Part shown: positions 1 to 41,030 of the stretch, piece by piece | How positions within the stretch are numbered: the stretch's first letter is position 1 | How the letters are laid out: every line of letters begins with the position of its first letter | Virus record (IMG/VR): IMGVR_UViG_3300035682_000076 | Coordinates: 1-41,030 of that record | Reading direction: 5' to 3' (one strand) | From: a virus | DNA length: 41,030 nt | Made by a program: the position numbers and the translations under genes | The notes under the pieces: generated by a model | The model's database searches: none | What the model saw: the letters and a program-made list of their open reading frames with translations, nothing else | Told to the model about the DNA's origin: nothing

Positions 1-1
1 A

Positions 2-1465
2 GGGAATTGGAGAAATGAAAATCCACAAAGAGGTCGTAGTAATAACTCAGTTTTGTTATTAAGAAGTGAAGTTCAAAAAGAACAATTTAATTACTTGGTA
101 CAACTTAATGATGGTGCTAACGATATTGGATTTGTATTTGCGAACAGTTGGTTTGATATGTTCAACCCATGTTTTGAAATCTTAAAAATACCAGTATTAG
201 ATACTGTAGATTTTTCTAAAATAAAATATGATGATGTTGAAGAATACGTTAAAAACAATAAAGAAAAATTTGGTATCCAAGGTTGTAACTTAACTGAAAT
301 TAATGCGGAGAAGGCAACTACAAAAGATAAATTTTTAAAGGCTTGTAAAGACGCATCTATCTTAGGCACATTACAAGCGGGATATACAAGTTTTCCTTAC
401 TTAGGTGAAACAAGTAGAAAGATTTTTGAAAGAGAGGCTTTATTGGGTGTTAGTATTACAGGTTGGATGAACAATCCAAAATTATTCAACGCAGAATTAT
501 TAGAAGAAGGTGCTCAAATGGTTAAAGATACAAATAAAGAAGTTGCTGCGGTTATTGGTATTAACCAAGCTGCAAGAACTACTTGTGTAAAACCATCAGG
601 TAATGCGTCCGTTGTATTAGGAACTGCATCAGGTATTCACCCTGAACACTCTGAAAAGTATTTCCGTATTATGCAATTGAATAAAGAAAGTAACACGGCA
701 AAATGGTTGGTTGATAATATGGGATTCTTATTAGAAGAAAGTGTATGGTCGTCAACTAAATCGGATTACGTTGTTTTTGTTCCTGTTGAAAATCCAAAAG
801 TTGGTTTATTCAAAAAAGATATGAAAGGAATTAAACATCTTGAATTAATTAAGTTAGTTCAACAACATTGGGTAAATGCTGGAACTAATCACGAATTATG
901 TGCTTATAAAGGAGTTAATCATAATACATCTTGTACCGTTATTATTGATGATAAAGATGCAATTGTTGATTACATTTGGGAAGAAAGAGATTTTTTTACC
1001 GCTGTAAGTTTTATGTCGGATTACGGAGATAAAGATTTTAACCAAGCACCGTTTACTTCAGTATTGAATTTGGAAGACATTATTGAACAATATGGTAAGG
1101 GTTCAATTTTAGCGTCAGGTTTAATTATTGATGGATTACATTACTTTAATCAAAACTTATGGTTAGCTTGTGATACTTTATTAGATAGAAGTATAACTTT
1201 AACAGGAACAAGAGAACAAGTTTTATTAAAAGAATATTGGTTATCAAGAGCGAAGAAATTTGCTAAAAATTACTTTAAAGGTGATATGAAGAAAATGGTT
1301 TATTGTTTAAAAGACGTTCATTTATTTTATAAATGGGAAACCATCACTCGTCAATTTAAAGAAGTTAATTTTGGTGAAATTTTAGACAGACCCCAATATA
1401 AAGATATTAGTGACTTTGCAGCCCAAGCATGTTCTGGTGGAAGTTGTGAAATTACAAGTATCTAA
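2..1465 (+). CDS. nrdJ: Adenosylcobalamin-dependent (class II) ribonucleotide reductase, C-terminal part
   Basis: This enzyme reduces ribonucleotides to deoxyribonucleotides for phage DNA synthesis, with coenzyme B12 as radical source. The frame is open from base 2, so the gene is cut by the window edge. A TTG at 53 could be read as a start, but the codons before it read NPQRGRSNNSV, a conserved stretch of the family. Further on, FNPCFEI carries the active-site cysteine of the NPCxE motif, CVKPSGNAS and the following GTASGIHPEHS match the family's glycine-rich loop, and the protein ends in CSGGSC, the C-terminal redox pair that re-reduces the active site. About 487 residues are present of an expected 700 or more. 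The overall pattern fits the monomeric Lactobacillus-type RTPR. The TAA stop overlaps the ATG of the next small gene. Family is confident; oligomeric subtype is inferred. Confidence 0.9.
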   Translation, partial: GNWRNENPQRGRSNNSVLLLRSEVQKEQFNYLVQLNDGANDIGFVFANSWFDMFNPCFEILKIPVLDTVDFSKIKYDDVEEYVKNNKEKFGIQGCNLTEINAEKATTKDKFLKACKDASILGTLQAGYTSFPYLGETSRKIFEREALLGVSITGWMNNPKLFNAELLEEGAQMVKDTNKEVAAVIGINQAARTTCVKPSGNASVVLGTASGIHPEHSEKYFRIMQLNKESNTAKWLVDNMGFLLEESVWSSTKSDYVVFVPVENPKVGLFKKDMKGIKHLELIKLVQQHWVNAGTNHELCAYKGVNHNTSCTVIIDDKDAIVDYIWEERDFFTAVSFMSDYGDKDFNQAPFTSVLNLEDIIEQYGKGSILASGLIIDGLHYFNQNLWLACDTLLDRSITLTGTREQVLLKEYWLSRAKKFAKNYFKGDMKKMVYCLKDVHLFYKWETITRQFKEVNFGEILDRPQYKDISDFAAQACSGGSCEITSI

Positions 1466-1629
1466 TGGTAGAAGGGGTAGATTATTACATAGATGAGAAG
1501 TCAGGGCTTATGGTTCTGACTTCTCTTTTTTTATTAAAGAGAGGGTATTGTTGTGGTAACGGATGTTCAGGATGCCCTTACCTACCCCCATATCAAAAGG
1601 GAAATACAAAAATAAAAGAAGATACATAA
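1465..1629 (+). CDS. Small Cys-rich protein, DUF5522-like
   Basis: This 54-residue ORF starts at the ATG that overlaps the nrdJ stop (TAATG) and ends at TAA 1627-1629. The core RGYCCGNGCSGCPY (residues 26-39), preceded by GVDYYIDEKSGLMVLT, closely matches what I remember of DUF5522, short Cys-rich proteins common in Bacteroidota. The cysteine spacing CC-x3-C-x2-C suggests metal binding or redox chemistry, but the family function is unknown. Overlap with nrdJ suggests translational coupling and perhaps a role linked to reductase or thiol metabolism; that is inference from position only. A terminator-like hairpin lies inside the reading frame (1495-1532). The DUF5522 resemblance makes a chance ORF unlikely. 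Confidence 0.82.
   Translation: MVEGVDYYIDEKSGLMVLTSLFLLKRGYCCGNGCSGCPYLPPYQKGNTKIKEDT
1495..1532 (+). terminator. Terminator-like hairpin inside the small Cys-rich gene
   Basis: GAGAAGTCAG (1495-1504) and CTGACTTCTC (1516-1525) pair perfectly over 10 bp with an 11-base loop, followed by a run of seven T. By sequence this is a textbook intrinsic terminator. It lies within codons 11-23 of the 1465-1629 ORF, so it would stop many transcripts before that ORF is complete. It probably ends the nrdJ transcript or attenuates the miniprotein. Confidence 0.75.
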
Positions 1630-1645
1630 CCATTTTCGTATTGTT

Positions 1646-1655
1646 TATATTTATT
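1646..1655 (+). promoter_or_regulatory. Putative late promoter upstream of the gp25 gene
   Basis: TATATTTATT contains the recurrent ATATTTAT core (1647-1654) seen before most structural units. It ends 4 bases before ATG 1660. If it acts as a -10 element, the transcript would be leaderless or nearly so. Confidence 0.55.
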
Positions 1656-1659
1656 GAAT

Positions 1660-2112
1660 ATGGCAGCAACCTATGGAATAGATTTCCCATTTAGGGATAG
1701 TTTAGAAGGAAAGTTTTTAAAGATGACTGGAACTCCCGAAAGAGAGATTAGAGCGGATTTAATACACCTCCTATTGACAAAGAAGGGTAGTAGATATTAT
1801 TTACCTGATTTTGGTACTAGATTGTATCAATACATCTTTGACCAAAACGACGCTGTTACATTTGGGTTAATTGAAAGTGAAATTCGTGATTCTGTAAAAA
1901 AATATATTCCTAATTTGGATTTAACCTCAATAATAGTGGTTTCAGCAGAAGATGACCCAGACCAAATTGTATCACCACAAGAAAATGAAGATAATAGACT
2001 TTTTAGGGTTTCAGGTTATTCTGAAAAACCACATACTGCTGTAGTTAAAATTGAATATACAGTAAATAACGGGGCATTTACGTCTTCGGATTTTATAATA
2101 CTAAACATTTAA
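1660..2112 (+). CDS. 25: Baseplate wedge subunit, T4 gp25-like
   Basis: The product is a 150-residue wedge protein of the contractile-tail baseplate, where gp25 helps link the wedge to the first sheath ring. The GP25/IraD-type fold is recognised from the N-terminal IDFPFRD start, an early helix (EREIRADLIHLLLTKKGSRYY) and the hallmark LPDFGTRLYQYIFDQND. Its size is near the T4 homologue (about 130 aa). I choose ATG 1660 (MAATYGIDFPF) over the upstream TTG at 1654, which lies inside the promoter-like motif. It is directly followed by the gp6-like gene after one base, an order typical of contractile tails. Residues 100-120 (DDPDQIVSPQENEDN) look like an extra acidic loop. Confidence 0.9.
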   Translation: MAATYGIDFPFRDSLEGKFLKMTGTPEREIRADLIHLLLTKKGSRYYLPDFGTRLYQYIFDQNDAVTFGLIESEIRDSVKKYIPNLDLTSIIVVSAEDDPDQIVSPQENEDNRLFRVSGYSEKPHTAVVKIEYTVNNGAFTSSDFIILNI

Positions 2113-2113
2113 G

Positions 2114-3946
2114 ATGAGTAAAAAAATATCATACGCAACAAGAGATTTTGCGGGTTTAAGGGAAGAGTTAGTAAATCTAACAACACAATATTATCCTGAC
2201 TTGGTTAAGAATACCAACGACGCATCAATATTTTCAGTATTATTAGATTTAAATGCGGCAGTTGCAGATAACTTACACTTCCACATAGATAGAGTTTGGC
2301 AAGAAACAATGTTAGATTTTGCTCAACAAAGACAATCGTTATTTCATATTGCAAAAACTTATGGTATGAAAATACCATGTAAAAGACCTTCAGTTGCGTT
2401 ATGTGACTTTTCAATGAATGTTCCGGTTAGAGGTGATAAGGAAGATGAAAGATATTTGGGAATTATGAGATCAGGAACACAAGTATCAGGAGGTGGACAA
2501 ATTTTTGAAACCGTAGAGGATGTGGATTTTTCAGATCCATTTAATAGTAAGGGTGAACCAAATAGATTAAAAATACCAAATTTTAACGCTAATAATCAAC
2601 TAGTATCATATACAATCACAAAAAGAGAGGCGGTAGTTAATGGGGTTACGAGAATATATAGGAGAGTAATTACATCATTAGACCAAAAGCCATTTTTAAA
2701 ATTATATTTACCCGAACAAGATGTGTTAGGTGTTAGTAGTATCATACATAAAGATGGTACTAACTTTGGTGCAAATCCTACCTCAAATGAATTTAGTGAT
2801 TTAACAAATAAATGGTACGAAGTTAAAAGTTTGGTACAAGATAAAGTTTTCGTACCAGACCCAACCGCAGTATCAGATAAAAATAATTTTAAGGCGGGAA
2901 CCAATAAAACCGTTACAAATAAATTCGTAACTGAATACACACCAGAAGGATATTTTTCAGTTACATTCGGTTCAGGTAATGTTGACCCATTAGATAATTT
3001 AGATAGTCATATGAACGGTACAATGAAAGTTAACCTTTCAACCTATCTTAATAATATGTCATTGGGTGCAATACCAAAATCAAGTACAACCTTATTCATA
3101 AAATACAGAGTTGGTGGAGGTAAAGATTCCAATTTAGGTGTGAATGTTATCACGAGTATTGATAATATGGAATTGGACGTTAACGGACCTATATCTTCTA
3201 TTAACACACAAGTGACTCAATCTATGAGAGTTACAAATATAACACCTGCTGTCGGTGGTGCGGATCAACCAACAATTGAAGAATTAAGAAACATGATTTC
3301 TTATAACTTTGCAGCGCAAAATAGAGCGGTTACTTTAAATGATTATAAATCAATAATTGAGTTGATGCCAGCAACATTCGGAGCACCAGCAAAAGTGAAT
3401 GTCATTGAAGAGGATAATAAGGTAAAAATTAAAATTTTATCTTATGACGATAATGGTAATTTATCTGACACAGTTTCAAATACATTAAAAAGTAATATTA
3501 TAGAATATCTTTCTGAATATAGAATGATAAATGACTATATTGATATTGCAAGTGGGGAAGTTATCGACTTATCATTAGAAATGGATATTGTCATCGATAA
3601 AAACGAAACCCCGACAGATGTCATTAAAACAGCAATTAACGATACCATAGATTTCTTTGATAATTCTAAAAGAAAAATGGGTGACCCATTATTTGTTGGA
3701 GATTTAATTAGACATATTGGTCAAATACCTGGAGTAGTAAATGTAATTGATATCAGGGCGTATAATAAGATTGGTGGGTTATATTCATCATCAGAAACCG
3801 CAATGGCATACAAAGACACATTAACTAAGGAGATATTACAGTCAGATATGACCATTTTTATGAAGTCCAATCAAATATTCCAAATAAGGTTTCCTAATAC
3901 TGATATTAGAATAAGAACCAAAACATTAGGAACGACTACATATTAA
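2114..3946 (+). CDS. 6: Baseplate wedge protein, T4 gp6 / baseplate-J family
   Basis: This 610-residue protein probably forms the main ring of baseplate wedges, as T4 gp6 does. Evidence is the N-terminal YATRDFAGLREELVNLTTQYYP typical of phage gp6 relatives, the central ring-forming segment, and near residues 390-420 the conserved PTIEELRNMISYNFAAQNRA followed by VTLNDYKSIIELMP, the baseplate-J signature. Length is close to T4 gp6 (about 660 aa). It starts one base after the gp25 stop, so the two are co-transcribed and probably translationally coupled. No membrane segments or unusual composition. Confidence 0.88.
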   Translation: MSKKISYATRDFAGLREELVNLTTQYYPDLVKNTNDASIFSVLLDLNAAVADNLHFHIDRVWQETMLDFAQQRQSLFHIAKTYGMKIPCKRPSVALCDFSMNVPVRGDKEDERYLGIMRSGTQVSGGGQIFETVEDVDFSDPFNSKGEPNRLKIPNFNANNQLVSYTITKREAVVNGVTRIYRRVITSLDQKPFLKLYLPEQDVLGVSSIIHKDGTNFGANPTSNEFSDLTNKWYEVKSLVQDKVFVPDPTAVSDKNNFKAGTNKTVTNKFVTEYTPEGYFSVTFGSGNVDPLDNLDSHMNGTMKVNLSTYLNNMSLGAIPKSSTTLFIKYRVGGGKDSNLGVNVITSIDNMELDVNGPISSINTQVTQSMRVTNITPAVGGADQPTIEELRNMISYNFAAQNRAVTLNDYKSIIELMPATFGAPAKVNVIEEDNKVKIKILSYDDNGNLSDTVSNTLKSNIIEYLSEYRMINDYIDIASGEVIDLSLEMDIVIDKNETPTDVIKTAINDTIDFFDNSKRKMGDPLFVGDLIRHIGQIPGVVNVIDIRAYNKIGGLYSSSETAMAYKDTLTKEILQSDMTIFMKSNQIFQIRFPNTDIRIRTKTLGTTTY

Positions 3947-3986
3947 AATGTTTTTTGTTTATAATAGTAGAAAATCTCCTTTTTTC

Positions 3987-3994
3987 TATTTATT
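3987..3994 (+). promoter_or_regulatory. Putative late promoter upstream of the 1248-aa gene
   Basis: TATTTATT followed by AAAAGA directly before ATG 4001 is a near match to the ATATTTATWA motif (preceding base C instead of A). A weak AT-rich hairpin (TAGAAAA/TTTTCTA, 3968-3988) overlaps it. Confidence 0.45.
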
Positions 3995-4000
3995 AAAAGA

Positions 4001-7000
4001 ATGATACAGAAGCATAGAATATCCACAAACATTGGGAAGGACCAAATAGTCAATCTTGAATTAAAACAAGATTTTGATTTTTTGGAAGTTCTATCATTAA
4101 GATTCACTCAAAAGGATGTTTATTCATCTATGTGTTCGGATTATGGGGTTGTGTGTGGTCGTATTTCAGTTAATAATGGTTTGGGCGTACCAAACGCCAG
4201 AGTATCGTTATTTGTTCCACAATTACAAATTCATTCAAATGATCCAGTTATATCTGCGTTATATCCATATACAGAAATTGGGGACAAAGACAGTAACAAT
4301 TATAGATACAATTTGTTACCATCAAGAAAACAACATGGCGGACATGAACCCACTGGTACATTCTTTGACCAAGAAGATATTTTAACAAGAGAAGAAGTTT
4401 TAGAAGTGTATGAAACTTATTATTCATATACAGTTAAAACAAATAGTTCGGGTGATTTTATGATTTGGGGAGTTCCATTAGGACAACAAACAATTCACGT
4501 TGATGTTGATTTATCTGATATTGGTTGTTTCTCTTTAAGACCTGATGATTTTATTAGACAAGGTGCTGGTTTAGACCAATTTAAAACATCATATGCTTTT
4601 AAAGCATCAGAAGATTTAAATTCGTTACCACAAATTGTCTCATTTGATAAAACGATTGAAGTTTTTCCTTTTTGGGGTAATGATGATTTTTGTGAAATTG
4701 GTTTAACAAGAACCGATTTTGATTTATCCGATAAAGGAGTGAGAATTGAACCAAAGGCGATTTTATTAGGATCAATATTTTCTGATCAAGGGAATAGTAC
4801 AGTAAATAAAAACTGTGATGTTAGAGGTGGAATGGGTAATAAATGTAACTTAATAACCGAACCAGCAACAGTTGAAATATTAAGATTTACAAATAAAAAA
4901 GACGAAAATAATCGACCTATATTGGAACTTATGGAAACAAGTGAAGATGTCGACGATAGTGGTTCATTTATGGTTTCACTTCCAATGAACATGGAATTTG
5001 TTTACACAAATGAATTCGGTGAGAACGAAATTACAAACGACCCAAATAAGGGTATTGCAACATCGGCATGTTACAGATTTAGAGTCTCAACAAAAAACGA
5101 ATCATTAGGTAGAGTAAGAACGATAGGTTCTTATTTAATTCCAAATATTAGGGAATATTCAAACGATGAGGAAAAATCATACGCTTGGTCAACAAATTGG
5201 ACAGATTATCCGTCAGATGCGTTAAATGATAATATTCTTTTTAATAATGTTAATGGGTCATATTACCCACAAGATTATTTCTATAGATTTAATTATAATA
5301 AAATTTATAGTGTATCGTCATTTTTTGGATCTTATAGTTCTGGAGAGTTAGGAATTACACAAATTGCACCAAAAGAAGAAGATGATTGTCAAAATAATTC
5401 ATTAACTCCCCCAATTAATCATGCAACACAAACAGTTACCTTTTCAATTTTATTGGCCATAATATTAAACACATTTGAAAGATTAATTTATTATGCGTTT
5501 ATTGCTGCCATACAGGTTTTAATATTACCGTTTCAAACGTTTTATAATTTTAGAATTTATATTAGATATCTTATCGATTGGAGACCGTTTGATTTTTTTG
5601 ATAAGTTAGTTATCGAACCATTACAAAGATTTGGTACGGTTAGATTAGGTATTGCCATATATCCCGAATGTGAAACATGTGATAACTTAGATTATTCAAA
5701 TGATTTACCAAATACGAGCACCAATCCCGCAGATTTATATTTAGAAATTGGTTCAGGTACTTGTATTCCAGATAGTTATATGACAACCTATTTTTCAGGT
5801 TATACAGATGGGGATGTAAATACAACTAGGCTTTATTTTTATATTTCAGGTGAAACTATAAGTCCAACATTTATAACTGGATATACTATTAACGACATTT
5901 TAAATGATTATGTCGGTAGATATGTTGTCAAATTTAACAATTCAGGAAATAATACCACATTAAATTTATTTACTGAATCAATAAACGGTGTTGATACATA
6001 TTATTTTGATGATACACAAACAGTTAGTTATAGTGGAGGAACCCCACCATCGGGACAACAGGGATATAAATTATATGATTCACAATCACAACCATTAGGT
6101 GGTGGAGGTAACTCAGGATTAAATAGTGAATTGGAAGGAGGATGTCAACAATATGTTACCGTGTATAAAGAGTCTATTATTTATGGAACATATTGTGTTT
6201 CAGGGGCAACTATACCATATAGTGGATTAACATCTGCAAATATATTTACAGGTACAACTTGTACGGGTAGTAATATTGCGGTTGGTCAAGTTATTAGAAA
6301 TGTTAATAGTAATCCTTGTGGTACATGTGGTACACATAGTGGATATTCTGAATTTAGATATGGATTGTTTACAATTATACCAGCGGCAGCAACTGGTAAT
6401 TGGGGAGTTAATTTTGATGCAATAACTGAATATGCTAGAAGAAAACTTGTTGCTAAAGTATTTTGCGGAGGTATTGCCAATTATAAATTTATTGACAACT
6501 GGTTAACAGGTTCATTGTATATGTTTCCATTTAAAGCAAAGGTTAGATGGGACGACGAGGCAACATTAGATTTAAATGTTAGAAGAACAAAATATTGTCC
6601 AGATTTAGTTTATTTTAAAGCGGGTACGGTGGAAAATCCTGATAAAAGATTTTATTATAGATCTACATATTTTACCGGTACAACATTTAGTAGAAGTAGT
6701 AGAGAAAGTTTAGGCCACCCAACAACAATTGTTGATTTAGGACCAAGAGATGAATTTATAAAAGAAATTTGTATTGACCCATCGTTAGACCCAAACTGTT
6801 CAGTTGTTAGAGATATTGGACCAACATCCTATCAAAATTTTAAAGAGATGTTGGGTCTTTATATAAATTATAAATTAGACACATTGGATAGTGGGGATTA
6901 TAATTCATTCTTTAAAAATTATGGATATGGTGGTATTCTTGGAACAGTAATGAATGGAGACATTCTTCAACTAATTTCAATAAATAATGAAGTTGGTATT

Positions 7001-7747
7001 GAAGAATTTGATTTACAAAATAGAAATTACGCAGCGTACAATCCACAAGTGTTGGATGTTGAACAATATTCTGGATTATTAGATGGAGGACCGATACCAA
7101 TAAATCTTGTGTTAGATGATGGTGAAGGATATAGAGTAAGAGCATGTTTAAATGAACCAGGAAGATTAACGGAATCATCACAAGAAGTTCCATTTTATTT
7201 ATGGGATAAAGGTGGTAACGGAACGAATGGTTTTGGTGATGGAGTTAATCATCATTGGGATTATGATAATATTGAAGTACAACCATTACAAGGTATGACT
7301 TATAATTACAAATACAGTGGTGACACAACACACAAATATTTGTTATTACCAATGACAAAACAATATAGTGGTGATACATTTACATACACAGGTGTAACAT
7401 ATAATGATGTCAACGCCGATATTGAAAGTACTAATTTGACCGGTTACACAACATATAATAATCAAGAGGAAGGGTTTACATATTTGGCAATCGCTACAGG
7501 TACATTAGATAATCCATTAACAGGAACACTATGGATTAGAACGGGAGAAACAAGTAATTGGGCATCAAAGGCATGGACAAACGACCTTGATTTTATGGTA
7601 AAACCAACATCAACAAATTACAACGGTACAAAACAAATACTATCAACACCATTTCTGTTTTATTTTGGATTAAGACCAGGTAAAACAGCAATAGATAAAC
7701 TTATAGAAAAATACGGACCAAAAGGTGCGTTCCCATCTGCTGAATAA
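4001..7747 (+). CDS. Large virion protein with carboxypeptidase-regulatory-like N-terminal domain (possible gp7-position wedge protein)
   Basis: This 1248-residue protein has no family I can name with confidence. Residues about 48-175 look like a carboxypeptidase regulatory-like beta-sandwich: GRISVNNGLGVPNARVSLFV, then YTVKTNSSGDFMIWGVPLG and QTIHVDVDLSDIG. A strongly hydrophobic stretch at about residues 480-527 could hold two membrane-spanning helices, odd for a soluble baseplate component. The C-terminal half is Cys-containing and rich in Gly, Thr and Ser (CGTCGTHSGYSEF). Its position directly after gp25 and gp6 and its length match T4 gene 7, whose product is the long wedge arm, but that equivalence is positional only. 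The TAA stop overlaps the next ATG. A baseplate or tail role is likely; the exact identity is open. Confidence 0.8.
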   Translation: MIQKHRISTNIGKDQIVNLELKQDFDFLEVLSLRFTQKDVYSSMCSDYGVVCGRISVNNGLGVPNARVSLFVPQLQIHSNDPVISALYPYTEIGDKDSNNYRYNLLPSRKQHGGHEPTGTFFDQEDILTREEVLEVYETYYSYTVKTNSSGDFMIWGVPLGQQTIHVDVDLSDIGCFSLRPDDFIRQGAGLDQFKTSYAFKASEDLNSLPQIVSFDKTIEVFPFWGNDDFCEIGLTRTDFDLSDKGVRIEPKAILLGSIFSDQGNSTVNKNCDVRGGMGNKCNLITEPATVEILRFTNKKDENNRPILELMETSEDVDDSGSFMVSLPMNMEFVYTNEFGENEITNDPNKGIATSACYRFRVSTKNESLGRVRTIGSYLIPNIREYSNDEEKSYAWSTNWTDYPSDALNDNILFNNVNGSYYPQDYFYRFNYNKIYSVSSFFGSYSSGELGITQIAPKEEDDCQNNSLTPPINHATQTVTFSILLAIILNTFERLIYYAFIAAIQVLILPFQTFYNFRIYIRYLIDWRPFDFFDKLVIEPLQRFGTVRLGIAIYPECETCDNLDYSNDLPNTSTNPADLYLEIGSGTCIPDSYMTTYFSGYTDGDVNTTRLYFYISGETISPTFITGYTINDILNDYVGRYVVKFNNSGNNTTLNLFTESINGVDTYYFDDTQTVSYSGGTPPSGQQGYKLYDSQSQPLGGGGNSGLNSELEGGCQQYVTVYKESIIYGTYCVSGATIPYSGLTSANIFTGTTCTGSNIAVGQVIRNVNSNPCGTCGTHSGYSEFRYGLFTIIPAAATGNWGVNFDAITEYARRKLVAKVFCGGIANYKFIDNWLTGSLYMFPFKAKVRWDDEATLDLNVRRTKYCPDLVYFKAGTVENPDKRFYYRSTYFTGTTFSRSSRESLGHPTTIVDLGPRDEFIKEICIDPSLDPNCSVVRDIGPTSYQNFKEMLGLYINYKLDTLDSGDYNSFFKNYGYGGILGTVMNGDILQLISINNEVGIEEFDLQNRNYAAYNPQVLDVEQYSGLLDGGPIPINLVLDDGEGYRVRACLNEPGRLTESSQEVPFYLWDKGGNGTNGFGDGVNHHWDYDNIEVQPLQGMTYNYKYSGDTTHKYLLLPMTKQYSGDTFTYTGVTYNDVNADIESTNLTGYTTYNNQEEGFTYLAIATGTLDNPLTGTLWIRTGETSNWASKAWTNDLDFMVKPTSTNYNGTKQILSTPFLFYFGLRPGKTAIDKLIEKYGPKGAFPSAE

Positions 7748-9543
7748 TGGAAAAGAAACAAATCATATTACCAAGTAAAAAGTTCGCAAAAGCGGACGAA
7801 CAAGAATTAGAATTAAAACTAAATCTTGATAATAGTGATACACTTATGCGAATAGGTGAAAGGGATATAATATTAGATATAGATGAACAATATTATAAAG
7901 AACGTAATGAAAGTATAAATTATAAGATATACGGAAAATTAAAAATGATTTTTAGAAATTTATATTCTGGTAGTACTGGTTCACAATACGAACCTTTAGA
8001 AAGTAGTCTTTATTTAAATGGTGATGGTAGCGATAATAATTTCAATGGATTTTTACCATACGATGAATTTGCATTTTTAAGAAGGGACGTTATAAGAGAA
8101 GTCATAGAACCAGCATCAGTTTCTGGCAGTACATTAGGAGTATTTAATCCGACATTTACTTTAGTAGGATCAACTGGACACACAACAATAACACCAATAT
8201 CGGCACCGTATCAAAATTGGAATTTATATTTAAGTTATGTGTATAGTGGTGATAGTAATTTTAATATGGTTTATACACTAACAGGTGTAACAGGTAGTAC
8301 GAAAGTTAGTTTTACTGCTAAAGACGGTATTCCATTTAGGGTTACATATGGTTTAATTGAGACAGGTTCAACATACTATGAATTGACATCACCAGTTGAA
8401 CATGGAATGAACGAAGGAGAACACGTGGTTTTATCAGGCGGAACGTTAACAGGATTATCAAACCCAACTGGTTCAACATTTTATATTAATTCAGTTGGTA
8501 ATGAAACATTTGACTCTGGAAAATATGTTATTAATATTTTAAAGTCACAAATAAAAACAGGAACAATACTCAATACAATTATGTTAGGTAAAAGATGTAA
8601 AGATTTTACCAATATTGTTCCCTCAACTTCTAAATATTACGTTCACAAACATAAAACATTAACTGACACCGGTGGATATATAATGGATTCACTTGGATTT
8701 GAAAGTCCAGTGTTTGAAGATGAGAAAAAATTGTTAATTGAAAACAGTGCGGGAGATAATGATGTTGTGGTTGAAAGAAATAGAATGGAATCCGTTTTGT
8801 ACGATTTTAAGGAACCATTAAAATTAAGTGGATTAACAAATAATTTAGGATTTAGCCCAATAAATGTTTTTGTTACTGCGATTTTTAGAAATGGGAATGG
8901 ATATTTTAATTATCCACCAAAGGTTGGATATAAATTTCATTTTCACGATACGTGGATTGACCAACATTTTAGTGGAACCACATCAAATGAAACAAGTTTA
9001 ACAAGTTCTGGATTTACAAAAAGTGGAGTTACATTTTTAAGTGGACAAACATTATCAATTGGTTCCATATTAAATGGTGCATTTGTGGAATATAATCCAA
9101 AAGAAATGACCGAAAGAATTATAAGTGAATCATTTCATAAAATAACAAATCCAATAACAATATTTAATCACGGACAAACAACGGGTTCAACATATGCGTC
9201 GGCCACAAATTTAGAAGGATTAATATACCAACCACATTATAGAATCAAATTAAGAGAATTATCACCTTATACTGAAACGGCAAACACCAATGATATTTTT
9301 AACTTACCTGAAAATACAAAGTATGACCCATACGATAAAGTTTGGAGATGGAGAGATGTATATGACCATGGTTATGTAGATTCCGATGGATTTGGAACTG
9401 ATTTTCCTTTTATGAATGGAAATCATTATGTTAAAGCGGACATTAATTTCTATTTAAGAAATGAAAGATATTACAAAAATAAATCAAATGGAATAATGAA
9501 TTTCATGGATGTAAATAATAAAAATAGTAATTCAGATTGTTAA
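7747..9543 (+). CDS. Uncharacterised baseplate/tail structural protein, 598 aa
   Basis: I do not recognise this family. The N-terminus is charged and alpha-helical-looking (residues 1-75), and the rest is beta-rich with many Gly-Ser-Thr turns (GSTGSQYEP, TGVTGSTKVS) typical of secreted or virion proteins. A segment near residues 215-235 (SPVEHGMNEGEHVVLSGG) resembles short beta modules of phage tail proteins. Near the C-terminus lies the Trp/Asp-rich PYDKVWRWRDVYDHGYVDSD. The start ATG overlaps the previous stop (TAATG) and the following gene begins one base after this stop, placing it inside one baseplate operon. Being second after gp6 it occupies the T4 gene 8 position, but I see no sequence evidence for gp8. 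Confidence 0.78.
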   Translation: MEKKQIILPSKKFAKADEQELELKLNLDNSDTLMRIGERDIILDIDEQYYKERNESINYKIYGKLKMIFRNLYSGSTGSQYEPLESSLYLNGDGSDNNFNGFLPYDEFAFLRRDVIREVIEPASVSGSTLGVFNPTFTLVGSTGHTTITPISAPYQNWNLYLSYVYSGDSNFNMVYTLTGVTGSTKVSFTAKDGIPFRVTYGLIETGSTYYELTSPVEHGMNEGEHVVLSGGTLTGLSNPTGSTFYINSVGNETFDSGKYVINILKSQIKTGTILNTIMLGKRCKDFTNIVPSTSKYYVHKHKTLTDTGGYIMDSLGFESPVFEDEKKLLIENSAGDNDVVVERNRMESVLYDFKEPLKLSGLTNNLGFSPINVFVTAIFRNGNGYFNYPPKVGYKFHFHDTWIDQHFSGTTSNETSLTSSGFTKSGVTFLSGQTLSIGSILNGAFVEYNPKEMTERIISESFHKITNPITIFNHGQTTGSTYASATNLEGLIYQPHYRIKLRELSPYTETANTNDIFNLPENTKYDPYDKVWRWRDVYDHGYVDSDGFGTDFPFMNGNHYVKADINFYLRNERYYKNKSNGIMNFMDVNNKNSNSDC

Positions 9544-9544
9544 C

Positions 9545-11170
9545 ATGAAAATATTAAGAAAAGATACTGATTTAAATTTATTGTTGAATACTGAAACTGA
9601 TTTTCAAACAAATCTCGGTTGGGAAGAAAACTTGAAAGAATTTGAAACCGAAATATTAAGTGATATTATTAATCCAATTGAGAATTATGAAACGGTTAGA
9701 TATATTCATAAACCATATACGTCTAGTGGAGTAACCCAAACCGATATTTGGTTTTATTTTTATTTTCAAAGCGGTGGAACATATGTTCAAGATTATACCC
9801 CACAAGGTATAAGTTCACAAGAAAATGAAAATATGTTAAAACAAGCGACCGAAAGTTTTTTTAGATTGGAGTTTTTTAAAACACCAGGAACCGTTTCGGG
9901 AACCACATTAACATGTGAACCACCAACAAGACAAAATAGAAAATTAATATTTGCTAAAAATTTGTCATTACCATTGGGTGAGAAAATGTTTTATAATCCA
10001 CTGAATGGTTATATACATTTACCAGTTTTTAGAGGTTCAAATTATAGTAATAAAGAAAATATGTATTTCTTTTGGTTTCAAGATGAGAGCGTTTTAACTG
10101 AAACAAATTTAAGTGGTACAACAACAGGTAATACCTTCTTTATGACGGCAAAGTTTTATAACGCAAAAGAGGGTACAATTTTAGATTTTACAAATGATGC
10201 ATTTTCAACTTCTTATACTGCGACAGGAATAACTGAATCAACAGACATGTACTATCAAGTTGATATTAATAAAACAGATTATTCGTATCAAGTTTATTTT
10301 TATAATGGTGTGGTAAAATGTGAAGAAGTTGGTTTAACAAACAAACCAATAATGTTTTTTGAAAGAGGAGGTGGAACGGCACCAAGTAATATATTATACC
10401 ACATATGTTCAAATGTAACTCCAACCCCAACACCAACAGCAACTAATACTCCTACACCAACAGTTACACCAACTAATACTCCTACACCTACCCTCACATC
10501 AACTAATACTCCTACACCAACACCAACACCAACACCAACAACAGATACTCTACCAATTGGAACAACACTTATTTATCTATCAAGTGGAACCACAATTGCT
10601 AATGCTTGTACTGGCACAACTCAATCGTATTATTATCAAACACCAAATCCACCAACAATCCCTGAATTTAGTTTTGAGGGTAAACAAATATATACGGATT
10701 CCACATTATTAACCGCCGCCCCTGGAAATCCTGGATTTACTAAATATTATTATTCATATGATTTTAATTCAATATATTACATTGACGATTCAGAAGGAAG
10801 AAAATACGCATCGACAAGTATATGCCCAACACCAACACCAACCACAGGTACAGTAACTAACGCAGTTGTAAGTTTAGTTGATGGACAAACGGCTTGTGAC
10901 GGTGGAGATTATGGTGAAGCACCATCTAATGATCCATTATTGGACCCTAAGTTCTTCAATCTTACAATTTATGGAAGCAACATTCAAAATGCAAGTGCAA
11001 TAATAAACATACCTACTTTTTTACTTGCGGATTTTACAACAAATCAACAGTTTTATGTTAGAGGAAGAGCATCAGGAGACCCTTATTGGAAAAAATTCAT
11101 TTTAGATGGTGACCCTGAAGGCGGTGTTACAACAGCAACAGCATCAGGTGCAGCAGTAATGTGTCCTTAA
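9545..11170 (+). CDS. Tail structural protein with Thr-Pro linker, 541 aa
   Basis: The protein has a folded N-terminal region of about 290 residues, a 43-residue Thr-Pro-rich linker (residues about 292-334, [14 protein letters not shown] style), then a Gly/Thr-rich C-terminal part with a second short linker near residue 430 (CPTPTPTTGTVT). Such a layout, domain-stalk-domain, suits a protein that projects from the baseplate or whiskers. The linker composition is the same as in the 1957-aa protein at 17196-23069, so the two may form related appendages. No catalytic motif is visible. It lies in the same tight operon as the two preceding genes, one base after the previous stop. Confidence 0.78.
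   Translation: MKILRKDTDLNLLLNTETDFQTNLGWEENLKEFETEILSDIINPIENYETVRYIHKPYTSSGVTQTDIWFYFYFQSGGTYVQDYTPQGISSQENENMLKQATESFFRLEFFKTPGTVSGTTLTCEPPTRQNRKLIFAKNLSLPLGEKMFYNPLNGYIHLPVFRGSNYSNKENMYFFWFQDESVLTETNLSGTTTGNTFFMTAKFYNAKEGTILDFTNDAFSTSYTATGITESTDMYYQVDINKTDYSYQVYFYNGVVKCEEVGLTNKPIMFFERGGGTAPSNILYHICSNVTPTPTPTATNTPTPTVTPTNTPTPTLTSTNTPTPTPTPTPTTDTLPIGTTLIYLSSGTTIANACTGTTQSYYYQTPNPPTIPEFSFEGKQIYTDSTLLTAAPGNPGFTKYYYSYDFNSIYYIDDSEGRKYASTSICPTPTPTTGTVTNAVVSLVDGQTACDGGDYGEAPSNDPLLDPKFFNLTIYGSNIQNASAIINIPTFLLADFTTNQQFYVRGRASGDPYWKKFILDGDPEGGVTTATASGAAVMCP
10418..10545 (+). repeat. Thr-Pro(-Asn) codon repeat array, short version
   Basis: Imperfect 6- and 12-base units (ACACCA, ACTAATACTCCT) encode TP and TNTP repeats. 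This is the short relative of the array at 20931-22010. Confidence 0.8.
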
Positions 11171-11186
11171 AAAATAAAAAATAATA

Positions 11187-11990
11187 ATGAAAAGAATTAA
11201 CCATACCATTAGAAGAAAAAAAATACCTGAAGTGAAATTAGTTTCATTAACGGGAAAGACGTGGTATGATTCTAACGATACGCCAACATCATGGACGGGA
11301 GCAACCGACTTTTTAGCAACTGGATTTACACCCGACACAGGTTTTTTAGTTTTTAATGTAACTGGTGGAACAGTAACAAGTGGTTATTATAAATGGAACA
11401 CACCAACAGGAGACACATGGAATTTAATTGTTGGTACGGGTACGACAGAACAAGAAATAGAAACCCATGTTAATAGTCAAATTTATGACGATTTCCAACT
11501 ACCATTATTTTTAGAAGCAACGGCGGATGAAATGGGAGATATGGTTGAGTTTGATAAATATATTGGACATAATAAAATTAGTGCAAACTTCACATATGAG
11601 AGTGTTGCTTCAGGAAGTGGATGTGAAATAACAATTTACAACACAACAACATATCAATTAGTTAATATAATTCAAGCTAATGATACAAATTCGGACGGAA
11701 CAACGAATGTAACAGGTGTTAGAAGAATAACAACAGAAATACCTGAACAAATTCAGGATCAAACATTACCAGACGGAAATTTTATTATAATTGACGGATA
11801 CGGATCATCAACATCATATTCATCATTTACTATACATTGGGGAGATGGTACAACATCACCAATTGGAATTAACAGTGATGTAACTAAATCATTTCCAACC
11901 ACCGAAGAAAGAACAATAAGAATTGTTTTTGATTCACCATACTTAACAGATCAAGTGATTAAAGTTGTTAATGGTAATAATACCATTTAA
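11187..11990 (+). CDS. Uncharacterised tail-associated protein, 267 aa
   Basis: I do not recognise a family. The sequence starts with a basic patch (MKRINHTIRRKK), then WYDSNDTPTSWTGATDF and repeated beta-strand/turn segments rich in Thr and Gly; a central acidic segment (EATADEMGDMVEFDKYIG) precedes a likely beta-sandwich ending with GYGSSTSYSSFTIHWGDGTT. The last piece, with HWGDGT, resembles the W-G-D-G-T turn of PKD-like domains; that is suggestive only. It is preceded by an A-rich spacer with no Shine-Dalgarno sequence and is the last gene before a 104-base gap carrying a putative late promoter. Confidence 0.75.
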   Translation: MKRINHTIRRKKIPEVKLVSLTGKTWYDSNDTPTSWTGATDFLATGFTPDTGFLVFNVTGGTVTSGYYKWNTPTGDTWNLIVGTGTTEQEIETHVNSQIYDDFQLPLFLEATADEMGDMVEFDKYIGHNKISANFTYESVASGSGCEITIYNTTTYQLVNIIQANDTNSDGTTNVTGVRRITTEIPEQIQDQTLPDGNFIIIDGYGSSTSYSSFTIHWGDGTTSPIGINSDVTKSFPTTEERTIRIVFDSPYLTDQVIKVVNGNNTI

Positions 11991-12049
11991 TGATTAATAT
12001 AGAATAATTGAATAATAACCAACTCAAAAATAATAATCATATTAAATAC

Positions 12050-12061
12050 CGGTTAGAACCG
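12050..12061. promoter_or_regulatory. Short inverted repeat upstream of the tail-fibre gene
   Basis: CGGTT-AG-AACCG is a perfect 5-bp dyad with a 2-base centre, in an otherwise AT-only intergenic region (11991-12094). It sits 9 bases upstream of the late-promoter motif at 12071, where an operator or activator site could lie. The loop is too small for a stable RNA hairpin, so a protein site is likelier. It may be chance. Confidence 0.25.
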
Positions 12062-12070
12062 TAAATTAAT

Positions 12071-12080
12071 ATATTTATTA
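12071..12080 (+). promoter_or_regulatory. Putative late promoter upstream of the tail-fibre gene
   Basis: ATATTTATTA matches the recurrent late motif exactly and lies 14 bases before ATG 12095. Confidence 0.6.
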
Positions 12081-12094
12081 GTTAATCAAGTACA

Positions 12095-15000
12095 ATGGAA
12101 GTTACAGGAAGTATAAGAATTAATGGATTACCCCCGTTTTCGGGAGACTCAGCAGGCACATGGTTAATTGTAAATAATTCCAGTGGAACGGTAACATCTA
12201 AAATTACAAGGGAAGCCTTGTTAATTGGATGGGGTGGTGGAACTAGTGGAACGTCAGGACAAGCGGGTTCTTCAGGAACAAGTGGAAGTTCTGGTGGTTC
12301 GGGTTCATCAGGAGAAAGTGGTTCATCGGGGTCAAGTGGTTCATCAGGTTCTTCTGGTTCTAATGGAAGTTCAGGAACTAGTGGTTCTTCTGGTACTTCA
12401 GGTTCGGACGGTACTTCAGGAACTAGTGGTAGTTCTGGAACTAGTGGTACTTCAGGTTCTGACGGTACTTCAGGAACTAGTGGTTCTTCTGGTACTTCAG
12501 GAACTAGTGGTAGTTCTGGAACTAGTGGTACTTCAGGTTCGGACGGTACTTCAGGAACTAGTGGTAGTTCTGGAACATCAGGAACAAGTGGTACATCAGG
12601 TTCTAGTGGTAGTTCAGGAACAGCAGGAACATCAGGTTCTAGTGGTTCATCAGGAACGGCGGGAACTTCAGGTACTTCAGTAACTGTCTCAGGTACAAAC
12701 AATACAATTAGCAAGTTTCAAACAGGTGCTGGTGACCCAACATTAGTTGATTCAAAAATTACTGATAATGGTTCACTTGTAGAAATTAATTCAGATGTTA
12801 ATGTTAAAGGTATTTTAACTGCAAGACAATTAAATATTGATTATGTAAGTTCGTCAATACTTTATACATCAGGTTCAAATAAATTTGGTAATACATCGGA
12901 CGACACACATGAATTTACTGGATCAATTTATATTACTGGATCAATTTATATTACAGGTATAACATCAGGATCAACATCAACAGAAGTTGTTGTTTATGAT
13001 ATTTTAACGGGAGAATTACGAACAAAAACAAACGCATCAACATCAGGTACATCAGGTTCTTCTGGTACAAGTGGTTCTTCAGGTAGCAACGGCTCATCAG
13101 GAACTAGTGGTTCTAGTGGTACATCAGGAAGTTCTGGTTCAAATGGTTCTTCAGGAACATCAGGTTCTACAGGAACAGATGGTAGTTCTGGAACTAGTGG
13201 TTCTTCAGGTTCATCAGGTTCTAATGGAACAGACGGTTCTTCAGGTTCTAGTGGTTCTAATGGAACAGACGGAAGTTCTGGTACTTCAGGTTCAAATGGT
13301 ACTGACGGAACTAGTGGTTCTAACGGAACAGACGGAAGTTCTGGTACTTCAGGTTCTAACGGTACAGACGGAAGTTCAGGTTCTTCAGGTAGTAATGGAA
13401 CAGATGGTTCTTCAGGAACTAGTGGTTCTAATGGAACAGATGGTACTTCAGGTTCAAATGGTACCGATGGTTCTTCAGGAACCTCAGGGTCTAATGGAAC
13501 AGATGGTAGTTCAGGTTCTTCAGGTTCATCAGGTTCTAATGGAACAGACGGAAGTTCAGGTTCTTCAGGTAGTAATGGAACAGATGGTTCTTCAGGTTCT
13601 TCAGGTAGTAACGGTTCTTCAGGAACGGCGGGAACTTCGGGTTCAAGTGGTTCATTAACACTTACAGGTTCGTTTGATAATGGTATAATAACACTAAACG
13701 GTTCCGCACCTAACGCAACAGTTGAATCAAATATGTCATTTGACGGTTCCAACTTAAATGTGACTGGTAGTCAAGTTATCAGCAATAATTTAACTGTCAA
13801 CGGAACATTAACAGCACAACAATATGTTGTTAGTTCATCGGTAACTAACATGACCATTCAATTCGCAAGTGGATCAACAGCATTTGGTAACGATACGGTA
13901 GATGTTCATCAGTTTACAGGTTCGGTTTATATAACAGGAGCATTACAAATACCAACCGCGTCGGTAAATCCTACGGGAACTGTTGCGGGTCAATTATATT
14001 ATAATACAACTGATACCAACATATATAGATATAATGGTACCACATGGTTAGCTGCGGCGGGTACATCAGGAACTAGTGGAACATCAGGTTCTTCTGGTTC
14101 AAATGGTTCTTCTGGTACATCAGGTTCTAGTGGTTCAAATGGTTCTTCTGGTACATCAGGTTCTAGTGGTTCAAATGGTTCTTCTGGAACTAGTGGTACA
14201 TCAGGAAGTTCTGGTTCAAATGGTTCTAGTGGTACATCAGGTTCTTCAGGTAGTAACGGTTCTTCAGGTACATCAGGTTCTTCAGGAACATCAGGTTCTA
14301 CAGGAACAGATGGTAGTTCTGGAACTAGTGGTTCTTCAGGTACATCAGGTACATCAGGTTCTTCAGGAACATCAGGTTCTACAGGAACAGATGGTAGTTC
14401 TGGAACTAGTGGTTCTTCAGGTACATCAGGTTCATCAGGTAGCAACGGTTCTTCTGGAACTAGTGGTTCTAGTGGCACATCAGGAACTAGTGGCACTTCA
14501 GGTTCTTCTGGAACTAGTGGTTCTAGTGGTACATCAGGAACTAGTGGCACTTCAGGTTCTTCAGGAACTAGTGGTTCTAGTGGTACATCAGGAACTAGTG
14601 GCACTTCAGGTTCTTCAGGAACTAGTGGTTCTAGTGGTACATCAGGAACTAGTGGTTCTAGTGGTACATCAGGAACAAGTGGCACATCAGGGACTAGTGG
14701 TACAGGATTTTCAACAATTACAAATGCAGGGATTAATAGAATTTTAATTTCTGATGGAACAACAAATGCGGCGTACGCATCATCATCTTTAACATATAAC
14801 GGAACAACATTATTTTTAACAGGTAGTCAAGTTATCAGTAATAACTTAACTGTTAATGGAACACTTACCGCACAACAATATGTTGTTAGCTCGTCAGTGA
14901 CTAATATGACAGTTCAATTTGCAAGTGGATCAACAGCGTTTGGTAATGATACAATAGATGTTCATCAGTTTACAGGTTCAGTTTATATATCAGGTTCAAT

Positions 15001-15547
15001 AGTATCTACAGGTACTTCATTAATATCAGGTTCATCACAAGTATCATTCGGTGGTATAACAGATGTCCCGTCAGGTATTGTATCTAGTTCAATACAAATA
15101 AAAAATTATGGAGATTTTGCAACAACCGGTTCAAATACATTTAAAGGAAATCAAATAATCACCGGTTCAGTTTATGTATCAGGTTCTTCACACGTCATTA
15201 CCGGTTCTTTAACTGTATCTGGAAGTGTTTTCGCAACATCATTTTTTGAATTGTCAGATATTAGATATAAAGATATTATTTCAGTTAATCCAAATGTGGA
15301 TTTATCAACATTAGATGTTATACAATTCACATTAAAAGGTGATAATCAAGTAAGATATGGTTATTCGGCTCAAAGTGTTAAAGAAGCTTGTTCTGACTTA
15401 GTCGTTGGTGATTTACCAATGAGTGTCAACTATAATGACGTCCATACTCTCAAAATACATCAATTGGAAAATAAAATAAAACAATTAGAAACAAAAATAG
15501 AGTCATTGTATGCCAAGATCAACTCCATGGACAGGGATAACGGATAG
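12095..15547 (+). CDS. Tail fibre with Gly-X-Y arrays and C-terminal S74 self-cleaving chaperone domain
   Basis: This 1150-residue protein is a probable trimeric tail fibre. Three arrays with glycine at every third residue (about 47-195, 315-519 and 655-870), filled with Ser, Thr, Asn and Asp, alternate with three copies of a beta module: residues about 223-288 (divergent), 556-612 and 908-964, with NLTVNGTLTAQQYVVSSSV in the last two. The C-terminus is a peptidase S74 intramolecular chaperone: LSDIRYKD places Ser1054 and Lys1059 five residues apart, as in the endosialidase Ser-Lys dyad, followed by VRYGYSAQSVKEA and a coiled coil (about 1115-1145). Cleavage before Ser1054 would release the last 97 residues after trimer folding. 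The gene ends in TAG and overlaps the next gene by 38 bases. Receptor specificity is not evident. Confidence 0.9.
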   Translation: MEVTGSIRINGLPPFSGDSAGTWLIVNNSSGTVTSKITREALLIGWGGGTSGTSGQAGSSGTSGSSGGSGSSGESGSSGSSGSSGSSGSNGSSGTSGSSGTSGSDGTSGTSGSSGTSGTSGSDGTSGTSGSSGTSGTSGSSGTSGTSGSDGTSGTSGSSGTSGTSGTSGSSGSSGTAGTSGSSGSSGTAGTSGTSVTVSGTNNTISKFQTGAGDPTLVDSKITDNGSLVEINSDVNVKGILTARQLNIDYVSSSILYTSGSNKFGNTSDDTHEFTGSIYITGSIYITGITSGSTSTEVVVYDILTGELRTKTNASTSGTSGSSGTSGSSGSNGSSGTSGSSGTSGSSGSNGSSGTSGSTGTDGSSGTSGSSGSSGSNGTDGSSGSSGSNGTDGSSGTSGSNGTDGTSGSNGTDGSSGTSGSNGTDGSSGSSGSNGTDGSSGTSGSNGTDGTSGSNGTDGSSGTSGSNGTDGSSGSSGSSGSNGTDGSSGSSGSNGTDGSSGSSGSNGSSGTAGTSGSSGSLTLTGSFDNGIITLNGSAPNATVESNMSFDGSNLNVTGSQVISNNLTVNGTLTAQQYVVSSSVTNMTIQFASGSTAFGNDTVDVHQFTGSVYITGALQIPTASVNPTGTVAGQLYYNTTDTNIYRYNGTTWLAAAGTSGTSGTSGSSGSNGSSGTSGSSGSNGSSGTSGSSGSNGSSGTSGTSGSSGSNGSSGTSGSSGSNGSSGTSGSSGTSGSTGTDGSSGTSGSSGTSGTSGSSGTSGSTGTDGSSGTSGSSGTSGSSGSNGSSGTSGSSGTSGTSGTSGSSGTSGSSGTSGTSGTSGSSGTSGSSGTSGTSGTSGSSGTSGSSGTSGTSGSSGTSGTSGTSGTSGTGFSTITNAGINRILISDGTTNAAYASSSLTYNGTTLFLTGSQVISNNLTVNGTLTAQQYVVSSSVTNMTVQFASGSTAFGNDTIDVHQFTGSVYISGSIVSTGTSLISGSSQVSFGGITDVPSGIVSSSIQIKNYGDFATTGSNTFKGNQIITGSVYVSGSSHVITGSLTVSGSVFATSFFELSDIRYKDIISVNPNVDLSTLDVIQFTLKGDNQVRYGYSAQSVKEACSDLVVGDLPMSVNYNDVHTLKIHQLENKIKQLETKIESLYAKINSMDRDNG
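12234..12680 (+). repeat. Gly-X-Y coding array 1
   Basis: Nine-base periodic coding repeat giving about 50 Gly-X-Y triplets, with X and Y almost only Ser or Thr plus a few Asp, Asn and Ala. Synonymous codons are mixed (GGT/GGA, TCA/TCT/AGT, ACT/ACA), so exact DNA repeats stay short; GGAACTAGTGG is the commonest word. Confidence 0.85.
13036..13650 (+). repeat. Gly-X-Y coding array 2 (Asn-Gly-Thr-Asp variant)
   Basis: About 68 Gly-X-Y triplets. This array is distinguished by frequent SNGTDGSSG units, giving regularly placed Asp and Asn that could bind metal ions along the fibre. Confidence 0.85.
13762..13930 (+). repeat. Tail-fibre beta module, copy 2
   Basis: About 169 bases closely similar to 14818-14986, encoding GSQVISNNLTVNGTLTAQQY and onwards to HQFTGSVY. 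Differences are mostly synonymous, which indicates an internal duplication held under protein-level selection. Confidence 0.85.
14058..14702 (+). repeat. Gly-X-Y coding array 3
   Basis: About 71 Gly-X-Y triplets. Higher-order units of about 60 bases (GTSGTSGSSGTSGSSGTS) repeat nearly identically from 14490 to 14690, suggesting recent unit expansion. Confidence 0.85.
14818..14986 (+). repeat. Tail-fibre beta module, copy 3
   Basis: Second near-identical copy of the 13762-13930 module. A more diverged first copy is encoded at about 12763-12960 (GILTARQLNIDYVSSSI). Confidence 0.85.
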
Positions 15548-16889
15548 TAAAATCCTAACCCATCAAGATTTAAAACAGGCAGCTGATGATGGGTATTTAG
15601 ATTCAAAGAAAGTTATAAATCTTGATTTAACACAAGCGGTAACCAAAGACCGTGCATTTGAATATTTTGACATTGATAATGATGCTATAAGTCGAGGTGG
15701 GGTTTACGATAAAAATGGTAATCAATTAATTACAAAATTTCATACTCGTAGACCATGTAATCAATGTGTGTCTTATGACATTTCAGTAAATCAAAATGAT
15801 TTAAACGTAAGTTACGACGGTAAGGTGTACGTTTATTATTATCCATGTGGTACCACTGGAGGTACTATGTCTTATACCTCATATTCATATTCTGGAACAT
15901 TTAGAAGTGATGTTTGCATACAAAATTGTGCAACAACTGATTATTATATTGACGTATTATATGATGGCGGCGCTAGTTTACCTAATCCAGAATCTAAATT
16001 CATACAGTTAACGGGTCAGTGTACCTCATCTAAAACAGTTCTAAGAACATTAACAAACTGTCCTACAGGTACAACATCGTACAGTTATTCAATTACAAGA
16101 CCAGGAACAACAATATTAAATGATGTTATTGAACTTGATAATGATTATGGTAATTTTAATTTTACAGTTTCTGCAAATACAAACAATAATACAGAAATTT
16201 TTGTTGGAAATTATTCAACCGGTTATGGTGAATTATATAAGTTAACCGGAGGAACAAACAACATAACTAAAACTATTGGTTACTATAGTACAAATGGAGA
16301 TAAAAAATTAGATGTAAGGGTTTTTTCAACAACAAATAGTTCAACATTTACACCATTTGATTTATATTTTACTGGAACTTGTGCAAGTACAATAAGTTGT
16401 CAAGCAATAACGGAAGAAGAAACTGAAACATATGTACAAAATGTTATAATAAATGCGTTAGATGGAGGAGTATTAATATATTTTAATAAAGACGGTTTAC
16501 AAGTTAATAGAACTATAAACTCAGGAAGTTACACAATATCTGAATGTATTATTTTAGAGTCATTAAGAAAACGTCCTGTAATAGGTACATCACCACAACA
16601 ATATTCATCACCAATATTGAGTAATCCAACAACATACACCATAACATCAACTGGAAGTACTTGTACCTCGAGTACAACAGGAACAACATCAAATACATAT
16701 GATAATGTTGAAATAACATTTGAGGCTAAATATGGGTTTAGTGCGACCGCTTTTTGGTTGGATTGTAGTGGAAATAAAAGTGCAAGATTTATAAACGTTA
16801 ATGAAATATTCACAACTTGCGGTAAATATGGAAGTGGTAGTGGTATACCGGTGACATACGGATTAAATTGTGCATGTTATGAAATATAA
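15510..16889 (+). CDS. Uncharacterised tail/fibre-associated protein, 459 aa
   Basis: I do not recognise the family. ATG 15510 lies 38 bases inside the tail-fibre gene; the N-terminus MPRSTPWTGITDSKIL and the helix QDLKQAADDGYLDSKKVINL look like true protein, so I keep this start. Residues 75-110 contain a CNQC pair, and the remainder consists of several Cys-bearing, Thr-rich beta domains (CPTGTTSYSYSITRPG, LDCSGNKSARFINVNEIF) with even spacing, suggestive of immunoglobulin-like or adhesin-like modules with disulphides. Following an S74 fibre with an overlap, it may be a fibre-tip or attachment partner. This is inferred from position. Confidence 0.78.
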   Translation: MPRSTPWTGITDSKILTHQDLKQAADDGYLDSKKVINLDLTQAVTKDRAFEYFDIDNDAISRGGVYDKNGNQLITKFHTRRPCNQCVSYDISVNQNDLNVSYDGKVYVYYYPCGTTGGTMSYTSYSYSGTFRSDVCIQNCATTDYYIDVLYDGGASLPNPESKFIQLTGQCTSSKTVLRTLTNCPTGTTSYSYSITRPGTTILNDVIELDNDYGNFNFTVSANTNNNTEIFVGNYSTGYGELYKLTGGTNNITKTIGYYSTNGDKKLDVRVFSTTNSSTFTPFDLYFTGTCASTISCQAITEEETETYVQNVIINALDGGVLIYFNKDGLQVNRTINSGSYTISECIILESLRKRPVIGTSPQQYSSPILSNPTTYTITSTGSTCTSSTTGTTSNTYDNVEITFEAKYGFSATAFWLDCSGNKSARFINVNEIFTTCGKYGSGSGIPVTYGLNCACYEI

Positions 16890-16901
16890 AAAAATTAAAA
16901 A

Positions 16902-17192
16902 ATGAGTGATAATAGTTTACCAAGTGTTAGTGTAAGTACAAATTTTGGTACAGTAAAAAAAATTGTTTGGTTTGAAGTTTCATCTTCCTATGGAAGCTTT
17001 AATATGAATTTTTTCATTACAAATGATAGGGATAGAGATATGAATATCACAATATTTAATAAAGGGACTAATGTGGTGGTTTTTCAAAAAACATACCCAT
17101 TGAATCCAAAACCAGCAACAATAATAGATAATACAACAATAGTACATACCCCATCGACTATGTCTAATGTGTATGGTATAAAAATGACATAA
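16902..17192 (+). CDS. Small uncharacterised virion-block protein, 96 aa
   Basis: The protein is probably a single beta-sandwich: alternating hydrophobic strands (TVKKIVWFEVSSSYGSFNMN, MNITIFNKGTNVVVFQKTYP) and no Cys, signal or membrane segment. A similar strand pattern occurs in the first 130 residues of the next gene (a [19 protein letters not shown] strand pair), so it may be a small fibre-decorating relative. The ATG follows an A-rich spacer, and the stop is part of TAATAAATG leading into the 1957-aa gene. Confidence 0.7.
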   Translation: MSDNSLPSVSVSTNFGTVKKIVWFEVSSSYGSFNMNFFITNDRDRDMNITIFNKGTNVVVFQKTYPLNPKPATIIDNTTIVHTPSTMSNVYGIKMT

Positions 17193-17195
17193 TAA

Positions 17196-20100
17196 ATGAG
17201 TAGTACTTTTAATTTTAATTGTCCAGTACCTTTAGCAGGTGACCCTACAATTCACGAATGTGGGATTATTAAATCTATTTCAGGAACAACAACGGGATTA
17301 ACAAGTAATGTTACAACATACAACTTACGATACAATTTATTAGAAAATTTAAAACCAGTTTACGTAACTATTAAACCAACAGTCAGTAAATTAATAAAAT
17401 TTGTTTTTAATAATTTTACTCTAAATGGTTCAAATATTGACGTATATATTAAACAAGGTGTTGGAATTGATATAAAAACAGTATTACAATTTAATATACC
17501 ATCTAACTCATCAAGTTCAATTAACAAATATGTCAATTTTCTTTTAGATTCAGAATCAAAAAATGATTTGTTTATTACAATAGATATAGTAATTAATGGA
17601 GGTAGCGGAACACGTAGTTTTAATTGTCAAGCATTATGTAATTCATTACCAACAACTTCACATGAATTTTGTGTCGGTTGGTTATCAGATAGTACTTTTT
17701 GTAATGATTGTCCTATAACTGTAACATATTTTGCGGAAGAAACTTTAGATAATATAACGGCAATAACAAATAAAAAATGGTACACCGATGACACATTAAC
17801 CACTGAAGTTACAAATGGTATTAAATTAATATCAAAAGTAAATTTTCAAGGAAGTACATCGAGAATAATTTACAATTATAATACAACGACACATAGACTT
17901 GAATATTATAATAGTTGTGCTGCGTCATCATTTAGTTGTTCTCAAAATTTTATTTCTCTCACACATTTAAAAGAAAATTATACAAATAGTTCACCACATT
18001 TTCCTTCTGCAAATATTAATAAATTTCCTAAATTAAAATGGTCCACTAAAGTTGTTCATTTAAGATTTTCAGAAAAAAATAGAACAGCATACATTACTGT
18101 AGAATATACAGGTAACACCAATTGTCAAGTTGCATTTACCGTTTCAGATGGGATTAACGATAATAAACCTGGTTATATATCATGGACACCATATCAATTT
18201 AATGAACCCGAAGAATTTAGATTAGTTGATGAAAATTTTTTAACTTCAATATGGAATGGACAAGGAAATGGATTTGGAGTTGGTAAAAGATATTCTATTA
18301 AAGTGGCAATGACAAATGGACTTGTGAGTGTTAGAGTATCAGTAGGACAAGATAAAAATTATAATGGTAATGATACTGTCATCACCAAAGTATCTTCAAA
18401 TTGTGACGGGGAAGAAATTTACTCTTATTTAGTTGGAGTAAATCCATATTCTGAATATGATTCAATAAATAATCCTGCGGTTAAAACACATTTATATTCA
18501 AAAACACAAATTAGTAGTTGGACGGCAAATACTAAAGTTTTTAATGACGGTATTTTAAGACAACCAGCATTACCTTATTTTTATGGTTATAATTCTTCAG
18601 TATATAAAGTTGGCACTACAAATTTTAGAAGAGATTTTGGAATAAAAACAGATTACAAGGCGAAGAAAAAATTACTTAAACCAACACAAATTATTGATTT
18701 AGTTGATGGACCAAGATTATTTACTGGGGGCACAATTGATAATTACACAACTTTGGCTTGTATTGAACCATATTTTCTCGGTTCAGGTAAAATCACTAAA
18801 GTTTTAACATCGAATGATTATTATCAACCAACAAGATATTCTTATTTTTTAGGTACAGGTACAACAACGAATCCGGAATATTTAGCTAATAATAATTTTT
18901 TCACTTCATATGATTTTGGAAAAAATAACCATATACCATTAACAGGTTATGAACATTCTAGTACAAAACTTTTTAAATCATACCTTAAATCGGCCAATAA
19001 TTCTTTTTTTTATAGTTTACTTGGTACTGATGGACTAGCAATCGGTGGTTTATGGTCAGGTATAGTTGTAGGTGTCACTTCATTTTTTGAGTTCGCTATT
19101 CAGTGGTCAGCTCTTGAGATTTTAGGTTTAGCTTTCAATCCATATCTGTTGGCTGCCGCGATTATTTTGGTATTATTATCACTTTTGATACCATCAACTA
19201 AAACCTTTATTGAAAATTGTAAACAATTTTTAAAAAGATTTACAACAACACCTTATATCACAACAGGTACTACAATATATAAAAATGTAGACTTAACCGG
19301 TTCACCAGCATATGATAATAATAAAATATTTTCAGATGGCGCATATTTTTATAATGTACCATCATCACAATCAACAGTTTCAACAAAAACATTATCCTAC
19401 AAATATATAAATAATGTAAAAACATATAGTAAAGATATTTTAGATATTAATAATACAACAAAACAATATGCACTTGTTGATGATATTCTTGATTTATTTC
19501 TTTTAACTTATGTTGCGGGTAGACCTGAAAAATACACAACAAACGCAACCAATGTTAGTAATGCGACATCAGTAACGATAACACAAACAAATGAAATAAT
19601 TGGGGCTTTAAATAATCCAATACCAATAACATATGAATTACCTGAAGGATTTGTTAGTTCATATGATAATCTTGAAGATATAAATGCGACAGCATTGAGT
19701 GTTTTATCAGAAATAACGGGAGCAACATATGAAAATCTTTATTCATACGAAGAAAAACCAACCAAAAAAGAAATTCAAACATATTTTACACATGAAATAA
19801 AAATTGAACAAACACCAAATATAATTGTATTAGAGTATAATGATTATGATGATTTGGGTGTTACAACAGGTAAAACTTTATATTATGACGAAAACGGAGA
19901 TTCAAGTGTATTAAATGGATATTATGCAATATCGGGAAGTACACCATATAGGACATTTTATAAAACAGTAAATGGTGTCGTTGTCGATGTATTAACAATG
20001 GATAATAGTGGTAGTACAGGAGTAACGTCAACATATACAGGAGGAACGTACAACATAATAAACGATTATTTAGACCATACAAGTGGTTGGTTTTTAATAT

Positions 20101-23069
20101 CAACATTTTACAATGAATTAGATTTAACATTATATAATAATAGATATGATTTAATCACTAATTGGAACACAAGTAATTTTTATAACAGTTATTATGTCAC
20201 AAGAGGAGTTATAAATAATTTAACAACAAAAGATAGTTTTTATCTTTATGATAATAATTTAACTGGTACAACTAAAACAGAAGCGATTGAAAATTTCTAT
20301 AGACAAATTTATCCATTTGATAGTGAAATTTTTGTATATGATAGAGAAGACACATTAACTATAAAACCTGTTGAAGTTTGTAACACTGGCGGACCTAACG
20401 GTATAAATTATAAAATTTTAGATAGTAATGGTAATTCAATACCATCATTTGTTGGAGTTGAATTCAATTCTAACATTTACACAGGTTCAAGTATTTTATA
20501 TTCTTCAACAACAGTTACAATTTTAAGTAGTGAATATGAAAAATATGTTGATTTACCCAATATTAATTCGGGCGACATAACTAACGTAACAATATCAATT
20601 ACATCACCAAATCCACATTTAAAAACCACATTTACAACAGGTATTTTTAGTGGATGTACCGTGGAAAATACGTGTTCTTCTAACCTTTATTCAGGAACAA
20701 CTTATCAAGTAATTTCTTATGGATATATTCAATATCAAAAATATGATGAGATTAGTAGAACTTCATCAACATTTTATACAGATATACAATATGAAGGTCA
20801 ATATCAGTTAACAGATATAATTGAATATGGTTCAATTTATGGTGCATTAGATGCTGATTTTGAAACTAATTTACACTATCCGGCTGCGGTTATTTCTGTT
20901 TTAAATTTGGGAGTATGTCATACACCGGTAACTCCAACTCCAACCCCAACCAACACTGTAACACCAACTATAACCCCAACTAACACACCTACACCAACAG
21001 TAAACTGTATATTCGGTATTGATATTGTTGTGTTAAGTCCAACACCTACACCTACCAATACACCAACCCCTACTAATACACCAACTAATACGGTTACCCC
21101 AACTGTAACTCCAACTAATACACCAACACCAACTGTAAACTGTTCATTTGGTATTAGCATTGTTGTGTTAGCACCAACTCCAACACCTACGACAACAAAT
21201 ACGGTAACACCAACTAATACCCCAACTAATACTCCGACCAATACGGTAACACCTACTAATACACCTACTAACACACCAACTAATACTCCGACTAATACTG
21301 TAACACCTACTAATACTCCGACCAACACACCTACACCAACCAATACACCAACACCAACTGTAAACTGTTCATTTGGTATTAGCATTGTTGTGTTAGCACC
21401 AACTCCAACACCTACGACAACTAATACAGTAACTCCAACCAACACACCTACTAACACACCTACTAACACACCTACTAACACACCAACAAATACGGTAACA
21501 CCTACTAATACACCTACTAACACACCAACCAACACACCAACTAATACTCCGACCAATACACCAACACCAACAAATACTCCGACCAATACTCCAACTAATA
21601 CTCCAACCAATACTTCGACTAATACACCAACTCCGACCAACACACCTACACCAACCAATACACCAACACCAACTGTAAACTGTTCATTTGGTATTAGCAT
21701 TGTTGTGTTAGGACCAACCCCAACCCCAACTGCGACTAATACTGCAACGCCAACCAACACACCAACTAATACACCAACTAATACCCCAACTAATACTCCG
21801 ACTAATACTGTAACACCTACTAATACTCCGACCAACACACCAACTAATACTCCGACTAATACTGTAACACCTACTAATACACCTACTAACACACCAACTA
21901 ATACTCCGACTAATACTGTAACACCAACTAATACTCCGACCAACACCCCAACTAACACAGCAACACCAACTAAAACACCAACGGGAACGCCTACACCAAC
22001 TCCATCATTACCAGCATTAACGGTATCGGTAAGTTCAAGTTCATTACAATCATGTTATAATGTTAGTGATGCTTCATTTACATTAAGTGCAAGTGGTGGA
22101 AATGGTGGAACTTACGAATATTCTAAAAACAATAGTGACTGGCAATTATCTGCAACATTTAGTAGTTTGGCGGGAACGTCACATACTGGTTATGTTAGAA
22201 ATAGTAATAGAGTCGGGACCGTAGCTCAGGTTGTAGTAAGTAGTTTGGCTAGAACAGCACCAAACGCAACTAGAACGGTAACAAATGTAAGTTGTAACGG
22301 CGGTGCGGATGGGTCTATTGCAGTTTCATCAGGTACGGGTGGTTCTGGTGCATCATACAGTGCTTCGACAGATAACTCAACTTATTTTGCATTACCTAAA
22401 ACATTCTATTCATTAAACGCAGCAAATAGTCCATATACAATTTACGTTAAAGATGGTGCAGGTTGCGTACAATCTTACGCACAAACAATCACACAACCTA
22501 CAGCACAAACATGTGAAATTTCACTTGCGGCTTACGATGATGGAACCAATATCGGTCAAATTACGGCATCATTAGGTGGTGGAACGGGAGTTAAAACAGT
22601 TAAATTATATTTAGACACTTCAGCACCGTATAGTGACTACTCAACCGATACTTTAGTTGCAACTCAGACAGGTGTTTCAAATGGCGGAACACATACATTC
22701 ACTGGTTTAAATTGTAACACTTCAAAATATTGGGTTCAAGTTACAGATGCAAATGGATGTGTTGTTAATTCAACAACATCTATAAATGTTTGTAGTTTTA
22801 TTTTAACAAATAGAGTTAGATTTAATACCACAGCAAATTCAGCAGATGGAGGGGACATGGTAAATCCTATTCATTTAAGAAATGACGATTATGTTAATTA
22901 TGTGGCGAATGGAAATAGATACAGTGCTGGTATGATTTTATATAGAGATGGGTCAGGTCTTGCATGGAATCAAGGTTCGGGATATATATTTGATCTTTTT
23001 GGTAGTAATTGTGCTCTTGCCATAAGTTCAGGTGGTTTAATATCGGGAGCACAAACCAACTGTTTATAG
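17196..23069 (+). CDS. Giant tail adhesin-like protein with Thr-Pro-Asn stalk and SprB-like C-terminal repeats
   Basis: At 1957 residues this is the largest protein in the window. Residues 1-1240 form Cys-poor beta-rich and mixed regions without a recognised family, interrupted by a hydrophobic region at about 612-669 ([20 protein letters not shown] and [17 protein letters not shown]) with two or three potential membrane helices. Residues about 1246-1605 are a Thr-Pro-Asn stalk with four islands of the type [14 protein letters not shown]. Residues about 1609-1869 resemble SprB repeats of Flavobacterium gliding adhesins: [39 protein letters not shown] and [18 protein letters not shown] final domain of about 88 residues ([19 protein letters not shown]) may bind ligand. 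Role: probably a long surface-binding appendage; ends in TAG. Confidence 0.85.
20931..22010 (+). repeat. Thr-Pro-Asn stalk repeat array with four hydrophobic islands
   Basis: Just over 1 kb of imperfect 12-base units (ACTAATACACCA and synonyms) encodes TNTPTNTP, with occasional TVTP or TPTP variants. Islands encoding VNC[SI]FGI[SD]IVVL begin near 20999, 21134, 21360 and 21674. The last three are nearly identical at the DNA level, so large unit duplications have occurred. Confidence 0.9.
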
Positions 23070-23090
23070 AATACAAAATAAAAAATATAG

Positions 23091-23100
23091 ATATTTATAA
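23091..23100 (+). promoter_or_regulatory. Putative late promoter upstream of the 231-aa gene
   Basis: ATATTTATAA, an exact match to the late motif, lies 23 bases before ATG 23124. The leader after it is A-rich (TAAAAGAAATAAAAATTTAAAAA) and has no Shine-Dalgarno sequence. Confidence 0.6.
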
Positions 23101-23123
23101 TAAAAGAAATAAAAATTTAAAAA

Positions 23124-23819
23124 ATGCCAGGATATTTCCCGACTTCCCAAGTTAGTGTACAATTAACAGGGACATCATCAGTACCAAATAATTTTACAGT
23201 TGAAATCTATAAATGGGATGTTGCAACTGATGCTGCGGTTTATGATAGAACAATTGTTACAGGTTTAACGAGAACCACAACTTCATCAGTAAATAGTGGA
23301 TCATTAGTGGTATCACCTTATTATGGAATTACAGGTATAACAGGTTTAGATAATTATGTTAAATTAACAAGTACTACCTCATGTAGTACAACTGCAACAC
23401 AAGATATTACAACCGCAGCATTAACGGTTTATCAACCAAGTAGTGGTACATTAACTGAAAATTATGCTAGTTCAATTAATTATGATAGCTTTGCCCAAAA
23501 TGGAAGTTATTTAGCTTCAGGTAATCACCAAATGGCAACTATTGACACATTGTCTTATATAACCGCATCTGATTTTGAATTAGTCTATATTAGTGGAACA
23601 TATACATCAGGAGGCGCTACGGTTACAGGAACATATGCTAATGGACCATTCAGTAGTTTTTCAGTAACTAAAACAGGTAAATCATTTTCATTATTTGGTG
23701 CAGCTAACACATCTTTATTGGCCGATAATAATAAAATTCATGGTATCGTTAGGTTAACATATACACCATCTGGAGAACATGTTGATTTCAATTACTATTA
23801 TAATCCAGTAACTATATAA
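23124..23819 (+). CDS. Uncharacterised structural protein, 231 aa
   Basis: I do not recognise the family. The protein is rich in Thr, Ser and Gly and appears wholly beta: an N-terminal immunoglobulin-like stretch (residues 1-110, with VQLTGTSSVPNNFTVEIYKW and a CSTTATQDITT end) and a second domain with GTYTSGGATVTGTYANGPFS and a terminal VDFNYYYNP. It has its own late-promoter-like motif and stands alone between two such motifs. That fits a protein needed in high copy, such as a fibre, decoration or tail subunit, but I see nothing diagnostic for sheath, tube or capsid. Confidence 0.72.
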   Translation: MPGYFPTSQVSVQLTGTSSVPNNFTVEIYKWDVATDAAVYDRTIVTGLTRTTTSSVNSGSLVVSPYYGITGITGLDNYVKLTSTTSCSTTATQDITTAALTVYQPSSGTLTENYASSINYDSFAQNGSYLASGNHQMATIDTLSYITASDFELVYISGTYTSGGATVTGTYANGPFSSFSVTKTGKSFSLFGAANTSLLADNNKIHGIVRLTYTPSGEHVDFNYYYNPVTI

Positions 23820-23876
23820 TTAAAACCCCTTTATTTACATTAAATTAATCTTTACATTACCTAAAACCTAATAAAG

Positions 23877-23886
23877 ATATTTATAG
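23877..23886 (+). promoter_or_regulatory. Putative late promoter upstream of the 186-aa gene
   Basis: ATATTTATAG, one base off the consensus at its 3' end, lies about 15 bases before ATG 23902, in the 82-base gap 23820-23901. I see no terminator in that gap. Confidence 0.55.
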
Positions 23887-23901
23887 GTGTAAATAATTTA
23901 T

Positions 23902-24462
23902 ATGTCAGATTTATTTGGAAGTATGTCTTTTTATGTTCCGTCTTACCCAAAAGATGGAGAAGTCCAATCTGGTATTACACAAAACTATTTAAACGATTAT
24001 GAATATAATCCAGCAACGGGATATACGTCATTTTCATATATTGGTATTGGAACAAGTAGATTGTCCGAATTAAAAAAATACGGAACAACCGGATATACAC
24101 AAAATTTACTCTATAGTTCAAAAACTGAAAATAACGTATCTATTGATTTCACTGGATATACTTTTACATATTCAGGAAAAACAGGAACTACCACAACATT
24201 ACAATATTACGATAGGTCAGATGGATACACTGAAATTGCAGGAAATACAACTGGATTTACCAAGGAAGAAGTTTTTGAACAGGTATTAACAAGAAATGAA
24301 CATTTCTTGGGGTTTGTGGAACAACCAACCGTTTATTCGGACATTTTTGTGGAACGAGGTAAATTGGGCGTTATGGAAAGGAACTTCAGATTAAGTGAAA
24401 TTGACAGTATGGGTGAATTGAGTATATATGGAAATGGGTATTTTAAAGTTAGAAAACAATAA
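23902..24462 (+). CDS. Uncharacterised virion-block protein, 186 aa
   Basis: I do not recognise the family. The first 100 residues are Tyr- and Gly-rich beta sequence (ATGYTSFSYIGIGTSRLSEL, YTFTYSGKTGTTTTLQYYD). The C-terminal 75 residues look more conserved and compact: TKEEVFEQVLTRNEHFLGFV, then SDIFVERGKLGVMERNFRLS and GELSIYGNGYFKVRKQ. The latter, a helix followed by a short beta hairpin, suggests an assembly or adaptor role in the tail. It has its own promoter-like motif and is followed after 25 bases by the next unit. Confidence 0.72.
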   Translation: MSDLFGSMSFYVPSYPKDGEVQSGITQNYLNDYEYNPATGYTSFSYIGIGTSRLSELKKYGTTGYTQNLLYSSKTENNVSIDFTGYTFTYSGKTGTTTTLQYYDRSDGYTEIAGNTTGFTKEEVFEQVLTRNEHFLGFVEQPTVYSDIFVERGKLGVMERNFRLSEIDSMGELSIYGNGYFKVRKQ

Positions 24463-24467
24463 GATTT

Positions 24468-24477
24468 ATATTTATTA
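24468..24477 (+). promoter_or_regulatory. Putative late promoter upstream of the 302-aa gene
   Basis: ATATTTATTA, an exact match, lies 10 bases before ATG 24488 and is followed by ATAAAAGAAA, an A-rich leader. Confidence 0.6.
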
Positions 24478-24487
24478 ATAAAAGAAA

Positions 24488-25396
24488 ATGGCAGTAGGAT
24501 CATATGGTATTGTAAGACCCGCAGATGTATCACCAGCAGACGTAGATATATTTTATCATTACGTTTCAGATAGAACTGCGAACGTTACACCAACATTAAC
24601 AAAATTAGATTCCACAGCAATATTAACACCAGTGTTTCATAATGAAACGACAGGTGGTGTTGCAAATAAAGAAATTTTAGGTGGTTTATATAATCTGAAA
24701 TTACAAGCCGGTCAATTCTCTGAATTAGGAATTTACACATTACATTTACGTCCTAAACAAGTTAGAACTACAATTATGGATTGTGGAGTTTTGGCTTCAC
24801 TTCCATCGGTTAGAGGGTTGGTTATTGACATTGGTAATGTACCGGTTGATGACCAAGGTAAGTTTACACCACAGGGATTAGTTGGATATAGAATTGAATA
24901 TATTAATAAGACCAATTACCAAAAAGTTCCAAACTTTTATAGATTGGTAACTTCATCTTTTTATTGTGTACCAACTACCGCAAATTTATCAAACTCAACA
25001 GATAAGGCGATAAGGTATCAATATACCGATTCATCATCTAACTTTATATTTTTAACAGTAACACCAAGTTCATCACCATCAAGTAGACCAAATGTGGTTC
25101 CATTTATTGGTGAACCAGGTCAAAGTATTATTTTAACAAATACATTCTTCAACCCAACAACGGTTGAAATTGAAATGGTTGAACATGATGCATCAACATT
25201 GGCACACGCTCTTTACGGTGACCAAACTAAGGCAATTGCTCCAGGTATTTACACTATCTACGATAAGGATAAGAATATCTATAAACAATACAATCTTTAT
25301 GAAATTAAAGACCAATTTAATGAGACATTATATGAAGTTCGTGAAGAAAGAACAAGCGTTGATGAAACCTTAAATTTAGATAACATAACAGGATAA
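24488..25396 (+). CDS. Uncharacterised baseplate/tail structural protein, 302 aa
   Basis: I do not recognise the family by name. The sequence reads as a well-folded virion protein: MAVGSYGIVRPADVSPADVD at the start, a central IYTLHLRPKQVRTTIMDCGV and a Pro/Ser linker near residues 197-206 (TPSSSPSSRP). The second half contains GEPGQSIILTNTFFNPTTVE and a C-terminal region with IYDKDKNIYKQYNLYEIKDQ. No enzyme motif or membrane segment is visible. It shares a TAATG overlap with the 818-aa protein, so the two are probably made in fixed ratio and may assemble together. Confidence 0.75.
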   Translation: MAVGSYGIVRPADVSPADVDIFYHYVSDRTANVTPTLTKLDSTAILTPVFHNETTGGVANKEILGGLYNLKLQAGQFSELGIYTLHLRPKQVRTTIMDCGVLASLPSVRGLVIDIGNVPVDDQGKFTPQGLVGYRIEYINKTNYQKVPNFYRLVTSSFYCVPTTANLSNSTDKAIRYQYTDSSSNFIFLTVTPSSSPSSRPNVVPFIGEPGQSIILTNTFFNPTTVEIEMVEHDASTLAHALYGDQTKAIAPGIYTIYDKDKNIYKQYNLYEIKDQFNETLYEVREERTSVDETLNLDNITG

Positions 25397-27852
25397 TGGC
25401 TAAAGTAAGATATAAAGTTCCAAGTGAAGCTGCTAGTGGTGTAGAAACATTTAGTGATAAATTAGTCGGCACACAGATTACTGATGGTACTAGTCAACTG
25501 ACTAATACGAACTTTGATATTAATAGAGTCATTCCTGAAAAAGACAGTAAGGATTTTAAATCACAACCTTTTTCTGATTTCTTAACATTAAAAGATTTAA
25601 AGGAAGAATTAAGCGCTGCAACCACACAAAACGGTAGAGCAAAGAAAAAAGAAAAAATTAAATTTAAAGGTGGAATTAATGATGCTGGTAAATCTTTATA
25701 TGGTTCATTAAAACAAAGATTAGAAGCGTCAATATCAAATATTATTACAAATTTTCCTGCGGCAATACTAGTTGATAAAGATAGTCCCATTAAAAGTGTT
25801 GACGTCACATTATCAGGAATAACATATAGTGAAAGCGCAAAGACAACTGATTTTTATATTCAAAAATCAATTTTATTTAATCCGTTTGATATTACACTTA
25901 TTAAACCATTAAGTAATACTTTACCAACAACTGATAACACAATAAGAAATTTTTATTCTTCATATACAAAATATGTTTTAGTTTATAATAATCTAACATA
26001 TGATATTGTTTCATATACCGAACCTAACGCATTAAATTTAATTAAATTAAAAGTTAAAGGAAAACCATTCACAGGTTCAACAATAAACGATAGTGTTTTA
26101 ATAAGACCAAATGATGGAATTACCGAAGAATTTTTTAGTGGGTTAGATGAATTAGAAACTCTTTTATTAAATAGAGAAACCAATCCAAAATATCAAGCAA
26201 GTTTTAAAGTACCGAAAGATAGTTTAGACGAAACTAAAACTGAAATCGTTAATGTATATGTTAATTGGCCAACAACTAAAGATAATTGGAATTTACAAAT
26301 AGTTGGCATTGATTATGCTGATTACATTAGTCAATTAAGTAGTTTAGGTGATGAGATTGATGATTACAAATCTAATTTAATTGTAAGATTTTTAACTGCA
26401 CCACAATTATTTGAGTTTGACACGGATGACCAAAAGGCACAATCAATATTTCAATTATATGGTCAGTCATTTGATAGAGTAAAAAAATATATAGATAATA
26501 TTGCTTACGTACGTAATGTAAGTTATGATGGAATAAATAATATTCCCGATGTGTTATTGAAAAATCTTTCACAAACATTAGGACTAACAACCACAAATCT
26601 ATTTGATGAAAAAACATTAGAGGATACATTATACACTAGACAAAATAGTGTATTTGATGGTTTATTAGTTGGTAAGACATTAATAGAGGCAGAGTATGAA
26701 TTTTATAGAAGATTATTAGTTAATCTTACTCATCTTTATAAATCTAAAGGAACTAGAGTATCTATAGAATTTTTCTTAAAATTTTTAGGTGCACCTGAAC
26801 CAATGATTAAAATTGACGAACATGTATATAATGTAACAAAATTACCAAACAACCCTGATTTAGAAACCGATTTATATGATGTAATTCAAGGAACAAAAGT
26901 TGATACTTTAGTAACAGGAACAACCGCAGTTACAGGAAGTATTTTTACATATTATAGTGGAGGAACAACAGGATTAACAAGTGGATATACGTTTGCAACT
27001 GGTTCAGTTACAAGTTCATCAACATTAAGTAGAGATGAATATCCAATTGACGAAAATGGATTACCAAGAAAAACAACAAATTTATCTTCGGACATATTTT
27101 TTCAAAAAGGTTCAGGATGGAATGATTTAACTTTAGATCATAGGTCTAGTACAATTATTGATACGGATTTATCTAGTGGATCATTTGTTAATGGAGTTTT
27201 TCAATTAACAGGTAGAACTAAAACCATTAAAACAAAATCAAAAGATTATACTTACGGAGAAGAATATTTTGATAATTTTAGAACACTACCAGGATTAGAC
27301 TATGGGTTTAACATTGAAGGTTCAATTGACAATAAAAAGGCATCCGTTGTTACTGACGATGACTCATCTAAATTAATTCTTAATAGAAAAAATATTAACA
27401 TATATCTATCACCGTCACAAACTATTGATTATGACGTCTATAGAAGATCAAGAAACAATAGTAAAACATTTGGTAATTTAACGCCACAAACTGGAAATAC
27501 TTTTGATAATTTTATTAATACAGCATTAAGTCAAGTTATTACAAATTCAAACAGTATTAAATTTAGTAAATCATACAGTGGATTAACAAATGTTTTTTAT
27601 GATTACACCACTAACACTGGATTCACCCCATATAACTTCACATCGGTTAATGAGTTTATAAACAAAATGAGTCCATCATGGTTAAAAGTTGTAGAACAAT
27701 TTGTTCCATCAACAACCCTATGGACAGGTGGAAACTTAATTGGAAATAACATTTTTAATAGATCAAAATACAATTATAGAAAACCAAGATATGGAGTTTA
27801 TAGTACAACACCTCATAGTGGAGATACAATTAATTGTGAAGAAATAGAATAA
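25396..27852 (+). CDS. Large tail/baseplate protein with tail-protein-I-like region, 818 aa
   Basis: Residues about 340-480 carry the best clue: SIFQLYGQSFDRVKKYIDNI, then ALL-type helices with NIPDVLLKNLSQTLGL, and YKSKGTRVSIEFFLKFLGAP. The last piece resembles the KGT-x-x-x-[IL]-x-x-[FL]-[FL] core of P2 gpI-like baseplate proteins. The first 330 residues are charged and mixed; the region after 500 is Gly/Ser/Thr-rich (TGTTAVTGSIFTYYSGGTTG), and the C-terminus ends with RKPRYGVYSTTPHSGDTINC. A baseplate connector role is inferred. The TAATG overlap links it to the preceding gene. gpI likeness is a remembered pattern, not a search result. Confidence 0.76.
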   Translation: MAKVRYKVPSEAASGVETFSDKLVGTQITDGTSQLTNTNFDINRVIPEKDSKDFKSQPFSDFLTLKDLKEELSAATTQNGRAKKKEKIKFKGGINDAGKSLYGSLKQRLEASISNIITNFPAAILVDKDSPIKSVDVTLSGITYSESAKTTDFYIQKSILFNPFDITLIKPLSNTLPTTDNTIRNFYSSYTKYVLVYNNLTYDIVSYTEPNALNLIKLKVKGKPFTGSTINDSVLIRPNDGITEEFFSGLDELETLLLNRETNPKYQASFKVPKDSLDETKTEIVNVYVNWPTTKDNWNLQIVGIDYADYISQLSSLGDEIDDYKSNLIVRFLTAPQLFEFDTDDQKAQSIFQLYGQSFDRVKKYIDNIAYVRNVSYDGINNIPDVLLKNLSQTLGLTTTNLFDEKTLEDTLYTRQNSVFDGLLVGKTLIEAEYEFYRRLLVNLTHLYKSKGTRVSIEFFLKFLGAPEPMIKIDEHVYNVTKLPNNPDLETDLYDVIQGTKVDTLVTGTTAVTGSIFTYYSGGTTGLTSGYTFATGSVTSSSTLSRDEYPIDENGLPRKTTNLSSDIFFQKGSGWNDLTLDHRSSTIIDTDLSSGSFVNGVFQLTGRTKTIKTKSKDYTYGEEYFDNFRTLPGLDYGFNIEGSIDNKKASVVTDDDSSKLILNRKNINIYLSPSQTIDYDVYRRSRNNSKTFGNLTPQTGNTFDNFINTALSQVITNSNSIKFSKSYSGLTNVFYDYTTNTGFTPYNFTSVNEFINKMSPSWLKVVEQFVPSTTLWTGGNLIGNNIFNRSKYNYRKPRYGVYSTTPHSGDTINCEEIE

Positions 27853-27860
27853 TAACATAA

Positions 27861-27870
27861 ATATTTATAA
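27861..27870 (+). promoter_or_regulatory. Putative late promoter upstream of the 503-aa gene
   Basis: ATATTTATAA, an exact match, ends 3 bases before ATG 27874. As at 1646, this would give a nearly leaderless mRNA if used as a -10 element, unless the start codon is further in. Confidence 0.55.
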
Positions 27871-27873
27871 CAT

Positions 27874-29385
27874 ATGAGCTTTTTAAATACAGGATATTCA
27901 GCAACAGTTGCAGCAAGATTAACACAAAAGGGTAGAAACTCTATTGCAAAAGGTAATTTTGTAGTGAGTTACTTTGCGGTAGGAGATTCTGAATACAATT
28001 ATAGCGGTGGAACATCAAGTCAGAATATATTGGCACCATTTGATAAAGATAGTCATATAAAATATCCATTGTGGTATACAAGTGGAAGTACCTTTTTTGG
28101 AATACCAGTGGATGGCTCAAATACTACAATATGTAAGAATTTAGTCACAGCAAATAGTGATTGGACATTGAGTACAGTTTGGGATAAAAATCCGATTGGA
28201 TTAGTAAATACAGGTACAACTAATCCATATGTTGGGGTTAAAAATTTATTAGGTTATTCATCATCTTCAGGACAAACATATAATACAGGTACAACAATAT
28301 ATGACACCACAGGAACTGCGGTAACTATATCACCTGAAGAACAAAAAGCAATTGCAATATTACATTATACACAGAGCGGAACCACTGGCGACCCTTATAG
28401 GTTCTTTAAATATGATGATTACATCTGTATCGATAATACGACCGGTCAAACATCGTTTAATGTGACATTGACCTCAATTATGTATCACAGATTAACTGGT
28501 GCAACATCGGGAGCAACATTTACAATGGGAACCATTGACAAAAAAATGGTATCTAATTACAACTCAAGATATGAATTACCGTATAGAGATTTAGTGGATT
28601 ATACTGGTAATACGGTTGGTAAAATATTTCACAATCAAAAACTTGTAGTATTTGATGATGAGGAAATTGTTGCCGCGTTAGATACATCATCGTCAAGATT
28701 TTATACATTAACAGCACCAAAGGTTGATGTTTTGGTCACAAATAATAACCCAATTACTGGATTAACAACAACAGGTAAAACTATGTGGGTTACGTATAAA
28801 TTTAGTGGAGGTACAGTATCTGATGATTTACCTTGTAATTATTTTATGAAAGTTACAGGGTCGACAAATGATGAAAATGTTACTGTTAAATTTAGTAGTG
28901 GTGGATTTAAACATTTAAATAATGGTTATACAGCAACTCAATTTCATATATTACATCAATTAACAGATAACGGTACAAATCCCGTATCAGATGCTTGGAA
29001 GATTAGAAATTACACAGGTGATTTAAGTTCAATAGATGATTTGAAAACAGGATTCACATTCACAATTAATCAAACCAAATTTGCGGATACAACAACATAT
29101 TCATCAAGTTTGTCTTCATTTGGTGTAGATAGAGCGTTGTCTGGCGGAACAATAACAGGTACGGTTGCATTAGTAAGATCAAGTGATATTGAGGAAATGG
29201 TCTTTAAATTGAACCTACCCTCAAATACCTTTACAACATCTCAGAACCCAACTTTTACTGGAACATCTAAAATAACTGAAGTTGCTTTATTGAACACAAA
29301 CAAAGAAGTATTAGCAATGGGTAAATTAGCAACCCCATTAACAAGAAGTGGTAATCAGGTAATTGAAGTTAAATTAGATTTCTAA
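27874..29385 (+). CDS. Virion structural protein with LTxKGR N-terminal motif, 503 aa
   Basis: The N-terminal segment YSATVAARLTQKGRNSIAKG followed by FVVSYFAVGDSEYNY is a pattern I recall from structural proteins of other large T4-like phages (L-T-x-x-G-R-x-x-[IL]-A-x-G ... F-A-[IV]-G-D-S-E). The rest is Thr/Gly-rich and beta, with EEQKAIAILHYTQSGTTGDP in the middle and TKITEVALLNTNKEVLAMGK-like strands near the end (residues about 470-495). The last region, with alternating hydrophobic positions, fits a fibre or baseplate-attached spike. It is the last gene of the virion block before the replication genes, so its transcript may run to the terminator at 30127-30164. Function not assigned. 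Confidence 0.78.
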   Translation: MSFLNTGYSATVAARLTQKGRNSIAKGNFVVSYFAVGDSEYNYSGGTSSQNILAPFDKDSHIKYPLWYTSGSTFFGIPVDGSNTTICKNLVTANSDWTLSTVWDKNPIGLVNTGTTNPYVGVKNLLGYSSSSGQTYNTGTTIYDTTGTAVTISPEEQKAIAILHYTQSGTTGDPYRFFKYDDYICIDNTTGQTSFNVTLTSIMYHRLTGATSGATFTMGTIDKKMVSNYNSRYELPYRDLVDYTGNTVGKIFHNQKLVVFDDEEIVAALDTSSSRFYTLTAPKVDVLVTNNNPITGLTTTGKTMWVTYKFSGGTVSDDLPCNYFMKVTGSTNDENVTVKFSSGGFKHLNNGYTATQFHILHQLTDNGTNPVSDAWKIRNYTGDLSSIDDLKTGFTFTINQTKFADTTTYSSSLSSFGVDRALSGGTITGTVALVRSSDIEEMVFKLNLPSNTFTTSQNPTFTGTSKITEVALLNTNKEVLAMGKLATPLTRSGNQVIEVKLDF

Positions 29386-29390
29386 CGATT

Positions 29391-29400
29391 TACATTTATT
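29391..29400 (+). promoter_or_regulatory. Weak late-type motif upstream of the resolvase gene
   Basis: TACATTTATT differs from ATATTTATWA at two positions and lies 23 bases before ATG 29424. A resolvase is needed late, at packaging, so a late promoter would make sense. Confidence 0.3.
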
Positions 29401-29423
29401 TTAAATTACATTATATTAGAATT

Positions 29424-30035
29424 ATGAGTATAGATGTAAAATTTAAGAATAAGCCAAAGATACTAGGTCTTGACATTAGCACAAAAACCATAGGGTTTGC
29501 TTTGTTTGATATTTCAGGTTCTAAATTATTGGAACTAACACATTTTTCCCCAAAAATTAAACCACAACCTGAAGATAAGTTGGAAGAACTTATGATGAAG
29601 GCCAATACATTTCAAAGACATTTGGAAGGATATAAAGATATGGGTATTACTCGTGTCATCATTGAGGAACCTTTATTAAACTCAAATAACGTTTATACAG
29701 TAGGGACATTATTGAGATACAACACAATGATATGTAAATTGATTTATGATATTTTTGAGATTGTTCCAACATTCATTTCAACATATAACGCAAGAAAATA
29801 TGCATTTCCTGATTTAGTGGGTCCAAATGATAAAGGACGTAATGTATTATTTGGTGGTTATCCAAAAGACATTGATAAGAAACAAGTTATTTGGGATCAT
29901 GTTAATGATGTATGTCCTGATGTTCAATGGTTGTATGATAAGAATGGTAAATTGAAAAAAGAAAACTTTGATATGAGTGATGCTGCCACAGCGGTTATTG
30001 GTCACTTCAATATGATAAAACAATTGGATAAATAA
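29424..30035 (+). CDS. RuvC-like Holliday junction resolvase
   Basis: The 203-residue protein has an RNase H fold typical of RuvC-type structure-specific nucleases, which cut four-way junctions and branches in replicating phage DNA. The acidic catalytic residues are visible: Asp17 in KILGLDISTKTIGFALF, Glu81 or Glu82 in TRVIIEEPLL, and Asp183/Asp186 in FDMSDAATAVIGH near the C-terminus. Length is near the usual 170-200. The first strand-turn motif is almost canonical for the family. It replaces T4 endonuclease VII (gp49) functionally, as in many phages. It sits alone between the virion block and a 157-base gap that holds a strong terminator. Confidence 0.87.
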   Translation: MSIDVKFKNKPKILGLDISTKTIGFALFDISGSKLLELTHFSPKIKPQPEDKLEELMMKANTFQRHLEGYKDMGITRVIIEEPLLNSNNVYTVGTLLRYNTMICKLIYDIFEIVPTFISTYNARKYAFPDLVGPNDKGRNVLFGGYPKDIDKKQVIWDHVNDVCPDVQWLYDKNGKLKKENFDMSDAATAVIGHFNMIKQLDK

Positions 30036-30040
30036 TATTT

Positions 30041-30083
30041 GGCAACTTAGATTTTATATTACGATTTAGCAATGATATATTTA
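30041..30083 (+). promoter_or_regulatory. Candidate second-class promoter, GGCAACTTA ... TATATTTA
   Basis: GGCAACTTA (30041-30049) is followed 35 bases after its first base by TATATTTA (30076-30083). The same pair recurs at 33322 and 33355 with a 33-base spacing. Both copies begin a few bases after a stop codon. It could start the short RNA at about 30091-30164. Confidence 0.4.
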
Positions 30084-30090
30084 ATAATAG

Positions 30091-30164
30091 GACGGGACAA
30101 GGGTTAAAAGCCTTGTTTGGTTGGTAGGAGGTCAGCGGTGGTGTGCTGGCCTCCATTTTTTTTT
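30091..30164 (+). ncRNA. Candidate short structured RNA ending in an intrinsic terminator
   Basis: This stretch is clearly richer in G and C than its surroundings and folds into two hairpins. The first is ACAAGG/CCTTGT (30097-30102 with 30111-30116), extendable by G-U pairs; the second is the terminator stem at 30127-30154. A promoter-like pair lies just upstream and the RNA would be about 75 bases. It could be a phage small RNA, or only a leader plus terminator between operons. I recognise no known RNA family. Confidence 0.35.
30127..30164 (+). terminator. Intrinsic terminator before the primase gene
   Basis: GGAGGTCAGC (30127-30136) pairs with GCTGGCCTCC (30145-30154) over 10 bp with one G-U pair and an 8-base loop, followed by A and nine T. 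It is the strongest terminator in the window and separates the virion/resolvase unit from replication genes. Confidence 0.88.
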
Positions 30165-30192
30165 ATAAGATTTTTTTGTTATAATATACAAC

Positions 30193-31134
30193 ATGAACAC
30201 CCAAGAAGTAAATTATTCCGCAGTATTTGAAATTTTGGAAGATATATTTGGTGACTATAAGAATCATAATGATTATAGATATCAAGTGTCTTTTGACTGT
30301 CCTGTGTGTTCTCATGAAATCAAAGGGTTAGAAAAAGGTGACGGTAAAGGAAACTTGGAAATCAATTACAAATATGGGGTTTATAAGTGTTGGGTGTGTG
30401 CCGAATCTCACGAAACACACGGTTCAATATATAAGTTAATTAAGAAGTTTGGTAATCCTAAACAACTTAAAAAATATATTTTATTAAAACCAGAAGAAGA
30501 TGAGGATGGTAATAAAAAAGAATATAAACCAGTTAGATTACCAAAAGAATTTATTCCATTTAAAGATGCTAGTTTTGGAATGAAATTAACACCAGGATAT
30601 AAGCAGGCATACAATTATATTAAAAGTAGAAATATAACAGATTTGATGTTACAACTTTATAATATTGGATTTTGTGCGACAGGTGTATATGAAAATAGAA
30701 TCATCATTCCTTCATATGATGAAAATAGAAGATTGAATTACTTTATTGCTCGTTCTTTTTTAAACAAAACGAAGAGAAAATATATGAACCCCGTGGTACA
30801 AAAGGAAATCATTATTTTCAATGAAAGTTTAATTAATTGGGACGAACCTGTTTATGTAGTTGAAGGTGCGTTCGATAGTATTTTCATTCCAAACGCAATT
30901 CCAATGTTGGGAAAGTTTATGGGTGAACATTTATTTAAAAAACTATATGATAATGCAAAAAAAATAATTATAGTACTTGACCCCGATGCGTGGAACGACC
31001 AAGAAAGATTGTATCATAGATTGAATTGTGGTAAACTAATGGGGAAAGTATGGAGTATTAAATTAGAAGGGGATAAAGACATTGCCGATTTACAAGGAAA
31101 CTTAAGTGAATATAAAATGAAACAAATAGAATAA
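30193..31134 (+). CDS. DNA primase, DnaG-type
   Basis: The 313-residue protein makes RNA primers for lagging-strand synthesis. It has an N-terminal zinc-binding domain with Cys36-x2-Cys39 (CPVC) and Cys66-x2-Cys69 (CWVC), then a short linker, and a Toprim catalytic core: Glu224 in VYVVEGAFDSI and Asp263/Asp265 in IIVLDPDAW. The preceding segment with ENRIIIPSYDENRRLNYFIA matches the N-terminal half of the DnaG catalytic core. It is shorter than bacterial DnaG (about 600 aa) and lacks the C-terminal helicase-binding domain, as is normal in phages. It heads the replication operon; TATAAT lies immediately upstream (30180-30185), and the next gene starts one base after its TAA. Confidence 0.88.
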   Translation: MNTQEVNYSAVFEILEDIFGDYKNHNDYRYQVSFDCPVCSHEIKGLEKGDGKGNLEINYKYGVYKCWVCAESHETHGSIYKLIKKFGNPKQLKKYILLKPEEDEDGNKKEYKPVRLPKEFIPFKDASFGMKLTPGYKQAYNYIKSRNITDLMLQLYNIGFCATGVYENRIIIPSYDENRRLNYFIARSFLNKTKRKYMNPVVQKEIIIFNESLINWDEPVYVVEGAFDSIFIPNAIPMLGKFMGEHLFKKLYDNAKKIIIVLDPDAWNDQERLYHRLNCGKLMGKVWSIKLEGDKDIADLQGNLSEYKMKQIE

Positions 31135-31135
31135 C

Positions 31136-32005
31136 ATGAATTTAAAAGACATCTCATTAGAGATAAATGACTTATTAGAAAAGAGACGACAAGAATTAGA
31201 ATTAACATTCATAGAAGAAGAACACATTTACTATATGAAAGATGTTGATGGTGAAGTCAAAAAGAACTTTCCATCTGTATCTAAAATCGTTAAGAAATTT
31301 CATAAACCATTTGATGCTGATGGTATGGCACTTAAAATGGCAAAAGGAGACCCTGAAGGACAATCACAATTACTTGCTGAATGGAAACAAGCGGGTGACC
31401 TATCAACTAATATGGGTAGTCGTGTTCACTTTGAATTGGAATCTGAATTGATTGGTCGTTTTGATAACTACAAAGAAGTTAGACAACCAATATTTGAAAT
31501 TAATGAGGAACAACAACGTAAGAGTGATAACATGATTATTGCGGGAAAACAATTTCTTGATTTAATGTTAGAACGAGGTGGGGTATTGTTAGATACTGAA
31601 ATCGTATTAGGTGACCCGACAGAACAATACACAGGACAACCTGATAAAGTATGGTTGATGCAAAACAAAGAGAAAGATGGATTTGGTTTTGTTATTACAG
31701 ATTGGAAGACGAATCAACCAAAAAACTTTGAGGTTCATCATTACACTGGTAGATTATATCCACCATTTAACAACTATCATGATAACGCTTTAGGTCATTA
31801 TTTTTTACAACTTCCATTATATGGTAGATTACTACGTAAGATGTTAGAAGGTACAAAATATAGTGATACTAAATTATTGGGTAATGTTGTCGTTTTATTA
31901 AAAGATGATTCAACTTTTGTAGAATATAAAGTTCCACATCAAATCAATAATGCAATCCAAACAATGGATTTATCAAAATATATTTCAAGATGGTCAAAAA
32001 AATAA
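31136..32005 (+). CDS. PD-(D/E)XK nuclease (RecB/Cas4-like fold)
   Basis: This 289-residue protein carries the ordered motifs of the RecB-type nuclease family: GSRVHFELE (His98), a lone acidic Glu155, GQPDKVW (Asp170), the ITDWKTNQP hallmark (Asp189 and Lys191), and QLPLYGRLL (Gln225-x3-Tyr229). The order H-E-D-DxK-QxxxY is that of Cas4, AddB-C and lambda-exonuclease-like enzymes that resect DNA ends. No Cys cluster for an iron-sulphur site is visible, so it is unlike Cas4 proper. Between primase and gp47 it probably prepares ends for recombination-dependent replication. The N-terminal 45 residues (LEKRRQELELTFIEEEHIYY) form a helix plus strand. It overlaps the gp47 gene by 16 bases. Confidence 0.85.
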   Translation: MNLKDISLEINDLLEKRRQELELTFIEEEHIYYMKDVDGEVKKNFPSVSKIVKKFHKPFDADGMALKMAKGDPEGQSQLLAEWKQAGDLSTNMGSRVHFELESELIGRFDNYKEVRQPIFEINEEQQRKSDNMIIAGKQFLDLMLERGGVLLDTEIVLGDPTEQYTGQPDKVWLMQNKEKDGFGFVITDWKTNQPKNFEVHHYTGRLYPPFNNYHDNALGHYFLQLPLYGRLLRKMLEGTKYSDTKLLGNVVVLLKDDSTFVEYKVPHQINNAIQTMDLSKYISRWSKK

Positions 32006-32808
32006 TTCATATTGCTGATTTACATATTCGTACAATTCAAATGCATGATTTGTATAGAGAACAATTTGAAACATTAATTGATGAGATACGAGAACATAAT
32101 ATCGTGTGGCATCAAGAAGGTATTCAGTATGAAGAAATTCGTATAGTTGTTGCGGGGGACATAGCGCATCAGAAAATAAATATTTCTAATGAACAGTTAT
32201 TATTAACAAGTTGGTTCCTAAAAGAATTATCCAAATATGGTAAAGTTGTAATTATACCAGGTAATCACGATTTCTTGGAAAATAACACACAACGTATGGA
32301 TAGTATAACACCAGTGGTTCAGTTATTAGACGACCCAACTATTGTTTATTATAAAGATAGTGGTGATTATATGGATGATAATATTCAGTGGGTTGTTTAT
32401 TCACTATACCAACATAACTCACGTCCTGAGTTTACAAAAGATGAAAGTAAATTAACAGTTGGATTATTTCACGGACCTATTATGGGGTTATCAACTGATT
32501 TAGGATATGAGTTTGAGGATGCGTATGACCAATTAAACTTTGTTGATTTAGATTTATTGTTATGTGGTGACATTCACAAGAGACAACAATTTACATTACC
32601 AAACGGAGGACATGCAATTATGGTTGGCAGTTTAATACAACAAAACTTTGGTGAAACAGTTAAACATCACGGGTATGGTATTTATGATGTGGAAACAAAT
32701 GAATATACATTTCATGATTTGGACAACGAACAACCGTTTCTTCATTTCTCAATAAACGATATAAAAGACATTGAAGATGGAAAAGAAACACACGTTAATC
32801 TTGGATAA
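31990..32808 (+). CDS. 47: Recombination nuclease subunit, T4 gp47 / SbcD / Mre11-like
   Basis: The 272-residue metallophosphoesterase is the nuclease half of the gp46-gp47 complex that resects broken DNA in phage recombination. All Mre11-family metal-site motifs are present: Asp10 and His12 in IADLHIR, Asp57 and His60 in VAGDIAHQK, Asn92-His93-Asp94 in IPGNHDF, His161 in GLFHGP, and His196 in CGDIHKRQ. It is shorter than T4 gp47 (339 aa), so the C-terminal capping region is reduced. Its partner, gp46, lies 2.7 kb downstream at 35475-37808, separated by four genes, including a restriction-modification pair. Start ATG 31990 overlaps the previous gene by 16 bases. Confidence 0.92.
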   Translation: MVKKIIHIADLHIRTIQMHDLYREQFETLIDEIREHNIVWHQEGIQYEEIRIVVAGDIAHQKINISNEQLLLTSWFLKELSKYGKVVIIPGNHDFLENNTQRMDSITPVVQLLDDPTIVYYKDSGDYMDDNIQWVVYSLYQHNSRPEFTKDESKLTVGLFHGPIMGLSTDLGYEFEDAYDQLNFVDLDLLLCGDIHKRQQFTLPNGGHAIMVGSLIQQNFGETVKHHGYGIYDVETNEYTFHDLDNEQPFLHFSINDIKDIEDGKETHVNLG

Positions 32809-33316
32809 GGAGTTCATACAATTTTGTGAATTAAATAACATAACAGATATTGAGAAACAAGCAGAAGAAACCTTCAATAGAGGGTTTTCTTTATTAAAAT
32901 ATGGTGAGATACCAAATGGTAATAAAATTAGAGAAATTGTTGAAGTAACTAAAGAAATAATCAAAGAAGTTATTGTTGAAAAAATAGTTGAACGTATTGT
33001 TGAAGTTCCCGTTGAAGTCATTAGGGAAGTCATTAAAGAAATAACAATAGAGGTACCTGTGGAGGTCATTAAAGAGGTCGTTGTTGAAAAGAAAGGTAAG
33101 AGTAAAACCGTAACTAAAGAGGTGATTAAAGAGGTTCCGGTTGAGAAAATTGTGGAAGTTATTAGGGAGGTAGTTAACAATGATGAGATAGATAGGTTAA
33201 TGAAAGAGAATGAAAAACTTAAGACAGATTTAAATAATATTACAAATTCACTATCCAAATTAGGTAAGGGTAGATTAATGAAGAATAGTAATATGAATTC
33301 ATTATACGACGAATAA
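32777..33316 (+). CDS. Val-Glu-Pro repeat protein with coiled-coil end, unknown function
   Basis: This is a 179-residue protein; I choose ATG 32777 (MEKKHTLILDK) over TTG 32771. The N-terminal 50 residues look like a small folded domain (QFCELNNITDIEKQAEETFN). Residues about 54-134 are repeats of the type VEVPVEVIREVIKEI and VPVEKIVE, alternating Val/Ile with Glu/Lys, likely an extended charged strand or coil. Residues 137-165 (NDEIDRLMKENEKLKTDLNN) form a coiled coil. Similar repeats occur in many phage and bacterial proteins without known function. It overlaps gp47 by 32 bases, so a link to the recombination complex is possible. No catalytic motif. Confidence 0.75.
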   Translation: MEKKHTLILDKEFIQFCELNNITDIEKQAEETFNRGFSLLKYGEIPNGNKIREIVEVTKEIIKEVIVEKIVERIVEVPVEVIREVIKEITIEVPVEVIKEVVVEKKGKSKTVTKEVIKEVPVEKIVEVIREVVNNDEIDRLMKENEKLKTDLNNITNSLSKLGKGRLMKNSNMNSLYDE

Positions 33317-33321
33317 TTTCC

Positions 33322-33364
33322 GGCAACTTACTTTTTTTTACGGAATCTTTTCTCTATATTTTTA
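33322..33364 (+). promoter_or_regulatory. Candidate second-class promoter, GGCAACTTA ... TATATTTTTA
   Basis: GGCAACTTA (33322-33330) precedes TATATTTTTA (33355-33364) by 33 bases, like the site at 30041. TTCCG (33318-33322) and CGGAA (33341-33345) also form a 5-bp inverted repeat around the element. It would drive the membrane-protein and restriction-modification genes and gp46. Confidence 0.42.
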
Positions 33365-33375
33365 ATATTAAATTA

Positions 33376-33681
33376 ATGATTATGATGAATTTTATTATGT
33401 GGTTGTTCATTTCTTACGGGGTATCAAACATTATGGTTTTCGGTAGTATATTCAACACACCAAGAGAATGGATTACAAGAAAATCAGAATGGTTTGGAAA
33501 ACTGGTGAATTGTATGATGTGTCTACCCTTTTATGTTGGCATTTTTATGTCACTAGTACTTGGTAGTTTGACAAATAAATTTTTTCCATGTCCTTGGTAT
33601 ATGTGTTTATTTTTTGATGCCGTATTAACCAGCGGATTAGTCTACTCGTTTAATGTCTTGATTGAAAAATTAGAAAAATAA
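33376..33681 (+). CDS. Small membrane protein, DUF1360-like
   Basis: The 101-residue protein has three likely membrane helices: residues 3-25 (NFIMWLFISYGVSNIMVFGS), about 48-70 after NCMMCLPFYVG, and about 78-95. The pattern YGVSN-x5-GSIF-x15-FGKL-x2-C-x2-C-x-P-F-[YW]-VG resembles DUF1360-type proteins, whose CxxC precedes a membrane helix; function is unknown. Two further starts (33382, 33385) are possible. Its TAA overlaps the endonuclease ATG (TAATG). The likeness is remembered, not searched. It might alter the host membrane, or be an accessory to the recombination genes. Confidence 0.7.
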   Translation: MIMMNFIMWLFISYGVSNIMVFGSIFNTPREWITRKSEWFGKLVNCMMCLPFYVGIFMSLVLGSLTNKFFPCPWYMCLFFDAVLTSGLVYSFNVLIEKLEK

Positions 33682-34385
33682 TGACACAATCTAATATATT
33701 AAGAGAAAGTGTTAATCAACACACAGTAAAAAATAACGAATCAAAATTACAAGATGAAAATATTTTAGAAATTTCATATCAAATACACGAAGAAATGAAA
33801 TTATTATATCCTAATTATCATTTTGGAGTTGATGTTAATTTTCCAATTACCAATTTAAGAGATATGGTTTATTCAGATGTTGAAGTTAACGATAAAAGTT
33901 ATTTTAAACCTGATGGTGGATTATTATGGGTTTTAATAAAAAATAAAAAATATAATTATTTATTTCCTGAACAAAAAAGACAAGGAACTAACGATAAAAG
34001 ATTAATTGAGGGTAAAGATAAACAACCACAAGGTAATGCAAGTGAAAGAATTGCGGATAAATTATGTATTGCTAGAATACTTTTTGGTGATGAAGATATA
34101 TTTCCTTTTGTGACGTTTTTTCAAGGGTGTGATTTCTATGAACCAGAATCAACAATACCTGATAGAATAAAAAGAACTTTTAATTTTATCGAACCTAATA
34201 TTATACATTATGAATGGATAAAATTACAAAAAAATAATAATGTAGGAGGTAGTTATTTTATGAGAGGACACTCAATGAACGAAGCCCCTGGATCAAGTGA
34301 TTGGACAAAAATTGAAATGTATAGTGTAATGAAAAAAATAGCTATTTATAGTATACAATATTATATAAGAAAATATGGAAAATAA
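33681..34385 (+). CDS. EcoRI-family type II restriction endonuclease
   Basis: The 234-residue protein matches the core of EcoRI (277 aa). The PD-(D/E)XK active site is Asp78 in YFKPDGGLLW, Glu97 and Lys99 in FPEQKRQG; EcoRI has KPDGG (Asp91) and AEAKHQG (Glu111, Lys113), nearly the same spacing. The EcoRI recognition segment GNAIER is matched by GNASER at residues 118-123, whose Asn, Glu and Arg contact the bases of GAATTC in EcoRI, and PFVTFFQGCDF matches EcoRI PYVLFLEGSNF. So cleavage of GAATTC or a close variant is predicted. The gene looks more AT-rich than gp46. It overlaps the methylase by 11 bases. Likely roles are attack on host or competing phage DNA, or stabilising the locus. Confidence 0.88.
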   Translation: MTQSNILRESVNQHTVKNNESKLQDENILEISYQIHEEMKLLYPNYHFGVDVNFPITNLRDMVYSDVEVNDKSYFKPDGGLLWVLIKNKKYNYLFPEQKRQGTNDKRLIEGKDKQPQGNASERIADKLCIARILFGDEDIFPFVTFFQGCDFYEPESTIPDRIKRTFNFIEPNIIHYEWIKLQKNNNVGGSYFMRGHSMNEAPGSSDWTKIEMYSVMKKIAIYSIQYYIRKYGK

Positions 34386-35475
34386 AGATTATTTAAATAA
34401 ACAATTAATTACTTATTTAGGTAATAAAAGAAATTTAATTGATTTTATTGATACTGTGGTAACAATAGTAAAAACGGAATTAAATAAAGATAAACTTAAA
34501 ATACTTGATGGGTTTTCAGGGTCGGGAGCGGTTGCTCGTTATTTTAAACAACATTCGTCTATGTTAATTACTAATGATTTTGAAAATTATTCTAAAATTA
34601 TTAATGAATCATTTTTGTTAAATAAATCATCTATAGATGAAAGTGAAATTTTAAAATACGTTAAATTATTAAATGAAAAAAAGTATAGAACAGATTTAGG
34701 TGAAGGTATAATTGAAAAATTATATGCTCCTAAAAATACTAAAAATCCACAAATAGATGAAAGATGTTTCTATACTAATGAGAACGCAAAAATAATTGAT
34801 AATATAAGAAGAACAATTGATTTAGAAGTTCCAGATTACTTAAGGGATATTTTTATATCTATTTTACTTTTTAAAGCTTCAGTTCATACAAATACTTCTG
34901 GAGTATTTAAAGGTTTTTATAAAGGACTTAAATCTCCAATAGGTAAGTTTGGTGGGGAAAAAGAAAACGCATTAGAAAGAATCATGGGAGAAATAAAAAT
35001 GGAATCAATACTATTAAGTAATTATGATTCTAATTGTTTTACTTTTCAAAAAGATACCAATAGATTAGTTGAAGTATTAGATGAAATGGATTTAATTTAT
35101 TATGACCCACCGTATAACCAACATCCATATGGATCTAATTATCATATTCTTAATACTTTAGTTGATTATGTGGAACCAAAAGAATTATCAAAAGTATCTG
35201 GAATACCAAAAAAATGGAGTAAATCTAAATATAATAAGAGGACATTAGCAATTAACGCGTTAAGTGATTTAATAAAAAAAACAAATTCTAAATATATTAT
35301 GATATCTTATAACAATGAAGGATTTATAAGTTACGATGAAATTATAAAAATTTGTGAGGAAAAAGGTGAAGTAAAAGTGTTCGATGAAAATTATCCAGCA
35401 TACAGAGCAAGTAGAAATTTAAAAGATAGAAAAATAAATGTTACTGAATATATTTTCTTAATTAAAACTTATTAA
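34375..35475 (+). CDS. Adenine-N6 DNA methyltransferase, D12 class, cognate of the EcoRI-like enzyme
   Basis: The 366-residue enzyme transfers a methyl group from S-adenosylmethionine to adenine. N-terminal YLGNKRNL and LDGFSGSGAVARYF (residues 14-60) form the AdoMet-binding motifs X and I; the catalytic motif IV is YYDPPYNQHPYGSNY near residue 240. The long region between them would hold target recognition, the alpha-type order of Dam and other D12 enzymes. This differs from M.EcoRI, whose catalytic motif is NPPF and which belongs to a separate family. Pairing with an EcoRI-type endonuclease suggests a mixed-origin system or shared GAATTC specificity. It overlaps the endonuclease gene by 11 bases and its stop overlaps the gp46 ATG. 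Confidence 0.88.
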   Translation: MENKDYLNKQLITYLGNKRNLIDFIDTVVTIVKTELNKDKLKILDGFSGSGAVARYFKQHSSMLITNDFENYSKIINESFLLNKSSIDESEILKYVKLLNEKKYRTDLGEGIIEKLYAPKNTKNPQIDERCFYTNENAKIIDNIRRTIDLEVPDYLRDIFISILLFKASVHTNTSGVFKGFYKGLKSPIGKFGGEKENALERIMGEIKMESILLSNYDSNCFTFQKDTNRLVEVLDEMDLIYYDPPYNQHPYGSNYHILNTLVDYVEPKELSKVSGIPKKWSKSKYNKRTLAINALSDLIKKTNSKYIMISYNNEGFISYDEIIKICEEKGEVKVFDENYPAYRASRNLKDRKINVTEYIFLIKTY

Positions 35476-37808
35476 TGGTTCCATTTATAAAAGTAACGTG
35501 GGAAGATGTCCCCGAAAATTTCACTCCTGAGAAAATCAGAAGGGTAAAATCTTATTTTGAGAAAAAATATAACGCAAAGACGGTTCAAGTAATTACTAAA
35601 ACATTAACTAGTGTTAATCAAACACGATTAGAATCGTTAGAGGCCTCAGATAATATCTTAGATCATCAGTACCAAAAGAAACTAATGAAAGATTTCATTA
35701 AGGATAATGAAATCGACATTAAATGGGAATTGGTTGATAGATTAGATAATAAAGTTAATGTTCAAATAGATAAATTAAATGAAAACAAAGTTAGATATAA
35801 TAAATGGTATATTAGGAAAGTGGAGTTTTCTAATTTTCTATCATTCGGAGATAATAACGTTATTGATTTTACTGGCTTGGACGGTATTACGGTAATTGAA
35901 TCCACACCTAAGAACTTCGGTGGTAAATCTACATCTTCAGTAGACCTTTTAATGTTCTTATTCTTCAACACAACAACAAAGACAAAAACTAATGGAGAAA
36001 TCTTTAATAGATTTACCGATAAGAATGATGTGAGTGTTCGTGGTGAAATTACCATTGATGGGGATGATTATGTGATTGAAAGAAAGACATCTCGTAAGAT
36101 GGGTAAGTCTGGTGAATATACCGTTAAAAACGAATTAGAGTTTTATAAAAAAACTGAAGATGGGGAAATTGTAAATTTATCTGGTGAACAAAGAAGAGAA
36201 ACGGAAGCATTTATATCTTCAGCAATTGGAACAGAAGAAGATTTCTTATCGACCATATTAACAACTGGTTATAATTTAGAAGAACTGATTGAATCCAAAC
36301 CAACCGCTCGTGGACAAATCTTAACAAAGTTCATGGGATTAGAAAATTTAAAAATTAAAGAAGAACTTGCAAAAGAAATTTATAATGATTGGGGTAAGAA
36401 ATTAGTATCCAACACATATAACAAAATTAGTTTAGAATCTGATAATGAAACGTACAAAGAAAGTATTATCAATTCAGAAAGTGAGATTGTAAAATTAACA
36501 AAAGAATTAGGTAAGTTTGAAAAGGATTTAGACAAGTTAGAAAAGAAAAGGGACGATGTATTCTTAAAAAGAAATAATGACGTTGATAAAGAATTACTGA
36601 ACACAAACCCAACTTTATTACAAAGAGAAGTTACTTTTTTATTAACTCAAAAAAATGTAAGTCAAACAAATGCCGACGGAGTTAGTGTTGTTGAACCATC
36701 ACAATTCTATGATGAAGACCAACACAAAGAGTTAAAAGGTGAAATGGCGAACCTTCAAGGAATTGATGTTGTATCCAAATATGAAAAGACCCAAAGAGAA
36801 AAATTAATCAAACAATTTGAAGAAGGAACAGTTTGCCCTACTTGTAATCGTGCGTTAGATGAGGTTGACCACACAGATGAAATTGAAAAGATTAAAAAAG
36901 AAATTGAAGATATCATTAAAGAGATGGAATTAAATCAAACTCAATTTGATTTATTAAAAGAACAATCGGAAGGGTTTGATAAATTAAAAACTGAATTTGA
37001 ATCTTACGAAAGAAACAAACTTCGTAAGGAAAGATATCAATTAGAGATTGAACAAAAACAATTGGAGATTGATAGTAAACAAAAAAGATTAGATAATTAC
37101 GAAAGTAATAAAAAGAAACTTGAGGATAACCAAAAGATTGATGCTGAAGTGATAGCACTTAAAACTAAAATTGAAACAGCAAACGGAGACATTAGACAGA
37201 CAAACACTAACATTGAAAAACACACCAATAACATTTCAAATATGAATGGTAAGGTCGGTATCAATGAGGAGTTAATTAAAAAGATTACGGCGGAGGAAGA
37301 GTTAGCTGCGGTGTTTAAAATATATTTAACGGTATACGGTAAGAATGGTATATCTAAAATTATCCTTAAAAATATGATTCCATTAATCAATCAGGAATTA
37401 TATCGTTTGTTGGTGGATAGTTGTCATTTCATTTTAGAGATGAATATAAATGATAAGAACGAGGTTGAATTTATTATGATAGATACAGAGACCCGAATCG
37501 TTAAACCTTTAAACGCGGGGTCTGGTTATGAAAGAACCATATCCTCATTGGCACTTCGTAGTGTATTAACTAAAATATCATCGTTACCCAAACCTAACAT
37601 CGTAGTTATGGACGAGGTGTTCGGTAAGATTGCTGACGAGAACTTGGAAATGGTTGGTGAGTTCTTTAAAAAGATTAAAAATTATTTTGACCATATACTT
37701 GTCATATCACATAATTCTTTAATACGTAATTGGTCTGATAATATCGTTATGATTAAGAAAGAAGAAAATGTTTCATCCATAGATTTTATCACAACAAAAA
37801 TTTCTTAG
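35475..37808 (+). CDS. 46: Recombination ATPase subunit, T4 gp46 / SbcC / Rad50-like
   Basis: The 777-residue SMC-like ATPase pairs with the gp47 nuclease. Residues 111-160 hold the N-terminal lobe (WYIRKVEFSNFLSFGDNNVI) with Walker A at STPKNFGGKSTSS (Lys151); the usual first Gly is replaced by Pro145. Two coiled-coil arms flank the zinc hook CPTC (Cys454, Cys457). The C-terminal lobe has a signature-like GSGYERTISSLALR, Walker B IVVMDEVFGKI (Asp713-Glu714), and VISHNS. A leading segment of about 110 residues before the usual start of the family (MVPFIKVTWEDVPENFTPEK) is unusual; T4 gp46 is 560 aa. The ATG overlaps the methylase stop and the gene ends in TAG. Confidence 0.92.
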   Translation: MVPFIKVTWEDVPENFTPEKIRRVKSYFEKKYNAKTVQVITKTLTSVNQTRLESLEASDNILDHQYQKKLMKDFIKDNEIDIKWELVDRLDNKVNVQIDKLNENKVRYNKWYIRKVEFSNFLSFGDNNVIDFTGLDGITVIESTPKNFGGKSTSSVDLLMFLFFNTTTKTKTNGEIFNRFTDKNDVSVRGEITIDGDDYVIERKTSRKMGKSGEYTVKNELEFYKKTEDGEIVNLSGEQRRETEAFISSAIGTEEDFLSTILTTGYNLEELIESKPTARGQILTKFMGLENLKIKEELAKEIYNDWGKKLVSNTYNKISLESDNETYKESIINSESEIVKLTKELGKFEKDLDKLEKKRDDVFLKRNNDVDKELLNTNPTLLQREVTFLLTQKNVSQTNADGVSVVEPSQFYDEDQHKELKGEMANLQGIDVVSKYEKTQREKLIKQFEEGTVCPTCNRALDEVDHTDEIEKIKKEIEDIIKEMELNQTQFDLLKEQSEGFDKLKTEFESYERNKLRKERYQLEIEQKQLEIDSKQKRLDNYESNKKKLEDNQKIDAEVIALKTKIETANGDIRQTNTNIEKHTNNISNMNGKVGINEELIKKITAEEELAAVFKIYLTVYGKNGISKIILKNMIPLINQELYRLLVDSCHFILEMNINDKNEVEFIMIDTETRIVKPLNAGSGYERTISSLALRSVLTKISSLPKPNIVVMDEVFGKIADENLEMVGEFFKKIKNYFDHILVISHNSLIRNWSDNIVMIKKEENVSSIDFITTKIS

Positions 37809-37824
37809 TTTCAAATATCTTAAT

Positions 37825-37832
37825 TATATTTG
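37825..37832 (+). promoter_or_regulatory. Bacteroidota-type -7 element upstream of the clpP-like gene
   Basis: TATATTTG fits TAnnTTTG, the -7 consensus of Bacteroidota housekeeping promoters, 23 bases before ATG 37856. A convincing -33 TTTG at the usual spacing is not seen. Confidence 0.45.
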
Positions 37833-37855
37833 TCCTATAAACTAAATTTACTTTT

Positions 37856-38533
37856 ATGACACCAAAAGATTACCAACAATTTGGACTTTATGCTAAAGAC
37901 AAAGGGATTAGCTCCTTAGATTTACATTATCACAATCAAAAAATTCAAGATAGTTTAACTCCATATATTTTGGAGGAGAGACAAATGAATGTTACAATAA
38001 TGGATGTGTTCTCAAGATTGATGATGGAACGTATCATTTGGGTTGCTGGTGGTGTAGATGACCATATGTCGACTATTTGTCAAGCACAATTAATGTTCTT
38101 GGATAGTTTAGATCATAATGACATTACAATGCACATCGATAGTCCAGGTGGAAGTGTGAAATCAGGTCTTTCAATTGTGGATGTTATGGATTATATCACA
38201 TCTGACATTAGAACCATCAATACAGGTATGGCAGCTTCAATGGGTTCGGTCCTATTAGGGGCTGGTACCAAAGGTAAAAGAGGGTCATTGAGGTTTTCCC
38301 AAACCATGTTACACCAATCATCAGGAGGTGCTGGAGGTAATATTCAAGACGCGAGAATTACTTTCCAAGAATGGGAAAAAGTAAACAATATCCTATTTGA
38401 ATTATTAGGTGAATATTGTGGAAAAACCGCAGAACAGGTTAAAAACGACGCCACAAGGGATTTATGGTTAAATGCGGAAGACGCACTATCCTACGGAATT
38501 ATTGATGAAATTGTTAAAAAGAAGAAAAAATAA
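37856..38533 (+). CDS. clpP: ClpP-like serine protease
   Basis: The 225-residue protein resembles the ClpP peptidase that forms a barrel-shaped chamber. The catalytic triad is intact: Ser128 in GMAASMGSVLL, His153 in TMLHQSSGGAGG and Asp202 in RDLWLNAEDALSYGIIDEI. The oxyanion/binding strand is HIDSPGGSVKSGLSIVD. The first 50 residues, longer than in bacterial ClpP, do not match. No ATPase partner is present in the window, so it may use host ClpX, replace or interfere with the host protease, or process phage proteins. It stands alone between a TAnnTTTG-type promoter element and a strong terminator. Confidence 0.9.
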   Translation: MTPKDYQQFGLYAKDKGISSLDLHYHNQKIQDSLTPYILEERQMNVTIMDVFSRLMMERIIWVAGGVDDHMSTICQAQLMFLDSLDHNDITMHIDSPGGSVKSGLSIVDVMDYITSDIRTINTGMAASMGSVLLGAGTKGKRGSLRFSQTMLHQSSGGAGGNIQDARITFQEWEKVNNILFELLGEYCGKTAEQVKNDATRDLWLNAEDALSYGIIDEIVKKKKK

Positions 38534-38535
38534 GT

Positions 38536-38562
38536 AAAGGGGGGATAAAACCCCCTTTCTTC
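38536..38562 (+). terminator. Intrinsic terminator after the clpP-like gene
   Basis: AAAGGGGG (38536-38543) pairs with CCCCCTTT (38551-38558) with a 7-base loop, followed by CTTC. The stem is GC-rich for this genome; the T run after it is poor. It abuts the next promoter motif. Confidence 0.78.
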
Positions 38563-38572
38563 ATATTTATAA
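38563..38572 (+). promoter_or_regulatory. Putative late promoter upstream of the membrane-anchored protein gene
   Basis: ATATTTATAA, an exact match, directly follows the terminator and lies 15 bases before ATG 38588. It is the only exact late motif in the intergenic regions after 29.4 kb. Confidence 0.6.
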
Positions 38573-38587
38573 TAAAACATAGAATAG

Positions 38588-39229
38588 ATGAAAAAATTTT
38601 TAAACTTAAAAAACATTGCATTAGGATTATTAATTGTAATAGTAGTTTTCCAACAATGTGGTGGAAACAAAAAAGGAACGGGAGAAATTGTGAAAATAGA
38701 TGGTAAAAAGTATGAACTTATCAAACATGAGATTGATACAATTGAAGTAGTTAAAACAAAGGTGGTAACTAAAAAAGGTGAAGACATTTATCACGAAACA
38801 ATTAAAGAAGTAACTATTCCTGCAATTGTAGATACTCAAGCTTTATTACACGATTATTTTGCAAAGAACATTTATAAAGACACATTACAATTACCAGATA
38901 GTTTAGGAACGGTGTCTTTAATTGATACCATCACTCAAAACAAAATTTTAGGTAGAATGTTTAATGCAAGTGTTAAACAAAGAACTATTAAAGAAACTAC
39001 AATTGTAAAAGAATTACCAAAGACTAAAGTATTCTACGGTTTTGAAGGTGGATTTAATAAAGCAGATGTGGTATCTCATTTAGGATTTGGCGTTTTAATT
39101 AATACAAAACAAGATAAAATATTTCATTTAGGAATTGGTGCAGCAAATAGAGTAACAGACGGAACCAATGGAGCATTAGCACCTTATATTGGAGGTGGTG
39201 TGTATTGGAAATTGAAACTTAAAAAATAA
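38588..39229 (+). CDS. Membrane-anchored protein with coiled stalk, unknown function
   Basis: The 213-residue protein begins with MKKFLNLKNIALGLLIVIVV, a signal anchor with one hydrophobic helix (residues 8-22), followed by FQQCGG; the Cys is placed as in a lipoprotein but QQC is not a good lipobox. Residues 30-130 are charged and repeat Val/Ile-Glu-Lys motifs (VKTKVVTKKGEDIYHETIKE). The last 80 residues (YGFEGGFNKADVVSHLGFGV, LAPYIGGGVYWKLKLKK) look like short amphipathic beta strands of an outer-membrane or periplasmic domain. Its late-type promoter and envelope topology would fit lysis or superinfection functions, for example a spanin-like role, but nothing proves it. Confidence 0.72.
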   Translation: MKKFLNLKNIALGLLIVIVVFQQCGGNKKGTGEIVKIDGKKYELIKHEIDTIEVVKTKVVTKKGEDIYHETIKEVTIPAIVDTQALLHDYFAKNIYKDTLQLPDSLGTVSLIDTITQNKILGRMFNASVKQRTIKETTIVKELPKTKVFYGFEGGFNKADVVSHLGFGVLINTKQDKIFHLGIGAANRVTDGTNGALAPYIGGGVYWKLKLKK

Positions 39230-39236
39230 TCCATAA

Positions 39237-39683
39237 ATGAATACATATGTATTATTTATTTTTGGTATGTTTGATGACCACGAAGATGTTGAGTATTTTT
39301 GTACCGATGTTATAGGTGAAAGTAAGGTTATCAAATCAATTAGATTCATTATAGAAAATTCAGAGAATATAATAGTAATATTTGATTCTGAAATGGAACC
39401 AATAGAGGTTGACCGAGAATTATATACAATATTAATTGACGAACATATTAAATTTTATTTCTTATTCAAAAGAGAAGATATGGTCACGGCTCACTTACCC
39501 CAACAAATTAAAGATTTAATTTTTACCCCGACTATTGATAATACGATAATTAGGGTAGATTACGAGAAAAACAAAAAAAGGGAAACTTTAGATTTAGACA
39601 GATTACTTGAAAAAATAGAAGAATCTGGAATTGAGAGCCTTACAACAGAAGAAAAAAACTTCCTTGACAATTTTGAAAATTAA
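39237..39683 (+). CDS. Small uncharacterised protein, 148 aa
   Basis: I do not recognise the fold. The N-terminal 75 residues alternate beta strands with acidic turns (TYVLFIFGMFDDHEDVEYFC, ENIIVIFDSEMEPIEVD). The C-terminal tail LDRLLEKIEESGIESLTTEE followed by KNFLDNF is a recurring Bacteroidota motif, which I recall at the ends of rhomboid-family and DUF6576-type proteins (D-x-[IL]-L-x-K-[IL]-x-x-x-G-x-x-S-L-T-x-x-E-x-x-x-L). It follows the membrane-anchored gene after 7 bases and its 3' end contains a TTGACA promoter element for the sigma gene. Function unknown. Confidence 0.75.
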   Translation: MNTYVLFIFGMFDDHEDVEYFCTDVIGESKVIKSIRFIIENSENIIVIFDSEMEPIEVDRELYTILIDEHIKFYFLFKREDMVTAHLPQQIKDLIFTPTIDNTIIRVDYEKNKKRETLDLDRLLEKIEESGIESLTTEEKNFLDNFEN

Positions 39684-39693
39684 GATATATTTC
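39664..39693 (+). promoter_or_regulatory. Promoter of the sigma-factor gene
   Basis: TTGACA (39664-39669) is spaced 16 bases from TATATT (39686-39691), a near-canonical sigma-70 pair. TATATTTC (39686-39693) also fits TAnnTTTG with one mismatch. ATG 39732 follows about 38 bases downstream. An early host-driven promoter is sensible for a phage sigma gene. Confidence 0.5.
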
Positions 39694-39731
39694 TTATCTT
39701 AGTACTATCCATCCACTTAAACTTACACCAC

Positions 39732-40547
39732 ATGAAAAAATCCATTTTAGTTAATCCAGACGAGATTCAATTGTACATCAAAGATTTACGAAAAATTCCT
39801 GTAATGTCACATCAAAGACAGGAAGAAATTTTTGAAATGTTAAACAATAAAAAAACTGATAAAGAAACAAAAGGAAAACTTTATAATGAATTGGTTGTTG
39901 GTAATTTAAGATTTGTAATATCCGTAGCTAAAATGTTTCAAAATCAGGGAATGGATTTATTGGATATTATTTCAGAAGGTAATATTGGTTTGATAAAGGC
40001 AGCGGAAAGATTTGACCCAACGACTGGATTGAAATTTATTTCATATGCTGTATGGTGGGTTAGACAATCAATAATGGCATCTCTAAATGAAAACTGTAGA
40101 ACAATTCGTATACCTTCAAATTTAGTACAAGATGCTCAAAAACAAAAGAAAATTGAAATAAGTGAAGAAGATAATTTCTTCATAAACAATGTTGAAGATG
40201 AAACTCCAATCGGAATTAATCTTCCATACTGTATTGGTTTATATAAAGAAATTAATGAAGATGGTGACCAATTAATTGATGTCATACCTAACAGAGAGGC
40301 TGAAAGTCCTGACGCCATTCTTAATTCACCAGAAGAAATAAAGAAAAAAGTTTCAGCAATGTTAAGTGTGTTGGATGATAGAGAAAAAATAATCATTGAA
40401 AGATATTATGGGTTAACGGGTATAGAATCTAACTTGGAAGATTTAGGTGAGGAGTTTGGTTGTACTAAAGAACGTATAAGACAATTACGTGATAAGGCTA
40501 TTAAGAAACTAAGAAACGAAAGTTTTGGTCTCTTAAACTATTTATAA
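39732..40547 (+). CDS. Phage RNA polymerase sigma factor, RpoD-like
   Basis: The 271-residue sigma-70 protein would redirect host RNA polymerase. Region 1.2 is visible at residues about 8-37 (DEIQLYIKDLRKIPVMSHQR), region 2 at 53-135 (NLRFVISVAKMFQNQGMDLL, DIISEGNIGLIKAAERFD, GLKFISYAVWWVRQSIMASL) and region 4 at 212-265 (LDDREKIIIERYYGLTG, FGCTKERIRQLRDKAIKKLR). The acidic residues 140-165 replace much of region 3. It is much closer to bacterial primary or group 2 sigma factors of Bacteroidota than to T4 gp55. It is the best candidate in the window for recognising the ATATTTATWA motifs. It is followed, after 3 bases, by a membrane-protein gene. Confidence 0.92.
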   Translation: MKKSILVNPDEIQLYIKDLRKIPVMSHQRQEEIFEMLNNKKTDKETKGKLYNELVVGNLRFVISVAKMFQNQGMDLLDIISEGNIGLIKAAERFDPTTGLKFISYAVWWVRQSIMASLNENCRTIRIPSNLVQDAQKQKKIEISEEDNFFINNVEDETPIGINLPYCIGLYKEINEDGDQLIDVIPNREAESPDAILNSPEEIKKKVSAMLSVLDDREKIIIERYYGLTGIESNLEDLGEEFGCTKERIRQLRDKAIKKLRNESFGLLNYL

Positions 40548-40550
40548 GGT

Positions 40551-41030
40551 ATGAATAATAATTGGTTAAAGTATTTGGTTGCACTGGCGGCTATTATGAT
40601 TGCAGGTAGTGCTGCATATTTTTCAGTAACAGGTCTTGGTGTTTTATTTAGTGGTGCAGCAATTGCCGTCATGATTATGGCAAGTTCATTAGAATTTGCA
40701 AAGTTAGTTACTGCAACTTATTTAAAACAAAAGTGGGAAAAAATAGAGTTACTTAGTAAAATTTATTTAACCACCTCCGTTGTTATTTTAATGTTAATTA
40801 CATCTGCGGGTATCTTCGGTTATCTTTCAAATGCATTCCAACAACAAAATTTAGGATTACAAAAAATTGAAAGAGACATTGCAGTTTACCAAACACAAAT
40901 CGTTAAAAATGATTTAGAAATATCTCGTTACACCACTCAATTAAACAATCAACAAAATATTCGTAATTCACAAGAGACAAATTTAACCAAACAAATTGAT
41001 AAGGATAAATCAACATCTAGAGTGTCTCAA
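40551..41030 (+). CDS. Multi-pass membrane protein with coiled-coil tail (5' part, cut by window edge)
   Basis: The reading frame is open for 160 codons up to the window end, so the gene is truncated at its 3' end. Three membrane helices are seen: residues about 8-26 (LVALAAIMIAGSAAYFSVTG), 28-45 (VLFSGAAIAVMIMASSLEF) and 70-92 (TSVVILMLITSAGIFGYLSN). After them comes a Gln/Asn-rich coiled-coil region (QKIERDIAVYQTQIVKND). The AYFSVTGLGVLFSGAA and SLEFAKLVTATYLKQKW pieces match a membrane protein I recall from T4-like phages of unknown function. ATG 40551 follows the sigma gene by 3 bases (AAGGT spacer). Confidence 0.82.
   Translation, partial: MNNNWLKYLVALAAIMIAGSAAYFSVTGLGVLFSGAAIAVMIMASSLEFAKLVTATYLKQKWEKIELLSKIYLTTSVVILMLITSAGIFGYLSNAFQQQNLGLQKIERDIAVYQTQIVKNDLEISRYTTQLNNQQNIRNSQETNLTKQIDKDKSTSRVSQ

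Follow-up and report, generated by a model that had tools for sequence, protein, structure and literature searches.

The window analysed here, a 41,030-nucleotide stretch of viral DNA (positions 1 to 41,030 of IMG/VR record IMGVR_UViG_3300035682_000076), carries on its plus strand an ATG-initiated open reading frame of 1150 amino acids (12095..15547) that matches PHROG tail-fibre families. The first 48 residues (12095..12238) are conserved in two relatives (L008 and L012) and form a probable attachment domain. Translation scans placed three proline-free Gly-X-Y arrays behind this head: array 1 with 49 triplets (12239..12679), array 2 with 68 triplets, among them many GSN-GTD-GSS units (13046..13657), and array 3 with 72 triplets (14060..14707). 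These counts agree with the approximately 50, 68 and 71 triplets that the original prediction had reported between 12234 and 14702. The arrays are separated by two non-array modules (module 1, 12680..13045; module 2, 13658..14059), and the third is followed by a strand-rich segment (14708..15253) and an S74-type intramolecular chaperone (15254..15544). Module 2 is a partial duplicate of the C-terminal segment (66% identity over 13658-13951), and the area of module 1 (12725-13168) shares 36% identity with part of the same segment, in a match that extends beyond the module end. Upstream of the fibre gene is one for a baseplate-wedge protein (2114-3946), which makes a baseplate-attached fibre plausible; among 50,697 phage records, the nearest relatives of the wedge protein were from Flavobacterium phage immuto, a metagenomic phage and Microcystis phage Mel-JY01 (24-28% identity). 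An IMG/VR contig with a different sample number (L004) is identical over 12.8 kb and carries a letter-for-letter copy of the fibre gene, and a second record therefore shows the same array lengths.

The Gly period expected of a collagen triple helix (PF01391) was unbroken over 49, 68 and 72 perfect triplets; when the same protein was shuffled 1000 times the longest run of glycine at every third residue was 9, and none of the window's 24 other tested ORFs had such a run longer than 3. Not one proline was found among the 378 X and Y positions, although the 4.2% proline rate elsewhere in the window predicts 16 (P(0) ~8e-8). Ser or Thr occupied X in 186 of the 189 triplets and Ser, Asn or Asp occupied Y in 180, with threonine strongly polarised (89 in X, 3 in Y) and so departing from the usual collagen tendency of this residue toward Y. 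The only charged residues were 17 Asp and one Glu, and the arrays thus lack the proline and charge that usually stabilise a collagen triple helix (PF01391). A base-composition effect was ruled out as the source of the low proline, as proline averages 4.2% across the window's remaining ORFs, two of which contain Thr/Pro/Asn-type repeats. Recent pure slippage of a single DNA unit was ruled out as the whole story by the mixed Gly codons and the many distinct 9-mers (25 of 49, 32 of 68 and 19 of 72 in arrays 1 to 3), which argue that the protein pattern has been kept while the DNA varies. A beta-solenoid with a fixed coil of more than three residues was also ruled out, since the arrays share no longer period; array 2 had triplet autocorrelation peaks at lag 4 (and 15) and array 3 at even lags, and those of array 1 were weak. 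Elsewhere in the window, long Thr/Pro/Asn-type tandem repeats with a GC skew of -0.65 occupy 20918-21982 of ORF 17196-23069 (1957 aa), and a shorter block of this type lies at 10418-10540 in ORF 9545-11170.

The same counts bear on an alternative offered in the original prediction, that the arrays form a polyglycine-II bundle as in the tip protein gp38 of phage S16. In such a bundle each chain folds back on itself. Both are Gly-rich parts of phage fibres. The literature assigns GGX to polyglycine-II bundles and GXX to collagen (PMC13243192). Using the helix limits given in that source, we found that the ten validated gp38 helices are short and 50% glycine, with many GG pairs and no run of glycine at every third residue longer than 4 triplets. 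The arrays have one glycine per triplet, only 2 extra among 378 positions, and continue for 49-72 triplets uninterrupted by turns. We consider a polyglycine-II bundle very improbable.

We then considered the C-terminus, to which the original prediction had assigned an S74 domain. A whole-protein Pfam search at E 0.01 did not find S74, and the isolated domain scored 20.5 bits against a cut-off of 22 (PF13884). The corresponding ends of close relatives scored above that cut-off (24.3 bits for both L081 and L219, 39.6 bits for L220), and profile-profile alignment by hhalign against 14 S74-type domains gave 97.1% (E 5e-11). Furthermore, Ser1054 (15254) and Lys1059 have the same five-residue spacing as the catalytic Ser1264 and Lys1269 in the C-terminal S74 domain of the T5 L-shaped fibre pb1 (PMC4690869). 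The upstream T5 helper residues Arg1250 and Asp1239 have no counterpart at the same spacing, where the fibre has Thr1040 and Ser1029, although this spacing may vary between proteins. Taking all the evidence together, we treat the C-terminus as a divergent S74 domain, as originally proposed, and self-cleavage at the predicted site, Ser1054, is likely. A long helix at 15431..15538 (residues 242-277 in the model of 14708-15544) is the probable coiled coil of the chaperone, and the strand-rich segment upstream of the site is the probable tip left after cleavage. As described for T5 in PMC4690869, S74 domains trimerise and direct folding from the C-terminal end, after which they are cleaved away. 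The original picture of a trimeric helix held by S74-assembled ends therefore needs to be divided: a trimeric helix beside S74 is the best reading of our data, but a permanent hold is doubtful, and because the S74 part of T5 pb1 is removed after folding, the domain is better viewed as a folding clamp than as a permanent end.

Searching for similar arrays beside S74 domains, as had been proposed, identified 12 IMG/VR loci (L004-L015) that share a near-identical S74 end and carry arrays differing in number, length and content; some of these loci are cut by contig ends and two pairs are near-copies (L008/L009 and L012/L014). Examples of their triplet counts are 49/68/72, 50/82, 50/86, 32/64 and 11/10/42/45, and length differences between relatives were whole triplets. 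In two relatives (L011 and L015) a module that resembles carbohydrate-binding family 5/12, below the Pfam cut-off, is inserted between arrays; no match to this family was found in the window's fibre. The variation in the arrays and the insertion of modules between them suggest that the arrays behave as exchangeable spacers. Proline is rare in the relatives' arrays, not forbidden: it occurs inside an array in 4 of the 12 (L011, L012, L014 and L015), as GAPG or GNPG in three of these.

Structure prediction was of limited help. Monomer models of the C-terminus (pLDDT 56) and of the head with array 1 and module 1 (pLDDT 30) were poor, Foldseek searches of the PDB with these models gave no hits at E <=0.001, and a phmmer search of the PDB with the C-terminus returned weak hits only, the best being the T4-type short tail fibre 1pdi (E 0.019). 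We regard the monomer models and fold searches as uninformative because we read the protein as an obligate trimer. Array 2 retrieved collagens from the PDB, a result that reflects the Gly period and carries little weight; the Pfam collagen match to the fibre mostly has the same origin, and NCBIfam matches to Scl and Lcl adhesins did not reach the cut-offs of those families.

To place the threonine polarity in a broader context we surveyed other records with a DNA pattern that is symmetric in X and Y. The pattern matched at least 120 stretches, of which 101 were used (80 in one earlier analysis); an earlier survey with a pattern biased toward GTS (80 of at least 120 stretches analysed) was excluded from the polarity claim. 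Among the matches listed, 87 of the 101 stretches contained arrays of at least 15 triplets, in 103 frames (89 after removal of near-duplicates). Arrays with at least five threonines in these matches were mainly Thr-in-X in 140 cases, mainly Thr-in-Y in 18 and mixed in 11. Outside the arrays of the same proteins, GTS and GST were equally common (73 and 74 among the matches listed); this baseline masks every run of three or more triplets, as the unmasked counts (GTS 503, GST 102) are contaminated by short arrays. In the Pro-free proteins of this set (matches listed), Val, Ile, Leu and Glu also favoured X, and Asn and Asp favoured Y. In known collagens threonine is commoner in Y, as each of the six groups tabulated in PMC3368898 (Table 4) shows. 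The opposite bias found here argues that the Pro-free arrays form a separate class that follows a residue grammar of its own. The two grammars differ beyond threonine placement: among the matches listed, 116 of the 140 Thr-in-X arrays were Pro-free and their mean proline content was 0.5%, compared with 15% in Thr-in-Y arrays.

These differences would fit arrays that form a three-residue helix of their own, three-stranded with a non-collagen packing suited to Thr in X and Ser, Asn or Asp in Y. Two relatives (L006 and L012), however, have classical collagen-like triplets (GEAGAQGNQGNPG, GTKGDTG, GLQGDNG) inside or adjoining their arrays, and the replacements tolerated at Gly sites, described below, fit an ordinary triple helix; we consider such a packing improbable.

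A further test came from the glycine positions themselves. Over the 189 triplets of the window's own arrays there are no Gly changes. We examined 130 Thr-in-X regions in 77 frames (among the matches listed) under a lenient rule that required 9 of 12 glycines, excluding six triplets at each end. Non-glycine residues occupied 178 of 9735 Gly sites in these matches, and 144 were Ala, followed by Arg (10), Phe (9), Ser (4) and others (11). Given the codons present, single-base mutation would be expected to yield 13-18% Ala and 10-14% Ser. Frames outweigh sites as evidence, because tandem copying makes site counts partly dependent; among the matches listed, 19 frames had a Gly change, of which 17 contained Ala and 4 contained Ser, and without the two largest contributors Ala still accounted for 74 of 96 changes. 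The Gly sites of related arrays thus tolerate little but the smallest replacement, as in a collagen triple helix (PF01391), and in collagen models Ala is reported to be the mildest replacement, less harmful than Ser, Arg, Val or Asp (PMC9405839).

This bias bears directly on an alternative in which the arrays would be disordered, flexible linkers akin to long Gly-Ser spacers and periodic only through repeat slippage, the outcome that would have overturned the original reading. Arrays built of small polar residues only, the low predicted confidence for the head, array 1 and module 1, the rapid length changes among relatives and a recent 54-bp expansion in array 3 (14447-14655) are all in keeping with linkers. 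A flexible linker, however, should be indifferent to Ala versus Ser, and the near-exclusive use of Ala in related arrays speaks for a packed axis. Nor do linkers account for a threonine polarity that is missing outside the arrays, or for codon use at Y: the Pro-free Thr-in-X arrays among the matches listed draw on both Ser codon families there (TCN 3613, AGY 2348), yet Thr, the one-step intermediate between them, occupies only 170 of 7384 positions. Disordered linkers are accordingly disfavoured, and we judge them unlikely.

The reading we favour, and consider probable, is a homotrimeric, S74-folded tail fibre in which the Pro-free arrays are collagen-type triple helices that space strand-rich trimeric modules. 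In this model, the fibre is probably attached to the baseplate, and the S74 domain would gather three chains in register, folding starting from the S74 end. S74 would then be cut off, probably at Ser1054, with the strand-rich segment remaining as the tip. Between the trimeric modules the arrays would wind as three strands, with Gly on the axis and X and Y facing outward, and at 0.86 nm per triplet (PMC7824840) they would form stiff spacers of ~42, 58 and 62 nm. The model builds on the observed array geometry, on homology to S74 with a matching Ser/Lys pair, and on constraints of size and position seen among the relatives' arrays; the trimer, its triple helix, the rod lengths, the cleavage and the spacer function are inferred from these. 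Several points count against a collagen-type reading: the monomer models are poor and gave no fold match, the arrays lack the proline or charged residues that are the usual stabilisers in known viral collagens (PMC3368898), the Pfam collagen match mostly follows from the Gly period, the Ala bias stems from relatives, and tandem duplication makes the site counts partly dependent. Helices with no proline and little charge should be marginal in warmth, for which their length, the trimeric domains on either side, cool water or glycosylation of Thr and Ser could compensate.

The original prediction had set the arrays apart from classical collagen on the ground that the latter needs proline for stability. 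This is too strict. The Burkholderia protein Bucl8 contains a Pro-free (Gly-Ala-Ser)n collagen for which CD at 25 C was reported to show a triple-helix signal (PMC7682875), indicating that proline is not strictly required. As described there, Bucl8 resembles the fibre arrays in its Pro-free, neutral Gly-X-Y repeats of variable number, and differs in being a non-phage outer-membrane protein with 6-38 Thr-free repeats of one triplet. Other systems share the architecture. The prophage side-tail proteins EPclA and EPclB have a collagen stalk between globular trimeric domains but, in the account of PMC3368898, 48% Pro in X, many charged residues and threonine in Y. For T5 pb1, the proximal part has been proposed to have a collagen fold, with a possible collagen stem (PMC4690869). 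Fibres of polinton-like viruses have collagen repeats followed by a C-terminal S74 domain; these viruses infect protists (PMC12220804), and the domain order is that of the fibre. There is thus a precedent for collagen in phage fibres, for its fusion to S74 and for collagen without proline. The novelty lies in a "GTS" class, widespread among viruses, that has almost no proline or charge and places threonine opposite to known collagens. We found no account of Thr-in-X arrays in a limited library of open-licence literature, where the papers listed with matching peptide strings were not on phages by title.

If the arrays fold as triple helices, long collagen is possible without proline, hydroxylation or salt bridges. 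This would bear on how triple helices are stabilised and provide natural Pro-free sequences for testing, and the inverted threonine grammar poses a sharp and cheap question for peptide chemistry. Composition tables suggest that GTS, with Thr in X, is less stable than GST. A bolder proposal, which we regard as possible though doubtful, is that "GTS" arrays make up a three-stranded fibre type in its own right, built on a Gly core. It would parallel collagen while lacking proline and nearly all charge, would reverse the X/Y grammar and would serve in the stalks of environmental phages. Stiff beta-branched residues at X (Thr, Val, Ile, with Glu also in this position) and side-chain hydrogen bonds from Ser, Asn and Asp at Y would replace proline and salt bridges, and stalks could reach hundreds of nanometres. 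In the record of a 735-kb uncultured phage (LR756501.1), Thr-in-X arrays occur in three large frames next to each other and include examples of 425 and 301 triplets.

Cellular genomes also contain such repeats. Among the matches listed, 41 of 116 cellular stretches had a Ser/Thr-rich array of at least 12 triplets; the longest were Thr-in-Y, and Thr-in-X arrays reached 32 triplets. Three cellular contigs (L302, L295 and L275) carry long Thr-in-Y arrays, some of them Pro-free; among these are arrays of 712 triplets in Bacillaceae bacterium JMAK1 and 122 in a Bacteroidia MAG.

Finally, the arrays are a hazard for gene annotation because they leave long Pro-rich frames on the opposite strand. In the window, long open Pro-rich ORFs cover the three arrays on the minus strand (12082-12714, 12994-13752 and 13999-14685), a by-product of the codon pattern. 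The published record of the cultured Microcystis phage Mel-JY01 (PP395634.1) appears to be mis-stranded in its gene calls across such arrays. At 1-3049 the plus strand can be read through for 1016 residues and encodes Thr-in-X arrays, the longest of 149 triplets; across this frame the record annotates two antisense CDSs, at 1-651 and 739-2298. These are 30-33% Pro when translated and are probably wrong-strand gene calls.
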